A stretch of DNA of 64,000 nucleotides from Nitrosomonadales bacterium (lineage in GTDB: Bacteria; Pseudomonadota; Gammaproteobacteria; Burkholderiales; Gallionellaceae), in NCBI GenBank assembly GCA_016214695.1, contig JACRNY010000001.1, positions 124,001 to 188,000 of the forward strand. The letters run 5' to 3'. The position numbers were made by a program, and so were the translations under genes. This document shows, in pieces, positions 1-64,000 of this stretch (position 1 is the first letter of the stretch; the number at the start of each line of letters is the position of its first letter). The notes under the pieces were generated by a model. It saw nothing but the letters and a program-made list of their open reading frames with translations. It searched no databases and was not told the DNA's origin.

Positions 1-2
1 GC

Positions 3-1655
3 ATGGCGGACGTCATCGGGGGCAAGAAAGAGTCCTTCGAGAGCGAATACATCCGCTTCGACGCGCTGTCGGCGCTGGTGATCGACGATATCGGCGCGAT
101 GCGCCATGCCTTGCGCTCGCAGTTGCAATGGATGGGGATGAACCGGATCAAGTGCGTGGCCGATGCCGAAGAGGCGCTGGATCAGATCGAGAACAATACC
201 TACGACCTCATCCTCTGCGACTACAACCTCAACAAGGCCACCTCCGGCCAGCATTTCCTGGAGCATCTGCGCCACGAGCATCTGCTCAGCGCCAAGACCA
301 TCTTTGTGATGGTGACGGCCGAGGCCGAGTATGCCTTTGTCGCCAATGCGGTGGAGTTCGCACCGGACGATTACATCCTCAAGCCCTGCCCCGAGAAGAA
401 GCTGCGCGCGCGGCTGGAACGCCAGTTCGACCGCCGCAATTTCCTGCTGCCCGCGCTCACGGCGATGGACGAGAAGAACTACCTGCAGGTGGTGAGCGAG
501 TGCGACCGGCTGATGGCGATGGTGGACAACGAACGCTGGCTGCTGGCCGCGCTCAGGCTGAAGGCGGAAGCACTGCTGGCGTTGAACGACACCACCGATC
601 TGCTCAAGACCTATGAACAGGCACTGGCCATCCGCGACAACGTGCCCTGGGTGAAGATGGGCATCGCACGTGCGCGCATGCTGCTGAACGAGCCCGAGGA
701 AGCCGAAAAGATGACGCGCGAGATCATCGCCGACAACCCGAACTACGTCGCGGCATACGAGCTGCTGGCAGAGATCAGGAAGTCGCAGAACGACGAGGAA
801 GCCGCCCACGAGCTGATGGCGCAGTCGGCGAAGATACTGCCCACCGCCAAGCGCTTCCGTTCCACCGCGGAGTCGGCCTTCCTGCTGGGCAAGCTGGACG
901 AGGCGAAGACCCTGTCCGAGTCGGCGATCAGGATGTCGAGCGGCTCGATGACCGAACGGCCCGACGACTATCTGTCGCTGGCGCAGATCCAGACCGACTT
1001 GGGCGACCACCAGGCCGCCATCCAGACGCTGGAAAAGAGCGCGCGCAAATTCGAGGAGAAAGGCAGCTTCGGCATCGCCAAGAACGCCATCCTGGCACAG
1101 GCCTATGCCGATGCGGGCGACACCGCAGCGGCGAAGAAACTGCTGGAGCGTTCGCAACGGCTGATGACATCCGAGAGCGGCAGCACCGCCCTGAACGCGC
1201 TGGGCAAGGCGGCTTTCAAGGTGGGCGACCCCATCCTCGGCCTCAAGATGCTGACCCAGGCGGTGCAGTCCAGCGGCGAAGAACGCGAGCGCATCGCGCG
1301 CCACGTCACCAAGTCGATGCAGGACACCGGACAGCAGGACAAGATCGACGAGGTCATCGACGCGGGACAGAAACGCATATTGGTGCTGGTGGAAGGGGCG
1401 AAGAAATCGATGCATGTTGCGCAGTTCGAGGAAGCCTACAGCAAGGTGCTCGAAGCGCTGGAGATACAGCAGGACAACATCGAGGCCTTGCTGGCGGCGG
1501 CGCAGCTGCACCTGCTGTGGCTCAAACAGGAAGGCATGAACGAGGATGTGAAGGAACGCGCCAAGGCCTATCTGGCGACACTGGACAAACTGGTGCCGCA
1601 CAACGAGAAGGTGATGGGCTTTTATCGCTTTTACAATCAGCTGACGGGGGAGTAA
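3..1655 (+). CDS. Response regulator (CheY-like receiver) fused to TPR repeats
   Basis: ORF with N-terminal receiver signature (VIDDIGAMR...LILCDYNL...KPC) followed by TPR-like helices; start may lie upstream of the window. Confidence 0.85.
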   Translation: MADVIGGKKESFESEYIRFDALSALVIDDIGAMRHALRSQLQWMGMNRIKCVADAEEALDQIENNTYDLILCDYNLNKATSGQHFLEHLRHEHLLSAKTIFVMVTAEAEYAFVANAVEFAPDDYILKPCPEKKLRARLERQFDRRNFLLPALTAMDEKNYLQVVSECDRLMAMVDNERWLLAALRLKAEALLALNDTTDLLKTYEQALAIRDNVPWVKMGIARARMLLNEPEEAEKMTREIIADNPNYVAAYELLAEIRKSQNDEEAAHELMAQSAKILPTAKRFRSTAESAFLLGKLDEAKTLSESAIRMSSGSMTERPDDYLSLAQIQTDLGDHQAAIQTLEKSARKFEEKGSFGIAKNAILAQAYADAGDTAAAKKLLERSQRLMTSESGSTALNALGKAAFKVGDPILGLKMLTQAVQSSGEERERIARHVTKSMQDTGQQDKIDEVIDAGQKRILVLVEGAKKSMHVAQFEEAYSKVLEALEIQQDNIEALLAAAQLHLLWLKQEGMNEDVKERAKAYLATLDKLVPHNEKVMGFYRFYNQLTGE

Positions 1656-2314
1656 TGGAAAAAGAACTATCCGTGCTGGTGATCCACGACATCAAAAACT
1701 CCCTGGCCCTGCTCGAGGCCGACCTGGAACAACTCAACCACAGGCCCGACATGCCCGAAGAGGCGCACAAGGCCTACCAGCGCTGCATCGAACTGAAGAA
1801 CCGCCTGATCAGTTTCCTCACGCTCTACAAGCACGAGCAAGGTCGGCTCAAACCCAACCTCGCCGAGATCGAACTGAGCGAGTTCCTCGAAGACATGATC
1901 GCCGGCAGCCAGTCGGTGACCATGGCCGGCAAACACGGCCACGCCATCGAAGTGACCGTGGACGAAGGCCGCATCCGCATCGCCCCCGGCGTAAAGCACA
2001 AGGGCATCGCCACGCTCGACGAATACCTGCTCGACCTCGCGCTGGAATCCGCACTCAACAACGCCGTGCGCTATGCCGCGAGCAAAGTGGATATCTGGTT
2101 CGAGCAGGATGCGGACAGCGTGACCTTCTTCGTGCAGGACGACGGCCCGGGTCTCAACACCAGCGAAACCCAGGCAGACAAACCCTCTTCCACGGGGGTG
2201 GGATTGTCGTTGTGCAATGCGGTTACGGAGGCGCATGGGGGTGGCACGGTGAGTCTGTCCAATGCGGCTGAAGGGGGGGCGTTGTTTATGATGGGGTTCA
2301 GGTTGGTGGGGTGA
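1655..2314 (+). CDS. Soluble sensor histidine kinase (HATPase_c), no evident sensor domain
   Basis: TAATG overlap with the upstream response regulator; H-box-like VIHDIKNSLALL, N box ALNNAVRYA, G boxes DDGPGL and GVGLSLC. Confidence 0.85.
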   Translation: MEKELSVLVIHDIKNSLALLEADLEQLNHRPDMPEEAHKAYQRCIELKNRLISFLTLYKHEQGRLKPNLAEIELSEFLEDMIAGSQSVTMAGKHGHAIEVTVDEGRIRIAPGVKHKGIATLDEYLLDLALESALNNAVRYAASKVDIWFEQDADSVTFFVQDDGPGLNTSETQADKPSSTGVGLSLCNAVTEAHGGGTVSLSNAAEGGALFMMGFRLVG

Positions 2315-2342
2315 GTGGGCTTGGTGCGGTGCGCCGTTTAAC

Positions 2343-2511
2343 CTGAGCCATACCTCTCCTCCGTTCGTCCTGAGCCATACCTCTCCTCCGTTCGTCCTGA
2401 GCCTGTCGAAGGAACGGACGGCGCGCCGAGCTGAAAGCATAAGGCAAGTCGTAGGTGCCCCCCTTAGGTCTGGTGCGCCGTTCAACCCTTCGACAGGCTC
2501 AGGGCGAACGG
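2343..2511. repeat. Dispersed palindromic repeat (CCGTTCGYCCTGAGCCTGTCGAAGG / CCTTCGACAGGCTCAGGRCGAACGG) with partial tandem copies
   Basis: Full inverted pair 2387-2412 / 2487-2511 plus truncated arm copies (GTTCGTCCTGAGCCATACCTCTCCTC) immediately upstream. Confidence 0.85.
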
Positions 2512-2540
2512 GTTTGGGGTTTCCCTTGGCCCACTAAATC

Positions 2541-2624
2541 CCGTTCGTGGTGTACCCGCAAGGGGTAGGCCGTGGCTGTAAGGGGCATTCGCCCCAACAG
2601 CACACGCACAGCCTGTCGAACCAT
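2541..2624. repeat. 84-bp dispersed repeat, copy 1
   Basis: CCGTTCGTGGTGTACCCGCAAGGGGTAGGCCGTGG...GCCTGTCGAACCAT; near-identical (1 mismatch) to 20056-20139. Confidence 0.9.
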
Positions 2625-2673
2625 CCTGTCCTTGGACAGGGCCGATCAACGAAGACACGCCGTCCGATTTTAC

Positions 2674-2967
2674 TCAGGATGATCGACTTTGAGATTTGCT
2701 TTGCGCCAACCTCGAAACCTCCCCCCAATCCCCACTCATCAAAGCTTCCTTCTTCTTCCGCCCCCATCCCTTGATCTGCATCTCCGCCGACAACGCTTCT
2801 TCCCGCGTGGAACATTCCTGCGACCAGAGTAACTCTACAGGCAGTCGTGATGAAGTATAGCCGTCACACTCCCCCGACTGATGCAGGCCGATGCGTGCTT
2901 CGAGATTGTCGGTGTGGCCGGTGTAATAACTGTTGTCGGAACAGCGGAGGATGTAGACCCAGAACAT
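2674..2967 (-). CDS. GIY-YIG nuclease family protein
   Basis: N-terminal WVYILRCSDNSYYTGHT and KGWGRKKKEAL motif typical of small GIY-YIG (UPF0213-like) proteins. Confidence 0.85.
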   Translation of the reverse strand: MFWVYILRCSDNSYYTGHTDNLEARIGLHQSGECDGYTSSRLPVELLWSQECSTREEALSAEMQIKGWGRKKKEALMSGDWGEVSRLAQSKSQSRSS

Positions 2968-3018
2968 TCCGATTCTCCATTAAATATTTTCTATCCCGTT
3001 CGCCCTGCCCGTAGTGAA

Positions 3019-3181
3019 CACAAGCATCCTAATCCCGTTCATCCTGAGGCATACCCACAACTCCGTTCGCCCTGAGCCATACTTCCAACTCCGTTCGTCC
3101 TGAGCCTTGAATCCTAATCCCGTTCGCCCTGAGCCTGTCGAAGGGTTGAACGGCGCGCCGCGCTGTAATCAGGACGAACGG
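3019..3181. repeat. Dispersed palindromic repeat cluster (same TTCGACAGGCTCAGG family)
   Basis: Multiple CCGTTCGYCCTGAGCC arms and an inner GGCGCGCCG core upstream of AATCAGGACGAACGG. Confidence 0.8.
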
Positions 3182-3184
3182 AAT

Positions 3185-5917
3185 TCAAGTTCGCCGCACC
3201 CACACCTTCCGCCCCTCCTCGATCAGCAACATCCCCACACCGAACGGCACGATGAACAGCCACACCTCCATCGCCAGCGGCGCAGTGCCGAACAGCGCAT
3301 TGCCCCACGGGGTGTAGACGATGAACGCCAGCAGCAGCAACTCGAACGCGATGCCCCAGGCGATCATGCGGTTGAAACGGTGGCCGCGGCGGAATGCGGA
3401 CAAGGAAGGATGGCGGCAGAGGAAGACGTTGACCACTTGCATGGCGATGATGGCGGCAAGGCAGGCGGTGGTGGACTGCAGGTAGAGCGGATCGTCGAAG
3501 GCCAGTGCGGTGCCGAACTGCCAGCCCGCGCCCTGCAGCACGAAGAAGAACGCAGCCATGCCGGCGATGGCTTCGAGCGGGCCGAGGAAGAGATAGGCGC
3601 GCGCCAGCAAGGCCCAGTTGAGCAGGCGTTCGCCGCGCGGGCGCGGCGGGCGCTGCATGATGGTGGGGTCGGGCTTCTCGGCGCCCAGCGCCAGCGCGGG
3701 CAGCATGTCGGTGCCGAGGTCCACCGCGAGGATCTGGATGATGGTGAGCGGCAGCGGGATCTTGAACAGCACGAAGGCGAGATAGGGCACCATCTCGGGG
3801 ATGTTGGAGGTGAGGATGTAGGTGAGGAACTTGCGCACGTTGTCATACACCGCGCGGCCTTCTTCGATGGCGGCGACGATGGTGGCGAAGTGGTCGTCGA
3901 GCAGCACGATGTCGGCGGCCTCCTTGGCGACGTCGGTGCCGGAGACGCCCATGGCGATACCCACGTCGGCGCACTTGAGCGCGGGGGCATCGTTCACGCC
4001 GTCGCCGGTCACCGCGACGATCTCGCCGCGGCGCTGCAGCGCCTGCACGATGCGCATCTTCTGGTCTGGGCTGGTGCGCGCGAAGATCAGGCCGGGTTCG
4101 TCGAGCAGCAGCTGCAGGTCGGTATCGGAGGTGGTGCGCAGTTTGTCGCCGCTGATCGCCACGGGGTTTTGCGCCAGGCCGATCTCGCGCGCCAGCGCAC
4201 TGGCGGTGCGCGCATGGTCGCCGGTGATCATGATCACGCGGATACCGGCGCTGTGGCAGGTGGCGATGGCTTCGGCCACGCCGGGGCGCGGCGGATCGAC
4301 CAGTCCGATGAGGCCGGCGAAGACCAGCTCGGCTTCGCGTTTCGCATCGCGCCGGTAAGCAAGCGCGATCACGCGCAGTCCCTGCTCCGCCATCTGGTTC
4401 TGCATCGCCAGCAGGCGCGTACGCCCGGCTTCGTCCAGCGGCATGACCTCGCCCTGTTCCAGCGTCTCGCTGCACAGCGGCAACACCGTCTCCGGCGCGC
4501 CCTTGCAATACAGCATGCGGCCCTGCGGCGTGTCGCAGATCACCGACATGCGTTTGCGATCGGCATCGAACGGGATCTCGTCCAGGCGCGGATACACCGG
4601 GCCGTCCGGTGCAGCCTGCAGCAGCGCCACCTCCATCGGGTCACCCTGCCACACCGGGTGGCTGTTCTGCTCGACTCGGCGCAGGTCGTGGCAGTGGCGC
4701 ATGATGGCGTAGAGGGGTGCGGCATCATTCAAAATCTCCGTTCGCCCTGAGCCTGTCGAAGGGTGAATGTCCACAGAGTGGTGCGCCGTCCGTTCCTTCG
4801 ACAGGCTCAGGACGAACGGAGATGAAGATTCGCCGTGCCCTTTCAATAATTCCTCTGGCGTCCGCAACTCCCCCGCAAAATACACCTGCCGGATGCTCAT
4901 CCGGTTCTGCGTCAGCGTGCCGGTCTTGTCGCTGCAGATCACCGTGGCTGCGCCCAGCGTTTCCACGGCGGGCAGGTGGCGCACCAGCGCGTTCTTCTTT
5001 GCCATGCGCTGCGTGGCCATCGCCAGCGACAGGGTGACGGTGGGCAGCAGGCCTTCGGGCACGTTGGCGACGATGATACCGATGGCGAAGACGAGGTTGG
5101 CCCAGAACGACAGGCCGACCATCTGCCCGATGAAGAAGAACACCACGCCCAGCAGCGTGGCGAACAGGGCCACCAGCCGCGACAGGCGCGCGATCTCTTT
5201 TTGCAGCGGCGACAGCGGTTCGCGTGCGGTCTGGGTGAGGCGCGCGATGTTGCCGAACTCGGTGCGCATGCCGGTGGCATACACCATGGCTTTGGCTTCG
5301 CCCGAGATGAGCGAGGTGCCGGCATGCAGGATGTCGCGCCGCAGCGCGGGCAGTTCTTCATCGGTCGTGGTGGTGTCGCGCGCCTTGGGGCGCGATTCGC
5401 CGGTGAGGTTGGCGGTGTTGACGCGCACGCCGAAGGCTTCGATGAGGCGACAGTCGGCGGGCACATCGTCGCCCGCGTTGAGCAGCACCACGTCGCCCGG
5501 CACCAGTTCCGCCACCGGCAGTTGCACGGCGCGACCGTCGCGCAAGGCGGTGGTGTGGCGCGGCAGCAGGTCGCGCAAGGCGGCCAGCGCTTTCTCGGCG
5601 CGGTATTCCTGCCAGAACGAGAACAGTCCGTTGACGATGATGACGCCGACCACGGCCCAGCCCAGCGTGGCCATGCCCTGCCCCGGCTGGCGGTGCTCGG
5701 CGAAGAACGCCAGCCCGGCGGCCAGCCACAGGATCAGCGCGAAGAAGTGGGTGAATTCCCGGAGCAGCTTGAAGGGGAGCGAGCGTGCGGCGATCGCTTC
5801 GAGACGGTTGGCGCCGTGTTGCGCCAGCCGCTGTGCCGCCTCGGCCTGCGACAGACCCTGCGCACTGCTGTGCAGGTGCGCGTAGAGCTGTTCGATGTCA
5901 TGGCGGTGCGGGTTCAT
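3185..5917 (-). CDS. Cation-transporting P-type ATPase
   Basis: DKTGTLTQNRMS phosphorylation motif, TGES, GDGVNDAPALKCADVGIAMG, KGAPE; start chosen at MNPHRHDIEQLYAHL. Confidence 0.9.
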   Translation of the reverse strand: MNPHRHDIEQLYAHLHSSAQGLSQAEAAQRLAQHGANRLEAIAARSLPFKLLREFTHFFALILWLAAGLAFFAEHRQPGQGMATLGWAVVGVIIVNGLFSFWQEYRAEKALAALRDLLPRHTTALRDGRAVQLPVAELVPGDVVLLNAGDDVPADCRLIEAFGVRVNTANLTGESRPKARDTTTTDEELPALRRDILHAGTSLISGEAKAMVYATGMRTEFGNIARLTQTAREPLSPLQKEIARLSRLVALFATLLGVVFFFIGQMVGLSFWANLVFAIGIIVANVPEGLLPTVTLSLAMATQRMAKKNALVRHLPAVETLGAATVICSDKTGTLTQNRMSIRQVYFAGELRTPEELLKGHGESSSPFVLSLSKERTAHHSVDIHPSTGSGRTEILNDAAPLYAIMRHCHDLRRVEQNSHPVWQGDPMEVALLQAAPDGPVYPRLDEIPFDADRKRMSVICDTPQGRMLYCKGAPETVLPLCSETLEQGEVMPLDEAGRTRLLAMQNQMAEQGLRVIALAYRRDAKREAELVFAGLIGLVDPPRPGVAEAIATCHSAGIRVIMITGDHARTASALAREIGLAQNPVAISGDKLRTTSDTDLQLLLDEPGLIFARTSPDQKMRIVQALQRRGEIVAVTGDGVNDAPALKCADVGIAMGVSGTDVAKEAADIVLLDDHFATIVAAIEEGRAVYDNVRKFLTYILTSNIPEMVPYLAFVLFKIPLPLTIIQILAVDLGTDMLPALALGAEKPDPTIMQRPPRPRGERLLNWALLARAYLFLGPLEAIAGMAAFFFVLQGAGWQFGTALAFDDPLYLQSTTACLAAIIAMQVVNVFLCRHPSLSAFRRGHRFNRMIAWGIAFELLLLAFIVYTPWGNALFGTAPLAMEVWLFIVPFGVGMLLIEEGRKVWVRRT
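4737..4820. repeat. 84-bp palindromic repeat element inside the P-type ATPase gene
   Basis: 26-bp arms 4737-4762 and 4795-4820 with one mismatch; reading frame stays open through it (SPFVLSLSKERTAHHSVDIHPSTGSGRTE). Confidence 0.9.
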
Positions 5918-5957
5918 GATGTGCGGTCTGAGGATTATCGCTCTCGCTGCTTGCAGA

Positions 5958-6611
5958 TCACCTCGATGGCCCGCCGCATTGCGGCTGTTCGACCTCGCTC
6001 CGTTCCCTGGCGAGCTGCGCCCGATACGCCTCCAGTTTGCCGTGAAAATCCTCCGCCTCGCCGTATTCGAGGAAACGCTCGTAGCGCGGGTGCGCGCCGT
6101 ACACGCGCCGGGCATGCTTGATCGGGCAGAAATACTGCTCGGTACGCGCGACAACTTCGCTGGCGAAGGCAAGCAGGCCGACCGCGTACGAGCAATACAG
6201 GCAGTGCGATTTCTCGATGATGTTGAGGTAGGCCAGGTGCTGGTGGTCCATCACGAAGTAGTCGCGGCGTTTCACCCTGGAGATGCCGTAGACCGGAAAG
6301 CAGATCGACTGGTAGAGGTTGACGCTGAGATCGAACGCCAGCATCGGCAGCGCCATGCCGTAGATGAAGGGCATGGTGAGGTAGTTCTGCGGGCGCACGG
6401 TGAGGAACCAGCGGAACACGCCCAGTTTGACGCGCTGGTGCGCCTCGCGGATGGTCTGCTCGAACACGACACGGCGGCCTTCGATCTGGTAGCGCAGGCG
6501 GCTGCCCTGCTCCCGGAGCGCCTCGTTGAGTTCGTCTTCGAGCGCGGTGATCTGCAGCAGCAGCTGGCGTATGCGGTCGTTCATGACAGGCCTTTCGTTG
6601 AATACGGGCAA
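5958..6611 (-). CDS. Conserved hypothetical protein with a CLYC motif
   Basis: 217-aa ORF on the gene-rich strand, plausible hydrophobic segments, not a shadow of another gene over most of its length. Confidence 0.6.
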   Translation of the reverse strand: MPVFNERPVMNDRIRQLLLQITALEDELNEALREQGSRLRYQIEGRRVVFEQTIREAHQRVKLGVFRWFLTVRPQNYLTMPFIYGMALPMLAFDLSVNLYQSICFPVYGISRVKRRDYFVMDHQHLAYLNIIEKSHCLYCSYAVGLLAFASEVVARTEQYFCPIKHARRVYGAHPRYERFLEYGEAEDFHGKLEAYRAQLARERSEVEQPQCGGPSR

Positions 6612-6642
6612 GTGTCCCGCCCTGCAGATGCAGTATGCGCTT

Positions 6643-7815
6643 TCAATACAGCAGCAGGTATACGCCGAGCCCCACCATGACCAGCCCGCTGAGCAGTTTG
6701 AGCCAGCGTCCTTCCCGCTCCTGCAGGCGATGCTGGCTCAGCGTGACGATGCCGATGATCAGAATGAGCATGTCGTCGAGCATGTAGGCCAGATCGTAGA
6801 GCAGCAGATAGGCGTAATAGCCGAACGCCTCCGGCTGGTGCAGCGTGAGGATGCGCGTGTACAGCGCGGGAAAGCCCGAGGTACACAGCAGTTCGATGAT
6901 CTGCACCAGCACGCCCAGCAGCACGGTACCGATGAGTGCTGCGGCGAGGTTGTCGGCATGCAGCACGCCGCGCATGCGCGCGTAGATGCCGGGCTTGGCG
7001 CTGGCCGGGATGGAGAGCGAGATGCCGCGACCGAGGCCGCGGAAGTCCTTGAGGTTGAGCGCGCCCGCGATCAAGGCCAGCGCGGCGATGACGATCTCGG
7101 AGAGGCGCGACAGGCCGACCAGGAGGAACAGGTTCAGCCACGCCGCCATGAACAGGAAATAGGCGATGCCCTGTACCGCGATGAAGGTGCCGGCGACGGC
7201 GAACATGCGCGGGCGATTATTGAGCGGCGCGAGCAGCGAGATCATCAGCAGCAGCACCCACATCGAGCAGGGATTGAAACCGTCCAGCAGGCCCATCGCG
7301 ACGGTGAACAGCGGCAGGCCGATCTCGTCGAGCGCGAGCGTGCTGCCGAGGAATTCGATGCTGAAGGTCTCGGTTTCGCGAACGCTGTCGGGGCCGCACA
7401 GCGGCTCGGGTGCGGCGGCGCAAACGGCGGCGGACGCCGGCGGGACGGCAGCGGCGCTCTTCGCCAGTTCGTCGCGGATGAGCCGGTCGGTGACGCCTTC
7501 GGTGTAACCGATGAGCAGCCGCCCGCCCACTTGCAGCGCCGGCACGCGCAAGGCGGTCTCACCGTTGTGGCGGGCGAGCTGCTTCAGGCGTTGCAGTGCG
7601 GCGGGATCCCGGCCCACATCGCGGATGACGATGCGCAGGCCGGGCTGTTCGCGCTGCAGGCCGTGCAGGAAGAGCTCGGCCTTGGCACAGTGCGGACAGC
7701 CTTCGCGCACGAAAGCCTCGATATCGGGCGACTGCGCTGCTCCCGCTGCGGCCCAGCCCGGGAGCAGCGACAACGCCAGCAGCAGGATATATCTTGTGAA
7801 GGACCGCATGGACAT
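6643..7815 (-). CDS. Glutaredoxin/thioredoxin-like domain fused to a polytopic membrane domain (DsbD/CcdA-like)
   Basis: Signal peptide, EGCPHCAKAE active-site-like motif, then about 6 TM segments beginning GLLDGFNPCSMWVLLLMISLL. Confidence 0.7.
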   Translation of the reverse strand: MSMRSFTRYILLLALSLLPGWAAAGAAQSPDIEAFVREGCPHCAKAELFLHGLQREQPGLRIVIRDVGRDPAALQRLKQLARHNGETALRVPALQVGGRLLIGYTEGVTDRLIRDELAKSAAAVPPASAAVCAAAPEPLCGPDSVRETETFSIEFLGSTLALDEIGLPLFTVAMGLLDGFNPCSMWVLLLMISLLAPLNNRPRMFAVAGTFIAVQGIAYFLFMAAWLNLFLLVGLSRLSEIVIAALALIAGALNLKDFRGLGRGISLSIPASAKPGIYARMRGVLHADNLAAALIGTVLLGVLVQIIELLCTSGFPALYTRILTLHQPEAFGYYAYLLLYDLAYMLDDMLILIIGIVTLSQHRLQEREGRWLKLLSGLVMVGLGVYLLLY

Positions 7816-7823
7816 ACCGCTCT

Positions 7824-8531
7824 CTAGTTTGCTCCGGTGAGCGGCACGAAACGCACCGGCTCGATGTTCCTGCGATGGAAAACGCCCGCTTCATCCTTGC
7901 TGATCAACAGCAGCTCCTGCACGTCGAAGCGGCCGCCCACCGGGATCACCAGACGTCCGCCCGGCTTGAGCTGGTCCAGCAGCGCCTGCGGTATCTCTTC
8001 CGCCGCGGCGGTGACGATGATGCCGTCGTAGGGCGCATGCTCGGGCCAGCCCAGCGAGCCGTCGCCGGCTTTCACTGCGACGTTGTCGTAGCCCAGTTCG
8101 TGCAGCACCTTCGCCGCCTGCGCGGCCAGCGGCTCAACGATCTCGATGCTGTACACCCTGCCGGCCATCTCCGCCAGCACGGCGGCCTGATAGCCGGAAC
8201 CGGTGCCGATCTCCAGCACGCTGTCGCGCTTGTCCACGGCCAGCAGGTCGGTCATCAGCGCGACGATGTAGGGTTGCGAGATGGTCTGCCCGTAGCCGAT
8301 GGGCAGGGGCTGGTTGTAGTAGGCGCTGTACATCTCGCCTTCCGGAACGAAGCGGTGGCGCGCCACCTTGTCCATGATGGCGAGCACCTTATCCGAGACC
8401 GGGGTGGGTTGATAGTCGCTCGCCAGCCGCGACATCGCGCGGATGTCTTCGACCAGCTTGTGGCGTGCAAAGGCATAACGGTCATCGGCTTCGTGCTGTC
8501 GGTCTGTGCCATGTGGTTTCGGGGATTCCAT
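7824..8531 (-). CDS. pcm: Protein-L-isoaspartate O-methyltransferase
   Basis: VPEGEMYSAYYNQPLPIGYGQTISQPYIVALM, VLEIGTGSGYQAAVLAEM, TAAAEEIPQALLDQLKPGGRLVIPVG. Confidence 0.95.
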   Translation of the reverse strand: MESPKPHGTDRQHEADDRYAFARHKLVEDIRAMSRLASDYQPTPVSDKVLAIMDKVARHRFVPEGEMYSAYYNQPLPIGYGQTISQPYIVALMTDLLAVDKRDSVLEIGTGSGYQAAVLAEMAGRVYSIEIVEPLAAQAAKVLHELGYDNVAVKAGDGSLGWPEHAPYDGIIVTAAAEEIPQALLDQLKPGGRLVIPVGGRFDVQELLLISKDEAGVFHRRNIEPVRFVPLTGAN

Positions 8532-8549
8532 GACCGGGATGCCTCGGCA

Positions 8550-8738
8550 TCATGCTTTGCGATTGAGGGCGATACCGAGCAACTCGACCACCAGACCCAG
8601 CACGAGCACCACCGTCCCCGTCCAGGTCTCGAGCGCCAGGAATATCATCGCCGCGCCGAGCAGCATCAGCGACACGGCGAAGGGACGACGGATGTGCGTT
8701 TTTCTCAACATGCCCAGCCTTTCTGCCAGTGATGGCAC
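8550..8738 (-). CDS. Small membrane protein
   Basis: 62-aa ORF with two hydrophobic stretches; start uncertain. Confidence 0.45.
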   Translation of the reverse strand: MPSLAERLGMLRKTHIRRPFAVSLMLLGAAMIFLALETWTGTVVLVLGLVVELLGIALNRKA

Positions 8739-8748
8739 ATCATACAGT

Positions 8749-11184
8749 TCACTCCGCCTTCTTCCTGGCCGCGCTCTTCTTTGCCGGCGGCCGCGCCAGC
8801 GTTTTCCTGATCTCGGTCAGTTCGTGCAGCCGTTCGGCGACCTTGCGGTTGATGCTGCCTGCCGGATAGATACCCCTGGCATTCGCCTCCCCGGCGGGCA
8901 GGCCGGTCAGCAAGGCGATGGCCTGATCGACATCCTCCACCGCATGGATATGGAACTTGCCGGCTGCGACAGCAGCCACCACATCATGGCGCAGCATCAG
9001 GTGTTTGACGTTGGCGGCCGGGATCAGCACGCCCTGTTCGCCGCTCAGTCCGCGCGCCGCGCAGATGTCGAAGAATCCCTCGATCTTCTCGTTGACGCCG
9101 CCGATGGCCTGTGCGTGCCCGAGCTGGTTGACCGAGCCGGTGATGGCCAGCGACTGTTTGATCGGCGTATCGGCGAGGTTGGACAGCAGCGCGCACAACT
9201 CGGCCAGCGAGGCGCTGTCGCCGTCGACCATGCCGTAGGACTGCTCGAACACCAGGCTGGCGGAGAAGGCCAGCGGCTGGTTCCTGGCATAACGCGCGGC
9301 GAAGAAGGAAGACATGATCATCATGCCCTTGGAATGGATGGCGCCGGACAGTTTCACCTCGCGCTCGATGTTGACCATCTCGCCGTCGCCCAGCCGCGTG
9401 GTCGCGGTGATGCGCGTCGGCTGGCCGAAGGCGAAGTCGCCGAGCGAGATCACCGACAGTCCGTTGATCTGTCCCGTCACCGCGCCCTGCGTGTCTATCA
9501 CCAGCGTGTCGCGCAGGATCTCTTCGTACAGGCGTTCTTTCAGGCGGCTCTGGCGCCGGATCTGTGCGTCGATGGCGCATTGCACGTTGTCCGCATCCAC
9601 CACGCCAAGACCAGCCTCGCGCGAGCAGTGGTCGGCCTCGCGCAGCAGGTCGGCCACGCTGCGCATGTGCGTGGTGAGCCGCTCGGCATCGCCGACCAGC
9701 CGCGCGCTGTGTTCGATCACGCGCGCCACCGCACCGCGGTCGAACGGCAACAGTTTCTCCTTGCGTGCCAGCGTGGCGACCAGTTGTGCATACAGGGTCT
9801 GTGTATCGTCGTTGCGTTCTATGCGTTCCTCGAAGTCCGCCGCCACCTTGAACAGCTCGCCGAAGTCGGTGTCGTATTCCTGCAGCAGGTAATAGAACAT
9901 GCGGTCGCCGAACAGGATGACCTTGGTGTCGAGCGGGATCGGTTGCGGTTCCAGCGACACGGTGCTGACCAGGCTGTACATCTGACCCAGCGATTCGATG
10001 CGGATCTCGCGCGTCTGCAGCGCGCGTTTCAGGCCTTCCCAGGCATACGGCTGCGACAGCACCTTGCGGATGTCGAGTAGCAGGTAGCCGCCGTTGGCGC
10101 GGTGCAATGCGCCCGGTTTGATCAGAGTGAAATCGGTGACCAGTGTACCGAACTGCGATATGTGTTCGACCCGCCCGACCAGATTGCTGTAGCTAGGGCT
10201 GTCTTCGCTGACGATGGGCGCGCCCGGCTGCTTGCCGTTGTTCACCAGCACGTTCACCTTATATTGGTGGAAACTCTGGTGCGTGACCACGGTCATGCCG
10301 CCGACGGTGGCCGTCTCCTCCTGCTTGCGGAAGTCGTCGGCGTTGTCGACCATGACCTGCCGGACCTGGTCGAGATAGTTCAGCACTTCGGGCAGGTCGG
10401 CATAGGATTCCTTGATCTCGTTGACCAGGTGGTCAACCACGGACAACGTGGTCTCGCGGTCGAGCTGCTTGACCCGTTCATGCCGCTCCTTGCGCCATTG
10501 CGGCATCTGGCGCATGACCTTCTCCAGCCGCTCCTGCAGTTCGATGATGGCAGCCTCTATGCGCTCGCGCTCTTCCTCGGGCAGCTTCTCGAACTCGTCC
10601 GGCGGGATCACCTCGTGGTCGCGCATCGGCGCGAAGGCGAAACCGTCCGGGGTGCGCAGAAGGGCGATCTGCTTTTCCGCCGCCGCCGCGCCCAGTTCGT
10701 TGAAAACCTCCTCCTGCCGCTTGCTGAACTCTTCCTGGATCGCGCTCACCTTGGCGCGGCACTCGTCACTCTCGAACAGCGCGGGGATGGCGCTGCGCAA
10801 GTATTCGACCAGCTGATCCATGCGCGCGCGCAGTTGCTCGCCGCGACCGGAGGGCAGCCGCAACACCTGGGGCTGATGGTGCTGGGCGAAGTTGTTGATG
10901 TAGCACCAGTCATCCGGCTGCGGCTCGTCCTTCGCCTTCTGCTCGAGGAAACGCCGCACCATGCTGTTCTTGCCGATGCCCGAGGGACCGAGCACGAACA
11001 GGTTGTAACCATCGTGACGGATGCCGGTGCCGAAACGGATCGCGTCCATGGCGCGCATCTGGCCGATGATCTCGCCCAGGTCTTCCAGCTCTGCGGTGGT
11101 CTGGAAAGTGAACCGGCCCTGATCACAAGAACGGTAGAGTTGCTGCGGTTGCAGCGGGAGAGGGATTTTCGTGTTCTTCTGCAT
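8749..11184 (-). CDS. Lon-related ATP-dependent protease (AAA + S16 domain)
   Basis: GPSGIGKNSMVRRFLE Walker A; S16 catalytic region MVDGDSASLAELCALLSNLADTPIKQSLAITGSVNQLGHAQAIGGVNEKIEGFF. Confidence 0.9.
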   Translation of the reverse strand: MQKNTKIPLPLQPQQLYRSCDQGRFTFQTTAELEDLGEIIGQMRAMDAIRFGTGIRHDGYNLFVLGPSGIGKNSMVRRFLEQKAKDEPQPDDWCYINNFAQHHQPQVLRLPSGRGEQLRARMDQLVEYLRSAIPALFESDECRAKVSAIQEEFSKRQEEVFNELGAAAAEKQIALLRTPDGFAFAPMRDHEVIPPDEFEKLPEEERERIEAAIIELQERLEKVMRQMPQWRKERHERVKQLDRETTLSVVDHLVNEIKESYADLPEVLNYLDQVRQVMVDNADDFRKQEETATVGGMTVVTHQSFHQYKVNVLVNNGKQPGAPIVSEDSPSYSNLVGRVEHISQFGTLVTDFTLIKPGALHRANGGYLLLDIRKVLSQPYAWEGLKRALQTREIRIESLGQMYSLVSTVSLEPQPIPLDTKVILFGDRMFYYLLQEYDTDFGELFKVAADFEERIERNDDTQTLYAQLVATLARKEKLLPFDRGAVARVIEHSARLVGDAERLTTHMRSVADLLREADHCSREAGLGVVDADNVQCAIDAQIRRQSRLKERLYEEILRDTLVIDTQGAVTGQINGLSVISLGDFAFGQPTRITATTRLGDGEMVNIEREVKLSGAIHSKGMMIMSSFFAARYARNQPLAFSASLVFEQSYGMVDGDSASLAELCALLSNLADTPIKQSLAITGSVNQLGHAQAIGGVNEKIEGFFDICAARGLSGEQGVLIPAANVKHLMLRHDVVAAVAAGKFHIHAVEDVDQAIALLTGLPAGEANARGIYPAGSINRKVAERLHELTEIRKTLARPPAKKSAARKKAE

Positions 11185-11251
11185 GACTGTTGTTCCCCTA
11201 CGCTCGATCCCACACTGGAATCATTCTACTGCCATTCGGCATATGTTCAGG

Positions 11252-12391
11252 TCATTTCAATTTTATCTCGGTCCAGATGCGCGACAGCACGCGGCGCTGG
11301 TGGCGGTCGAGATCGCGCAGCATCTCCAGCCGCACCTGCTGCGCCTTGTCGGGGAACACCGCCGGGCTTTGCGCGATCTCCGGCTGGATATATTGCCGCG
11401 CCGCGCGGTTGGGATTGCCGGAACCGATCAGGTTGGTGAGCTCGGAGGAGTTGCGACCGTCCAGCATGAAATCGATGAAGCGGTGCGCGAGGTCAGGGCG
11501 CGGCCCGCTCTTGTGCAGCACCATCGAATCCAGCGCCAGCACCGCACCCTCCTTGGGGATGCTGGCGAGGATGCGGAAACCGCGTTGCGCCTTCTGTGCG
11601 TCGAGGTCGGCCTGGAAGATGTCGTTGGAATAGCCGAGCACCAGCCAGATGTTGCCGACCGTCAGTTCCTTGATGTAGCTCGAGGCGTTGAACGCGGCCC
11701 AGTAAGGCTTGGCGCGGATGATGAGGTCGCGTGCCTGCTTCCAGTGTTCTTCGTTCGTATCGTTGGCCGAATAGCCGAGATACTTCAGCGCGGCGGCGAG
11801 CAGTTCGCGCTGACTGTCGAGCACGGTGACGCGGCCTTTCAGTTTCTCCAGATAATGCGGCTCGAAGATGACCGCCCAGCTGTCCACCGGCAGTTGCAGT
11901 TCGCGCATCTTCGCGTCGTTGTAACCGATTAGCGTGAGGGTGTAGGCATACGGCACCGAGTAGCGGTTGCCGGGATCGAACACGGTGTTCATATAGGCCG
12001 GTTCGATGCTGCCGAGCTTGGGCAGCAGGCTCTTGTCGAGCGGGCGCAAGGCGCGCTGACGGATCAGCGATTCCATCGCGTTACCGGTCGGCACGATGAG
12101 GTCGTAACCGCTCGCCCCCGCCGCCAGCTTGGCCAGCATCTCTTCGTTGTCGGAGTAGTAGTCCTGCACCACGCGACAGTTGCACTCCACCTCGAAACGC
12201 GCCACGGTGGCGTCGGAGATGTAGTTGTTCCAGTTGTAGAGATGGAGAGTGTCGGTGGCTTGGGCTGGAACAAACGACAAAACAAACCATAAGCCACAGA
12301 GGGCACAGAGATCACAGAGAAACCCGCTGCTCCCTGCAGCTCTGCTGCATTCTCTGTGGACTCTGTGTTCTCTGTGGCAAATGTCTTTCAT
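11252..12391 (-). CDS. potD: Spermidine/putrescine ABC transporter periplasmic-binding protein
   Basis: TDTLHLYNWNNYISDATVARFE...; ATGA overlap with potC; signal peptide partly built from a dispersed repeat. Confidence 0.85.
   Translation of the reverse strand: MKDICHREHRVHRECSRAAGSSGFLCDLCALCGLWFVLSFVPAQATDTLHLYNWNNYISDATVARFEVECNCRVVQDYYSDNEEMLAKLAAGASGYDLIVPTGNAMESLIRQRALRPLDKSLLPKLGSIEPAYMNTVFDPGNRYSVPYAYTLTLIGYNDAKMRELQLPVDSWAVIFEPHYLEKLKGRVTVLDSQRELLAAALKYLGYSANDTNEEHWKQARDLIIRAKPYWAAFNASSYIKELTVGNIWLVLGYSNDIFQADLDAQKAQRGFRILASIPKEGAVLALDSMVLHKSGPRPDLAHRFIDFMLDGRNSSELTNLIGSGNPNRAARQYIQPEIAQSPAVFPDKAQQVRLEMLRDLDRHQRRVLSRIWTEIKLK
12293..12378. repeat. CACAGAG-type inverted repeat, copy 1 (overlaps potD 5' end)
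   Basis: GCCACAGAGGGCACAGAGATCACAGAGAA ... TTCTCTGTGGACTCTGTGTTCTCTGTGGC. Confidence 0.9.
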
Positions 12392-13164
12392 GTTTTGCCT
12401 TTCAGCACATCCGGCGCGAACCGCGACGCCAGCACGATCATGCTCAGCGTGAGCAGCATCAGCAGCGTGGAGACCGCATTCACTTCCGGCGTCACCGCGA
12501 TCTTTATCATCGAGTAGATGCGCAGCGGCAGCGTCTGCACGCCGACCCCAGCGGTGAAGAAGGTGATGACGAAGTCGTCGATGGAGAGGGTGAAGGCCAT
12601 CAACCCGCCAGCGATCACCGCGGGCAGGATGAGCGGGAAGGTGACGTAGCGGAAGGTCTCCCACGGCGAAGCGCCGAGGTCGCGCGCGGCTTCGAACAGG
12701 CTGTCGTCCATGCCGGCCAGCCTTGCGCGCACGATGACCGCGACGAAGCCGATGGAGAAGGTAATGTGCGCGAGCACGATGGAGAGCATGCCGAGCGTGA
12801 GGTTGAGCACCTGGATGAAGAACAGCAGCAGCGACACGCCCAGCAATATCTCGGGCATCGCCACCGGCGTGAGCGCCATGAAGTTGAGCAGCTTGAGGTC
12901 GTAGCGGTGGATGGCCATGCCGGCCATGGTGCCGAGCAGCGTGGCGACAAAGGCGGAGACGAAAGCGATGAACAGCGAATTGCCCGCCGCCAGCAGCATC
13001 TCCTCATCGTGGATGAGCACGTCGTACCAGTGCAGGGTGAAGCCCACCCACTCGGCGTTCAGGCGCGAGTCGTTGAAGGAGTACACCACCACTATGGCGA
13101 GCGGCAAGTAGAGGAAGGCGTACACCGCCAGCGCCGCCGCCCATAGCCACGGCCCCCTACGCAT
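12388..13164 (-). CDS. potC: Spermidine/putrescine ABC transporter permease
   Basis: Binding-protein-dependent permease with EAA-like region EAARDLGASPWETFRYVTFPLILPAV; start chosen at MRRGPWLW. Confidence 0.9.
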   Translation of the reverse strand: MRRGPWLWAAALAVYAFLYLPLAIVVVYSFNDSRLNAEWVGFTLHWYDVLIHDEEMLLAAGNSLFIAFVSAFVATLLGTMAGMAIHRYDLKLLNFMALTPVAMPEILLGVSLLLFFIQVLNLTLGMLSIVLAHITFSIGFVAVIVRARLAGMDDSLFEAARDLGASPWETFRYVTFPLILPAVIAGGLMAFTLSIDDFVITFFTAGVGVQTLPLRIYSMIKIAVTPEVNAVSTLLMLLTLSMIVLASRFAPDVLKGKT

Positions 13165-14065
13165 AGTGCCTCCCCCGCCCGGCAAGTCGGGTCGTCAGCC
13201 AGACGATCAGCAGCACCGTGACGGTCAGCATGATGGACAGCGTGGAACCGAATGGCCAGTCGCGTGTGCCGAGGAATTGTTCCTTGATGAGGTTGCCGAT
13301 CAGCATGTCGCCGGTGCCGCCGAGGATGTCGGGGATGGCGAACATGCCGAGTACCGGGATGAACACCAGCGCGGAGCCGGAGAAGATGCCGGGCAGCGAC
13401 AGCGGGAAGGTCACGCGCCAGAAGCGATGCCAGACATTGGCACCGAGGTCTTGTGCGGCGTCGAGCAGCGCGGGGTCGTGCTTCTCCAGGTTGGTGTACA
13501 GCGGCAGCACCATGAACGGCAGGTGCACGTAGACCATGCCGACCAGCACCGCGAACGGCGAGAACAGCAGATGCACCGGCTCCATGCCGAAGAGCGCGAG
13601 CACGCCGTTGACCGCCTGGCTGAACGCGGCCTGCGGGCCGAGGATGATCATCCAGGCATACACGCGCACCAGGAAGTTGCTGGCGAACGGCAGCACCACC
13701 AGCAGCACCATCAGGTCGCGGCTCTTCTTCGGGCTGCGCGCGATGAGCAGCGCGAGCGGATACGCCAGCAGCAGGCAGATCAGCGTGGTGGCGAGCGCGA
13801 CGAAGATGGATTTGAGGAAGACGTAACCGTAGATGATGTCGCTGAAAAAAAACTCGTAGGTCTCGACGGTGAGACCGTGCAGGGTCTGGGTATCGGCGAA
13901 CAGCGGCGCGAGGCCGCCGAACTCGCCGGGATAACGGAACGAGGCGAGCACCATGATGACGCTGGGGGCGACGAAGAACAGCAGCAGGAAGACGAACGGC
14001 GGGCCGCTCACCAGCCAGCGGGTGAGGCGTGATGCCCGAGATGATTTGTCGCTGGAGTCAGCCAA
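13157..14065 (-). CDS. potB: Spermidine/putrescine ABC transporter permease
   Basis: Permease TM pattern and DAAQDLGANVWHRFWRVTFPLSLPGI. Confidence 0.9.
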   Translation of the reverse strand: MADSSDKSSRASRLTRWLVSGPPFVFLLLFFVAPSVIMVLASFRYPGEFGGLAPLFADTQTLHGLTVETYEFFFSDIIYGYVFLKSIFVALATTLICLLLAYPLALLIARSPKKSRDLMVLLVVLPFASNFLVRVYAWMIILGPQAAFSQAVNGVLALFGMEPVHLLFSPFAVLVGMVYVHLPFMVLPLYTNLEKHDPALLDAAQDLGANVWHRFWRVTFPLSLPGIFSGSALVFIPVLGMFAIPDILGGTGDMLIGNLIKEQFLGTRDWPFGSTLSIMLTVTVLLIVWLTTRLAGRGRHYA

Positions 14066-14085
14066 AGTACTGCCCCCCAGTTATC

Positions 14086-14191
14086 CGTTCGCCCTGAGCC
14101 TGTCGAAGGGCTCCGGTTGCTTCGCCGGTGCTTTGATACAGTTTTTCGTCCGGCGCGCCGTTCCTTCCTTCGACAGGCTCAGGACGAACGG
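14086..14191. repeat. TTCGACAGGCTCAGG palindromic repeat between potA and potB
   Basis: Arms 14086-14111 and 14167-14191 with internal GGCGCGCCG core. Confidence 0.9.
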
Positions 14192-14223
14192 GATTAAGAG
14201 AATCGGCGCAAACATGAGATTCT

Positions 14224-15309
14224 TCAGTCATGGAGGAACATCCCCGCATCGTGACGCCAGCCCAGCTTGACCGCGTCACCCGCCTCGAACAGTTGCGCGC
14301 GGCCCGAGGCCGAGTTCGGCAACAACGCCTCCAGCATCGCGCCGTTCGCCAGCCCGACGCGGTACACGGTGACGTCGCCCTGATACAGCAGGCTCTTCAC
14401 CTCGCCGCTGAAGTGGTTCTTCAGTTCGCTCACTTCGTCGTGGATGCCGATGCGCACCTGCTCGGGGCGGATCGCGTACACACCCTTGTCGCCGGCCTTT
14501 GCCTCCGCCAGCGGCGGCGCGACGATCTCACCCAGCCCTGCCACAGCAAGGCGCAGGTGGCCATGCGCGGCTTCCACCACCTGTGCTTCGAGCTGGTTGA
14601 TCTGGCCGATGAAGTCGGCGACGAAGCGGTTCTGCGGCGCGCTGTAGAGTTTCGACGGTTCGTCCAGTTGCTCGACCCGGCCCGCGTTCATCACCGCGAT
14701 GCGGTGCGACAGCGCCAGCGCCTCCACCTGCGCATGGGTGACGAAGACGAAGGTGATGCCGACATCGCGCTGCAGATTGATGAGGTCCACCTGCATCTCT
14801 TCGCGCAGCTTGGCATCCAGCGCGCCCAGCGGCTCGTCGAGCAGCAGCAGGCGCGGCCGGTTGACCAGCCCGCGTGCCAGCGCCACGCGCTGCTTCTGGC
14901 CGCCGGAAAGTTCGTGCGGATAGGCTGCGGCTTTGTCGACAAGATGCACCTGCTCCAGCATCTCGTTGAGCATGCTGCGCTGCTCGGACTCCGGGCGGCG
15001 CGCCATCCTGAGCGGAAAGGCGATGTTCTCGGCCACGGTCAGATGCGGGAACAGCGCGTAGTTCTGGAACACGGTGTGAACGGGACGCTTTTCGGCCGGC
15101 GTGTCGGCGAGGTCCTGGCCGTCGAGCAGGATCTGCCCGGCATCGGGCAGGTCGAAGCCGGCGATCATGCGCAGGATGGTGGTCTTGCCGCAGCCGGAGG
15201 GACCCAGCAGGGTGAAGAACTCCCCCGATTCGATACTCAGACTGACATCGTCCACGGCGACGAAATCGCCGAAGCGGCGCGTGACGTTCCTGAGTTCCAA
15301 TCGAGCCAT
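14224..15309 (-). CDS. potA: Spermidine/putrescine ABC transporter ATP-binding protein
   Basis: MARLELRNVTRRFG; GPSGCGKTT Walker A, LSGGQKQRVALARG signature, LLLLDEPLGALD. Confidence 0.93.
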   Translation of the reverse strand: MARLELRNVTRRFGDFVAVDDVSLSIESGEFFTLLGPSGCGKTTILRMIAGFDLPDAGQILLDGQDLADTPAEKRPVHTVFQNYALFPHLTVAENIAFPLRMARRPESEQRSMLNEMLEQVHLVDKAAAYPHELSGGQKQRVALARGLVNRPRLLLLDEPLGALDAKLREEMQVDLINLQRDVGITFVFVTHAQVEALALSHRIAVMNAGRVEQLDEPSKLYSAPQNRFVADFIGQINQLEAQVVEAAHGHLRLAVAGLGEIVAPPLAEAKAGDKGVYAIRPEQVRIGIHDEVSELKNHFSGEVKSLLYQGDVTVYRVGLANGAMLEALLPNSASGRAQLFEAGDAVKLGWRHDAGMFLHD

Positions 15310-15377
15310 ATCGTTCCACCCGGTGATTGTCTGCACCGATATTACTGCATCGACAACCCGCGTGCCTCCCTCCCCCA

Positions 15378-15404
15378 CCCCTTGCCAGTGCTGCTGGCAA
15401 GGGG
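15378..15404. repeat. Perfect 11-bp-stem inverted repeat
   Basis: CCCCTTGCCAG-TGCTG-CTGGCAAGGGG. Confidence 0.7.
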
Positions 15405-15426
15405 ATATGCCAGCTATCCCCACCCC

Positions 15427-15442
15427 ATTATGTCGACATAAT
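15427..15442. promoter_or_regulatory. Candidate GntR operator (16-bp perfect palindrome)
   Basis: ATTATGTCGACATAAT upstream of the GntR gene. Confidence 0.5.
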
Positions 15443-15491
15443 CAAAATTTAATTGTCATTATTGACGGTTTCAGTGTTAGCATCACGCCGT

Positions 15492-15503
15492 ATTGTCGAC
15501 AAT
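15492..15503. promoter_or_regulatory. Candidate GntR operator (12-bp perfect palindrome)
   Basis: ATTGTCGACAAT 13 bp upstream of the proposed GntR start; shares TGTCGACA core with 15427-15442. Confidence 0.5.
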
Positions 15504-15515
15504 CGGAGTATTTTG

Positions 15516-16199
15516 ATGCTAGTCAAAGTTCCAGAACAAGGCACCCTTGCAGACGTGGCAGCCCACCGGCTGGCGCAGAGCATCGTCACGGGTGAATTGG
15601 AACAGGGCCAGAAACTGAACGAGGCGGAGCTGGCCGAGCGCTTCGGCATGGGGCGCGGCCCGCTGCGCGAAGCCCTGCGCCACCTCGAAGGCATGCGTCT
15701 GGTGAAGCGCATCCCCAACGCCGGGGCGCGCGTGGTGGTGCTGGACCGCAAGACGTTGGCCGACCTGTACGGTGTGCGCGAAGCGCTGGAAGGCATGGCC
15801 TGCCGCCTCGCCGCCTCGCAGATGACCGACGACGAGATCGCCCAGCTGGGCAAACTGCTCGACCGCCACGAGGAACAGATCAGGAAACAGGGCGGCAAGG
15901 TGTACGCGCAGAGCGAGGGCGACCTCGACTTCCATTTCCAGATCGCGCGCGGCAGCCGCAACCAGATGCTGATGGACATGCTGGGCAGCGAGCAATACCA
16001 GCTGCTGCGCATGTGCCGCTACCGCACCAGCCGCAACGCCCAACGCACCAAACCCGCACTGAACCAGCACCGCCAGATCGTGCAGGCCCTGCAGCAGCGC
16101 GACGGCGAACTGGCCGAACTGCTCATGCGCCGCCACATCCAGGGCGCGTGGCGCAGCATCAGCGAGATGATCGATAAAGAAGAAAAGGAAACCGCATGA
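15516..16199 (+). CDS. GntR-family (FadR/FCD type) transcriptional regulator, probable propionate operon regulator
   Basis: w[33 protein letters not shown] followed by FCD-like domain; overlaps prpB start. Confidence 0.9.
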
Positions 16200-17071
16200 A
16201 CGATACCCCCGGCAACAAACTGCGCCGCGCCGTCGCGGAGAACTCTCCGCTGCAAGTCGTCGGCGCCGTCACCGCCTACTGCGCCATCCTGGCGCAAAAG
16301 AGCGGACACAAGGCGCTATATCTTTCCGGCGGCGGCGTGGCGGCTTCCTCGCTCGGCATCCCCGACCTCGGCATCACCACGCTGCATGACGTGTGCGAAG
16401 ACACGCGCCGCATCACCGCCGCGAGCGACCTGCCGCTGCTGGTGGATGTCGACACCGGCTGGGGTGGCGCTTTCAACATCGCGCGCGCCACGCGCGAAGT
16501 GGCGCAGGCCGGCGCGGCCGGTTTCCATATCGAGGACCAGGTGATGCAGAAACGCTGCGGCCACCGCCCGAACAAGGCCATCGTGAGCCAGAGCGAGATG
16601 GTGGACCGCGTGAAGGCCGCCGTGGATGCGCGCACCGACGAGAGCTTCGTCATCATGGCGCGCACCGACGCGCTGGCGGTGGAAGGCATGCAAAGCGCCA
16701 TCGACCGCGCGCACGCCTGTGTCGAAGCGGGTGCGGACATGATCTTCCCCGAGGCGATGAATACGCTGGAACAGTACGCCGAATTCACCCGCACGGTAAA
16801 AGTGCCGGTGCTGGCCAACATCACCGAGTTCGGTGCGACGCCGCTGTTCACCACCACCGAACTGGCGGGCGTGGGCATCAAGCTGGTGCTGTATCCGCTC
16901 TCTGCCTACCGCGCGATGAGCAAGGCAGCGCTGAACGTCTATCAACATATCCTCGCAGACGGCACGCAGCAGAACGTGGTGCCGACGATGCAGACACGCA
17001 TGGAACTTTACGACTATCTCGGCTATCACGCTTACGAGCAGCAACTGGACAGACTGTTCGCCGAAAAGTGA
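16196..17071 (+). CDS. prpB: 2-methylisocitrate lyase
   Basis: [39 protein letters not shown]; prp context. Confidence 0.93.
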
Positions 17072-17094
17072 GCCGAATAAACCCAAAACCATTT

Positions 17095-17197
17095 GCCACA
17101 GAGAACACAGAGTTCACAGAGAAAGCCGTATCGCATTCAACGTGCGGAGCTATGAATTCAAACCGTACCTCTCTGTGACCTCTGTGTTCTCTGTGGC
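17095..17197. repeat. CACAGAG-type inverted repeat, copy 2 (prpB-prpC junction)
   Basis: GCCACAGAGAACACAGAGTTCACAGAGAAA ... CTCTGTGACCTCTGTGTTCTCTGTGGC. Confidence 0.9.
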
Positions 17198-17238
17198 TAA
17201 AAAAGGTTTTTGACTGAATCGTATTCAAGGAGAAAAAA

Positions 17239-18387
17239 ATGGCAGAAGAAAGCACACTACCCAAGCCCAAGAAGTCCGTCGCCCTCTCCGGCACGGTCGC
17301 GGGCAACACCGCGGTCTGTACCGTGGGCCGCACCGGCAACGACTTGCACTATCGCGGTTACGACATCCTCGATTTCGCCGAGCAGGCCGAGTTCGAGGAG
17401 ATCGCCCATCTGCTGATCCACGGCACGCTGCCCAACGCCGCGCAACTAAAAGCCTACAAGGCCAAGCTGCGCTCACTGCGCGGTCTGCCGCAGGCGGTGA
17501 AACAGGCGCTGGAAGCCCTGCCCGCCAACGCGCACCCGATGGATGTGATGCGCACCGGCTGCTCGGTGCTGGGCACGGTGGAACAGGAGCCGGAAGCGCA
17601 CGACCCGGCCAAGACCAAAGAGATCATCGACCGTCTGATGGCGAGTTTCGGTTCGATGCTGGTGTACTGGTATCACTTCAGCCACAACGGCAAACGCATC
17701 GAGGTGGAGACCGACGACGATTCCATCGGCGGCCATTTCCTGCACCTGCTGCACGGCAAGCCGGCGAAAGCCTCGTGGGTGCGCGCGATGCACACTTCAC
17801 TCATCCTCTACGCCGAGCATGAGTTCAACGCTTCTACCTTCACCGCACGCGTGATCGCCGGCACCAACTCCGACATCTACTCGTGCATCACCGGTGCCAT
17901 CGGCGCGCTGCGCGGTCCGAAGCACGGCGGCGCCAACGAGGAAGCGTTCCGCATCCAGAGCCGCTACCAGAGCGCGGACGCGGCGGAAGCCGACATCCGC
18001 GAGCGCGTGGGCCGCAAGGAGATCGTCATCGGCTTCGGCCACCCGGTCTACACCATCGCCGACCCGCGCAACGAGGTGATCAAACGCGTGGCACAGGGGC
18101 TTTCCAAAGAGAACAGCGACATGCAGATGTTCGACATCGCCGCGCGTCTGGAGACGGTGATGTGGGAGCTGAAGAAGATGTTCCCCAACCTCGACTGGTT
18201 CTCGGCCGTGTCCTACAACCAGATGGGCGTGCCGACCGAGATGTTCACGCCGCTGTTCGTCATCTCGCGCGTCACCGGCTGGGGCGCGCACGTGATGGAA
18301 CAACGCGCCGACGGCAAGATCATCCGCCCGAGCGCGAACTATGTCGGGCCGGAGAATCTGGCCTGGGTGCCGATTGAAAAGCGTTAA
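17239..18387 (+). CDS. prpC: 2-methylcitrate synthase
   Basis: Citrate synthase-family motifs [34 protein letters not shown]; prp context. Confidence 0.93.
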
Positions 18388-18404
18388 ACCCTGAAAACAA
18401 TTTA

Positions 18405-18509
18405 GCCACAGAGGACACAGAGATCACAGAGAAAGCCTGTTCCCACATTCAGAGCTCAGCGTTGAAAGCCTTTGTCGTACTTCTCTGTGCCCTCTGTGTT
18501 CTCTGTGGC
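18405..18509. repeat. CACAGAG-type inverted repeat, copy 3 (prpC-prpD junction)
   Basis: GCCACAGAGGACACAGAGATCACAGAGAAA ... TTCTCTGTGCCCTCTGTGTTCTCTGTGGC. Confidence 0.9.
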
Positions 18510-18550
18510 AAATAGATTTTGATTTTGACTTTGACTTTAAGGAAACCAAA

Positions 18551-20038
18551 ATGAGTGCCAACGTAGACATGAACAACCGCCCTGCTCCCGATCAGGTGCT
18601 GGTGGATATCGCCAAGTATGTGTGCAGCTTCGAGATCAAATCCAATGAAGCCTACGACACCGCGCGCAACTGCCTGATCGACACGCTGGGCTGCGGCCTG
18701 CTGGCCTTGCGCTTCCCCGAGTGCACCAAGCACCTCGGCCCCATCGTGCCGGGAACGACGGTGCGCAACGGTGCGCGCGTGCCGGGCACTTCGCACGAAC
18801 TCGACCCGGTGAAGGCCGCGTGGGACATCGGCGCGATGGTGCGCTGGCTGGATTACAACGACACCTGGCTGGCCGCGGAATGGGGCCATCCTTCCGACAA
18901 CCTCGGCGGCATCCTCGCCGTGGCGGATTACCTTTCGCGTTGCCGCGTGAGCGAAGGCAAGCCCGCACTGACCATGCGCGAGGTGCTGACCGCGATGATC
19001 AAGGCGCACGAGATCCAGGGCGTGCTGGCGCTGGAGAACAGCTTCAACCGCGTCGGTCTCGACCACGTCATCCTGGTGAAAGTGGCATCGGCTGCGGTGG
19101 TGACACGACTGCTCGGCGGTACCGAGACTCAGGTGGTGGATGCACTGTCGCAGGCCTTCGTTGACGGTCAGGCGCTGCGCACCTACCGCCATGCGCCGAA
19201 CGCCGGTTCGCGCAAATCCTGGGCGGCGGGCGACGCGACTTCGCGCGCCGTGCGTCTGGCGATGATAACGATGGCGGGCGAGATGGGCATCCCCGGCGCG
19301 CTGACCGCGCCGCAGTGGGGCTTCTACGACGTGCTGTTCAGCAAGACCAACAAGGACCAGAAGCTGAAGCCGGAAGAACAGCGCAAGTTCTCACTGCCGC
19401 AACCCTACGGCAGCTACGTGATGGAACAGATCCTGTTCAAAATCTCCTTCCCCGCCGAGTTCCACTCGCAGACCGCGTGCGAATGTGCGATGAAGCTGCA
19501 TCCGCTGGTGAAGGACCGTCTCAACGACATCGCGAAGATCGTCATCACCACGCACGAGTCGGCCATCCGCATCATCTCCAAGGTCGGCCCGCTGGCCAAC
19601 CCGGCCGACCGCGACCACTGTCTGCAATACATGGTGGCCGTGCCGCTAGCGTTCGGCGATCTGGTGGCGGAGAACTATGAAGACAGCTTCCACCATGCCC
19701 ACCCCATCATCGACGAGTTGCGCGACAAGATGGAAGTCGTGGAAGATGCCCGCTACACCAGGGAATATCTGGAGGCGGACAAACGCTCGATCGCCAACGC
19801 CATCCAGGTGTTCTTCAAGGACGGCAGCAGCACGGAAAAGGTTGCGGTGGAATACCCCATCGGCCACCGCCGCCGCCGCGCCGAAGGCATCCCGGTGCTG
19901 GAGCAAAAGTTCCTCGACAACCTGCGCACGCGTTTCCCCGAGGCGCGCTGCCAGCAGATCATGGCGCTGTGCCTGGACCAGAAGAAACTGGAAGCGATGG
20001 CGGTGAACGAGTTTGCGGAGTTGTTCTGCATCAATTGA
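18551..20038 (+). CDS. prpD: 2-methylcitrate dehydratase
   Basis: MmgE/PrpD family: [37 protein letters not shown]. Confidence 0.93.
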
Positions 20039-20055
20039 ACCAAGCAAATCCGGGG

Positions 20056-20139
20056 CCGTTCGTGGTGTACCCGCAAGGGGTAGGCCGTGGCTGTAAGGGG
20101 CATTCTCCCCAACAGCACACGCACAGCCTGTCGAACCAT
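20056..20139. repeat. 84-bp dispersed repeat, copy 2 (prpD-prpE junction)
   Basis: 83/84 identical to 2541-2624. Confidence 0.9.
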
Positions 20140-20146
20140 GAGCGGC

Positions 20147-20171
20147 CCTTCGACAAGCTCAGGGCGAACGG
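20147..20171. repeat. Single arm of the TTCGACARGCTCAGG repeat
   Basis: CCTTCGACAAGCTCAGGGCGAACGG. Confidence 0.85.
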
Positions 20172-20213
20172 AGCCTTGATATGGTCGAGAACCAACGACA
20201 AGGGAGGATCGAA

Positions 20214-22103
20214 ATGAGTTACCAATCAGAGTACGACCGTTCGATGCAGGATCCGGAGGGCTTCTGGCGCGACCAGGCCAAGGCGCTGGAGTGGTACAAG
20301 TTCCCGCAACAGATTTTGAGCAAGGATGCCGACGGCATCGGCCACTGGTTCGCCGACGGCGAGATGAACACGGCCTATATGGCGCTGGACCATCATGTGA
20401 AGAACGGCCGCGGCGGGCAGACTGCGATCATCTACGACTCTCCCGTTACCGAGACCAAAAAGAAAATCACCTATGCCGAACTGACCGACCAGGTCGCGCG
20501 CACGGCGGGCATGCTGGCGAACCTCGGCGTGGTCAAGGGCGACCGCGTCATCATCTACATGCCGATGATCCCCGAAGCCGTGGTCGCCATGCTGGCGGTG
20601 GCGCGGCTGGGCGCGATCCACTCGGTGGTGTTCGGCGGTTTCGCGCCGCCCGAACTGGCGGTGCGCATCGACGATGCCACGCCCAAGGTCATCATGACCG
20701 CTTCCTGCGGCATCGAGGTGAAGCGCGTCATCGAATACAAGCCGCTGGTGGACAAGGCCTTCGAGCTGGCGAAGCACAAGCCGCAAAGCTGCGTGGTGCT
20801 GCAACGCCCGCAGGCGACCGCGCCGCTGATCGCCGGACGCGACCACGACTGGTCGGCCTTGCTGGCAAAAGCCAAAGCGGTCGGCTGCACGCCGGTGAAA
20901 GGCAGCGACCCGCTCTACATCCTCTACACCTCGGGTACGACGGGCAAACCGAAAGGCGTGGTGCGCGAGAACGGCGGCCATGCCGTCGCGCTCAACTACA
21001 GCATGAAGGCGATCTATAACGTCGAAGCGGGCGATGTGTTCTGGGCCGCGTCGGACGTGGGCTGGGTGGTCGGCCACTCCTACATCGTGTACGGCCCGCT
21101 GCTGCACGGCTGCACGACCATCGTGTATGAAGGCAAACCCATCATGACGCCGGATGCGGGCGCGCTATGGCGCATCATCTCCGAGTACAAGGTGAAATCG
21201 TTCTTCACTGCCCCCACCGCATTCCGCGCGGTGAAGAAGGAAGATCCCGAGGCCTTGCTGATGAAGCCTTACGACCTGAGCAATCTGCAGGTCATCTTCT
21301 CTGCGGGCGAACGTCTCGATCCGCCGACACAGGAATGGCTGACCGACAAGAGCGGCAAGACTGTGGTGGATCACTGGTGGCAGACCGAGACCGGTTGGGG
21401 CATCACCGCCAACCTGTGGGGCGTGGAACCGAAGCCGGTGAAGTTCGGCTCCTCCACCCTGCCCACGCCCGGCTTCGACGTGCGCATCCTCGACGAGAAC
21501 GGCAAGCAGCTCGCGCGCAACGAACAGGGCTACATCGCCATCAAGCTGCCGCTGCCGCCGAGCTGCCTGAACCGCATCTGGGGCGACGACAACAAGTTCC
21601 GCGACGGCTATCTGAGTTTCCTGCCCGGTTACTACACCACCGGCGACGGCGGCTACATCGACGATGCCGGGTATGTGTTCGTGATGGGCCGCGTGGACGA
21701 TGTGATCAACGTGGCGGGACACCGTCTCTCCACCGGCGAGATCGAGGAAGTGGTGGCGGGCCATCCGGCGGTGGCCGAGTGCGCCGTCATCGCACGCGAC
21801 GACGAGTTGAAGGGTCAGATACCGATGGGACTGGTGGTGCTGAAATCCGGCGCGACCATCGCGGAAGAAGCCTTGCAGAAGGAACTGGTCAGCCGCATCC
21901 GCGAGAACATCGGCGCCATCGCCTGCTACAAGGACACCGTGATCCTCAAGCGCCTGCCCAAGACGCGCTCGGGCAAGACACTGCGCAAGACGCTGAACGG
22001 CATCGTCAACGGCAAGGAATACAACGTGCCCTCGACCATCGACGATCCGGGCGTGATCCCCGAGATCATCGAGACGTTACGCGGCAAGGGCTTCGTCAAA
22101 TAA
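20214..22103 (+). CDS. prpE: Propionyl-CoA synthetase (propionate-CoA ligase)
   Basis: AMP-binding [48 protein letters not shown]; prp context; start at MSYQSEYDRS. Confidence 0.9.
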   Translation: MSYQSEYDRSMQDPEGFWRDQAKALEWYKFPQQILSKDADGIGHWFADGEMNTAYMALDHHVKNGRGGQTAIIYDSPVTETKKKITYAELTDQVARTAGMLANLGVVKGDRVIIYMPMIPEAVVAMLAVARLGAIHSVVFGGFAPPELAVRIDDATPKVIMTASCGIEVKRVIEYKPLVDKAFELAKHKPQSCVVLQRPQATAPLIAGRDHDWSALLAKAKAVGCTPVKGSDPLYILYTSGTTGKPKGVVRENGGHAVALNYSMKAIYNVEAGDVFWAASDVGWVVGHSYIVYGPLLHGCTTIVYEGKPIMTPDAGALWRIISEYKVKSFFTAPTAFRAVKKEDPEALLMKPYDLSNLQVIFSAGERLDPPTQEWLTDKSGKTVVDHWWQTETGWGITANLWGVEPKPVKFGSSTLPTPGFDVRILDENGKQLARNEQGYIAIKLPLPPSCLNRIWGDDNKFRDGYLSFLPGYYTTGDGGYIDDAGYVFVMGRVDDVINVAGHRLSTGEIEEVVAGHPAVAECAVIARDDELKGQIPMGLVVLKSGATIAEEALQKELVSRIRENIGAIACYKDTVILKRLPKTRSGKTLRKTLNGIVNGKEYNVPSTIDDPGVIPEIIETLRGKGFVK

Positions 22104-22105
22104 AC

Positions 22106-22179
22106 GTAGGGTGGGCACGGTTTTCGTGCCCACGCGTTGTGCGCTAACCGCGTGGGCACGAAAACCGTGCCCACCCTAC
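22106..22179. repeat. Perfect 31-bp inverted repeat with 12-nt loop (GTAGGGTGGGCACGG family)
   Basis: GTAGGGTGGGCACGGTTTTCGTGCCCACGCG-N12-CGCGTGGGCACGAAAACCGTGCCCACCCTAC. Confidence 0.95.
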
Positions 22180-22197
22180 CTGGCTTTGTGAAGTCGG

Positions 22198-22221
22198 GTA
22201 GGGTGCGCAAGCGCACCCTAC
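22198..22221. repeat. Perfect palindrome GTAGGGTGCGCAAGCGCACCCTAC
   Basis: 24-nt self-complementary sequence overlapping the stop codon of the cupin gene. Confidence 0.95.
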
Positions 22222-22709
22222 ATTTTGTCGCCGACCTGCGCTTTCGCGTACCACGCGTTTAGTTCGGCGGCACTGCGCGCTTTGCCCCAAGCCGCGATAT
22301 CGGCCTCGGCGTTGGGTGCATAAGGGCCGTGCTTCACCTCAAAGATCACCGCACCGACATCGCGCGACAGCACGGCATGCCAGCCGCCCGCGGGGATCTC
22401 GACCACATGCGTGTCCTCGCCCAGTTCGGCGCGTGCCATGACCTTGCCCGCATCGTCGAACACCAGCACGGTGAAGCGGCCGCGCAGCGGTGTCAGCACT
22501 TCCCAGGTATGCGGATGGCGGTGCGGGAAGATCAGGGTGTCCGGCTCCATGGCGATGGCGAGACGCTGGATGGGATCGCCCAGATCCGTATGCAGGTTGG
22601 AATTGGCGCGCAGGCGCGGTGATTGGGCGGCTTGCTGGCCGAGGGCGGTCAGGTCGGCATAGGTCAGTTTCTTCAAAATATCTCTCCTTGATGGGCGAAA
22701 TTCTCTCAT
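22218..22709 (-). CDS. WbuC-like cupin-fold protein
   Basis: PHRHPHTWEVLTPLRGRFTVLVFDDAGKV...VEIPAGGWHAV; start at MREFRPSRRD. Confidence 0.75.
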   Translation of the reverse strand: MREFRPSRRDILKKLTYADLTALGQQAAQSPRLRANSNLHTDLGDPIQRLAIAMEPDTLIFPHRHPHTWEVLTPLRGRFTVLVFDDAGKVMARAELGEDTHVVEIPAGGWHAVLSRDVGAVIFEVKHGPYAPNAEADIAAWGKARSAAELNAWYAKAQVGDKM

Positions 22710-22748
22710 GCTTTTAACAGCGCGCCACAACAGATAGAATCCCGCCCC

Positions 22749-23720
22749 ATGCCCACCTTCTTCGCTCATCTTCGTACTGGTTGCATCGCCGCCGCGTTTT
22801 GCGCATGCACCTCTGCTGCAACAGCCGAAGAAGCCTACCCGGCAGACAAGAAGGTCGAGGAATCCCAGATCGGCATCCCGGCCAAGTCGGAATTGGTGTT
22901 CGAGCTCGACCCCTACTACACCTCGGTCGGCTATAACGTGCCGCTCACCAACAAACCCATCCCCACCATCACCTCGGACAACGAAGCGGTCATCTACCGC
23001 GACCTCATCGAGGGCTCGCTCATCCCGCGCTACATGGTGCTGGAAGCCAGCGTGTACCCGGTCGCCGGCTTGAGCAGCTACATCAAGTCGCACTCGCCCA
23101 ACCTGTACCGCCAGGGCGAGATTGGCCACAGCGGCATCAACCTGTTCGAGTCCGCCACCGCCGGTTTCCAGGAACCGTGGGCGGTTTCGGCGTTCTTCGG
23201 CAACGTGGCCAAGCTCAAACGTCCCAAAGAGACCCGCCACGGCAACAACTACGGCTATACCGGCTACCTGTTAAGCGCCGGCAACAAGCACATCAAAAAC
23301 AACACGCTGGTCGCCGACGACTGGTTCGAGTTCGAATGGAAGATCAAAGGCAAGATCGATTATCCGAATGAGAAGCTTTCCTGGAGCTTTCGCGTCGGCG
23401 GGAGATGGAACCACAACCGGGACGTGAACGACGTCACCTACATCAGCCTGCACCGCAGCAACCTCAACCTGCGCTATTCCTTCCTGGAGTGGCTGGAGAA
23501 CGCCAATTACGACCTGCGCGCACACTTCCTGCAGAACGGCGGGCAGATGGTGCGCCTGGAGCTGATCGCCGGGAAGAAGGTGCCGGTGGAGGGGTGGAGC
23601 TACACGCCGACGCTGGACATCGGTTTCGTATGGAGCAGCCCGAACGAGTATGCCGGCGCGCTCCGGGACAACCGCGGCAACACCACCACGCTGGTGTTCC
23701 GGCCCTCGCTGGAGTTCTGA
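22749..23720 (+). CDS. Putative outer membrane protein (signal peptide, beta-rich, C-terminal Phe)
   Basis: N-terminal signal-like sequence, alternating amphipathic strands, terminal LVFRPSLEF. Confidence 0.6.
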   Translation: MPTFFAHLRTGCIAAAFCACTSAATAEEAYPADKKVEESQIGIPAKSELVFELDPYYTSVGYNVPLTNKPIPTITSDNEAVIYRDLIEGSLIPRYMVLEASVYPVAGLSSYIKSHSPNLYRQGEIGHSGINLFESATAGFQEPWAVSAFFGNVAKLKRPKETRHGNNYGYTGYLLSAGNKHIKNNTLVADDWFEFEWKIKGKIDYPNEKLSWSFRVGGRWNHNRDVNDVTYISLHRSNLNLRYSFLEWLENANYDLRAHFLQNGGQMVRLELIAGKKVPVEGWSYTPTLDIGFVWSSPNEYAGALRDNRGNTTTLVFRPSLEF

Positions 23721-23803
23721 TCCGGCGTTGTCTCGTCATCAATTCGTAGCAATGGCAGGTTATAAGCAGCACCCAACAATAAAGCTGTAGCCAGGGAGAA
23801 CAC

Positions 23804-25609
23804 ATGCACGCCAGAACCGACCTCATCGCGCAGGATGTCGCCGTCACGCTTGACGGCCTGTTCCAGGAGCGCGTGCGCCGCTCGCCGCACAAGACCGCCT
23901 ACCGCTATTTCGACGACCACCGCTGCGAGTGGCGCGAACTGACCTGGCGCGAGATGGAACATGAGATCGCACGCTGGCAAGCCGCCATGACGCGTGAAGG
24001 CCTGCAACCCGGCGACCGTATCGCCATCATGCTGAAGAACTGCCCGCAGTGGGTGGTGTTCGACCAGGCCGCGCTGGGCCTGGGCCTGGTCACCGTGCCG
24101 CTGTATGTCAACGACCGCCCGGAGAACGTCGCGTATGTGCTGCAGGACTCCGGCGCGAAGCTGCTGCTGATCGACAACGCGACACACTGGCACCCGCTGC
24201 ACGAGGCCTGCGCCGGCCTCGATTCGCTGGCCCGCATCGTCACCCTGCGCACCCCGCCGGAGGGCGACAACGACGAGCGTCTGCGCAGCGTGGACGAGTG
24301 GCTGCCGGAGCAGAACGCCGGTTTCCGCCATCTGGTCAGCGATCCGGCGACGCTGGCCACCATCGTCTATACCTCGGGCACCACCGGCAAATCGAAAGGC
24401 GTGATGCTGAGCCACCGCAATCTGCTCAGCAATACGGCGGGATCACTGCGCTGCTTCGATGTCTTTCCCGACGACCTGTTCCTTTCCTTCCTGCCACTGT
24501 CGCATTCGCTGGAGCGCACGGCGGGGTATTACGTGCCGGTGATGGCCGACTCCATGGTCGCCTATGCGCGCTCGGTGCAGCAGTTGCAGGAAGACCTGGC
24601 GCTGCTGCGTCCGACCGTACTCATCACCGTACCGCGCATCTTCGAGCGCATCCAGGCCGGCATACGCAGCAAGCTGGACAAGGGGCCGGCCTCGCGACGC
24701 CGCCTGTTCGCGCTGGCCATAGATATCGGCTATCGCAGATTCGAACATGCGCAGGGGCGCGCATCGTGGCACCCGAAATTGCTGCTGTGGCCGCTCCTCA
24801 AGAAACTGGTGGCAGACAAACTGACCGCACGCCTCGGCGGCCGCTTGCGCGTCGCCGTGTCGGGCGGCGCGGCACTCTCGATGGACAACGCACGCACCTT
24901 CATCGGCCTCGGCCTGCCCATCCTGCAGGGTTACGGTCTCTCCGAAACCAGCCCGGTGATCAGCGTGAACCGTCTTGAGGACAACCTGCCCAGCAGCGTC
25001 GGCCAGCCGCTGCCCAATCTGGAAATGCGGCTGGGAGAGCACAACGCGCTGGAGGTGCGCGGGCCCAGCGTGATGATGGGCTACTGGAACAACGAGACCG
25101 CGACCAGCGCCATGATCAGCGCCGACGGCTGGCTCAACACCGGCGACGTGGCCAGTATCGACAAGGACGGCCGCATCGCCATCACCGGGCGCATCAAGGA
25201 GATCATCGTGCTGTCCAACGGCGAGAAGGTGCCGCCCAACGACATGGAGGCAGCCATCCTCGCCGATCCCCTGTTCGAACAACTGATGGTGGTGGGCGAA
25301 GGCAAGGCCTATCTCGGCCTGCTGGCTGTGGTGAACCGCGAACGCTGGGTCGCCGCCATGCAGGAGCGCAGCCTGCCTGCCGAATGGCCGGAGAGCCTGC
25401 ACAATTCGCAGGCCAAGGCCTATGCGCTGCAACGCGTGACGCAGCAGATACAGTCCTTCCCCGGCTATGCGCGCATCCGCCGCATCGCACTGCTGAGCGA
25501 GGCATGGACCATAGAGAACGGCCTGCTCACGCCCACCCTGAAGATCAAACGCGCCAAGGTACTGGAGCGCTTCAAGAAAGATTTTGACACTCTGTACGAC
25601 GGATACTGA
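23804..25609 (+). CDS. AMP-dependent long-chain fatty acyl-CoA synthetase
   Basis: [53 protein letters not shown]. Confidence 0.9.
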
Positions 25610-25665
25610 GCGCATAGCAGCACATCGAAAGACGGGCTACACTCTGTATCCCACAGGAGCGCGCA

Positions 25666-27177
25666 ATGAAATTCCGCGAAATCTTTCGTACCGTCCGCCC
25701 CCTCATCTCGGCGCTGGCTGTCATCGCGACCGCTGCCGTACTCGTCTTCGCGATCTACTTCACCGAACTCGGCCTGCAGTGGGTCACTTTCCTGGCCGGC
25801 ATACTGGTGGCGGCGATCCTGGCGGAAGCGACGCGGGTGTCGCGCATAGAATGGCTTGCCACGCTGCGCTCGGCCAAACTGTCGGCCGTGAAGGACAAAC
25901 TGGAACGCGAGAGCTATCTGCGCAAGGCAGCCGAAGCGACCGTCGCGACGAACAAGCCGAAGCTGCACCTGCTCGATGAGGCGATACCGACCATGGTCGC
26001 CCTCATCGATACCGAAGGAAATTGCCGCTACCACAATCGCGCATTCATGGAGTGGCTGCATCTGCGTCCGGAACATATCCAGGCCCAGCATATCCGCAAG
26101 ATACTGGGCCCCAGGATATACCAGGAGATAGCGACCGCAGTCCGCCAGTCCCTGGACGGGCATCCGGTGCACTACGAACAGACCCAGCGCATGCCGGACG
26201 GGGCGCTCTACAGATTGCACATCGAGCATCTGCCGCAATTCTCCGAGGACGGCAAAGTGACCGGGTTCTTCATGCTGATCAACGACATCACCGCCCCCGG
26301 CGATGTGCATCCATCAGCTCCGGCCGAGCACAAGACCGCGGCGACAGCCCCGGGGGAGAACGTCCCCGTCCACGACAGCACCTCTCCCCAGCAGACCTTC
26401 ATCGACTCCTTCTCCGAGCAGATCATCGGACAGAAGGATGCCTCGCACATCAGGGCCGCGATCGAGAACGGCGATTTCCAGTTATATTGCCAGCTCATCT
26501 CCCCGCTCAGGGAAGGCACCGGCGAGATCGAACATTACGAGATCCTGGTGCGCCTGCTGGGAGAAGAGGAAGGCATGATGCCGCCGGGAGCGTTCTTCCC
26601 ATTGGCCGAGAGATACGGGCTCATGCCGCATCTGGACCGCTGGGTGGTGCAACATGTGGCGGAATGGGTCTCGCACCAGCACACGCAGGAGGACGGCAAG
26701 ACAGCGACCTTCTTCATCAACGTCGCGGGCGCCACCATCGCCGATCCCGGCTTCCCGGAATTCCTGGAACTGACCCTGCTGGAATACGGCATTCCCGCCA
26801 CCAGCTTCTGCTTCGAGATACCCGATGCCGAACTCGCGGCCAGGAGCGCCTTCGTGGCGGAATTCGCGCGCAAGATCAGGGAGTGCGGCTGCCGCATCGC
26901 CATCAGTTGCTTCGGCCATGACCGCATCTCCTTCGACCTCATCCGCGGCTTCCGCGTGGATTTCCTCAAGATCGACGGCAGCATCGTCTTCAATTTCCTG
27001 CGCGACCCGGTGAATCTGGCCAAGCTGACCGCCATCGACAACGTGGCCAAGAAGATCGGCGTCAAGACCATCGCCGAACTGGTGGAAGACGAAGAGACCA
27101 TCGCCAAACTGAAGGAGATCGGCATCGATTACGCGCAAGGATTTGGCATCTCGCGACCGCGACCACTGGCCGAATGA
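25666..27177 (+). CDS. Membrane PAS-EAL domain protein with degenerate EAL catalytic residues
   Basis: Two N-terminal hydrophobic segments, PAS-like domain, EAL-like YEILVRLLGEE ... FEIPD ... AISCFGHD ... FLKIDGS ... ELVEDEE ... YAQGFGISRP. Confidence 0.85.
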   Translation: MKFREIFRTVRPLISALAVIATAAVLVFAIYFTELGLQWVTFLAGILVAAILAEATRVSRIEWLATLRSAKLSAVKDKLERESYLRKAAEATVATNKPKLHLLDEAIPTMVALIDTEGNCRYHNRAFMEWLHLRPEHIQAQHIRKILGPRIYQEIATAVRQSLDGHPVHYEQTQRMPDGALYRLHIEHLPQFSEDGKVTGFFMLINDITAPGDVHPSAPAEHKTAATAPGENVPVHDSTSPQQTFIDSFSEQIIGQKDASHIRAAIENGDFQLYCQLISPLREGTGEIEHYEILVRLLGEEEGMMPPGAFFPLAERYGLMPHLDRWVVQHVAEWVSHQHTQEDGKTATFFINVAGATIADPGFPEFLELTLLEYGIPATSFCFEIPDAELAARSAFVAEFARKIRECGCRIAISCFGHDRISFDLIRGFRVDFLKIDGSIVFNFLRDPVNLAKLTAIDNVAKKIGVKTIAELVEDEETIAKLKEIGIDYAQGFGISRPRPLAE

Positions 27178-27203
27178 TGTATTGACCGCATTGCCGGAAA
27201 CGC

Positions 27204-27234
27204 AAAGGCCCCGCAAGGATGCGGGGCCTTTTTG
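27204..27234 (+). terminator. Rho-independent terminator
   Basis: AAAGGCCCCGC-AAGGAT-GCGGGGCCTTTTTG. Confidence 0.85.
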
Positions 27235-27235
27235 T

Positions 27236-27311
27236 TGGTGGGTCGTGCGGGGATCGAACCTGCGACAAACGGATTAAGAGTCCGCTGCTCTACCAGCTGA
27301 GCTAACGACCC
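27236..27311 (-). tRNA. tRNA-Lys(CTT), CCA encoded
   Basis: GGGTCGTTAGCTCAGCTGGTAGAGCAGCGGACTCTTAATCCGTTTGTCGCAGGTTCGATCCCCGCACGACCCACCA; anticodon loop CTCTTAA. Confidence 0.95.
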
Positions 27312-27357
27312 GGAAGAGGCGCGCATTTTATGGGAGCAGCCGGAATTGTCAAGGAAT

Positions 27358-28419
<1,062 letters not shown>

Positions 28420-28425
<6 letters not shown>

Positions 28426-28884
28426 GACCCGAATCATAACCCGATAGCCCTGCCCGATGAGGCTGCCACGACGGCCTTTGCTGCACGTCTCGCCAAGGTG
28501 ATGCAGCCGGGGCTGGTGATCTATCTGCGCGGCGACCTCGGTGTGGGCAAGACCACGCTGGTGCGCGCGCTGCTGCATGCGCTGGGCTACGAGGGGCGCG
28601 TGAAGAGCCCCACCTACACTCTGGTTGAGCGCTACGAAGCGCGTAGGTTAAACTTGCGTCACTTCGACCTGTATCGCTTCCGCGATGCCGAAGAATGGGA
28701 GGGTTCCGGTTTCCGTGACGAGTTCGATGGGCACAACATTTGTCTGGTGGAGTGGCCTGAACAGGCCTCTGGATTGTTGCCCCCTGCGGATATCAGCATC
28801 ACCTTCGCGATACTCCAGGACGGGCGCGAGATCGTGCTCCATGCCTACACCGATGCGGGGCGCCAATGCTTAAGCGCGCTCTGA
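28420..28884 (+). CDS. tsaE: tRNA threonylcarbamoyladenosine biosynthesis ATPase
   Basis: LRGDLGVGKTTLVRALLHALGYEGRVKSPTYTLVERY...HFDLYRF; TTG start inferred, exact start uncertain. Confidence 0.85.
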
Positions 28885-30173
28885 TCCTTGTTCCCCTGCT
28901 GTTGTGGCTGCCCGCCGCTTGCGCGGAGATCGCCGTCAATGCGGCGCGTATCTGGCCGGCGCAGGATTACACGCGCCTGACGCTGGAATCGAAACGTGCC
29001 ATCCAGTACAAGCTGTTCACCCTCACCAACCCGAGCAGGCTGGTGATCGACCTCGACGATGTCGGGATCAACGCGACCCTGAACGAACTCGGCGGCAAGG
29101 TCGGCGACAACGACCCATATATAAAGAGTGTACGCGTCGGCCGCTTCAAGCCCGGCGTGATCCGCCTGGTGCTCGACCTCAAGACCGAGGTCAAACCGCA
29201 GTTGTTCAGCCTCAAGCCGGTGGCCGAATACGGCCATCGTCTGGTGCTGGACGTGTACCCGCTGGTCGCCATCGACCCCTTGATGGCCCTCGTACAGCAG
29301 GGCGAGAGCGGGCCGGCAGCCGGAGAGCCGCCTGCGGCCAGCGCGGCACCCGAGACTCCCGTGATCGAAGCCACCCCTGCTCCCGTGACTCTGCCGCCGC
29401 CCACGATCATGCCAGAGACGCCTTATGCGCCACCGTCGCGTCCCGAGTTGCGCAACCGCGTGCTGATCATCGCCATCGATGCCGGACACGGCGGCGAAGA
29501 CCCGGGCGCGCGCGGTTATCGCGGCACACGCGAGAAGGACGTGACACTGGCCATCGCGCGCAAGCTGAAAACCCAGATCGACGATACCCCCGGCATGCGC
29601 GCCATCCTTATTCGCGACGGCGACTACTTCATCCCGCTGGGCGGACGCGTGGAAAAGGCGGAGAAGGCGCATGCCGACCTGTTCGTCTCCATCCATGCCG
29701 ACGCCTTCGTGCGCTCGCATGCGCGCGGCTCGTCGGTATTCGCGCTGTCCCAGCACGGCGCCACCAGCGCCAGTGCGCGCCTGCTGGCGAAGAAAGAGAA
29801 CGACGCCGACCTCATCGGCGGTGTGAACATCGCGGTGAAAGACCCCTATCTGGCGCGCACACTGGTCGACCTGTCGCAGACCGCCGCCATCAGCGACAGC
29901 CTGAAACTGGCCAAGCATGTGCTCAAGGAAGTGGGACAGATCAACACCCTGCACCGCGGCCGCGTCGAACAGGCGGGCTTCGCCGTGCTGAAATCACCGG
30001 AGATCCCCTCGATACTGGTGGAGACCGCCTTCATCAGCAACCCTGCCGAAGAACAGCGGCTGAAGGATGACGCCTATCAGGACAAGATGGCACGCGCCCT
30101 GCTCGGCGGCATCAAGCGTTACTTCGCGCACAACCCCGCGCTGTCGAAACAGAGGATCGCAACCAGCGACTAG
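28866..30173 (+). CDS. amiC: N-acetylmuramoyl-L-alanine amidase with AMIN domain
   Basis: AMIN-like N-terminus; IAIDAGHGGEDPGARG, VSIHADAF, ILVETAFISNPAEE. Confidence 0.9.
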   Translation: MLKRALILVPLLLWLPAACAEIAVNAARIWPAQDYTRLTLESKRAIQYKLFTLTNPSRLVIDLDDVGINATLNELGGKVGDNDPYIKSVRVGRFKPGVIRLVLDLKTEVKPQLFSLKPVAEYGHRLVLDVYPLVAIDPLMALVQQGESGPAAGEPPAASAAPETPVIEATPAPVTLPPPTIMPETPYAPPSRPELRNRVLIIAIDAGHGGEDPGARGYRGTREKDVTLAIARKLKTQIDDTPGMRAILIRDGDYFIPLGGRVEKAEKAHADLFVSIHADAFVRSHARGSSVFALSQHGATSASARLLAKKENDADLIGGVNIAVKDPYLARTLVDLSQTAAISDSLKLAKHVLKEVGQINTLHRGRVEQAGFAVLKSPEIPSILVETAFISNPAEEQRLKDDAYQDKMARALLGGIKRYFAHNPALSKQRIATSD

Positions 30174-30270
30174 CTGCCGCCCACCTCTCCCGCAAGGCTT
30201 GCACCGGCAGGTAGAGGTCGCTGAATACCTTGCGCTGTGGACTTCAGGAAGCCAAAGGCGCATCGCCTGA

Positions 30271-31398
30271 TCATTTCGATCCATCGAGCAGCATCTCCAG
30301 CCGCATGCCGAGCATCCCGCTGGATTTGAAATGCCGTTCTTTCGGAAAATGAAGCTGCGGACTCAGTTCGAAGAATACCCACTCCCGATGCACACGGTAA
30401 CGATATGACAGCAGGAGGACATAATCGGTCACATGCGCATTCGGCCGGCTGATGCCGATCACGCTCGCCTGGTATAGCACTGCGGCGCGATTGTTCAGTT
30501 TGTGGAAAAGGGAGAAGTCCTGGCGCATATCCAGATTCTCGGAATCCTTCAGCCAGGTGGCGATGCTGGTGGCGCGGAACAGCAGCGGCTCGCTGATAGG
30601 GCGATCCAGATCCAGCTGGGTCGTCTCACCTGCGCCGATGCTGTTGAACCAGAACACCGTCTCTGTCGCTTTCAAGCGCCATTCCTCCAGCGGTACCCCG
30701 TAGCTCACGCGCGCACGCGCGAAAGGCGCGGTGTTCACCCCCTGGAACTTCAGTCCGCCCTCCGTACTGTAGTGCCAGCGCTCTTCTTTTTCCTTTTCGT
30801 AACGCACGCCGGCACCGTAGCTCTCGGGAGCAGATCTGGTACCGGGCCGCATGGGCTGGTTGCGGGAAGAGTCCGTGCTGACATTCTTGTCCGGATCCGT
30901 CTCAATCAGCAGGTGCAATTTCTTTTCGGTGTTGGGCAAACGCACCTTGGCTCTGCCCGAATAAACGAACTGGCGCTCACCGCCATACCCCATCACGCGG
31001 GTTATATCGAACTGCAACACGCTGTCATGGCTCTCCTGGAAGTTGCGGTCGTCACCGAAGAAACGGTCGACGCTGTTGACGAAACCGATGAACTTCTCCG
31101 CAAGGTAATCCCGCGGCGCATCGACCACGCCGATGATCTCTGCCAGTGGCTCCTCGGATGGGGGAGGCGGCGGGGGCAGCTGTTGCTCGGGGCGGGGCTT
31201 CTTCTTCGATTTCTTCAGTGCAGGTTTCTTCGGCGGGATGTTCTTCGGCGGGATGTTCTTCGGGACGGCCAGTGTCTCTGTCGCTTGCGGCTGCGATGCA
31301 GCCACTCCCTCGCCCCTCGATATCAAAGGAGTGGTCAGGCCGACAGCCACGGCCAGCCAGGCCGCCAATCCTGAAATCCGGAAGGTTCCTTGCCTCAT
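30271..31398 (-). CDS. Hypothetical outer membrane-associated protein with Pro/Lys-rich linker
   Basis: Signal peptide-like N-terminus, NIPPKNIPPKKPALKKSKKKP linker, beta-rich C-terminal region. Confidence 0.65.
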   Translation of the reverse strand: MRQGTFRISGLAAWLAVAVGLTTPLISRGEGVAASQPQATETLAVPKNIPPKNIPPKKPALKKSKKKPRPEQQLPPPPPPSEEPLAEIIGVVDAPRDYLAEKFIGFVNSVDRFFGDDRNFQESHDSVLQFDITRVMGYGGERQFVYSGRAKVRLPNTEKKLHLLIETDPDKNVSTDSSRNQPMRPGTRSAPESYGAGVRYEKEKEERWHYSTEGGLKFQGVNTAPFARARVSYGVPLEEWRLKATETVFWFNSIGAGETTQLDLDRPISEPLLFRATSIATWLKDSENLDMRQDFSLFHKLNNRAAVLYQASVIGISRPNAHVTDYVLLLSYRYRVHREWVFFELSPQLHFPKERHFKSSGMLGMRLEMLLDGSK

Positions 31399-31403
31399 GC
31401 GCC

Positions 31404-32291
31404 TCAGGCGGGGAACACCCCGGTAGACAGATAGCGGTCGCCGCGGTCACAGACGATGAACACGATGGTCGCGTTCTGCACCTGTTGCGAGATGCGCAGC
31501 GCGATACTCAATGCGCCGCCGGATGAGATGCCGCAGAAGATTCCCTCCTCGCGCGCGAGACGGCGCGTCATCTCTTCCGCATCTTTCTGTCCGACATACT
31601 CGATGCGGTCGATGTGCTGCGGGCTGTAGATCTTCGGCAGGTAGGCCTCCGGCCATTTGCGGATGCCGGGGATCTGCGCTCCGTCCTCAGGCTGTGCGCC
31701 GACGACCTGGATGGCGGGGTTCATTTCCTTGAAGTAGCGCGAGCAACCCATGATGGTGCCGGTGGTGCCCATGCTGCTGACGAAGTGGGTGATCTTGCCC
31801 TGGGTGTCGCGCCAGATCTCGGGCGCGGTGCCTTCGTAATGCGCGAGCGGATTGTCAGGGTTGGCGAACTGGTCGAGGATGATGCCGCGCCCCTGGTCGC
31901 GCAGCTTCTCTGCGGTATCGCGCGCCAGTTCCATGCTGCCCTCTTTCGATGTCAGCACCAGCTCTGCACCGAAGGCACGCATGGTCTGGCGGCGCTCCAC
32001 ACTCTGGTTCTCGGGCATCACCAGGATCATCCCGTAGCCGCGCATCGCCGCCGCCATCGCCAGCGCGATGCCGGTGTTGCCGCTGGTGGCTTCGATGAGG
32101 GTGTCGCCGGGTTTGATCTCGCCGCGTTCTTCGGCGCGGCAGATCATCGAGAGTGCAGGCCGATCCTTCACCGATCCGGCGGGGTTGTTGCCCTCCAGCT
32201 TGGCGAGGATGACATTGGAGGTGTCACCGGGGATGCGTTTGAGTCTGACCAGCGGCGTATCGCCGACATAGTCGTCCAGGGTCTTGTACAT
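31404..32291 (-). CDS. cysM: Cysteine synthase B
   Basis: [44 protein letters not shown]. Confidence 0.93.
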   Translation of the reverse strand: MYKTLDDYVGDTPLVRLKRIPGDTSNVILAKLEGNNPAGSVKDRPALSMICRAEERGEIKPGDTLIEATSGNTGIALAMAAAMRGYGMILVMPENQSVERRQTMRAFGAELVLTSKEGSMELARDTAEKLRDQGRGIILDQFANPDNPLAHYEGTAPEIWRDTQGKITHFVSSMGTTGTIMGCSRYFKEMNPAIQVVGAQPEDGAQIPGIRKWPEAYLPKIYSPQHIDRIEYVGQKDAEEMTRRLAREEGIFCGISSGGALSIALRISQQVQNATIVFIVCDRGDRYLSTGVFPA

Positions 32292-32387
32292 GGGCTGTTC
32301 CGCAAAAGGAAAACGCCAGCATGATAAAGGCTCGCGTTGGGTTTTGCACTGCTCAGTGGCGAATTAAACCCGGATAATTCATTGGAG

Positions 32388-32482
32388 TTCCTTCCCCCTT
32401 GCAGGGGGAAGGCCAGGATGGGGGTAGAGTCTTTGAGCTCAGGCATTTCTACCTCCACCCTACCCCTGCAAGGGGGAGGGAA
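32388..32482. repeat. Inverted repeat element (CCCCCTTGCAGGGGGAAGG ... CCCCTGCAAGGGGGAGG)
   Basis: Paired GC-rich arms between cysM and cysK. Confidence 0.8.
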
Positions 32483-32510
32483 TGTTGCAGCGCCTAATGG
32501 AACATCCTGG

Positions 32511-33485
32511 TTAAACCGCAATCCCCGACGCGTCGAACATCCCCTCGAACAGGATGGAACTGAGATAGCGCTCACCCGAGTCCGGCAAAATCACCACGAT
32601 GGTCTTGCCCGCATTCTCGGGCTTCCGCGCCTGGCGCACAGCCGCCGCGACCGCCGCACCACTGGAGATGCCGGAGAGGATGCCTTCTTCGAGTGCCAGA
32701 CGGCGGGCGTAAAGCACCGCATCTTCGTTCGTCACCTGCTCGATATCGTCCACCACAGAAAGGTCCAGCGCGCCGGGGACAAAGCCCGCGCCTATGCCCT
32801 GGATCTTGTGCGGCGCGGGCTTGAGCTCCTGCCCGGCGCGCTTCTGCGTCAGGATGGGACTGGCGGAAGGTTCCACCGCGACCGCGCGGATGGCCTTGCC
32901 TCTGGTCTTCTTGAGGTAGCGCGACACGCCGGTGATGGTGCCGCCGGTGCCCACACCGGACACGAAGATGTCGACCTTGCCGTTGGTGTCGTTCCATATC
33001 TCCGGCCCGGTGGTGGCTTCATGTATGGCCGGGTTGGCCGGATTCTCGAACTGCTGCAGCAGCACGAACTTCGGATCGGAATCGGCGATCTCTTTCGCCT
33101 TGGCCACTGCCCCGCTCATACCCTTCGCGCCCTCGGTCAACACCAGCTTTGCACCATAGGCGACCAGCAGCTTGCGCCGCTCGATGCTCATGGTCTCGGG
33201 CATGGTCAGCGTGAGCGGGATGCCGCGCGCCGCCGCCACGAAGGCCAGGGCGATGCCGGTGTTGCCGCTGGTGGGTTCGACGATCTCCTTGCCCGGACCG
33301 AGCAGGCCCTTCTTCGTCGCATCGTCGATCAGTGCCACACCGATACGATCCTTTACCGAGTAGGCCGGATTGCGCCCTTCGATCTTGGCGAGGATGGTCG
33401 CCTGCGCGCCGTCGGCGATGCGGTTGAGTTTGACGAGCGGGGTGCGCCCGACGGACAGCGAGTTGTCTGCGAACTGGTTTGGCAT
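32511..33485 (-). CDS. cysK: Cysteine synthase A
   Basis: [52 protein letters not shown]. Confidence 0.93.
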
Positions 33486-33592
33486 GGGACTCTCCTCTTA
33501 TATATCGCTTGAATGGCCGGCCGCATTATTGTGCATGCGGCCTGATTCCTCAAATCACATTTATCTATTACCAAATTCCTGCTCCGCATAAA

Positions 33593-33630
33593 CGAACAGC
33601 CCATCCGGCACAGGCCGGATGGGCTGTTCG
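33593..33630 (-). terminator. Rho-independent terminator candidate downstream of the ComEA-like gene
   Basis: Perfect 17-bp stem CGAACAGCCCATCCGGC-ACAG-GCCGGATGGGCTGTTCG. Confidence 0.75.
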
Positions 33631-33647
33631 ACTACCAGGTTGCCGAT

Positions 33648-33917
33648 TTACTTCTTGGCAGTCTTGCCTACCGTGAACTCGTTGCGCAGCTTCTCGACGG
33701 ACTTGTCGCCGAAGCCTTTGACTTCACCCAACTCATCCACGCTCTTGAATGCCCCGTGCTGCTTGCGGTATTCGAGAATGGCATCCGCCTTGGCAGCGCC
33801 GACGCCCTTGACGGCTTCCAGCTCCGCTTTGCTCGCGGTGTTGAGATCGACCGCAGCATAGCTGATACCGGAGAATGCCAACGACATGAACAGAGACAAA
33901 AACAACTTCTTCATCAC
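33648..33917 (-). CDS. ComEA-like helix-hairpin-helix DNA-binding protein
   Basis: Signal peptide then VDLNTASKAELEAVKGVGAAKADAILEYRKQHGAFKSVDELGEVKGFG. Confidence 0.9.
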   Translation of the reverse strand: MMKKLFLSLFMSLAFSGISYAAVDLNTASKAELEAVKGVGAAKADAILEYRKQHGAFKSVDELGEVKGFGDKSVEKLRNEFTVGKTAKK

Positions 33918-34004
33918 AGTTTCCTTTCACAAAATGCGGCTCGCGCCGTGGTTGGGAAATTCCTCCTGCTTAAAGACTGCAACAGCATGTAATCGTGGAC
34001 TCCC

Positions 34005-35003
34005 TTATTTGTACTGCTCCAGCATGTAATTCACATAGCGTGCCGTGCCCTGCTCCACAGTGAGGAAGGGCTCGGCGTAGCCGATCTCGCGCATGGCGCT
34101 CATATCGGCCTGGGTGTAGCTTTGATATTTTCCGCGCAGCGCGTCCGGGAACGGGATGTAGCGGATGATCTGCTGTTGCTGCATCTGTTCCAGCGTCAGC
34201 GCGCCCTCGCCCTTGGCTGCACGCAGGGTATTGATGGTCGCCACTGCGACATCGTTGAAGCTTTGCGCGTTGCCGGTGCCGAGGTTGAAGATGCCGGACT
34301 TGCCGGGATGGTCGAGGAAGTACATGTTGACCTTGACCACATCCTCGATCGAGACGAAATCGCGCAGCTGCCCGCCGTTGGCGTAACCGTCGCAGCCCTC
34401 GAACAGTTTCACATGGCCGTCGGCACGATACTGGTTGAAGAAGTGGTAGGCCACCGAAGCCATGCGGCCCTTGTGCTGTTCGCGCTTGCCGTACACGTTG
34501 AAGTAGCGGAAGCCGACGATCTGCGAAGTGCGGTTGTGCCAGCGCTTGCGCACCACCTGGTCGAACAGGAACTTGGAGTAGGCATAGACATTGAGCGGCG
34601 ACTCGAATTCGCGGCTCTCCTTGAACACGCCGCCGCCGCCGTAGACCGAAGCGGAGGATGCATACAGGAACGGCACTTCCTCGTTCTGGCAGTGGTTCAG
34701 TATCTCCAGCGAGTAGCGGTAGTTGTTCTCCATCATGTAGTGGCCGTCGGTCTCCATGGTGTCGGAGCAGGCACCCTCGTGCAGCACCGCCGCGAGGATG
34801 CCGTCGAAGGAGCCGTCCTGCAGCAGGCCGATGAAGTCCTCCTTGTCCAGATAGTCGGCGATCTCGCAATCGACGAGGTTCCTGAACTTGTCGGCCTTCT
34901 TCATGTTGTCGACCGCGATGATGTTGGTCTCGCCGCGCTCGTTCAGCGCCTTGACCAGATTCGACCCGATAAAACCAGCGGCACCTGTCACAACGTAATA
35001 CAT
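34005..35003 (-). CDS. hldD: ADP-L-glycero-D-manno-heptose 6-epimerase
   Basis: [61 protein letters not shown]. Confidence 0.93.
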
Positions 35004-35123
35004 GCTATCTCCTTGAATGGGATGATGGATCTTCAAAATATCAATCTAGCCCCCGCCGATTACCCATGCAGACGAGAGGGTAACGCATTAACCATTCTAT
35101 CGGCAAGGGTTAATTGGATCGTC

Positions 35124-36068
35124 TCAATCCTGCTTTTTCATGTCCTGCAGTATCTCTTCGCGCGAGACCACTGCCGTACCCAGCTTGGCAACCACCACGC
35201 CCGCCGCGCGGTTGGCGATGCGCACCGCATCGCCCATGTCGGCGCCGCTTGCCAGCATCACGGCCAGCGTGGCGATGACGGTATCCCCCGCACCGCTGAC
35301 GTCGAACACTTCGCGCGCCTGGGTCGGTTCGTGCAGCACATCCTTGTCGCGGAACAGCGACATGCCCTCTTCGCTGCGTGTGACCAGCAGTGCATCCAGC
35401 TTCAGTTCGGTGCGCAGCTTCTGCGCCTTGGCATTCAGTTCCTCTTCGTTCTTCCAGCTGCCCGCCACTTCACGGAACTCACTGCGGTTGGGCGTGAGCA
35501 GGGTCGCCCCCTGATAGCGCGCATAGTCGTCGCCCTTGGGATCGACCAGCACCGGCTTGCCCGCCGCGCGTGCCGCCTTGATCATCGCGGCGATATGCGC
35601 CAGCCCGCCCTTGCCGTAGTCCGACATCACCACCACATCGGCCTGCGGCAGCTTGGCGTGGAAATCGGCCAGCTTGGCGTTGAGTACCTCGTGGCTGGGC
35701 GGTGTTTCGAAATCGATGCGCAGCAATTGCTGGTGCCGCGCGATGGCGCGCAGCTTGACGATGGTGGAGATGCTGTCGTCGCGGTGCAGCATGGCATCAA
35801 CGCCGCCCTGCTCGGTCAGCAGGCGTTGCAGGCAATCGCCGGCCTCGTCCGCGCCCACCACCGACAGCAGCGTGCAATGCGCTCCCAGCGAGGCGATGTT
35901 GCGCGCCACGTTGGCGGCGCCGCCCGGGCGCTCTTCCACTTTGTTCACTTTCAGCACCGGCACCGGCGCTTCCGGCGAGATGCGTGTGACGTCGCCGAAC
36001 CAGTAACGGTCCAGCATCACGTCGCCGACGACCAGTACCCTTGCGTTTTCGAACGATGGCAGCTTCAT
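35124..36068 (-). CDS. hldE: D-glycero-beta-D-manno-heptose-7-phosphate kinase
   Basis: PfkB-family [29 protein letters not shown]...[14 protein letters not shown]; kinase domain only. Confidence 0.92.
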
Positions 36069-36766
36069 GCCATGTCTCCTGTTTCCTTGATGATCTCTTG
36101 CAGCGCGACCAGCGGGTCGGGCGCCTGCGTGATCGGCCGGCCGATGACCAGATAGCTGGAACCGGCATCCAGTGCGGCGCGCGGCGTCATGATGCGCGCC
36201 TGATCATTGGCGGCAGCATTGGCCGGGCGGATGCCGGGGGTGACCAGGCAGAAATCCCGTCCCAACTGTTGGCGCAACACGAATGCCTCCTGCGCTGAGC
36301 ACACCACGCCGTCCAGACCGCAGTCGTTCGCCAATCCCGCGAGGAGCGGCACCATCTGCGACGGACTGGCGTTGATACCGATGCCGTGCAGGTCCTCCTG
36401 CGCCATGCTGGTGAGGATGGTCACGGCAATCAGTTTGGGGCGGTTCGCGATGTTGACCAGCGCTTCGCGCGCGGCCTCCATCATGCGTTTGCCGCCCAGC
36501 GCATGCACGTTCACCATCCACACGCCCAGCGCTGCCGCTGCCTTGCAGGCTTGCGCCGTGGTGTTGGGAATGTCGTGGAATTTGAGATCGAGGAACACCT
36601 CGAAACCGCGCTGCTGCAACTGCTCGACCAGTTGCGGCCCGGCAGCGGTGAACAGCTCCTTGCCCACTTTCAAACGGCACAATGACGGGTCAAGACGCTG
36701 CGCCAGTGCCAGTGCGGACGCTGCCTGAGGGTAATCGAGGGCGACGATGATTTTGGGATCGTTCAT
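36065..36766 (-). CDS. pyrF: Orotidine 5'-phosphate decarboxylase
   Basis: [44 protein letters not shown]. Confidence 0.94.
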
Positions 36767-37938
36767 ATTGCAACACCATTCTCTTCACTGCGTTTGGGGG
36801 AATAGCTCTCCCAGCTATGACAGGCCGGGCAATGCCAGTAGAACTGGCGCGCCTTGAAGCCGCAATGTTTGCAGCGGTACATCGCCAGTCCGCGCGTGCG
36901 GTTGTGGATCAGGCTCTTCACCAGCTCGATGTCGGCACGGCGCTCGCCGGTCATCTCCAGCAGCTGAGCTTCCAGCAACTTGTCGAGACCGAGCAGGGTC
37001 GGATTACGTTTCAGCTCGTTGCGCACCATGATGTATGCCGCTTCCGCGCCATCGCGCTGCACCAAAGCGCCGAACAGCACGTTCATCAGGTCGAGCGAGG
37101 GATATTTCTGCAGCCAGGTTTGCAACAGCTCGACGCCGATCGCTTCCTCGCCTAGTTGCCGATAGGCCTGTAGCAGTCGTTCCGCCACCAGCGGCAGATA
37201 TTGCGCATCCTGCTGCTCGATATGCTTCCATGTCTCGATGGCGCTCACCGCACGCCCGGCTGCCGACTCGATGTCACCCTGCATGATGCTGGCGCGTACG
37301 CTTTTCGGATCGGCGGCCAGCGCCTGTTCCAGATGCACCACGGCGGCATCGGTCTGTTTGTGCGCCAGTTCGCTGGCGGCCAGTTCACAGAAGAAGAAGG
37401 CTGCCTCCTTCACATGCGACTGGCCGGTCAGGGCCGCAAGACGCTGGCTGATATCGACGGCCTTGAGCCAGTCTTTTTCTTTCTGATATATCTCAAGCAG
37501 AAAATCCAGCGACTCCTTCTCATAAGGCGAGCCGTGCAGCTCCTGGAATGCAGCCTCGGCACGGTCCAGGATGCCAGCCTTCAGATAGTCCTGCGCCAGT
37601 TCGAACAGGGCCTGCTGTTTCTTGTCCTCCGCCAGGTCGGCACGTTCGACCAGATTGAGGTGCATGCGGATAGCGCGGTCCACTTCGCCGCGACGACGGA
37701 ACAGGCTGCCCAATGCAAAGTGCAACTCGACCGTTTGCGGGTCGACCTTGACCACTTCGATGAAGGCTTCGATGGCCTGGTCCTGCTGTTCGTTGAGCAG
37801 GAAGTTGAGCCCCTGAAAGTAGGAGCGCGGCAGTGCGCTGGACTCGTTGAGCAGCTCCTTGATATCGATACGTGCTGCCAGCCAGCCCATGCCGAAGAAC
37901 AGGGGAAAGACGAGCAACATCCAGGGTTCGAAATCCAT
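36763..37938 (-). CDS. lapB: LPS assembly regulator LapB (TPR, rubredoxin-like C-terminus)
   Basis: N-terminal TM anchor, TPRs, C-terminal [26 protein letters not shown]. Confidence 0.92.
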
Positions 37939-37950
37939 CAGTTCAGTATC

Positions 37951-38244
37951 TCAGGAGGGTTGAGCGGATGAGCGCTGCGCATCGATCTCGGCCAGCTTGT
38001 TCTTCATCTGCAATTCGCGTTTGACAGCGGCCAGTTCGCGACGTTGACGCAGCATGCTGCCAAGCATGGCGAGCAAACCGACGATGACACCTGCGGTGAA
38101 GAAACACAGCAACACGACCACCAGCGAAGTCTGCCATTCGTATCCGAAAAAATATCTCAGCACGACGGGTTGGTCGTTCTTGACTGCGAAGCCGAGCAAC
38201 AGCAGGAACAGCAGGGCGCGCAGTGACCAGATCAGATATCGCAT
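37951..38244 (-). CDS. lapA: LapA-domain (DUF1049) membrane protein
   Basis: Two TM segments; adjacent to lapB. Confidence 0.85.
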   Translation of the reverse strand: MRYLIWSLRALLFLLLLGFAVKNDQPVVLRYFFGYEWQTSLVVVLLCFFTAGVIVGLLAMLGSMLRQRRELAAVKRELQMKNKLAEIDAQRSSAQPS

Positions 38245-38293
38245 GATGACTCTATGGCCTGTAAATCGGTTTGTAACGATAACATGAACGAAT

Positions 38294-38330
38294 AAAAAAT
38301 TGGCGGCACATCTCGCGATATGCCGCCAAT
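38294..38330 (-). terminator. Rho-independent terminator downstream of ihfB
   Basis: ATTGGCGGCA...TGCCGCCAAT followed on the minus strand by a T run. Confidence 0.8.
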
Positions 38331-38350
38331 CGGGTCACTTCAGGACTGCG

Positions 38351-38638
38351 TCAGGCAGAAGGATAATCCACCCGTTCGCGCAGCTCCTTGCCAGCCTTGA
38401 AGTGCGGTACATACTTGGCAGGCACCTGAACCTTGTCGCCGGACTTGGGGTTGCGCCCCAGGCGCGGCGGACGATAGTTCAACGCGAAACTGCCGAAGCC
38501 GCGGATCTCGATACGGCCACCTTTTGCCAGCGTGGCCGACATGCTGTCGAGGATCACCTTCACAGCCAACTCGGCATCCTTGCCGAGCAACTGCGTGTAA
38601 CGCTCCGCAAGTTTGGCGATAAGATCAGAACGGGTCAT
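38351..38638 (-). CDS. ihfB: Integration host factor subunit beta
   Basis: [14 protein letters not shown]...[48 protein letters not shown]. Confidence 0.95.
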
Positions 38639-38647
38639 CGTTCCTCC

Positions 38648-40357
38648 TTACTGAGCGTCTGCCTTGCTGGAATCCAGTTTCGCCTTGAGCAGCGCACCCA
38701 GATTGGTGGTACCGGCAGAGCTGGTGTTCTCCGCTGCGAACTTCTGCATCGCTGCTGCCGTATCGGCCTTGTCCAGCGCCTTGATCGACAGGTTGATGCC
38801 GCGATTCTTGCGGTCCACGTTGATGATGACAGCCTTGACGGTGTCGCCTTCCTTCAGGTGGTTGCGGATGTCTTCCACGCGGTCGGCGGAGACTTCGGAG
38901 GCCTTCAGGTAAGCTTCGACATCGCCTTCCAGCGCGATCACTGCACCCTTGGCATCCAGCGACTTCACGGTACCTGTAACGACGGCGCCCTTGTCATGGC
39001 CGGATGATACGAAGCCGCCGAAGGGATCACCTTCCATCTGCTTCACACCCAGGGAGATACGCTCGCGCTCGACATCGATGGCCAGAACCACGGCTTCCAG
39101 TTCGTCGCCCTTCTTGTAGTTGCGCACGGCTTCTTCGCCGGGGATGGACCAGGACAGGTCGGACAGGTGCACCAGACCGTCGATGCCGCCATCCAGGCCG
39201 ATGAACACGCCGAAGTCGGTGATCGACTTGATCGCGCCCTTAACCCTGTCGCCCTTCTTGTGGTTGAGCGCGAAGTCGTCCCAGGGATTGGACTTGCACT
39301 GCTTCATGCCCAGGGAGATACGGCGGCGCTGCTCGTCGATCTCGAGGATCATGACTTCCACTTCGTCGCCGAGGGCAACGACCTTGGAAGGATGTACGTT
39401 CTTGTTGGTCCAGTCCATCTCGGACACGTGCACCAGACCTTCGATGCCCTGCTCGATCTCGACGAATGCACCGTAGTCGGTCAGGTTGGTCACCTTGCCG
39501 AACAGGCGTGTACCCTGCGGGTAGCGGCGAGCCAGACCGTTCCACGGATCGTCGCCCATCTGCTTGATGCCGAGGGAGACGCGGTTCTTTTCCTGGTCGA
39601 ACTTCAGGATCTTGGCTTCGACTTCGTCGCCCACCGTCAGCACTTCGGACGGATGCTTCACGCGGCGCCATGCCAGATCGGTGATGTGCAACAGACCGTC
39701 GATACCGCCCAGGTCCACGAACGCACCGTAGTCGGTGATGTTCTTGACGATACCCTTGACGATCGCGCCTTCCTTCAGATTCTCCAGCATGGACTCGCGG
39801 TCGGCGCCCTGAGTCGCTTCCAGCACTGCGCGGCGGGAAACCACCACGTTGTTGCGCTTGCGATCCAGCTTGATGACCTTCAGTTCCATGGTCTTGTTTT
39901 CGTACGGTGTGGTGTCCTTGACCGGACGTGTATCCACCAGCGAACCGGGCAGGAATGCGCGGATGCCGTTCACCATGGCAGTCAGACCGCCCTTGACCTT
40001 GCCGCTGACGTAACCTTCAACGATGCGGCCTTCTTCCATCGCCTGCTCCAGATCGATCCAGGCAGCCAGACGCTTGGCTTTCTCGCGCGACAAGCGCGTT
40101 TCGCCGTAGCCGTTCTCCAGGGATTCGATGGCGACGGTGACGAAATCACCGGCCTTGACTTCTACTGCGCCCGTTGCGTCTTTGAATTCTTCAACGGGAA
40201 TGAAACTTTCGGACTTCAGTCCGGCATTCACCACAACCACGTTCTGCTCGACGCGAACGACTTGGGCGGTGATCAACTCGCCTGCACGCATTTCTTTGCG
40301 GTTCAGGCTCTCTTCAAACAGGGAAGCAAAACTTTCCATATCAGCAACTGCAGTCAT
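38648..40357 (-). CDS. rpsA: 30S ribosomal protein S1
   Basis: Six S1-type repeats; [44 protein letters not shown]. Confidence 0.96.
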
Positions 40358-40475
40358 TTTGGTATACCTTGAGGACAATCCCGTTGTAAGCGGGGGTTAG
40401 TTATAAAACCCAGACAGAAAGGCTTCTATCTGGACTCCTGCGGGCAATTGAAATCACCCGCCTTTGAAACATCGT

Positions 40476-40526
40476 GCCCGCTCCCTCACCTCAATCCTCT
40501 CCCGCAAGCGGGCGAGGAGGCAAACG
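40476..40526. repeat. Short repeat CCCTCACCTCAATCCTCTCCCGCAAGCGGG, uninterrupted copy
   Basis: Matches 44475-44583 apart from a 57-bp insertion there. Confidence 0.8.
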
Positions 40527-40539
40527 TGCTGCGCGTGTC

Positions 40540-42513
40540 TCACTTCACTGCACGGTAGCGGCTTAGCACTTCCTGAACCGCCTGCTCGATGTTCAGAGGG
40601 GTCGTGTCCAGCAAGCTCGCACCTTGCGCCTGTTGCAAAGGAGCCACGCTACGTTGTGTATCTCGCTCGTCGCGCGCCCTGATATCTTGCAAAAGGGCGG
40701 CGATATTAGCACCCATCCCTTTTTCTTTCAACTGCTTATATCGACGTTCCGCACGAGCCTCGGCGGAGGCTGTCAGGAAGATCTTCAGTAGCGCATCCGG
40801 GAACACCACGGAGGCCATGTCGCGCCCGTCGGCCACCAGCCCGGGGGCGCGGCGGAAGGCCCGCTGCTTATCGAGCAAAGCCGCGCGAACCTTGGGCAAA
40901 GCGGCTATTTTGGAGGCAGCTGAGCCCGCTTCCTCAGTGCGCAATTCGTCGCCCACCTTGGCCCCATCCAGCCAGATATCCGCACCCTCGAAGCGGATAT
41001 CGACCTGCCCGGCCAGTTCTGCCAGCCGGTCTTCGGCTTCCAGCGCGATGCCGCGCCTTTGCGCCGCCAGGCCCAGCAAACGGTACAAGGCACCGCTATC
41101 GAGATAGTGCATACCCAGCGCTGTCGCCACGCGTTGCGCCACCGTGCCCTTGCCGGAAGCGGACGGCCCGTCGATGGCGATGACCGGCACCGCCTGTGCC
41201 ACTTTGGCGAACTCGGAAAAATATTCCGGGAAGGTCTTGGCCACGCACTTGGGATCGTTGATGCACACCCCCGCCCCGCCGAACGCCGCCAGCGAGAAAC
41301 ACATCGCCATGCGGTGATCGTCATAGGTGTCTATCGCCGCATACCGCAATTCCGTTCGCCCTGAGCTTGTCGAAGGGTGAACATTCTGTGGCGGTGTAAT
41401 TCTTATATAGTCTGCGCCCTCTTCCACCGTCGCACCGACCTTGCGCAACTCGGTCGCCATGGCGGCGATGCGGTCTGTCTCCTTCACGCGCCAGCTGGCG
41501 ATGTTGCGCAGCGTGGTGGTGCCATCGGCGAACAAGGCCGCCACGGCCAAGGTCATCGCGGCATCGGGGATATGGTTGCAATCGAGGTCGATGGCTTGCA
41601 GTCTTCCGGCAGGGGCGCGAGCCTCGATCCAGTTGTCACCCATGGCGATGCCTGCACCCATCTTTTCCAGTGCCTCGGCAAAGCGCACGTCGCCCTGAAC
41701 GCTGGACTTGCCGACCCCTTCGACACGCACCGGGCCGCCGCCGATGGCACCTGCGGTAAGGAAGTAGGAGGCGGACGAGGCATCCCCTTCGACATAGACC
41801 TCTTTGGGCGAGACATAGCGGCTGCCCGCATTCACCGTGAAGCTGCGCCAACCGTCGCGTTGCACCACGACTCCGAAGCGCGCCATCATCGCCAGCGTGA
41901 TCTCGATATAGGGCTTGGAGATGAGCTCGCCCACCACCTCGACCTTCACCGTGCGGTCCAGCAACGGCAAAGCCATCAGCAGGCCGGTGAGGAACTGGCT
42001 GGATACATCGCCGCGCACTTGCGCGGTATCGCCCGCCAGTTTGGCCGGGGAAATTCTCAGAGGGGGGAAACCTTCATTGCCCAGATATTTGATGTCGGCA
42101 CCGAGCTGGCGCAGCGCATTCACCAGATCGCCGATGGGGCGCTCGTGCATGCGCGGCACGCCGGACAGCTCGTAGCTGCCGCCGGACAAGGCCAGTGCTG
42201 CCGTCAGCGGACGGAACGCGGTGCCCGCGTTGCCGAGGAACAGTTTGGCCTGCTTGACCGGGAAGTCCCCGCCGCATCCGGTGACGCGATAGGCATTGTC
42301 GCCGAGCGATTCCACCTGCACGCCGAGCGTGCGCAGCGCATCCAGCATGCGCTCGGTATCGTCCGAGTGCAGCAGGTCGCGCACTGTCGTCGTGCCTTGT
42401 GCCAGCGCCGCCAGCAGCAGCACGCGGTTGGAGATGCTCTTGGAGCCGGGGAGGCGCACGGTGCCGTGCGCGGACATCAAAGGAGAGAGTTCGAGGGATT
42501 CGTGCAGAGACAT
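40540..42513 (-). CDS. aroA-cmk: Fused 3-phosphoshikimate 1-carboxyvinyltransferase / cytidylate kinase
   Basis: AroA motifs [26 protein letters not shown] continuous with Cmk [31 protein letters not shown]; single uninterrupted ORF. Confidence 0.93.
41351..41377. repeat. Half element of the TTCGACARGCTCAGG repeat inside aroA
   Basis: TCCGTTCGCCCTGAGCTTGTCGAAGGG; encodes [10 protein letters not shown] in the AroA frame. Confidence 0.9.
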
Positions 42514-42530
42514 GCGATAAGAATGTGTAG

Positions 42531-43400
42531 TTATTGTTGCGTCCAGGCGCTGCGAACCTTGCGCGCCTCGCTGAATACCTCTTCCAGCCTGGCTGAGTCC
42601 TTGCGTTCCAGCGCCTGATAGAGATCGTGCAATTCGTTGGCGTATTGCAGCAGTTCGCGCAGCATCGCATCGCGGTTGGCGAGACAGATGTCGCGCCACA
42701 TCTCCGGGCTGCTGGCGGCGATGCGGGTGAAGTCGCGGAAGCCGCTGGCCGCGAAGGACAGCAACTGGTCGCGGTTGTCGCGCTGTGCCAGGTCGTGCAC
42801 CAGTGCGAACGACAGCAGGTGCGGCAGGTGACTCACCGCGGCGAACACCTCGTCGTGCTGCTGCGCCGTCAGCTCGCTCACATTCGCACCGCACAGTTCC
42901 CATGCCATGCGCACGCGCGCCACGGACTCTTCGCTATTTTCGGGCAAGGGTGTGAGGACGACGCGCTTGCCCTGGTACAGGTCGGGCAACGCTGCAGCAG
43001 CGCCACTCTTCTCCGCACCCGCGATGGGATGCGCGGGAACGAATTGCGCCAGCCTGCCGCCAAGATTCGCACGTGCCGCGGCGACCACATCGCCTTTGGT
43101 ACTGCCGCCGTCCGTCACCAGCGTATGCGGACCAAGATGCGGCCCGATGCGCTTGAAGATATCGGCCATCTGGGCCACCGGTGTGGCGATCAGGACGATG
43201 TCGGTATCGTTCACTTCCCGGGCCACATCGCTGCCGATGCGATCGAGGATGCCTAGCTGTCTGGCCTCATCCAGCGTCGCCTGACTGCGGCCGAAGCCGA
43301 CCACTTCCGAGACGGCTCCTGCCTTGCGCAAAGCCAGTGCGAACGACCCGCCGATCAAACCGACGCCGAAGATGACGACTTTGCGAAAGGCCGGTTGCAT
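42531..43400 (-). CDS. tyrA: Prephenate dehydrogenase
   Basis: [43 protein letters not shown]. Confidence 0.92.
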
Positions 43401-43403
43401 GAT

Positions 43404-44420
43404 CTAGAGCGTTCTGCCGATCGCCTTGGCGATACCGTCCAGTGTGCCCATGAGTTTCTTCAATTCATCCGGGGTCAGCGCCTGATCGGCATCGCACCAG
43501 GCATCGCACGGGCTCGGATGCATCTCGACCAGCAGGCCGTCGGCGCCCGCCGCGATGGCGGCCTGCGACAGCGCCGGCACCATCCAGGCCTTGCCGCCCG
43601 CGTGCGAGGGATCGACGATCACCGGCAGGTGGGTCTCTTTCTTCAGCACCGGGATGGCGGTCACGTCCAGAACATTGCGATAGGCGGTCTCGAAGGTGCG
43701 AATGCCGCGCTCACAGAAGATGATGTTGTGGTTGCCGCCCGCCGCGATGTACTCCGCCGACATCAGCCACTCGCTGATGGTGGCCGACATGCCGCGCTTG
43801 AGGATGATGGGTTTGTTGACCTTGCCGACCGCCTTGAGCAGGTCGAAGTTCTGCATGTTGCGCGTACCGATCTGGATCGCGTCCACATCGTATTCCATGA
43901 AGGTATCCAGTTGGCGCGCGTCCATCAGCTCGGTGACGATGGGCAGTTTGTATTTGCTGGCAGCCTTGCGGAACATGTCCAGCCCTTCCACGCCGTGGCC
44001 CTGGAAAGCATAGGGACTGGTGCGCGGCTTGAACGCGCCGCCGCGCATCAGGCGGCAACCGGCTTCATGCGTGAACTTCGCCGCCAGATCCATCTGCTCC
44101 TGCGTCTCCACCGAGCAGGGGCCGCCGATGATCTGGATCTGGTTGCCGCCCAGCGGCACGCCGCCGATCTCGACGATGGTGTTCTGCTTGTGCGACTCGC
44201 GCGACACGATCTTGTACTGCTTGGCGATGTGCATCGCAGATTCCACGCCCGGCAGCGAGGTGAACATGTCCGCATCCAGCTTGCGCTCGTCGCCGATGGC
44301 GCCGATGACGGTACGTTCCACGCCGCGCGAGATGTTGGCCTTGAGTCCCGCCGCTTCCAGTTTCTTCACCACCGTGTCGATCTGTGCGTCGGTGGTTTCA
44401 TTGCCCATTACGATGATCAT
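43404..44420 (-). CDS. 3-deoxy-7-phosphoheptulonate synthase (DAHP synthase, KDPG/AroH-like short type)
   Basis: IIGGPCSVETQEQM, RGGAFKPRTSPYAFQGHGVEGL, VIVDPSHAGGKAWMV. Confidence 0.92.
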   Translation of the reverse strand: MIIVMGNETTDAQIDTVVKKLEAAGLKANISRGVERTVIGAIGDERKLDADMFTSLPGVESAMHIAKQYKIVSRESHKQNTIVEIGGVPLGGNQIQIIGGPCSVETQEQMDLAAKFTHEAGCRLMRGGAFKPRTSPYAFQGHGVEGLDMFRKAASKYKLPIVTELMDARQLDTFMEYDVDAIQIGTRNMQNFDLLKAVGKVNKPIILKRGMSATISEWLMSAEYIAAGGNHNIIFCERGIRTFETAYRNVLDVTAIPVLKKETHLPVIVDPSHAGGKAWMVPALSQAAIAAGADGLLVEMHPSPCDAWCDADQALTPDELKKLMGTLDGIAKAIGRTL

Positions 44421-44474
44421 TTCACTTCTCCTAAACGGGCATTGGACAAATACGCCAACCCCTGGTTAATTTAC

Positions 44475-44583
44475 GCCCGTTCCCTCACCTCAATCCTCTG
44501 ATGAAACTACTAGCCATTCGACTAAGCACGATAGAACCGTGCAAGTCGCAGGTTATCCCGCAAGCGGGAGAGGAAGCAAACGA
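44475..44583. repeat. Same short repeat as 40476-40526, interrupted by 57 bp (44500-44556)
   Basis: CCCGTTCCCTCACCTCAATCCTCT-[57 bp]-CCCGCAAGCGGGAGAGGAAGCAAACG. Confidence 0.8.
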
Positions 44584-44586
44584 ACG

Positions 44587-45753
44587 CTACGCGACTTTTT
44601 CGTTTATCGCCTGCTTCAGTGCATGCAGAAATTTTGCATTCTCGCTTTCCAGACCGATGCTCACACGCAACCAGTCCGGCATGTCGTAATTCGCTATCGG
44701 GCGCACGATCACGCCCAGTTCGAGCAAGCGTCGGTACATCGCCGTGGCGTTGCCGATGCGGAACGCCACGAAGTTGCCGAACGACGGGATGTATTCCAGT
44801 CCCAGCTTGGCCAGCCCATCGGTGATCTGCTGCATGCCGCGCTGGTTCAGTTCGAAGGTCTTCTTGACGAAAGACACATCGCGCAATGCCGCCACCGCCG
44901 CCGCCTGCGCCACGCTGTTCACGTTGAACGGCTGACGCACGCGATTCATCATATCCGTCACCTGTTCGTGCGCCAAGGCATAGCCCACGCGCAGCCCGGC
45001 CAGACCGTAAGCTTTGGAGAAGGTGCGCGAGATGATCAGGTTGGGGAATTCTTTCAACCCCCGCGAGGGGGACGCCGACGGGTCCCCAACGGCTTCGCCG
45101 TTACCCGTTCGCAGCCAGCTCACGCTGTCGTAACGCTTGTCTTCCGGCAGGTACTCGTTATAGGCCTCGTCCAGCACCACCAGTATCTCGGGCGGCAGGC
45201 CGCGCATGAACACCAGCAGATCGTCGGCACTCAGGAAGGTTCCGGTCGGATTGTTTGGATTGGCGATGAACACCATCTTGACCTTGTTGTCCCTGGCGGC
45301 CTTCTGCATCGCAGGCAGATCGTGACCAAAACCCGCGGCAGCCGGCACGCTGATGCCGGTCGCACCGACAGCCTGGGTCGCCAGTGCATACACCGCAAAG
45401 GCATGCGCCGAGTAAACCACCCTGTCGCCGGGGGCGAGGAACGCCCGCGCCGCCAGTTCGAGCAGATCGTTGCTGCCGTTGCCCAGCGTGATGCTTGCAT
45501 GCGCCACGCCATAGCGCTTGACCAGCGCATCTTTCAACTCGAAACCGTTGCCGTCCGGATACAGCGCGATGCTCTTGATCGCGTTCTGCATGGCTGCCAC
45601 GGCTGCCGGACTTGCACCCAGCGGGTTCTCGTTCGAGGCCAGCTTGATGATGCCGCTGATGCCCAGTTCGCGCTCCAGCTCGGAGATCGGCTTGCCCGGC
45701 TGGTACGGCGCGATGGAACGGATATAAGAGGGAGCTAGATCACAGTAATTCAT
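44587..45753 (-). CDS. hisC: Histidinol-phosphate aminotransferase (contains an 18-codon insert)
   Basis: [47 protein letters not shown]; insert [18 protein letters not shown]. Confidence 0.93.
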
Positions 45754-45880
45754 AAAGTCAAAAATCCACCACGGAGAAACAAAGGCACTTCAATATCCAG
45801 GGCAAGGAAACGATTCTACTTTCGCTCGCAACTTCTTCAGACGCCCGGACGGGTCAGGCACTGCTTTTAATAATCATTAT

Positions 45881-46945
45881 TCAAACGGCGACCGGGTAAG
45901 ACCCCAGCACCTTGACGAAGGCTGCGATCTGCTTGAGCTGTGTCAGTGCAGCAGCGACCTTGCTGTCGGATTGATGGCCTTCGATATCGACATAGAAAAC
46001 ATATTCCCACAAGCCCGCGCCCGACGGACGCGACTCAAGCTTGGTCATGGAAACGCCATTCTTGGCAAAGGGCGTCAGCAGGTCGTGCATCGCCCCCGGA
46101 CGGTTCGGGGCCGACATCGCCAGCGAGGTCTTGTCCTTGCCGGACGGAGCGACATCCTGTTTGCCGATGACGAGGAAGCGCGTGGTATTGCGCGGATCGT
46201 CCTCGATGTTCTGCGCCAGCACCTTGAGGCGGAAATGTTGCGCCGCCTGCGCTCCGGCGATCGCCGCCGCGAACGATTCCTCCGCTGCCAGACGCGCCGC
46301 ATCGGCATTGCTGGAGGCGGTGATGCGCTCCGCCTGCGGCAGATGCGCATGCAACCATTCCTGGCACTGACCGAACGATTGCGGATGCGAATAGACCTTG
46401 CGGATCAGCGACAGATCGTTCTCGTTCGACAGCACGCACTGGTGCACCTGCAGCAGCACCTCGCCGCAGATCTTCAGATTGCTGTTGAGCAGCAGGTCGA
46501 GCGTGCGTCCGACCGCTCCTTCGGTGGAGTTCTCCACCGGCACCATGCCGTAATTGGCCGCCCCGCTCTCTACCGCGGCGAACACGCCGTCGATGGAATC
46601 GGCCGGCAGACCTTCACTGGCCTGGCCGAAACGCTGGAACACCGCCGCCTCGCTGAAGGTGCCGTGCGGACCAAGGTAAGCCACGCGCAACGGCGCCTCC
46701 AGCGCACGGCATTGCGACATGATCTCGGTGAACAGCTGCGACACACCCTGGTTGGACAGCGGCCCCTTGTTGGCCTGCATCATGCGCTGCAGCACCTGCG
46801 CCTCGCGCTCCGGTCGCAGCACAGCGCCGTTGCCTTTGACGCGGCCGATCTGCTGCGCCAATCCGGCACGCTGGTTGAACAACTTGAGCAACTCGTCGTC
46901 AATAAGGTCGATCTGTTCGCGGAATTTTTTCAGTTCGTCGGACAT
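45881..46945 (-). CDS. pheA: Bifunctional chorismate mutase / prephenate dehydratase
   Basis: Chorismate mutase N-terminus FREQIDLIDDELLKLFNQRAGLAQQIG; VAYLGPHGTFSEAA, VENSTEGAVGRTLDLL, ESRP. Confidence 0.93.
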   Translation of the reverse strand: MSDELKKFREQIDLIDDELLKLFNQRAGLAQQIGRVKGNGAVLRPEREAQVLQRMMQANKGPLSNQGVSQLFTEIMSQCRALEAPLRVAYLGPHGTFSEAAVFQRFGQASEGLPADSIDGVFAAVESGAANYGMVPVENSTEGAVGRTLDLLLNSNLKICGEVLLQVHQCVLSNENDLSLIRKVYSHPQSFGQCQEWLHAHLPQAERITASSNADAARLAAEESFAAAIAGAQAAQHFRLKVLAQNIEDDPRNTTRFLVIGKQDVAPSGKDKTSLAMSAPNRPGAMHDLLTPFAKNGVSMTKLESRPSGAGLWEYVFYVDIEGHQSDSKVAAALTQLKQIAAFVKVLGSYPVAV

Positions 46946-47191
46946 GAGGTCAACCTGGAAACCGTAGTTGAACGAAGTGTAGTGTGCGTCCATCGCGGTG
47001 CAGGGCAAGACGCGAGAACGAGGAATGGTTATTCCATTCCGAGGCCGAGCAACGCCGCCATGCGCCGCGAGGGGCGTGCAATGCACTTCGTAGCGACTTC
47101 ACCCAATGGGTGAGCATGGATAAATATCGAATTCTATTCATATTCATTCTCTTGTGAACTCACAGGGAGCGGTCAACTGCGGTTCCCAGGT

Positions 47192-48274
47192 TTAACCTTT
47201 GCTGCGGGCGAATTCGCCCATGAAATCCGCCAGCGCCTGCACACCCGCCACCGGCATGGCATTGTAGACGGAAGCGCGCATGCCGCCCGCCAGCTTGTGA
47301 CCCTTGAGCTGCAACATGCCGCGCGTTTCCGCCTGCTTGAGGAACTCGGCATCCAGCGCCGCATCGCGCGTCTTGAACGGCACGTTCATGCGCGAACGGT
47401 CGGACTTTGCCACCGGGCAGGCATAGAAACCGCCGCTGGCATCGATGGCGTCGTACAGCAGCCTGGCCTTGGCGATATTGGTGCGTTCCATCGCGGCCAC
47501 GCCGCCGTTCTTCTTCAGCCACTGGAACACCAGACCGGCCATGTACATGCCGTAGGTGGGCGGGGTGTTGTACATCGAATCGGCGTCCGCATGGATCTTG
47601 TAATCCAGCATGGTCGGCAGGCGCGGGTCGGCATGACCGACCAGATCCTCGCGCACGATCACCAGCGTCAGACCGGCCGGGCCGATGTTCTTCTGCGCAC
47701 CGGCATAGATCAGGCCGAACTTCGCCACGTCGCAGGGACGCGACAGGATGTTGGACGACATGTCCGCCACCAGCGGCACCTTGCCGGTGTCGGGCACCCA
47801 GTTGAACTCCACGCCGCCTATGGTCTCGTTGGGCGTGTAGTGCACGTAGGCCGCATCCTTGTCCAGCTTCCAGGTCTTGAGTTCGGGCGCGTAAGTGAAA
47901 TTGCGGTCGGCACTGCTGGCGGCCTCGTTCACATAGCAGAACTTCTTCGCCTCGGCGATGGCCTTCTTCGACCATTCGCCGGTATTCACATAGTCGGCCG
48001 ACAGTTTGCCGCGCAACAGGTTGAGCGGGATCATGGAGAACTGTAGATGCGCACCGCCCTGCAGGAACAGTACCTTGTAGTTCTTCGGGATGACCAGCAA
48101 TTCGCGCAGGTCGGCTTCGGCCTGCGCCGCGATGCCCATGAACTCCTTGCCGCGGTGCGACATCTCCATCACCGACATGCCGGTGCCGTGCCAATCCAGC
48201 AATTCTTCGCGCGCCTGCACCAGCACTTCGTGCGGCAAGACGGCAGGGCCGGCGCTGAAGTTGAAGACCGTCAT
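47192..48274 (-). CDS. serC: Phosphoserine aminotransferase
   Basis: [51 protein letters not shown]. Confidence 0.95.
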
Positions 48275-50827
48275 TTACTCGGCATCCTCTTCTTCGGTCT
48301 CGGCGATGCGGCTCAGACCGGCCAGCTTCTCGCCATCCTCCAGGTTCATCAGCGTGACGCCCTGGGTGGCGCGGCTCATCTCGCGGATCTCGTTGACGCG
48401 GGTGCGGATCAGCACGCCGTTGGTGCCGATCAACATGATCTCCTCTTCGGGCTTGACCAGCGTGGCAGCGACCACTTTGCCGTTGCGCTCGGAGGTCTGG
48501 ATCGCGATCATGCCCTGCGTGCCGCGTCCATGGCGGGTGTATTCGGTGATCGGCGTGCGTTTGCCGTAACCGTTCTCGGTCGCGGTCAGCACGGACTGCT
48601 CTTCGTTCTCGGCCACCAGCAGCGCGATGACCTTGCCGCCCTTGGCCAGGTTCATGCCGCGCACGCCGCGCGCATTGCGTCCCATGCCGCGCACGTCATC
48701 CTCGTCGAAGCGCACCGCCCTGCCCTCGTCCGAGAACAGCATCACATCGTGCTTGCCGTCGGTGATCGCCACGCCGATGAGGAAATCGCCCTCGTCCAGG
48801 CTGATGGCGATGATGCCGGCCTTGCGCGGATTGGCGAAGTCGGACAGCGGCGTCTTCTTCACCGTGCCTTCACTGGTTGCGAAGAAGATGAACTGGTCCT
48901 CGGCGAACTTCTTCACCGGCAGGATGGCGTTGATCTTCTCGTTGGCCTCCAGCGGCAGCAGGTTGACAATCGGCTTGCCGCGGCTGATGCGCGTACCCTG
49001 CGGCACCTCGTAGACCTTGAGCCAGTAGACGCGGCCGCGGTTGGAGAAGCACAGGATGTAGTCGTGGGTGTTGGCGATGAACAGGTTGTCGATGAAATCG
49101 TCTTCCTTGGTCGCCGTGGCCTGCTTGCCGCGGCCGCCGCGTTTCTGCGCGCGGTATTCGTCCAGCTTCTGCGCCTTCATGTAGCCGCTGTGCGACATGG
49201 TGACCACCACGTCTTCCGGCGCGATGAGGTCTTCCATGCTCATGTCTTGCGTGTGGGTGATGATCTCGCTGCGGCGCTTGTCGCCGAACTGCGAGCGGAT
49301 CGTGATCAGCTCGTCGCCGATGATCTGCGTCACGCGCGCCGGCTTGGACAGGATGTCGAGCAGATCGGTGATCTTGTCCATCACCTCGCGATATTCGCCG
49401 ACGATCTTGTCCTGCTCCAGCCCGGTCAGGCGTTGCAGGCGCAGTTCGAGGATGGCTTGCGCCTGTGCATCGGACAGGAAATAGCCGCTGCCCTTGACCA
49501 GGCCGAACTCCGGTGCCAACCCTTCCGGACGCGATGCCGCATCGACGCGGGACAGCATGTCTTCCACCAGCGAGGAGCGCCAGCCGCGCGCCATCAACTC
49601 GCGCTTGGCATCCACCGGTGTCGGTGCCGCCTTGATGAGCGCGATGATCTCGTCCACGTTGGACAGCGCCACGGCCAGACCTTCAAGGATATGGCCGCGC
49701 TCGCGCGCCTTGCGCAGTTCAAAAATGGTACGACGTGTGATGACCTCGCGGCGGTGGCGCAGGAAGGCCTCGATGACATCCTTCAGGTTGCACAGCTTGG
49801 GCTGGCCGTCGACGATGGCGACCATGTTGATGCCGAAGCTGTCCTGCATCTGGGTGTCTTTGTAGAGCTGGTTCAGGATCACGTCGGCATTCTCGCCGCG
49901 CTTCAGCTCGATCACCGCGCGCATGCCGGATTTGTCCGACTCGTCGCGGATCTCGGAAATGCCTTCGATGCGCTTCTCGCGCACCATCTCGCCGATCTTC
50001 ATCAGCAGATTGGCCTTGTTCACCTGGTAGGGCAGCTCGTCGATGATGATGGCCTGGCGGTCGCCCTTGCCGATGTCCTCGAAGTGGGTGCGTGCGCGCA
50101 TCACCACACGGCCGCGGCCGGTGCGGTAACCTTCCTTCACCCCGGCCAGACCATAGATGAAACCGGCGGTCGGGAAGTCTGGCGCGGGCACCAGTTCGAT
50201 CAGGCGCTCGATATCCATATCCGGCTCGCGCAGCAGCGCCAGACAGGCATCCACCACTTCGGTCATGTTGTGCGGCGGGATATTGGTCGCCATACCCACG
50301 GCGATACCGGAAGAACCGTTCACCAGCAGGTTGGGGAAGCGCGCCGGGAACACCAGCGGCTCGTGCTCGGAACCATCGTAATTGGGCCCGAAGTCCACGG
50401 TCTCCTTGTCCAGATCGGCCAGCAGTTCATGCGCGATCTTGGCCATGCGGATCTCGGTGTAACGCATCGCCGCCGCGTTGTCGCCGTCCACCGAACCGAA
50501 GTTGCCCTGGCCGTCCACCAGCGTGTAGCGCAGCGAGAAGTCCTGCGCCATGCGCACGATGGTGTCGTACACCGCAGTGTCGCCGTGAGGGTGGTATTTA
50601 CCGATGACGTCGCCGACGATACGCGCCGATTTCTTGTAGGCGCGGTTCCAGTCGTTATTCAGCTCGTGCATGGCAAACAATACGCGCCTGTGCACCGGCT
50701 TCAGGCCGTCGCGCACATCGGGCAACGCACGGCCCACGATCACGCTCATCGCATAGTCCAGATAGGACTTGCGCATCTCTTCTTCAAGGCTTACCGGCAG
50801 GGTTTCTTTGGCGAATTGTTGTTCCAT
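48275..50827 (-). CDS. gyrA: DNA gyrase subunit A
   Basis: [62 protein letters not shown]-like box QKRGGRGK. Confidence 0.96.
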
Positions 50828-50884
50828 GTGCGACCTATTTTTAACCCCCAGACAAAGCGGGTGGGGCAATAAAACGAAAGTCGC

Positions 50885-50890
50885 ATTCTA
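50885..50890 (-). promoter_or_regulatory. Candidate extended -10 promoter element for gyrA
   Basis: TGCTAGAAT on the minus strand about 60 bp upstream of the gyrA start; no clear -35. Confidence 0.35.
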
Positions 50891-51054
50891 GCACACCCCC
50901 TCCATGCGCCGACTACCAGACCACAGCCCGTAGCCCTTGCCAAAGCCCCCTTGCTCAGGATCAGGCAAGCCGCAAGAAGAGGCGCGGGAACATTCCGCAC
51001 CGTTAGGAAAAATCGAGGCTGGATGGGCCGAACCGGCGCCCCACCCCGCGACCA

Positions 51055-51089
51055 AAAAGAAAAAGGCAACGGCCGGAGCCGTTGCCTGA
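51055..51089 (-). terminator. Rho-independent terminator downstream of the cytochrome genes
   Basis: AGGCAACGG-CTCCGG-CCGTTGCCT followed by TTTTTCTTTTT on the minus strand. Confidence 0.8.
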
Positions 51090-51123
51090 ACACTTCGAAG
51101 CTGCAATGAAGTCGTTGTGCTGC

Positions 51124-51849
51124 TTATTTTGCTGCCGGTACCGCGGCAGTCACAGTGCGATAGTCGGGCAGGCGGGACAGGTAGCTGGCCACAGCCTCGA
51201 AATCAGCCTGGCTGAACTTGGAGATCGCCTTGACCATCTCGGGATGCGAGTTGCCGCGCACGCCCTGACGGATCCATTTCATCTCGCGGATCAGATAGTC
51301 GTAGTGCTGGGCCGAAAGCATCGGATAGGCCTTGGCTGCATCGCCTTCCCCGTTCACGCCGTGGCAACGCGAGCACTTGTTGTCGGTGTACAGCTTCTTG
51401 CCCTTGGCCGACATATCTTCCGCACCCTTGCCGTTCTCGCGAACGGTGGTCAGCGTATTCAGATACGCCGCGATGTCACCGATCTCTTCCACGGAGATGG
51501 CCGGATCTTCAACGAACGGCAGCATCTTCGGGTTCTGGCGGATACCGGCGCGGATCTCGGTGATCTGCTTGATCAGCACGCTGGCGTGCTGTCCGGTCAG
51601 GCGCGGGTACACACCTTCAGTGACGCCGGCCGCATCGGCCTTGTGGCAACCCTGGCAACCGCGGAAAGACTCCTTGCCCTTCACCGGGTCGCCGCCCATC
51701 TTCAGCACCTGGGTGCGCTCGGGAGTCATCTCGTCCCAGACGTAACCCTTCTTGCCGTAGACCTTGGGCTTGGAAGCACCCTCGGCCAGGACGACGGAGG
51801 CCTGCACGGAAAACAGTGCCACGATAATGATAGAGAGTAGTTTTTTCAT
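51124..51849 (-). CDS. Dihaem cytochrome c (c4-like)
   Basis: Signal peptide; two CXXCH motifs CQGCH and CSRCH. Confidence 0.9.
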   Translation of the reverse strand: MKKLLSIIIVALFSVQASVVLAEGASKPKVYGKKGYVWDEMTPERTQVLKMGGDPVKGKESFRGCQGCHKADAAGVTEGVYPRLTGQHASVLIKQITEIRAGIRQNPKMLPFVEDPAISVEEIGDIAAYLNTLTTVRENGKGAEDMSAKGKKLYTDNKCSRCHGVNGEGDAAKAYPMLSAQHYDYLIREMKWIRQGVRGNSHPEMVKAISKFSQADFEAVASYLSRLPDYRTVTAAVPAAK

Positions 51850-52538
51850 TATTGAGCTTCCTTCAAGGTTTGGATAAATTCTGCCACAGCCGTGATCTCT
51901 TCATCCGTCATGCGCTTGGCGACCGCACGCATCACCCCCTTGGGGTCGTTGTCACGAGCGCCGGTCTTGAAGTTGGTCAACTGGTTGACGACATAGACAT
52001 TGTTCTGGCTGCCAATGTACGGGAACTTGTCGTTGCCGGTGCCATCCTCGCCGTGGCAACCGCCACAGGCCGGGACCGCCGACGCCATCACGCCTTCCAT
52101 GTAGATCTGCTGGCCCTTGGCGATCAGTTCTGCCTTGGCTTGTTCGCTCAGTGCGCCAGCCGCTGCCGGTGCGCTCGGATCTGCGGCAACCGGCTCCACA
52201 ACCGCCAATGAACCGGGCAGACGCTTCTGTTCGCTGAAATACTTCGCCAGCGCCTTGAACTCGCTCTCTTCCACCATCGGGATGATGCTGTCCATGATGG
52301 CGTTCTTGCGCTTGCCGGCCTTGAAATCCTCCAGCTGGCGCTGCAGATATTTGGCGTTCAACCCGGCCAGTTTTGGATTCTCCGCGATGACGCTGTTGCC
52401 ATCCGGATTGTGGCAACCGCCACACAATTGCAACCGCTCTTCGAGCGGAGCGGGATCGGCCTGTACTGCCGGCATAGCCAGCATGCCGATCAGCGCGCCC
52501 ATGGCGCACAGGCTGATACGGGTATTCTTATCTTTCAT
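51849..52538 (-). CDS. Dihaem cytochrome c (c4-like)
   Basis: Signal peptide; two CGGCH motifs; 1-bp overlap with the downstream cytochrome gene. Confidence 0.9.
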   Translation of the reverse strand: MKDKNTRISLCAMGALIGMLAMPAVQADPAPLEERLQLCGGCHNPDGNSVIAENPKLAGLNAKYLQRQLEDFKAGKRKNAIMDSIIPMVEESEFKALAKYFSEQKRLPGSLAVVEPVAADPSAPAAAGALSEQAKAELIAKGQQIYMEGVMASAVPACGGCHGEDGTGNDKFPYIGSQNNVYVVNQLTNFKTGARDNDPKGVMRAVAKRMTDEEITAVAEFIQTLKEAQ

Positions 52539-52587
52539 TGTGATCCTCCCCTTGAAATCTTCAGGATACTAAATGGTCTTGCTGAAT

Positions 52588-52616
52588 CAAAAAAGGAAGG
52601 CCTTGCGGCCTTCCTT
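52588..52616 (-). terminator. Rho-independent terminator downstream of the Cyc2-like gene
   Basis: GGAAGGCC-GCAA-GGCCTTCC followed by TTTTTT on the minus strand. Confidence 0.85.
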
Positions 52617-52641
52617 TCACATCGTCGCGGTTAAGCGATGA

Positions 52642-53925
52642 TTACCATGCAGCTTCCAGCATGAAGGTTGTCAGAGTCTTGCCGGAACCGTTGACTGCAG
52701 TCGCTGCAGCGTTGGTGCCGGTAGTGTCATAAGACGAACCACTGCGCATACTGTGGTTGACGTGCACTGCCACGTTCTGGAACAGGTCGTACACAGCGGT
52801 GATGGTCAAGGAATTGTCCTTGTCGCCAGCTGTAGAGCCTGCGTTCACGCCGGTGTTGGCGATACGGTATGCAGCGCCAATGTGCAGAGTGTGCGGGATC
52901 ACGCTGAAGTCAGCACCCACGGTGATGGCCTTCTTCGCTGTACCGGTCTTGCTATTGAACGCGTTAGCGATAGCGCCGGTAGAGGCAGGAGCTGTTGCGT
53001 ACTGTGCGTACACGCTGGTCTCCATCTCGGCGATAGCGCCCTGGCCCTGGAAGTCAACCACAGTACCTTCGGTCTTGATTTGGCTAGTGCCGTTAGCAAG
53101 CCAGCTGGTACCACTCGCCTTACCGACGCCGATGTGCATCGCCCAGTCGGCGATGGTCGGGGTCGCAGCAACGCGAATCCAGGTAGAACTCATTTGAGTG
53201 CCAGTTGAACCGGCGATATAGAAGAACTCACGAGAAAACTTGGAAAAGTTGATGTAACCAATATCGCTGTTCACGACATAAGCGATACCGGATGCCGCAC
53301 CAGAACCGATGCCGGTGTACTGCGCTGCGGAGATGTCGGAACGGTGTTCAGCCCAACGCACGCCGCGGGTCATGCCGGTGCTGGACTGCTCGAAGCCGTA
53401 GGCCATGCCCAGAGCGTCGGTGCCGTAAGGGATCACTTGAATGGTGACCGGATCCAGAGCGATAGCGACCGGCACTTTCAAACCGGCGATCATTGGAGCG
53501 GCTGCCATGTTGTTCTCGTTCATGAAACCCATCTTGACGGTGCCGTTGTCGCCGATGCGGCCGCCGAAGAACAGGCTCAGCTCGTCGGGGATCTGCCACT
53601 GACCGCTGTTGGTGGTCGTACCGGAAACGGTACCGGCTGCATCGGTGCCGTTGGTCTTCTGATAGCGAGCCTTCAACAGGATGGCAGCGTTCAGCTGGTC
53701 GGGGATAGACAGGTCTTCGCCCTTGAACTTGCCCTTGGCGCTCAATTGAGTGTAGGCGCCAACCTTGAATTCTTGGCCGGTTGTGCTCAGCACTGGGTAG
53801 TGCTGGTAGTGGCACGAGCTGCAAGCCAGGCCGGTTTGACGAGCAAACGCCGGAATGGCGGATGCTTCGGGTGCGAACGCTGTTGCTGCCAACACGCCTG
53901 CCATAGACAGAACGATTTTCTTCAT
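52642..53925 (-). CDS. Cyc2-like outer membrane monohaem cytochrome-porin fusion
   Basis: Signal peptide, IPAFARQTGLACSSCHYQHYPVLSTTGQEFKVGAYTQ (one CXXCH), then a beta-strand-rich domain ending in aromatic W. Confidence 0.65.
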   Translation of the reverse strand: MKKIVLSMAGVLAATAFAPEASAIPAFARQTGLACSSCHYQHYPVLSTTGQEFKVGAYTQLSAKGKFKGEDLSIPDQLNAAILLKARYQKTNGTDAAGTVSGTTTNSGQWQIPDELSLFFGGRIGDNGTVKMGFMNENNMAAAPMIAGLKVPVAIALDPVTIQVIPYGTDALGMAYGFEQSSTGMTRGVRWAEHRSDISAAQYTGIGSGAASGIAYVVNSDIGYINFSKFSREFFYIAGSTGTQMSSTWIRVAATPTIADWAMHIGVGKASGTSWLANGTSQIKTEGTVVDFQGQGAIAEMETSVYAQYATAPASTGAIANAFNSKTGTAKKAITVGADFSVIPHTLHIGAAYRIANTGVNAGSTAGDKDNSLTITAVYDLFQNVAVHVNHSMRSGSSYDTTGTNAAATAVNGSGKTLTTFMLEAAW

Positions 53926-54116
53926 TGCGCTTCTCCTCTTTATTTTTGAGTAAGTGTCCTACAAACCTAAATCGCTTATGCCCTGGAGAAAACTCCCTTG
54001 CACAAGTTGGAGACGATTCTAGCCGCGACTATGTGAAGCGTGCGTCAATGAATTGTGAAGAAAGCGTTAAATTGCGCTTTTTGCAACAGCGGCCGAAAAA
54101 CACTGGACAGGTACTA

Positions 54117-55400
54117 CTACGCATCGGCGCGGATCATCACCGGCTTGGCCGCCGAGAACACGATCTCCGCCGTCGTTCCCAACCCTTCCTGACTATCCAG
54201 CAGGATGCGCCAGCCGTAACGCTCGCAGATGCGCTTGACCAGCGACAGCCCCACGCCCGAGCCGGCGCTCGACGGCCCCTTGTAATAACGGTCCAGCGCA
54301 CGCGCCAGTTCGTCCGGGCGCATGCCGACCCCGGTGTCCTGCACGACCAGGCGGTCCTTTTCCAGCTTCAGCAGGACGAAGCCCGTCTTGGTATGGAACA
54401 GTGCGTTGCGGATCAGGTTGCCGATCACGATCTCCAGCAAGGGGCGCTCGAACAGCAGATCGGGTTCCGCGATCAGCTTCACTTCCATGCGGATGGGGCG
54501 GCCCGCGATCAGCGGCAGGTGCTTCTCGACGCAGGAACGCACCACTTCGCCGACATGGCCGGGCGCTTCCTCGGTCGAATATTGCTGTTCGCGCGCCATC
54601 AGCAGCAGGGCCGAGGTCAGCTCGATCATGTCCTGTGCGGCGCGGCGGATGCGCGCGATGCGCTCGCGCTGTTTTTCCGACAATGTCGGGTCCTGTTCCA
54701 GCACCTCGACTGTGCCGAGCATGATGGCAAGCGGTGTGCGTAACTCATGGCTGACGTCCGCGGTGAAGTAGTTCTCGCGCTCGATGAATTCGCGCAAACG
54801 CCGCAGGTAACGGTCGAAAGCCCGCGCCAGATCCCCCACTTCGTCGTTGCTGGTGAGCTTGATCAGCGACAGGTCGGCGTCGCGCGGTTCCGCCTGGCTG
54901 ACCTGCTTGGCCAGCCGCGACACCGATGCCGTGACACGGCTGGCGAGTATGACTCCGCCGATGGCCGAGCTGACGATCATGAAGAGCGCGAAGAAGACCA
55001 CGTAGCGGAAGAACTGGGTCTCCTGCAGATGCTGGCTCGCCGTATCGAACATCATGTAGTAGCGAGCATCGGCGAGGTCTGCGACCAGCACGCGATAGTC
55101 CGTCTTGCCGACCGCGATGTTGTAATTGCCCGGCTCCAGCGACTGGATCTCGTCAGGGATATTGGGGCTGGTCTGATTCGCAGAGCGTATGTAACCCTTG
55201 ATGGAGGCGGTATTGGGCGGCTCGAACTCCTCCTCGCTGGCGTGCTCGTAAAGCTCCCCCAGCATCACCTGATCCATGAGGCGGTGTCCGATCTGCTGCA
55301 CGGTGAAGTAGACCCCGCCGGAAAGCAGGACGCTGAGCCCGGCACCGAACAGCGCGTAATAGAAGGCGACGCGGAAGCGCAGGCTACTGGTCTGGAACAT
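54117..55400 (-). CDS. Membrane sensor histidine kinase
   Basis: Two TM segments, HAMP-like linker, FTADVSHELRTPLAIMLGTVEVL H box, VQDTGVGM, GSGVGLSLVKRICERYGW. Confidence 0.92.
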   Translation of the reverse strand: MFQTSSLRFRVAFYYALFGAGLSVLLSGGVYFTVQQIGHRLMDQVMLGELYEHASEEEFEPPNTASIKGYIRSANQTSPNIPDEIQSLEPGNYNIAVGKTDYRVLVADLADARYYMMFDTASQHLQETQFFRYVVFFALFMIVSSAIGGVILASRVTASVSRLAKQVSQAEPRDADLSLIKLTSNDEVGDLARAFDRYLRRLREFIERENYFTADVSHELRTPLAIMLGTVEVLEQDPTLSEKQRERIARIRRAAQDMIELTSALLLMAREQQYSTEEAPGHVGEVVRSCVEKHLPLIAGRPIRMEVKLIAEPDLLFERPLLEIVIGNLIRNALFHTKTGFVLLKLEKDRLVVQDTGVGMRPDELARALDRYYKGPSSAGSGVGLSLVKRICERYGWRILLDSQEGLGTTAEIVFSAAKPVMIRADA

Positions 55401-56079
55401 CGGGGCTGACCAGCTGGTATCCGAAACCGCGCAGCGTGCGCAGCAGTTTGCGCGGGTACGGTTTGTCGATAATGTCGCGCAGCAGGTGCACATGCGCGCG
55501 CAGCGAATCGCTGTCCGGACGCCCCTCGCCCCATACGGCATGCTCGATGTCGTCGCGACTCACGACCTGCGGCGAACGCGACATGAGTGTTTCCAGTATC
55601 TTGTACGGGATGGGCGGCAGCTCGATGTTCCTGTCGCCGCGCTTGACCGAGCAGGTGGCGGGATCGAGGCTGAGATCCTCCACCACCATCTTCTTGTTCA
55701 ATTTCTGGTTGAGGTCGCCGCCGCGCCGATGCAACACGCGCAGCCGCAGCTCCACTTCGCGCAATTCGGCCGGTTTGACCAGATAGTCGTCCGCCCCGGC
55801 TTCCAGTCCGGCGATCTTGTCGTCCAGCGAATCGCGCGCGGTGATCATCAGGACGGGGGTGGCCTTGCCCCCCTCTTCGCGCAACTTTCGGCACAGGGTG
55901 ATGCCGTCCATGCCGGGCAGCATCAGGTCGAGCGCGATGGCGTCATACTGGTTCACCAGCGCCAGATGCATGCCGGTGATGCCGTCGCCCGCCGCATCGA
56001 CGACGTGCCCCTTCGCTTCCAGGAAATCGAACATATTGGAAGCCAGGTCCCGGTTATCTTCGATGATAAGTATGCGCAT
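55384..56079 (-). CDS. OmpR-family response regulator
   Basis: MRILIIEDNRDLASNM, ALDLMLPGMDG, winged-helix C-terminus; overlaps kinase start. Confidence 0.93.
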   Translation of the reverse strand: MRILIIEDNRDLASNMFDFLEAKGHVVDAAGDGITGMHLALVNQYDAIALDLMLPGMDGITLCRKLREEGGKATPVLMITARDSLDDKIAGLEAGADDYLVKPAELREVELRLRVLHRRGGDLNQKLNKKMVVEDLSLDPATCSVKRGDRNIELPPIPYKILETLMSRSPQVVSRDDIEHAVWGEGRPDSDSLRAHVHLLRDIIDKPYPRKLLRTLRGFGYQLVSPDVPDQ

Positions 56080-56283
56080 TGATAAACACCCGATCGTTTT
56101 TGTGCATGGAGCAATTCCGACAACTTCGCACCATACCACCTACCGCTCCCCCGCCGCTAGGGCTTGCATGGCCGGATGAACTACTGTCTCGATAATGCCC
56201 ACAACACGTCACAGCCCTTTTTAATTGCGCGCGGTTTTGCTACATTCCAAGCAGTTCCCAATCTCTAGCGGTCAAACACCACC

Positions 56284-56979
56284 ATGTCCAACGCCGATCC
56301 CGTCGAAATCGAAAAATTCTCGCAACTCGCCCACAAGTGGTGGGATCCGAACAGCGAGTTCAAACCTCTGCACGAGATCAACCCGCTGCGTCTGGGCTAC
56401 ATCGACCGCATCGCCGGCCTGTCCGGCAAGGCCGTGCTGGACGTGGGCTGCGGCGGCGGCATCCTGACCGAGAGCATGGCCGGGCTGGGCGCGAAAGTGA
56501 CCGGCATCGACCTGGCCGACAAATCGCTGCAAGTGGCCAAGCTGCATCTGCTGGAGAGCGGCAAGCAGGTGGAATACCGCAAGGTGGCGGTGGAAGACCT
56601 GGCGGCCGAGCGCCCCGGGCAGTATGACGTGGTGACCTGCATGGAGATGCTGGAACATGTGCCGGATCCCGCTGCCGTGGTCGCCGCCTGTGCCAAACTG
56701 GCGAAACCGGACGGTCACGTGTTCTTCTCCACCCTCAACCGCAATCCGAAATCGTATCTTTTCGCGGTCATCGGCGCGGAATACGTGCTCAACCTGCTGC
56801 CGCGCGGCACGCACGATTTCGCCAAGTTCATCAAGCCTTCCGAACTGGCGCAATGGTGCCGCAATGCCGGACTGGATGTGAACGACGTCACCGGCATGAG
56901 CTACAACCCGCTCAACAAGAGCTATTCGCTCGGCCGCGACAGCAGCGTCAACTACCTGGTCGCCTGCCGCAAAGGCTGA
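56284..56979 (+). CDS. ubiG: Ubiquinone biosynthesis O-methyltransferase
   Basis: [46 protein letters not shown]. Confidence 0.95.
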
Positions 56980-56980
56980 C

Positions 56981-57634
56981 ATGTCGCAGGCCGTCCTCTT
57001 CGATCTTGACGGCACCTTCGCCGATACCGCCCCCGATCTGGGGGCCGCACTCAACCATGTGCGGGCGCTGCACGGCAGGCCGCCATTACCCATTGCAACG
57101 ATCCGGCCGCAGGCCTCGCATGGCTCGCGCGGATTGCTGAAGCTGGGACTGGATGCCGAGCCGGAAGATGCGAACTACGATGCGATGCGCGATGCCTTCC
57201 TGCAACACTACGAAGAGCACATCTGCGACCGCACCGTGCTGTTCCCGAGCATGGCTGCCCTGGTATCGGAGCTGGAGCGGCACGAGATCCCCTGGGGCAT
57301 CGTCACCAACAAACCGCACCGCTACACCGTGCCGCTGATGGAACGGCTCGGCTACGCCAAACGCGCGGCATGCCTGGTGAGCGGCGACACCTGCGCCCGT
57401 GCCAAACCGCACCCGATGCCATTGCTGCATGCTGCCGAACTGATAGGCATCGCGCCGGAACGCTGCCTCTATCTGGGCGACGACCTGCGCGACATGGAAG
57501 CGGCACAGGCAGCCGGCATGACCGGCATCATCGCCGCCTACGGCTACATCGATCCGCAGGCCGACCTCGGCAGCTGGCCCTCCAGCGGCAGCGTGCCGAC
57601 TCCTTTGGCCCTGCTGCGTTACATCCAGAGCTGA
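56981..57634 (+). CDS. gph: Phosphoglycolate phosphatase (HAD superfamily)
   Basis: AVLFDLDGTFADTAPDLGAALN, GIVTNKP, AKPHPMPLLHA, YLGDDLRDMEAA. Confidence 0.9.
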   Translation: MSQAVLFDLDGTFADTAPDLGAALNHVRALHGRPPLPIATIRPQASHGSRGLLKLGLDAEPEDANYDAMRDAFLQHYEEHICDRTVLFPSMAALVSELERHEIPWGIVTNKPHRYTVPLMERLGYAKRAACLVSGDTCARAKPHPMPLLHAAELIGIAPERCLYLGDDLRDMEAAQAAGMTGIIAAYGYIDPQADLGSWPSSGSVPTPLALLRYIQS

Positions 57635-57680
57635 ACAACGGTATGATGCCCGCCATAAAGAGAAAGCGGGACGGAGGAGC

Positions 57681-59060
57681 ATGAACGAAGGATCGAACGG
57701 GGAGAACATCCCCCCCATTCCCTCGCAGGACGGTATCCAGGAGATCTTGCACAAGGTCATCATCGCCCATCAACAGGCGCTGGCCCTGCTGCAACAGACC
57801 GAGGCGGCCTACGGCCGTCTGGTTCCGCACCAGCTGCTCAACCTGCTGGAAGCAAAGAGCATCGTGGACGTGAAGCTCGGCGACCAGGTCGAGCGCAAGA
57901 TGACCATCATGTTCTCGGACATCCGCGACTTCACCCCGCTGTCGGAATCGATGACCCCGGCGGAGAACTTCGAGTTCATCAACTCCTATCTCAGCCAGAT
58001 GGAACCGGTCATCAGCCGCCATCACGGCATCATCGACAAATACATCGGCGACGCCATCATGGCCCTTTTCGAAAGAGGCGCCGACGAAGCGGTGAGCGGC
58101 GCCATCGCCATGCTGGAGCGCCTGAGCTACTACAACGCCGGACGCGAACGGGCAGGCTACGCGCCGGTACAGATCGGCATCGGCCTCAATACCGGCATGG
58201 TGATGATAGGCACGGTGGGCGGCATCAACCGCATGGACAGTACGGTGATCGGCGATGCGGTGAACCTCACCGCGCGCCTGGAAGAAGCGACCAAGACCTA
58301 TCACTCGCCGCTCATCATCAGCCAGAACACGCTGTATGACCTGACCGATGCGGGCAAATACGACATCCGCTTCCTCGACCGCATCCGCGTGAAGGGCAAG
58401 TCGCAGCCGCTCTCCATCTACGAGGTGTTCGACAACAACCCGGCAGAGTTGCGCGAGAGCAAACGGCAGGGACTGGCACTTTTCGAAAAAGCGGTCGCCT
58501 ATTACCACATGCAGGACATCGTCAAGGCGGTCCCGCTGCTCAAACGATGCATCGAGATCGCCCCGGAGGACTATCCCGCGCTCATCTATCTGGAGCGCTG
58601 CCACGCATTTCAGGCCAGCGGTCAGCATCTGGGCACCGGAGAATTGCAGACCAGCCTGTCCTGGAAGGAAGAGCTGCACACCGGCTTGCCGGAGGTCGAC
58701 AACGCCAATCGCATCCTGATGTATCACATCAACACGCTCACCACCAGGATCGCGCAGGACGACTGCCGCGATTTTGCCGATATCTTTCCCATCCTCCACC
58801 AGCATGCACAGCACATCTTCCCCGTCGAGGTGAAACTGATGCGCGAGCATGCCTATCCCTTCGCCGAAGGGCATATCCAGGAACACCAGCGTTTCGTCGA
58901 GAACTTTTGCGGACTGGAAAGAAAGGCCGGGAGCTCGTCGGAAGACCCGCGCTACCTCGCCTTCCGCACAGTGCTGCTGCTGCTCGACTGGTTCGCCTCG
59001 CATGCCACCAAGGCCGACCGCCACTTCGCACGCTACCTGCAGAACAAAAAAACCGGCTAG
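57681..59060 (+). CDS. Class III adenylate/guanylate cyclase fused to a C-terminal hemerythrin-like domain
   Basis: FSDIRDFTPLSESM, IIDKYIGDAIMALF, VIGDAVNLTARLEEATK; C-terminal HAQHIFPVEVKLMREHAYPFAEGHIQEHQRF and LDWFASHATKADRHF. Confidence 0.85.
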   Translation: MNEGSNGENIPPIPSQDGIQEILHKVIIAHQQALALLQQTEAAYGRLVPHQLLNLLEAKSIVDVKLGDQVERKMTIMFSDIRDFTPLSESMTPAENFEFINSYLSQMEPVISRHHGIIDKYIGDAIMALFERGADEAVSGAIAMLERLSYYNAGRERAGYAPVQIGIGLNTGMVMIGTVGGINRMDSTVIGDAVNLTARLEEATKTYHSPLIISQNTLYDLTDAGKYDIRFLDRIRVKGKSQPLSIYEVFDNNPAELRESKRQGLALFEKAVAYYHMQDIVKAVPLLKRCIEIAPEDYPALIYLERCHAFQASGQHLGTGELQTSLSWKEELHTGLPEVDNANRILMYHINTLTTRIAQDDCRDFADIFPILHQHAQHIFPVEVKLMREHAYPFAEGHIQEHQRFVENFCGLERKAGSSSEDPRYLAFRTVLLLLDWFASHATKADRHFARYLQNKKTG

Positions 59061-59113
59061 CCCGCCGGCCGGCCAGCCTGTACAATCCCTACCGCTTAGT
59101 AGCAAACCGAACC

Positions 59114-59481
59114 GGGGGCGACCTGGCTTCGACGTGGGTTGCAAAGCAGCGCAGGGCATACCGAGGACCCGCCACCTCGTAAATCAGCTGGAAAACCAAT
59201 AGTCGCAAACGACGAAAAGTACGCTCTGGCCGCCTAAGGTCAGACCTCACACCCTGCTGTCCGTGGAGGGGCTCGATAGCGCAAGCTTGAGATGAGTGAG
59301 GTCATTTACACGGAATCGTGTCGTGCAGGGTCACTTTGTACGAAGCTAAAACCAAGGTGACTCGTCCAGTAGCAGCCTGTCGGCTGGCGTCTGCCGGATA
59401 AAATCAAATAACCAGACTAAGTATGTAGAACTGTCTGTAGAGGGCTCGCGGACGGGGGTTCAATTCCCCCCGCCTCCACCA
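59114..59481 (+). ncRNA. ssrA: Transfer-messenger RNA
   Basis: GGGGGCGACCTGGCTTCGACGTGGG 5' end, tag ORF ...ANDEKYALAA*, 3' end GGACGGGGGTTCAATTCCCCCCGCCTCCACCA. Confidence 0.97.
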
Positions 59482-59523
59482 ACAAATGAAAACGACACCC
59501 TTGCGGTGTCGTTTTCATTTGTT
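59481..59523 (+). terminator. ssrA terminator hairpin
   Basis: AACAAATGAAAACGACACC-CTTGC-GGTGTCGTTTTCATTTGTT, 19-bp stem. Confidence 0.9.
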
Positions 59524-59842
59524 GAATCGAGATTGTGCGGGAATTGAAACCCCGTCCGGCACGGACGGGGGGCGGAGGACGTAAAGCAAACAGCACCTGC
59601 GTGCTGTTTGTAGTCCGGAGCGGCATTCGCATGCAGGCGAATGCGCGGCCTGCAAGGCCAATTCCCCCACATTAAAGACACCCTTGCGGTGTCGTTTTTA
59701 TTTGTTGAGTTGAAATTGAGCGGGAATTGCATCCCCGTCCGGCACGGACGGGGGGCAAAGGGCGTCAAGCGAACAGTACCTGCGTGCTGTTCGTAGCCCG
59801 GAGCGGCATTCGCATGCAGGCGAATGCGCGGCCTGCAAGGCC
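59494..59842. repeat. Imperfect tandem direct repeat (two 166-bp units, period 183 bp) downstream of ssrA
   Basis: Units 59494-59659 and 59677-59842 align along their whole length from GACACCCTTGCGGTGTCG to GCGGCCTGCAAGGCC. Confidence 0.9.
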
Positions 59843-60029
59843 ACCAGCGAGCACCGCTCGCGCAGGACGCCGGAAGCGAAGCGTACGGCGGTCCCGAAGA
59901 GACGAGGTTGTCGAGGATGCAACTCGACAACCGAGCAATTCCCCCCGCCTCTCCCGAACTCCACCCAAGTCGATTGAACCCCCAGCCCGATATCGGTATA
60001 GTCCGCCAAACCCCATTCAAGGCGCGATC

Positions 60030-61814
60030 ATGGCTGCTCAAGAAGCCGCAGAACACAAACTGAAGCTGGCTGAAGTACTGGAATTGCTGGTTGCCGACAG
60101 CATGGTCAGCAAGGAAGATGCCGACTCCCTCGTCGCCGAGCACCGCCTGCATCGACACACAGCCCATCCACTGCTGATCATCGCGGACAAAGGCTGGAAA
60201 TCCCGCGCTGCACCCTATCGTATCCTGACCGTGGATACGCTGACCGAATGGCTGGCGAAAAAGGTCGGGCTGGAATACCTGCACATCGATCCCTTGAAGA
60301 TCGATTTCTCCAATCTGGTCGATCTGATGTCGATCGATTATGCCAACCGTTTCGCCATCATGCCGATACGCATCGAAGGCAACGAGCTGGTGGTGGCCAC
60401 AGCCGAACCTTTCCTGCGCGATTGGGAAACGGTGCTCAGGCAGACCTCGCGCAAGAACATCCGCCGCGTCGTTTCTTCTCCCGCGGACATCAACCGCTAT
60501 CTGGTCGAGTTCTACAATCTGGCACGCTCGGTCAAGAGCGCGACCAAGGTGAAGATGGATTCCGGCAATATCGCCTCGTTCGAGCAGCTGGTCGAGATGG
60601 GCAAGACCGACAAGCAGTTCGATGCCAACGACCAGCACATCGTGCATATCGTCGACTGGCTGTGGCAATACGCTTTCGACCAGCGCGCTTCGGACATCCA
60701 CCTCGAACCGCGGCGTGAATCGGGCATCGTGCGTTTCCGCATCGACGGGATTCTGCACCAGGTGCACCAGTTGCCGATATCGGTGGTCACCGCGATGACC
60801 AGCCGCATCAAGCTGCTGGGGCGCATGGACCTGATGGAGAAGCGCCGTCCGCAGGATGGCCGCATCAAGACGCGTACCGAAGCGGGGCAGGAGATCGAGC
60901 TGCGCCTGTCCACCCTGCCCACCGCGTTCGGCGAAAAGCTGGTGATGCGCATCTTCGACCCGGAAGTGCTGGTGCGCGACTTCTCCGAACTGGGCTTCTC
61001 CGACGACGACCGCGCGCGCTGGGAGCTGATGACCTCCAGGCCCAACGGCATCATCCTCGTCACCGGCCCGACCGGCTCCGGCAAGACCACCACGCTGTAT
61101 TCCACGCTCAAAAGCCTGGCGACACCGGAGGTGAACGTATGCACGCTGGAAGATCCCATCGAAATGGTGGAACCCGCATTCAACCAGATGCAGATACAAA
61201 CCGGGCTGGACCTCACCTTCGCCGAAGGCGTGCGCGCGTTGATGCGGCAGGATCCCGATATCATCATGGTCGGCGAGATACGCGACCTGGAGACCGCCGA
61301 CATGGCGATCCAGGCCGCCCTCACCGGCCACCTGGTACTCTCCACCCTGCACACCAATGATGCCCCCTCGGCCATCACCCGTCTGCTCGATCTGGGCGTG
61401 CCGTCCTACCTGCTCAACGCCACCCTGCTCGGCATCATGGCGCAGCGCCTCGTGCGCACGCTGTGCCCGCATTGCAAGCAGCCGCATCCGATACAGGATG
61501 AGGACATCGAACTGTGGAACGGCCTGGTCGCACCGTGGAAAGCGACGCGCCCGACGCAGTTGCAGCGTCCGCAGGGCTGCCTGGAATGCCGCATGACCGG
61601 TTACTCAGGTCGCATCGGCATCTACGAGATCCTGCTGATGTCGCCCGAACTGCGCAAGCTCATCACCGCCGAGACCGATATCGCCGCCCTGCGCGAGCAG
61701 GCCAACCGCGAAGGCATGAAACCGCTGCGTATCTCCGGCGCGCTCAAGATCGCTTCCGGACTGACCACACTGGACGAGGTGCTGAAGACCGCACCGCCGC
61801 CCGACCAGAGTTGA
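60030..61814 (+). CDS. PilB/GspE-family secretion ATPase
   Basis: VTGPTGSGKTTTLYSTL, CTLEDPIE, GEIRDLETADMAIQAALTGHLVLSTLHTND, zinc motif CPHC...CLEC. Confidence 0.92.
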   Translation: MAAQEAAEHKLKLAEVLELLVADSMVSKEDADSLVAEHRLHRHTAHPLLIIADKGWKSRAAPYRILTVDTLTEWLAKKVGLEYLHIDPLKIDFSNLVDLMSIDYANRFAIMPIRIEGNELVVATAEPFLRDWETVLRQTSRKNIRRVVSSPADINRYLVEFYNLARSVKSATKVKMDSGNIASFEQLVEMGKTDKQFDANDQHIVHIVDWLWQYAFDQRASDIHLEPRRESGIVRFRIDGILHQVHQLPISVVTAMTSRIKLLGRMDLMEKRRPQDGRIKTRTEAGQEIELRLSTLPTAFGEKLVMRIFDPEVLVRDFSELGFSDDDRARWELMTSRPNGIILVTGPTGSGKTTTLYSTLKSLATPEVNVCTLEDPIEMVEPAFNQMQIQTGLDLTFAEGVRALMRQDPDIIMVGEIRDLETADMAIQAALTGHLVLSTLHTNDAPSAITRLLDLGVPSYLLNATLLGIMAQRLVRTLCPHCKQPHPIQDEDIELWNGLVAPWKATRPTQLQRPQGCLECRMTGYSGRIGIYEILLMSPELRKLITAETDIAALREQANREGMKPLRISGALKIASGLTTLDEVLKTAPPPDQS

Positions 61815-61849
61815 ACCGACTTAATCACCACCATCCGACAGGAATAGAC

Positions 61850-62752
61850 ATGACATTGACTGAACTCAACCAGCGCTTCGCCATCGGCAACCACGTGCAA
61901 TTCAAGGAGATCGCCGAAGGCATGATCATCGCCGAAATCGCCAACCAGCACGCACTGTCCAACATCGCATTGCAGGGTGCGCATATCGCCACCTTCCAGC
62001 CGCGCGGCGAGGAGCCGGTGATCTGGCTGTCGCCCAAAGCCAAGTTCGCCACTGGCAAATCCATACGCGGCGGCGTGCCGATCTGCTGGCCCTGGTTCGG
62101 CCCGCACAAGTCCGACAGCAAATTGCCCGGCCACGGCTATGCCCGCACCGTGCCGTGGGATGTGCTGGAAACCAGGGCATTGGCGGACGGCTCCACCTTC
62201 CTGCGCTTCGGTCTGGTCGAGAGCGACGCCACGCGTGCGCAATGGCCGCATGCCTCGACCGTGCAACTCGAAGTGACCGTGGGCAAAGCGCTGCGCGTGG
62301 AGCTCGTCACCACCAATACCGGCAAGGCCGCGTTCGAACTCGGCGAGGCGCTGCACACCTATTTCCAGATCAGCGACGTCGCCAACATGACCATCCGCGG
62401 GCTGGAGAACTGCGAGTATCTGGACAAGGTGAAGGATTTCGCGCGCTTCACGCAACAGGGCGGCATCGTCATCGAAAGCGAAGTGGATCGCGTGTATGTG
62501 AACACCGGCGCTGACTGTGTCATCGAGGACAAAGGCCTGAAGCGCGCCATCCGCATCACCAAGCAGGGCAGCCGTTCCACCGTGGTGTGGAATCCGTGGA
62601 CAGAGAAGGCCGAGAAGATGGGCGATTTCGGCCCGGCACTGCACCGCGACATGGTGTGCGTGGAAAGCGGCAATGCGCTGGAGAATGTGGTCACTCTGGC
62701 GCCGGGCGAGACGCACAAGCTGGTGGCGGTGTATAGCGTGGAGAAACTGTAA
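61850..62752 (+). CDS. Glucose-6-phosphate 1-epimerase-like (D-hexose-6-phosphate mutarotase)
   Basis: WLSPKAKFATGKSIRGGVPICWPWFGPH, HGYARTVPWDV, WNPWTEKAEKMGDFG. Confidence 0.9.
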   Translation: MTLTELNQRFAIGNHVQFKEIAEGMIIAEIANQHALSNIALQGAHIATFQPRGEEPVIWLSPKAKFATGKSIRGGVPICWPWFGPHKSDSKLPGHGYARTVPWDVLETRALADGSTFLRFGLVESDATRAQWPHASTVQLEVTVGKALRVELVTTNTGKAAFELGEALHTYFQISDVANMTIRGLENCEYLDKVKDFARFTQQGGIVIESEVDRVYVNTGADCVIEDKGLKRAIRITKQGSRSTVVWNPWTEKAEKMGDFGPALHRDMVCVESGNALENVVTLAPGETHKLVAVYSVEKL

Positions 62753-62761
62753 ACCCAGCAA

Positions 62762-62847
62762 TCCGCAGATTGCACAGATTCACGCCGATCAAACCCAACC
62801 ATGCAGCCCTGGTTTTTGAAATCAGTTTAATCTGCGCAATCTGCGGA
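62762..62847. repeat. Inverted repeat TCCGCAGATTGCACAGATT ... AATCTGCGCAATCTGCGGA
   Basis: 19-bp arms with one mismatch. Confidence 0.85.
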
Positions 62848-62853
62848 CAAAAC

Positions 62854-62883
62854 AAAAGAGCCGCTTCACAGCGGCTCTTTTTA
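62854..62883. terminator. Bidirectional rho-independent terminator
   Basis: AAAAGAGCCGC-TTCACA-GCGGCTCTTTTT between convergent genes. Confidence 0.85.
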
Positions 62884-62902
62884 TTGCTTCAGCGAAGCAG
62901 GC

Positions 62903-63469
62903 TCAGTTGGCGCGCTTCTTGAACTCGTTGCTGCGGGTGTCGATCTCGATCCTGTCGCCGATCTCGATGAACGCAGCCACCGGCAGCTCAAAGCCGGAAC
63001 CCTTCAGTTTGGCCGGCTTCATCACCTTACCGGAAGTGTCGCCGCGCACGGCTGGCTCGGTGTATTCCACTTCGCGCACGATGGTGGTGGGCAGCTCGAC
63101 CGAGATGGCCTTGCCTTCGTAGAAGGTCACTTCGCACTTGTCTTCCATGCCGTCCATCAGGTAGTTCACCACGTCGCCGAGGTTCTCCTTCTCGACTTCA
63201 TACTGGTTGTACTCTTCATCCATGAACACGTACATCGGATCGGCGAAGTAGGAATAGGTGCACTCCTTCTTGTCGAGGATGATCTGGTCGAACTTGTCGT
63301 CGGCGGAATAGATCGCCTCGCTGGGTGCGTCGGTCAACAGGTTCTTGAACTTGAACTTCACCACCGAGCCACTGCGACCGGAACGGCTGTATTCACATTT
63401 CTGCACGACCAGCGGCTGGTCCTTGACCATCACCACGTTGCCGGCACGGAGTTCTTGAGCGATTTTCAT
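62903..63469 (-). CDS. efp: Elongation factor P (Arg32/EarP type)
   Basis: [46 protein letters not shown]; Arg at position 32. Confidence 0.95.
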
Positions 63470-63508
63470 TTGAGTCTGCCTGAATGCTGGATTTCGAAGG
63501 CGCGCATT

Positions 63509-64000
63509 CTATGCAACTTGCCTGGAAAAAGCCAGCAAATTCAACGCAAGATTATTCTGCGCCAGCTGTTGTGCCCATGCCTTGCTACGCCCGGCCAGCA
63601 GGGCACGCTGCCCGATGAATCGCCGCCAGGCCCCGGCGATGTCAGCCCCGCCGTTCCAGGCCTGCCAGAGGTCGCGCACCGCCTGCGCCGCTTCGGGGGG
63701 CAAGCCTTCCGCATAACGCGCCCGCAGGGCCTCCAGTTTCTCCAGATGCACCCCGTCGTGCTGCGGATATATCTGCCAGATGAAGGGCTTGGCCGCCCAT
63801 TGCGCACGCACGCAGGAATCCTCCCCGCGCACGAAATTGACGTCGCAAGCCCACAACAACTCGTCATAGCGCTCCTGCTCGACGAAAGGCAATACATGCA
63901 CGCGCAGCTTGCCACGCTGCCAGACCTCGCCCGCCTTGCCGTCCCGCAATCCGAAATAGCCTGCCACCTGCGGTAGCGAGCGGCCTTCCGGCAACAGGCA
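63509..64000 (-). CDS. earP: EF-P arginine rhamnosyltransferase, C-terminal part (continues past the window)
   Basis: ERYDELLWACDVNFVRGEDSCVRAQWAAKPFIWQIYPQ; adjacent to efp. Confidence 0.9.
   Translation of the reverse strand, partial: CLLPEGRSLPQVAGYFGLRDGKAGEVWQRGKLRVHVLPFVEQERYDELLWACDVNFVRGEDSCVRAQWAAKPFIWQIYPQHDGVHLEKLEALRARYAEGLPPEAAQAVRDLWQAWNGGADIAGAWRRFIGQRALLAGRSKAWAQQLAQNNLALNLLAFSRQVA

Follow-up and report, generated by a model that had tools for sequence, protein, structure and literature searches.

A dispersed palindromic repeat that lies mostly outside genes occupies the first codons of potD in this genome, raising the question of whether a conserved transporter protein now owes its export signal to a mobile sequence. 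Within the 64,000-nucleotide stretch of DNA that was analysed (the window), the potD ORF (11252-12391, minus strand) encodes a 379-residue putative polyamine ABC transporter substrate-binding protein. It follows potA (14224-15315), potB (13157-14065) and potC (12388-13155), all on the minus strand, in the operon order potA-potB-potC-potD. A profile search places PotD in the Pfam family SBP_bac_8 with a score above the cut-off, while the best NCBIfam models are those of PotF/PotD, for which the scores fall under the equivalog cut-offs. The family profile together with the potABC genes upstream identifies the product as a PotD/PotF substrate-binding protein.

The initial annotation had described an 86-bp CACAGAG dyad covering codons 5-33 of potD, as well as an ATGA overlap of the potD start with the potC stop. 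Both were recovered, with the core of the dyad at 12293-12378 (GCCACAGAG...CTCTGTGGC), the potD ATG at 12391-12389 and the potC TGA at 12390-12388. The genome-wide consensus of 60 arms extends past this core (GGC-TAAnn-GGTTTT), hence the element-derived stretch, including the AT-rich ends (GGCtaannGGTTTT consensus), covers approximately 12284-12388 or codons 2 to ~36. The arms of the potD element are 82% complementary, and the RNA fold has an energy of -56.1 kcal/mol (z = -6.2 versus dinucleotide shuffles). Both arms are composed of 9-bp units which, in a single frame, encode a basic HRxHRxHR pattern on one arm and a hydrophobic LCxLCxLCG pattern on the opposite arm. In the potD sense, the first arm (12352-12378, minus strand) translates as CHREHRVHR(E) and corresponds to the n-region, while the second (12293-12319, minus strand) translates as LCDLCALCG, the first part of the h-region. 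A neighbouring open frame of the element encodes acidic TENTE, and would not serve as a signal.

Hydropathy, charge and alignment of the AxA motif predict a signal peptide of codons 1-45 (12257-12391, minus strand), with cleavage between AQA and TDT. Translation gives the same PotD N-terminus as had been proposed, along with the suggestion that the repeat had been co-opted as a secretion signal. The repeat very probably supplies the n-region and first part of the core, to which the element contributes CHREHRVHRE and LCDLCALCGLW(F), but not the c-region and cleavage site. The end of the core and AQA-TDT are native sequence, with the AxA aligning to that of repeat-free orthologues, and the evidence thus supports a predicted signal peptide that is only partly made of the dispersed repeat. 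The hydropathy of the element-bearing core falls in the range of native signal peptides. The peptide itself is long (45 aa), with a weak n-region charge (net ~+1 to +2) and an Asp in the core, and its agreement with a type I Sec pattern is one of simple descriptors (basic n-region, hydrophobic core, AxA). It presumably works as a cleaved Sec signal, in which case PotD would be exported.

A comparison with PotDs lacking the repeat, as the initial annotation had proposed, revealed a different and short signal peptide, read from the equivalent potC-overlapping start. We read 80 potD loci, obtained from a scan with one genome per species, from the potC stop into the mature protein. In most orthologues the native signal peptide has only 14-20 residues, including the Gallionella relatives L044, L078, L079 and L085 with MMWRSLLFLLFIGSAYA-like sequences. 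An in-frame CACAGAG element is present in eight Gallionella-group potDs (our own, L069, L070, L071, L072, L074, L075 and L082), and a CACGAAA element in three (L073, L076 and L084). Five more contain further families: CACAGAGG units (L102, L106), CACGGAG units (L117), GCGAAGG units (L103) and a related form (L046). All of these are open in frame, and repeats of several families have inserted at one site of potD. Scoring dyads as inverted arms, strong dyads were found at 15/80 potC-potD junctions, compared to 0/72 potB-potC junctions and 0/157 windows inside potC or potD. The L080 potD, in which the hairpin is gone (z -0.5) while the open frame and peptide pattern are retained, is only probably a decayed copy. 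L077 and L081 contain a different repeat upstream of a seemingly native start, possibly representing an intermediate stage. An inverted repeat of this family is also present in the potA-potB gap of the window (14085-14191; CCGTTCGCCCTGAGCCTGTCGAAGG / CCTTCGACAGGCTCAGGACGAACGG).

In the phylogeny of mature PotD sequences, those with and those without a repeat are interleaved, many Gallionella branches being poorly supported; sister pairs that differ are L082/L100, L070/L085 and L072/L044. The L070 and L082 elements have a 60-bp extra stretch in common (GCCACATAACCAGCGACTTGGCTG...TACATCAGAG) while their PotDs are not sisters, which may reflect recombination or else a compound element. One spacer subfamily (TTTTGCGAGTTGGGC...GCCCATCC...AAACC) is seen in the L071, L074 and L075 potD elements, and also in the intergenic elements L025 and L034 of our own genome (G000), suggesting that interiors undergo exchange or are copied along with the element.

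The reading frame through the element is evidently maintained. The eight CACAGAG potD elements have interiors of unequal length (59 to 128 bp), but every one of these is 2 mod 3 and leaves the HR to LC frame open; elsewhere in our own genome this applies to 11/58 element-strand instances. The codon at which the second arm is exited (codon 34, 12290-12292, minus strand) is TTA (Leu) in potD, while 30/60 genomic arms have TAA. Its second base is A in 58/60 genomic arms (32 of which have a stop) and in 0/8 potDs, where the codon is TTA, ATA or TCA (Leu/Ile/Ser) in every case. This change keeps a stop out of the frame and in most cases contributes a hydrophobic residue. The distance from start to element is 13 or 28 bp in the eight potDs, with 15 codons following the element in 6/8. 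These like junction distances indicate an identical insertion site, and the insertion itself may be common to these potDs through descent or recombination; the eight cases possibly derive from one or two insertions, and the counts are therefore not independent. A Fisher test of the used against the other frames was discarded, as reading in +1 invariably runs into the potC TGA and an open used frame is built into the comparison; its p-values, which count the potDs as independent, are also optimistic.

A different start codon, which the initial annotation had named as an objection to its own reading, was also considered. The only later in-frame start is a TTG at codon 38, leaving 8 residues before the cleavage site, and no in-frame start other than the ATG could give a signal peptide. 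A likely ribosome-binding site, GAAAGG (12398-12403, minus strand), is located within the end of potC, and most potD orthologues have a similar purine-rich stretch ahead of the start. Given the conserved frame, the exit codon, the lack of a usable later start and the GAAAGG motif, translation of PotD very probably includes the element.

We consider it likely that a palindrome inserted after the potD start, was tolerated and now forms part of the PotD export signal. In this model, a short non-autonomous CACAGAG palindrome would have inserted just behind the start codon in a Gallionella lineage. A basic arm followed in phase by a hydrophobic arm is arranged like a Sec signal peptide, and the insertion could have been tolerated because the arms encode these two stretches. 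Translation would then proceed from the old potC-overlapping ATG through the element into what is left of the native signal peptide, with its AxA. Loss of the native n-region and of the beginning of the native core, with the arm-exit TAA now reading TTA (Leu), would mean that PotD export may now depend on the element. Seen directly in the sequence are the element, its open and maintained frame, the replacement of the N-terminus, the native origin of the cleavage site and the insertion of several repeat families here. We infer that the insertion brought no benefit but was tolerated, becoming indispensable once the native n-region was lost; tolerance and this loss suffice to explain the observations.

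An unlikely alternative is that the element persists between potC and potD on account of its RNA hairpin, which would adjust potD expression or the decay of the mRNA, while the peptide just stays open. A role of this kind has been proposed for REP-type hairpins in the intergenic gaps of transporter operons, and would fit both the occurrence of several repeat families at a single operon junction and the very stable hairpins of most element-bearing potDs (z -2.5 to -9.7). However, the hairpin is located within the coding region, downstream of the start codon, and the exit-codon change and the phase of the element point to selection on the peptide. Furthermore, the likely decayed L080 has kept the frame without the hairpin, and many relatives have neither hairpin nor element. 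It is very improbable that the insertion damaged potD, leaving a non-working, Cys-rich long leader on a gene heading for loss: atypical leader length and composition and the Asp in the core would fit, but the mature protein is intact and, in relatives with and without the element alike, well conserved, the AxA site is retained and a stop codon is avoided in 8/8. That translation begins past the element, making it a spacer outside the protein, is possible in some relatives (L077 and L081, with their upstream repeat, or L073, L084, L103 and L117, where an ATG immediately follows the repeat) but hardly credible for our own potD, which retains the potC-overlapping ATG with GAAAGG upstream and has no usable in-frame start past the element, all CACAGAG cases moreover being open in frame despite their length differences.

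The preferred model, insertion followed by dependence, has partial precedents. For Yersinia YPO1552, a YPAL/RU-2 repeat was proposed to make up part of the signal peptide (Delihas 2007, reviewed in PMC2229807), and Rickettsia palindromic elements (RPE) are short palindromes located in frame in conserved genes (PMC2229807, PMC10969869). As in YPO1552, a dispersed palindromic element lies in frame in potD and partly forms the predicted signal peptide. In contrast, YPO1552 is a new hypothetical exported protein, while potD is a conserved transporter gene with its signal replaced, for which repeat-free orthologues exist and several repeat families occur at one site. The RPEs likewise are short in-frame palindromes inside conserved genes, but these are found in many genes and at many positions, whereas CACAGAG is found in one gene at one position, with the other genomic copies outside genes. 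In-frame palindromes in genes and a proposed, partly repeat-derived signal peptide are already known; what differs here is the combination of a conserved gene, a single site, several repeat families and repeat-free orthologues. The potD loci offer a clear comparison in which mobile palindromes have rewritten the predicted export signal of a conserved gene. Repeat-free relatives, possible intermediates and a probable decayed copy render the course from insertion to dependence testable.

In the 2.66-Mb genome the half-site GCCACAGAGNNCACAGAG was counted 66 times and the reversed pattern 0 times, so the repeat is not due to chance. These half-sites correspond to ~31-33 CACAGAG elements with variable interiors; numerous, short, built of inverted arms and for the most part located outside genes, these resemble MITE-like elements. 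The two further copies previously noted in the window, at 17095-17197 and 18405-18509, are indeed present and intergenic. A second gene with the element as signal peptide was sought across the genus, with no convincing case found. Long open frames over other elements were mostly shadow frames or genes starting downstream, such as fliI: the L029 element (contig 4, 122553-122638) is directly upstream of fliI and shares its open frame, with fliI keeping its own ATG downstream. A literature search covering few subscription papers returned no description of the CACAGAG family or of Gallionella repeats, and nothing relevant on GxxExxY/PDDEXK_3, the nuclease family considered below.

One CACAGAG copy of 418 bp (L165, contig 5, 91929-92346), with arms identical at 32/32 positions, encloses a PDDEXK_3/GxxExxY gene (PF13366; 91957-92304). 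Across the genus, 11/13 such genes have an inverted arm on either side, and the family of the arms varies with the nuclease (CACAGAG, CACGAAA, CGCAGAT, CGCCAAG, CACGGAT, GCGGAGG). When the genus and order were combined (L165, L166-L178 and L179-L207), matching arms were found at the gene ends in 31/42 loci compared to 3/336 shifted controls; several of the loci without matching arms are contig ends, partial genes or have weaker arms. The nucleases retain the GxxExxY, D and ExK motifs. Those associated with CACAGAG form one clade (100/96), which also takes in a divergent member of another family. The distribution of arm families tracks the nuclease tree, with 13 label changes versus 19.6 in shuffles (0/200 as low), to which near-copies contribute. 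CACAGAG half-sites are more numerous in gene-bearing genomes (p = 3e-5, with no correction for assembly quality or relatedness).

The nuclease-bearing copies are probably the autonomous form of the palindromes, and the GxxExxY PD-(D/E)XK-type nuclease of these full-length copies may mobilise the short copies, although the gene could also be cargo. REP/RAYT systems are similar in that dispersed short palindromes flank an enzyme gene in some copies; in REP the gene is that of RAYT (Y1_Tnp), while CACAGAG arms flank PDDEXK_3/GxxExxY. A RAYT partner for CACAGAG was rejected, as none of the three Y1_Tnp genes in the genome is flanked by CACAGAG dyads. We propose a superfamily of palindromes with ~9-bp units (CACAGAG, CACGAAA, CGCAGAGG, CGCAAAGG, CGCAGAT, CGCCAAG and others). 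It is an evenly balanced proposition that these are maintained by the GxxExxY/PDDEXK_3 nucleases between cognate arms and that short copies repeatedly became PotD leaders. Such a repeated origin, if true, would reflect paired arms that encode a ready-made basic-plus-hydrophobic leader. The GxxExxY nuclease family emerges as a candidate enzyme for orphan repeats in bacteria, a class that is widespread.

One arm of an element in genome G028 (contig 1, 2720442-2720567) contains approximately ten tandem GCCACAGAG 9-mers, which suggests unit expansion by slippage.
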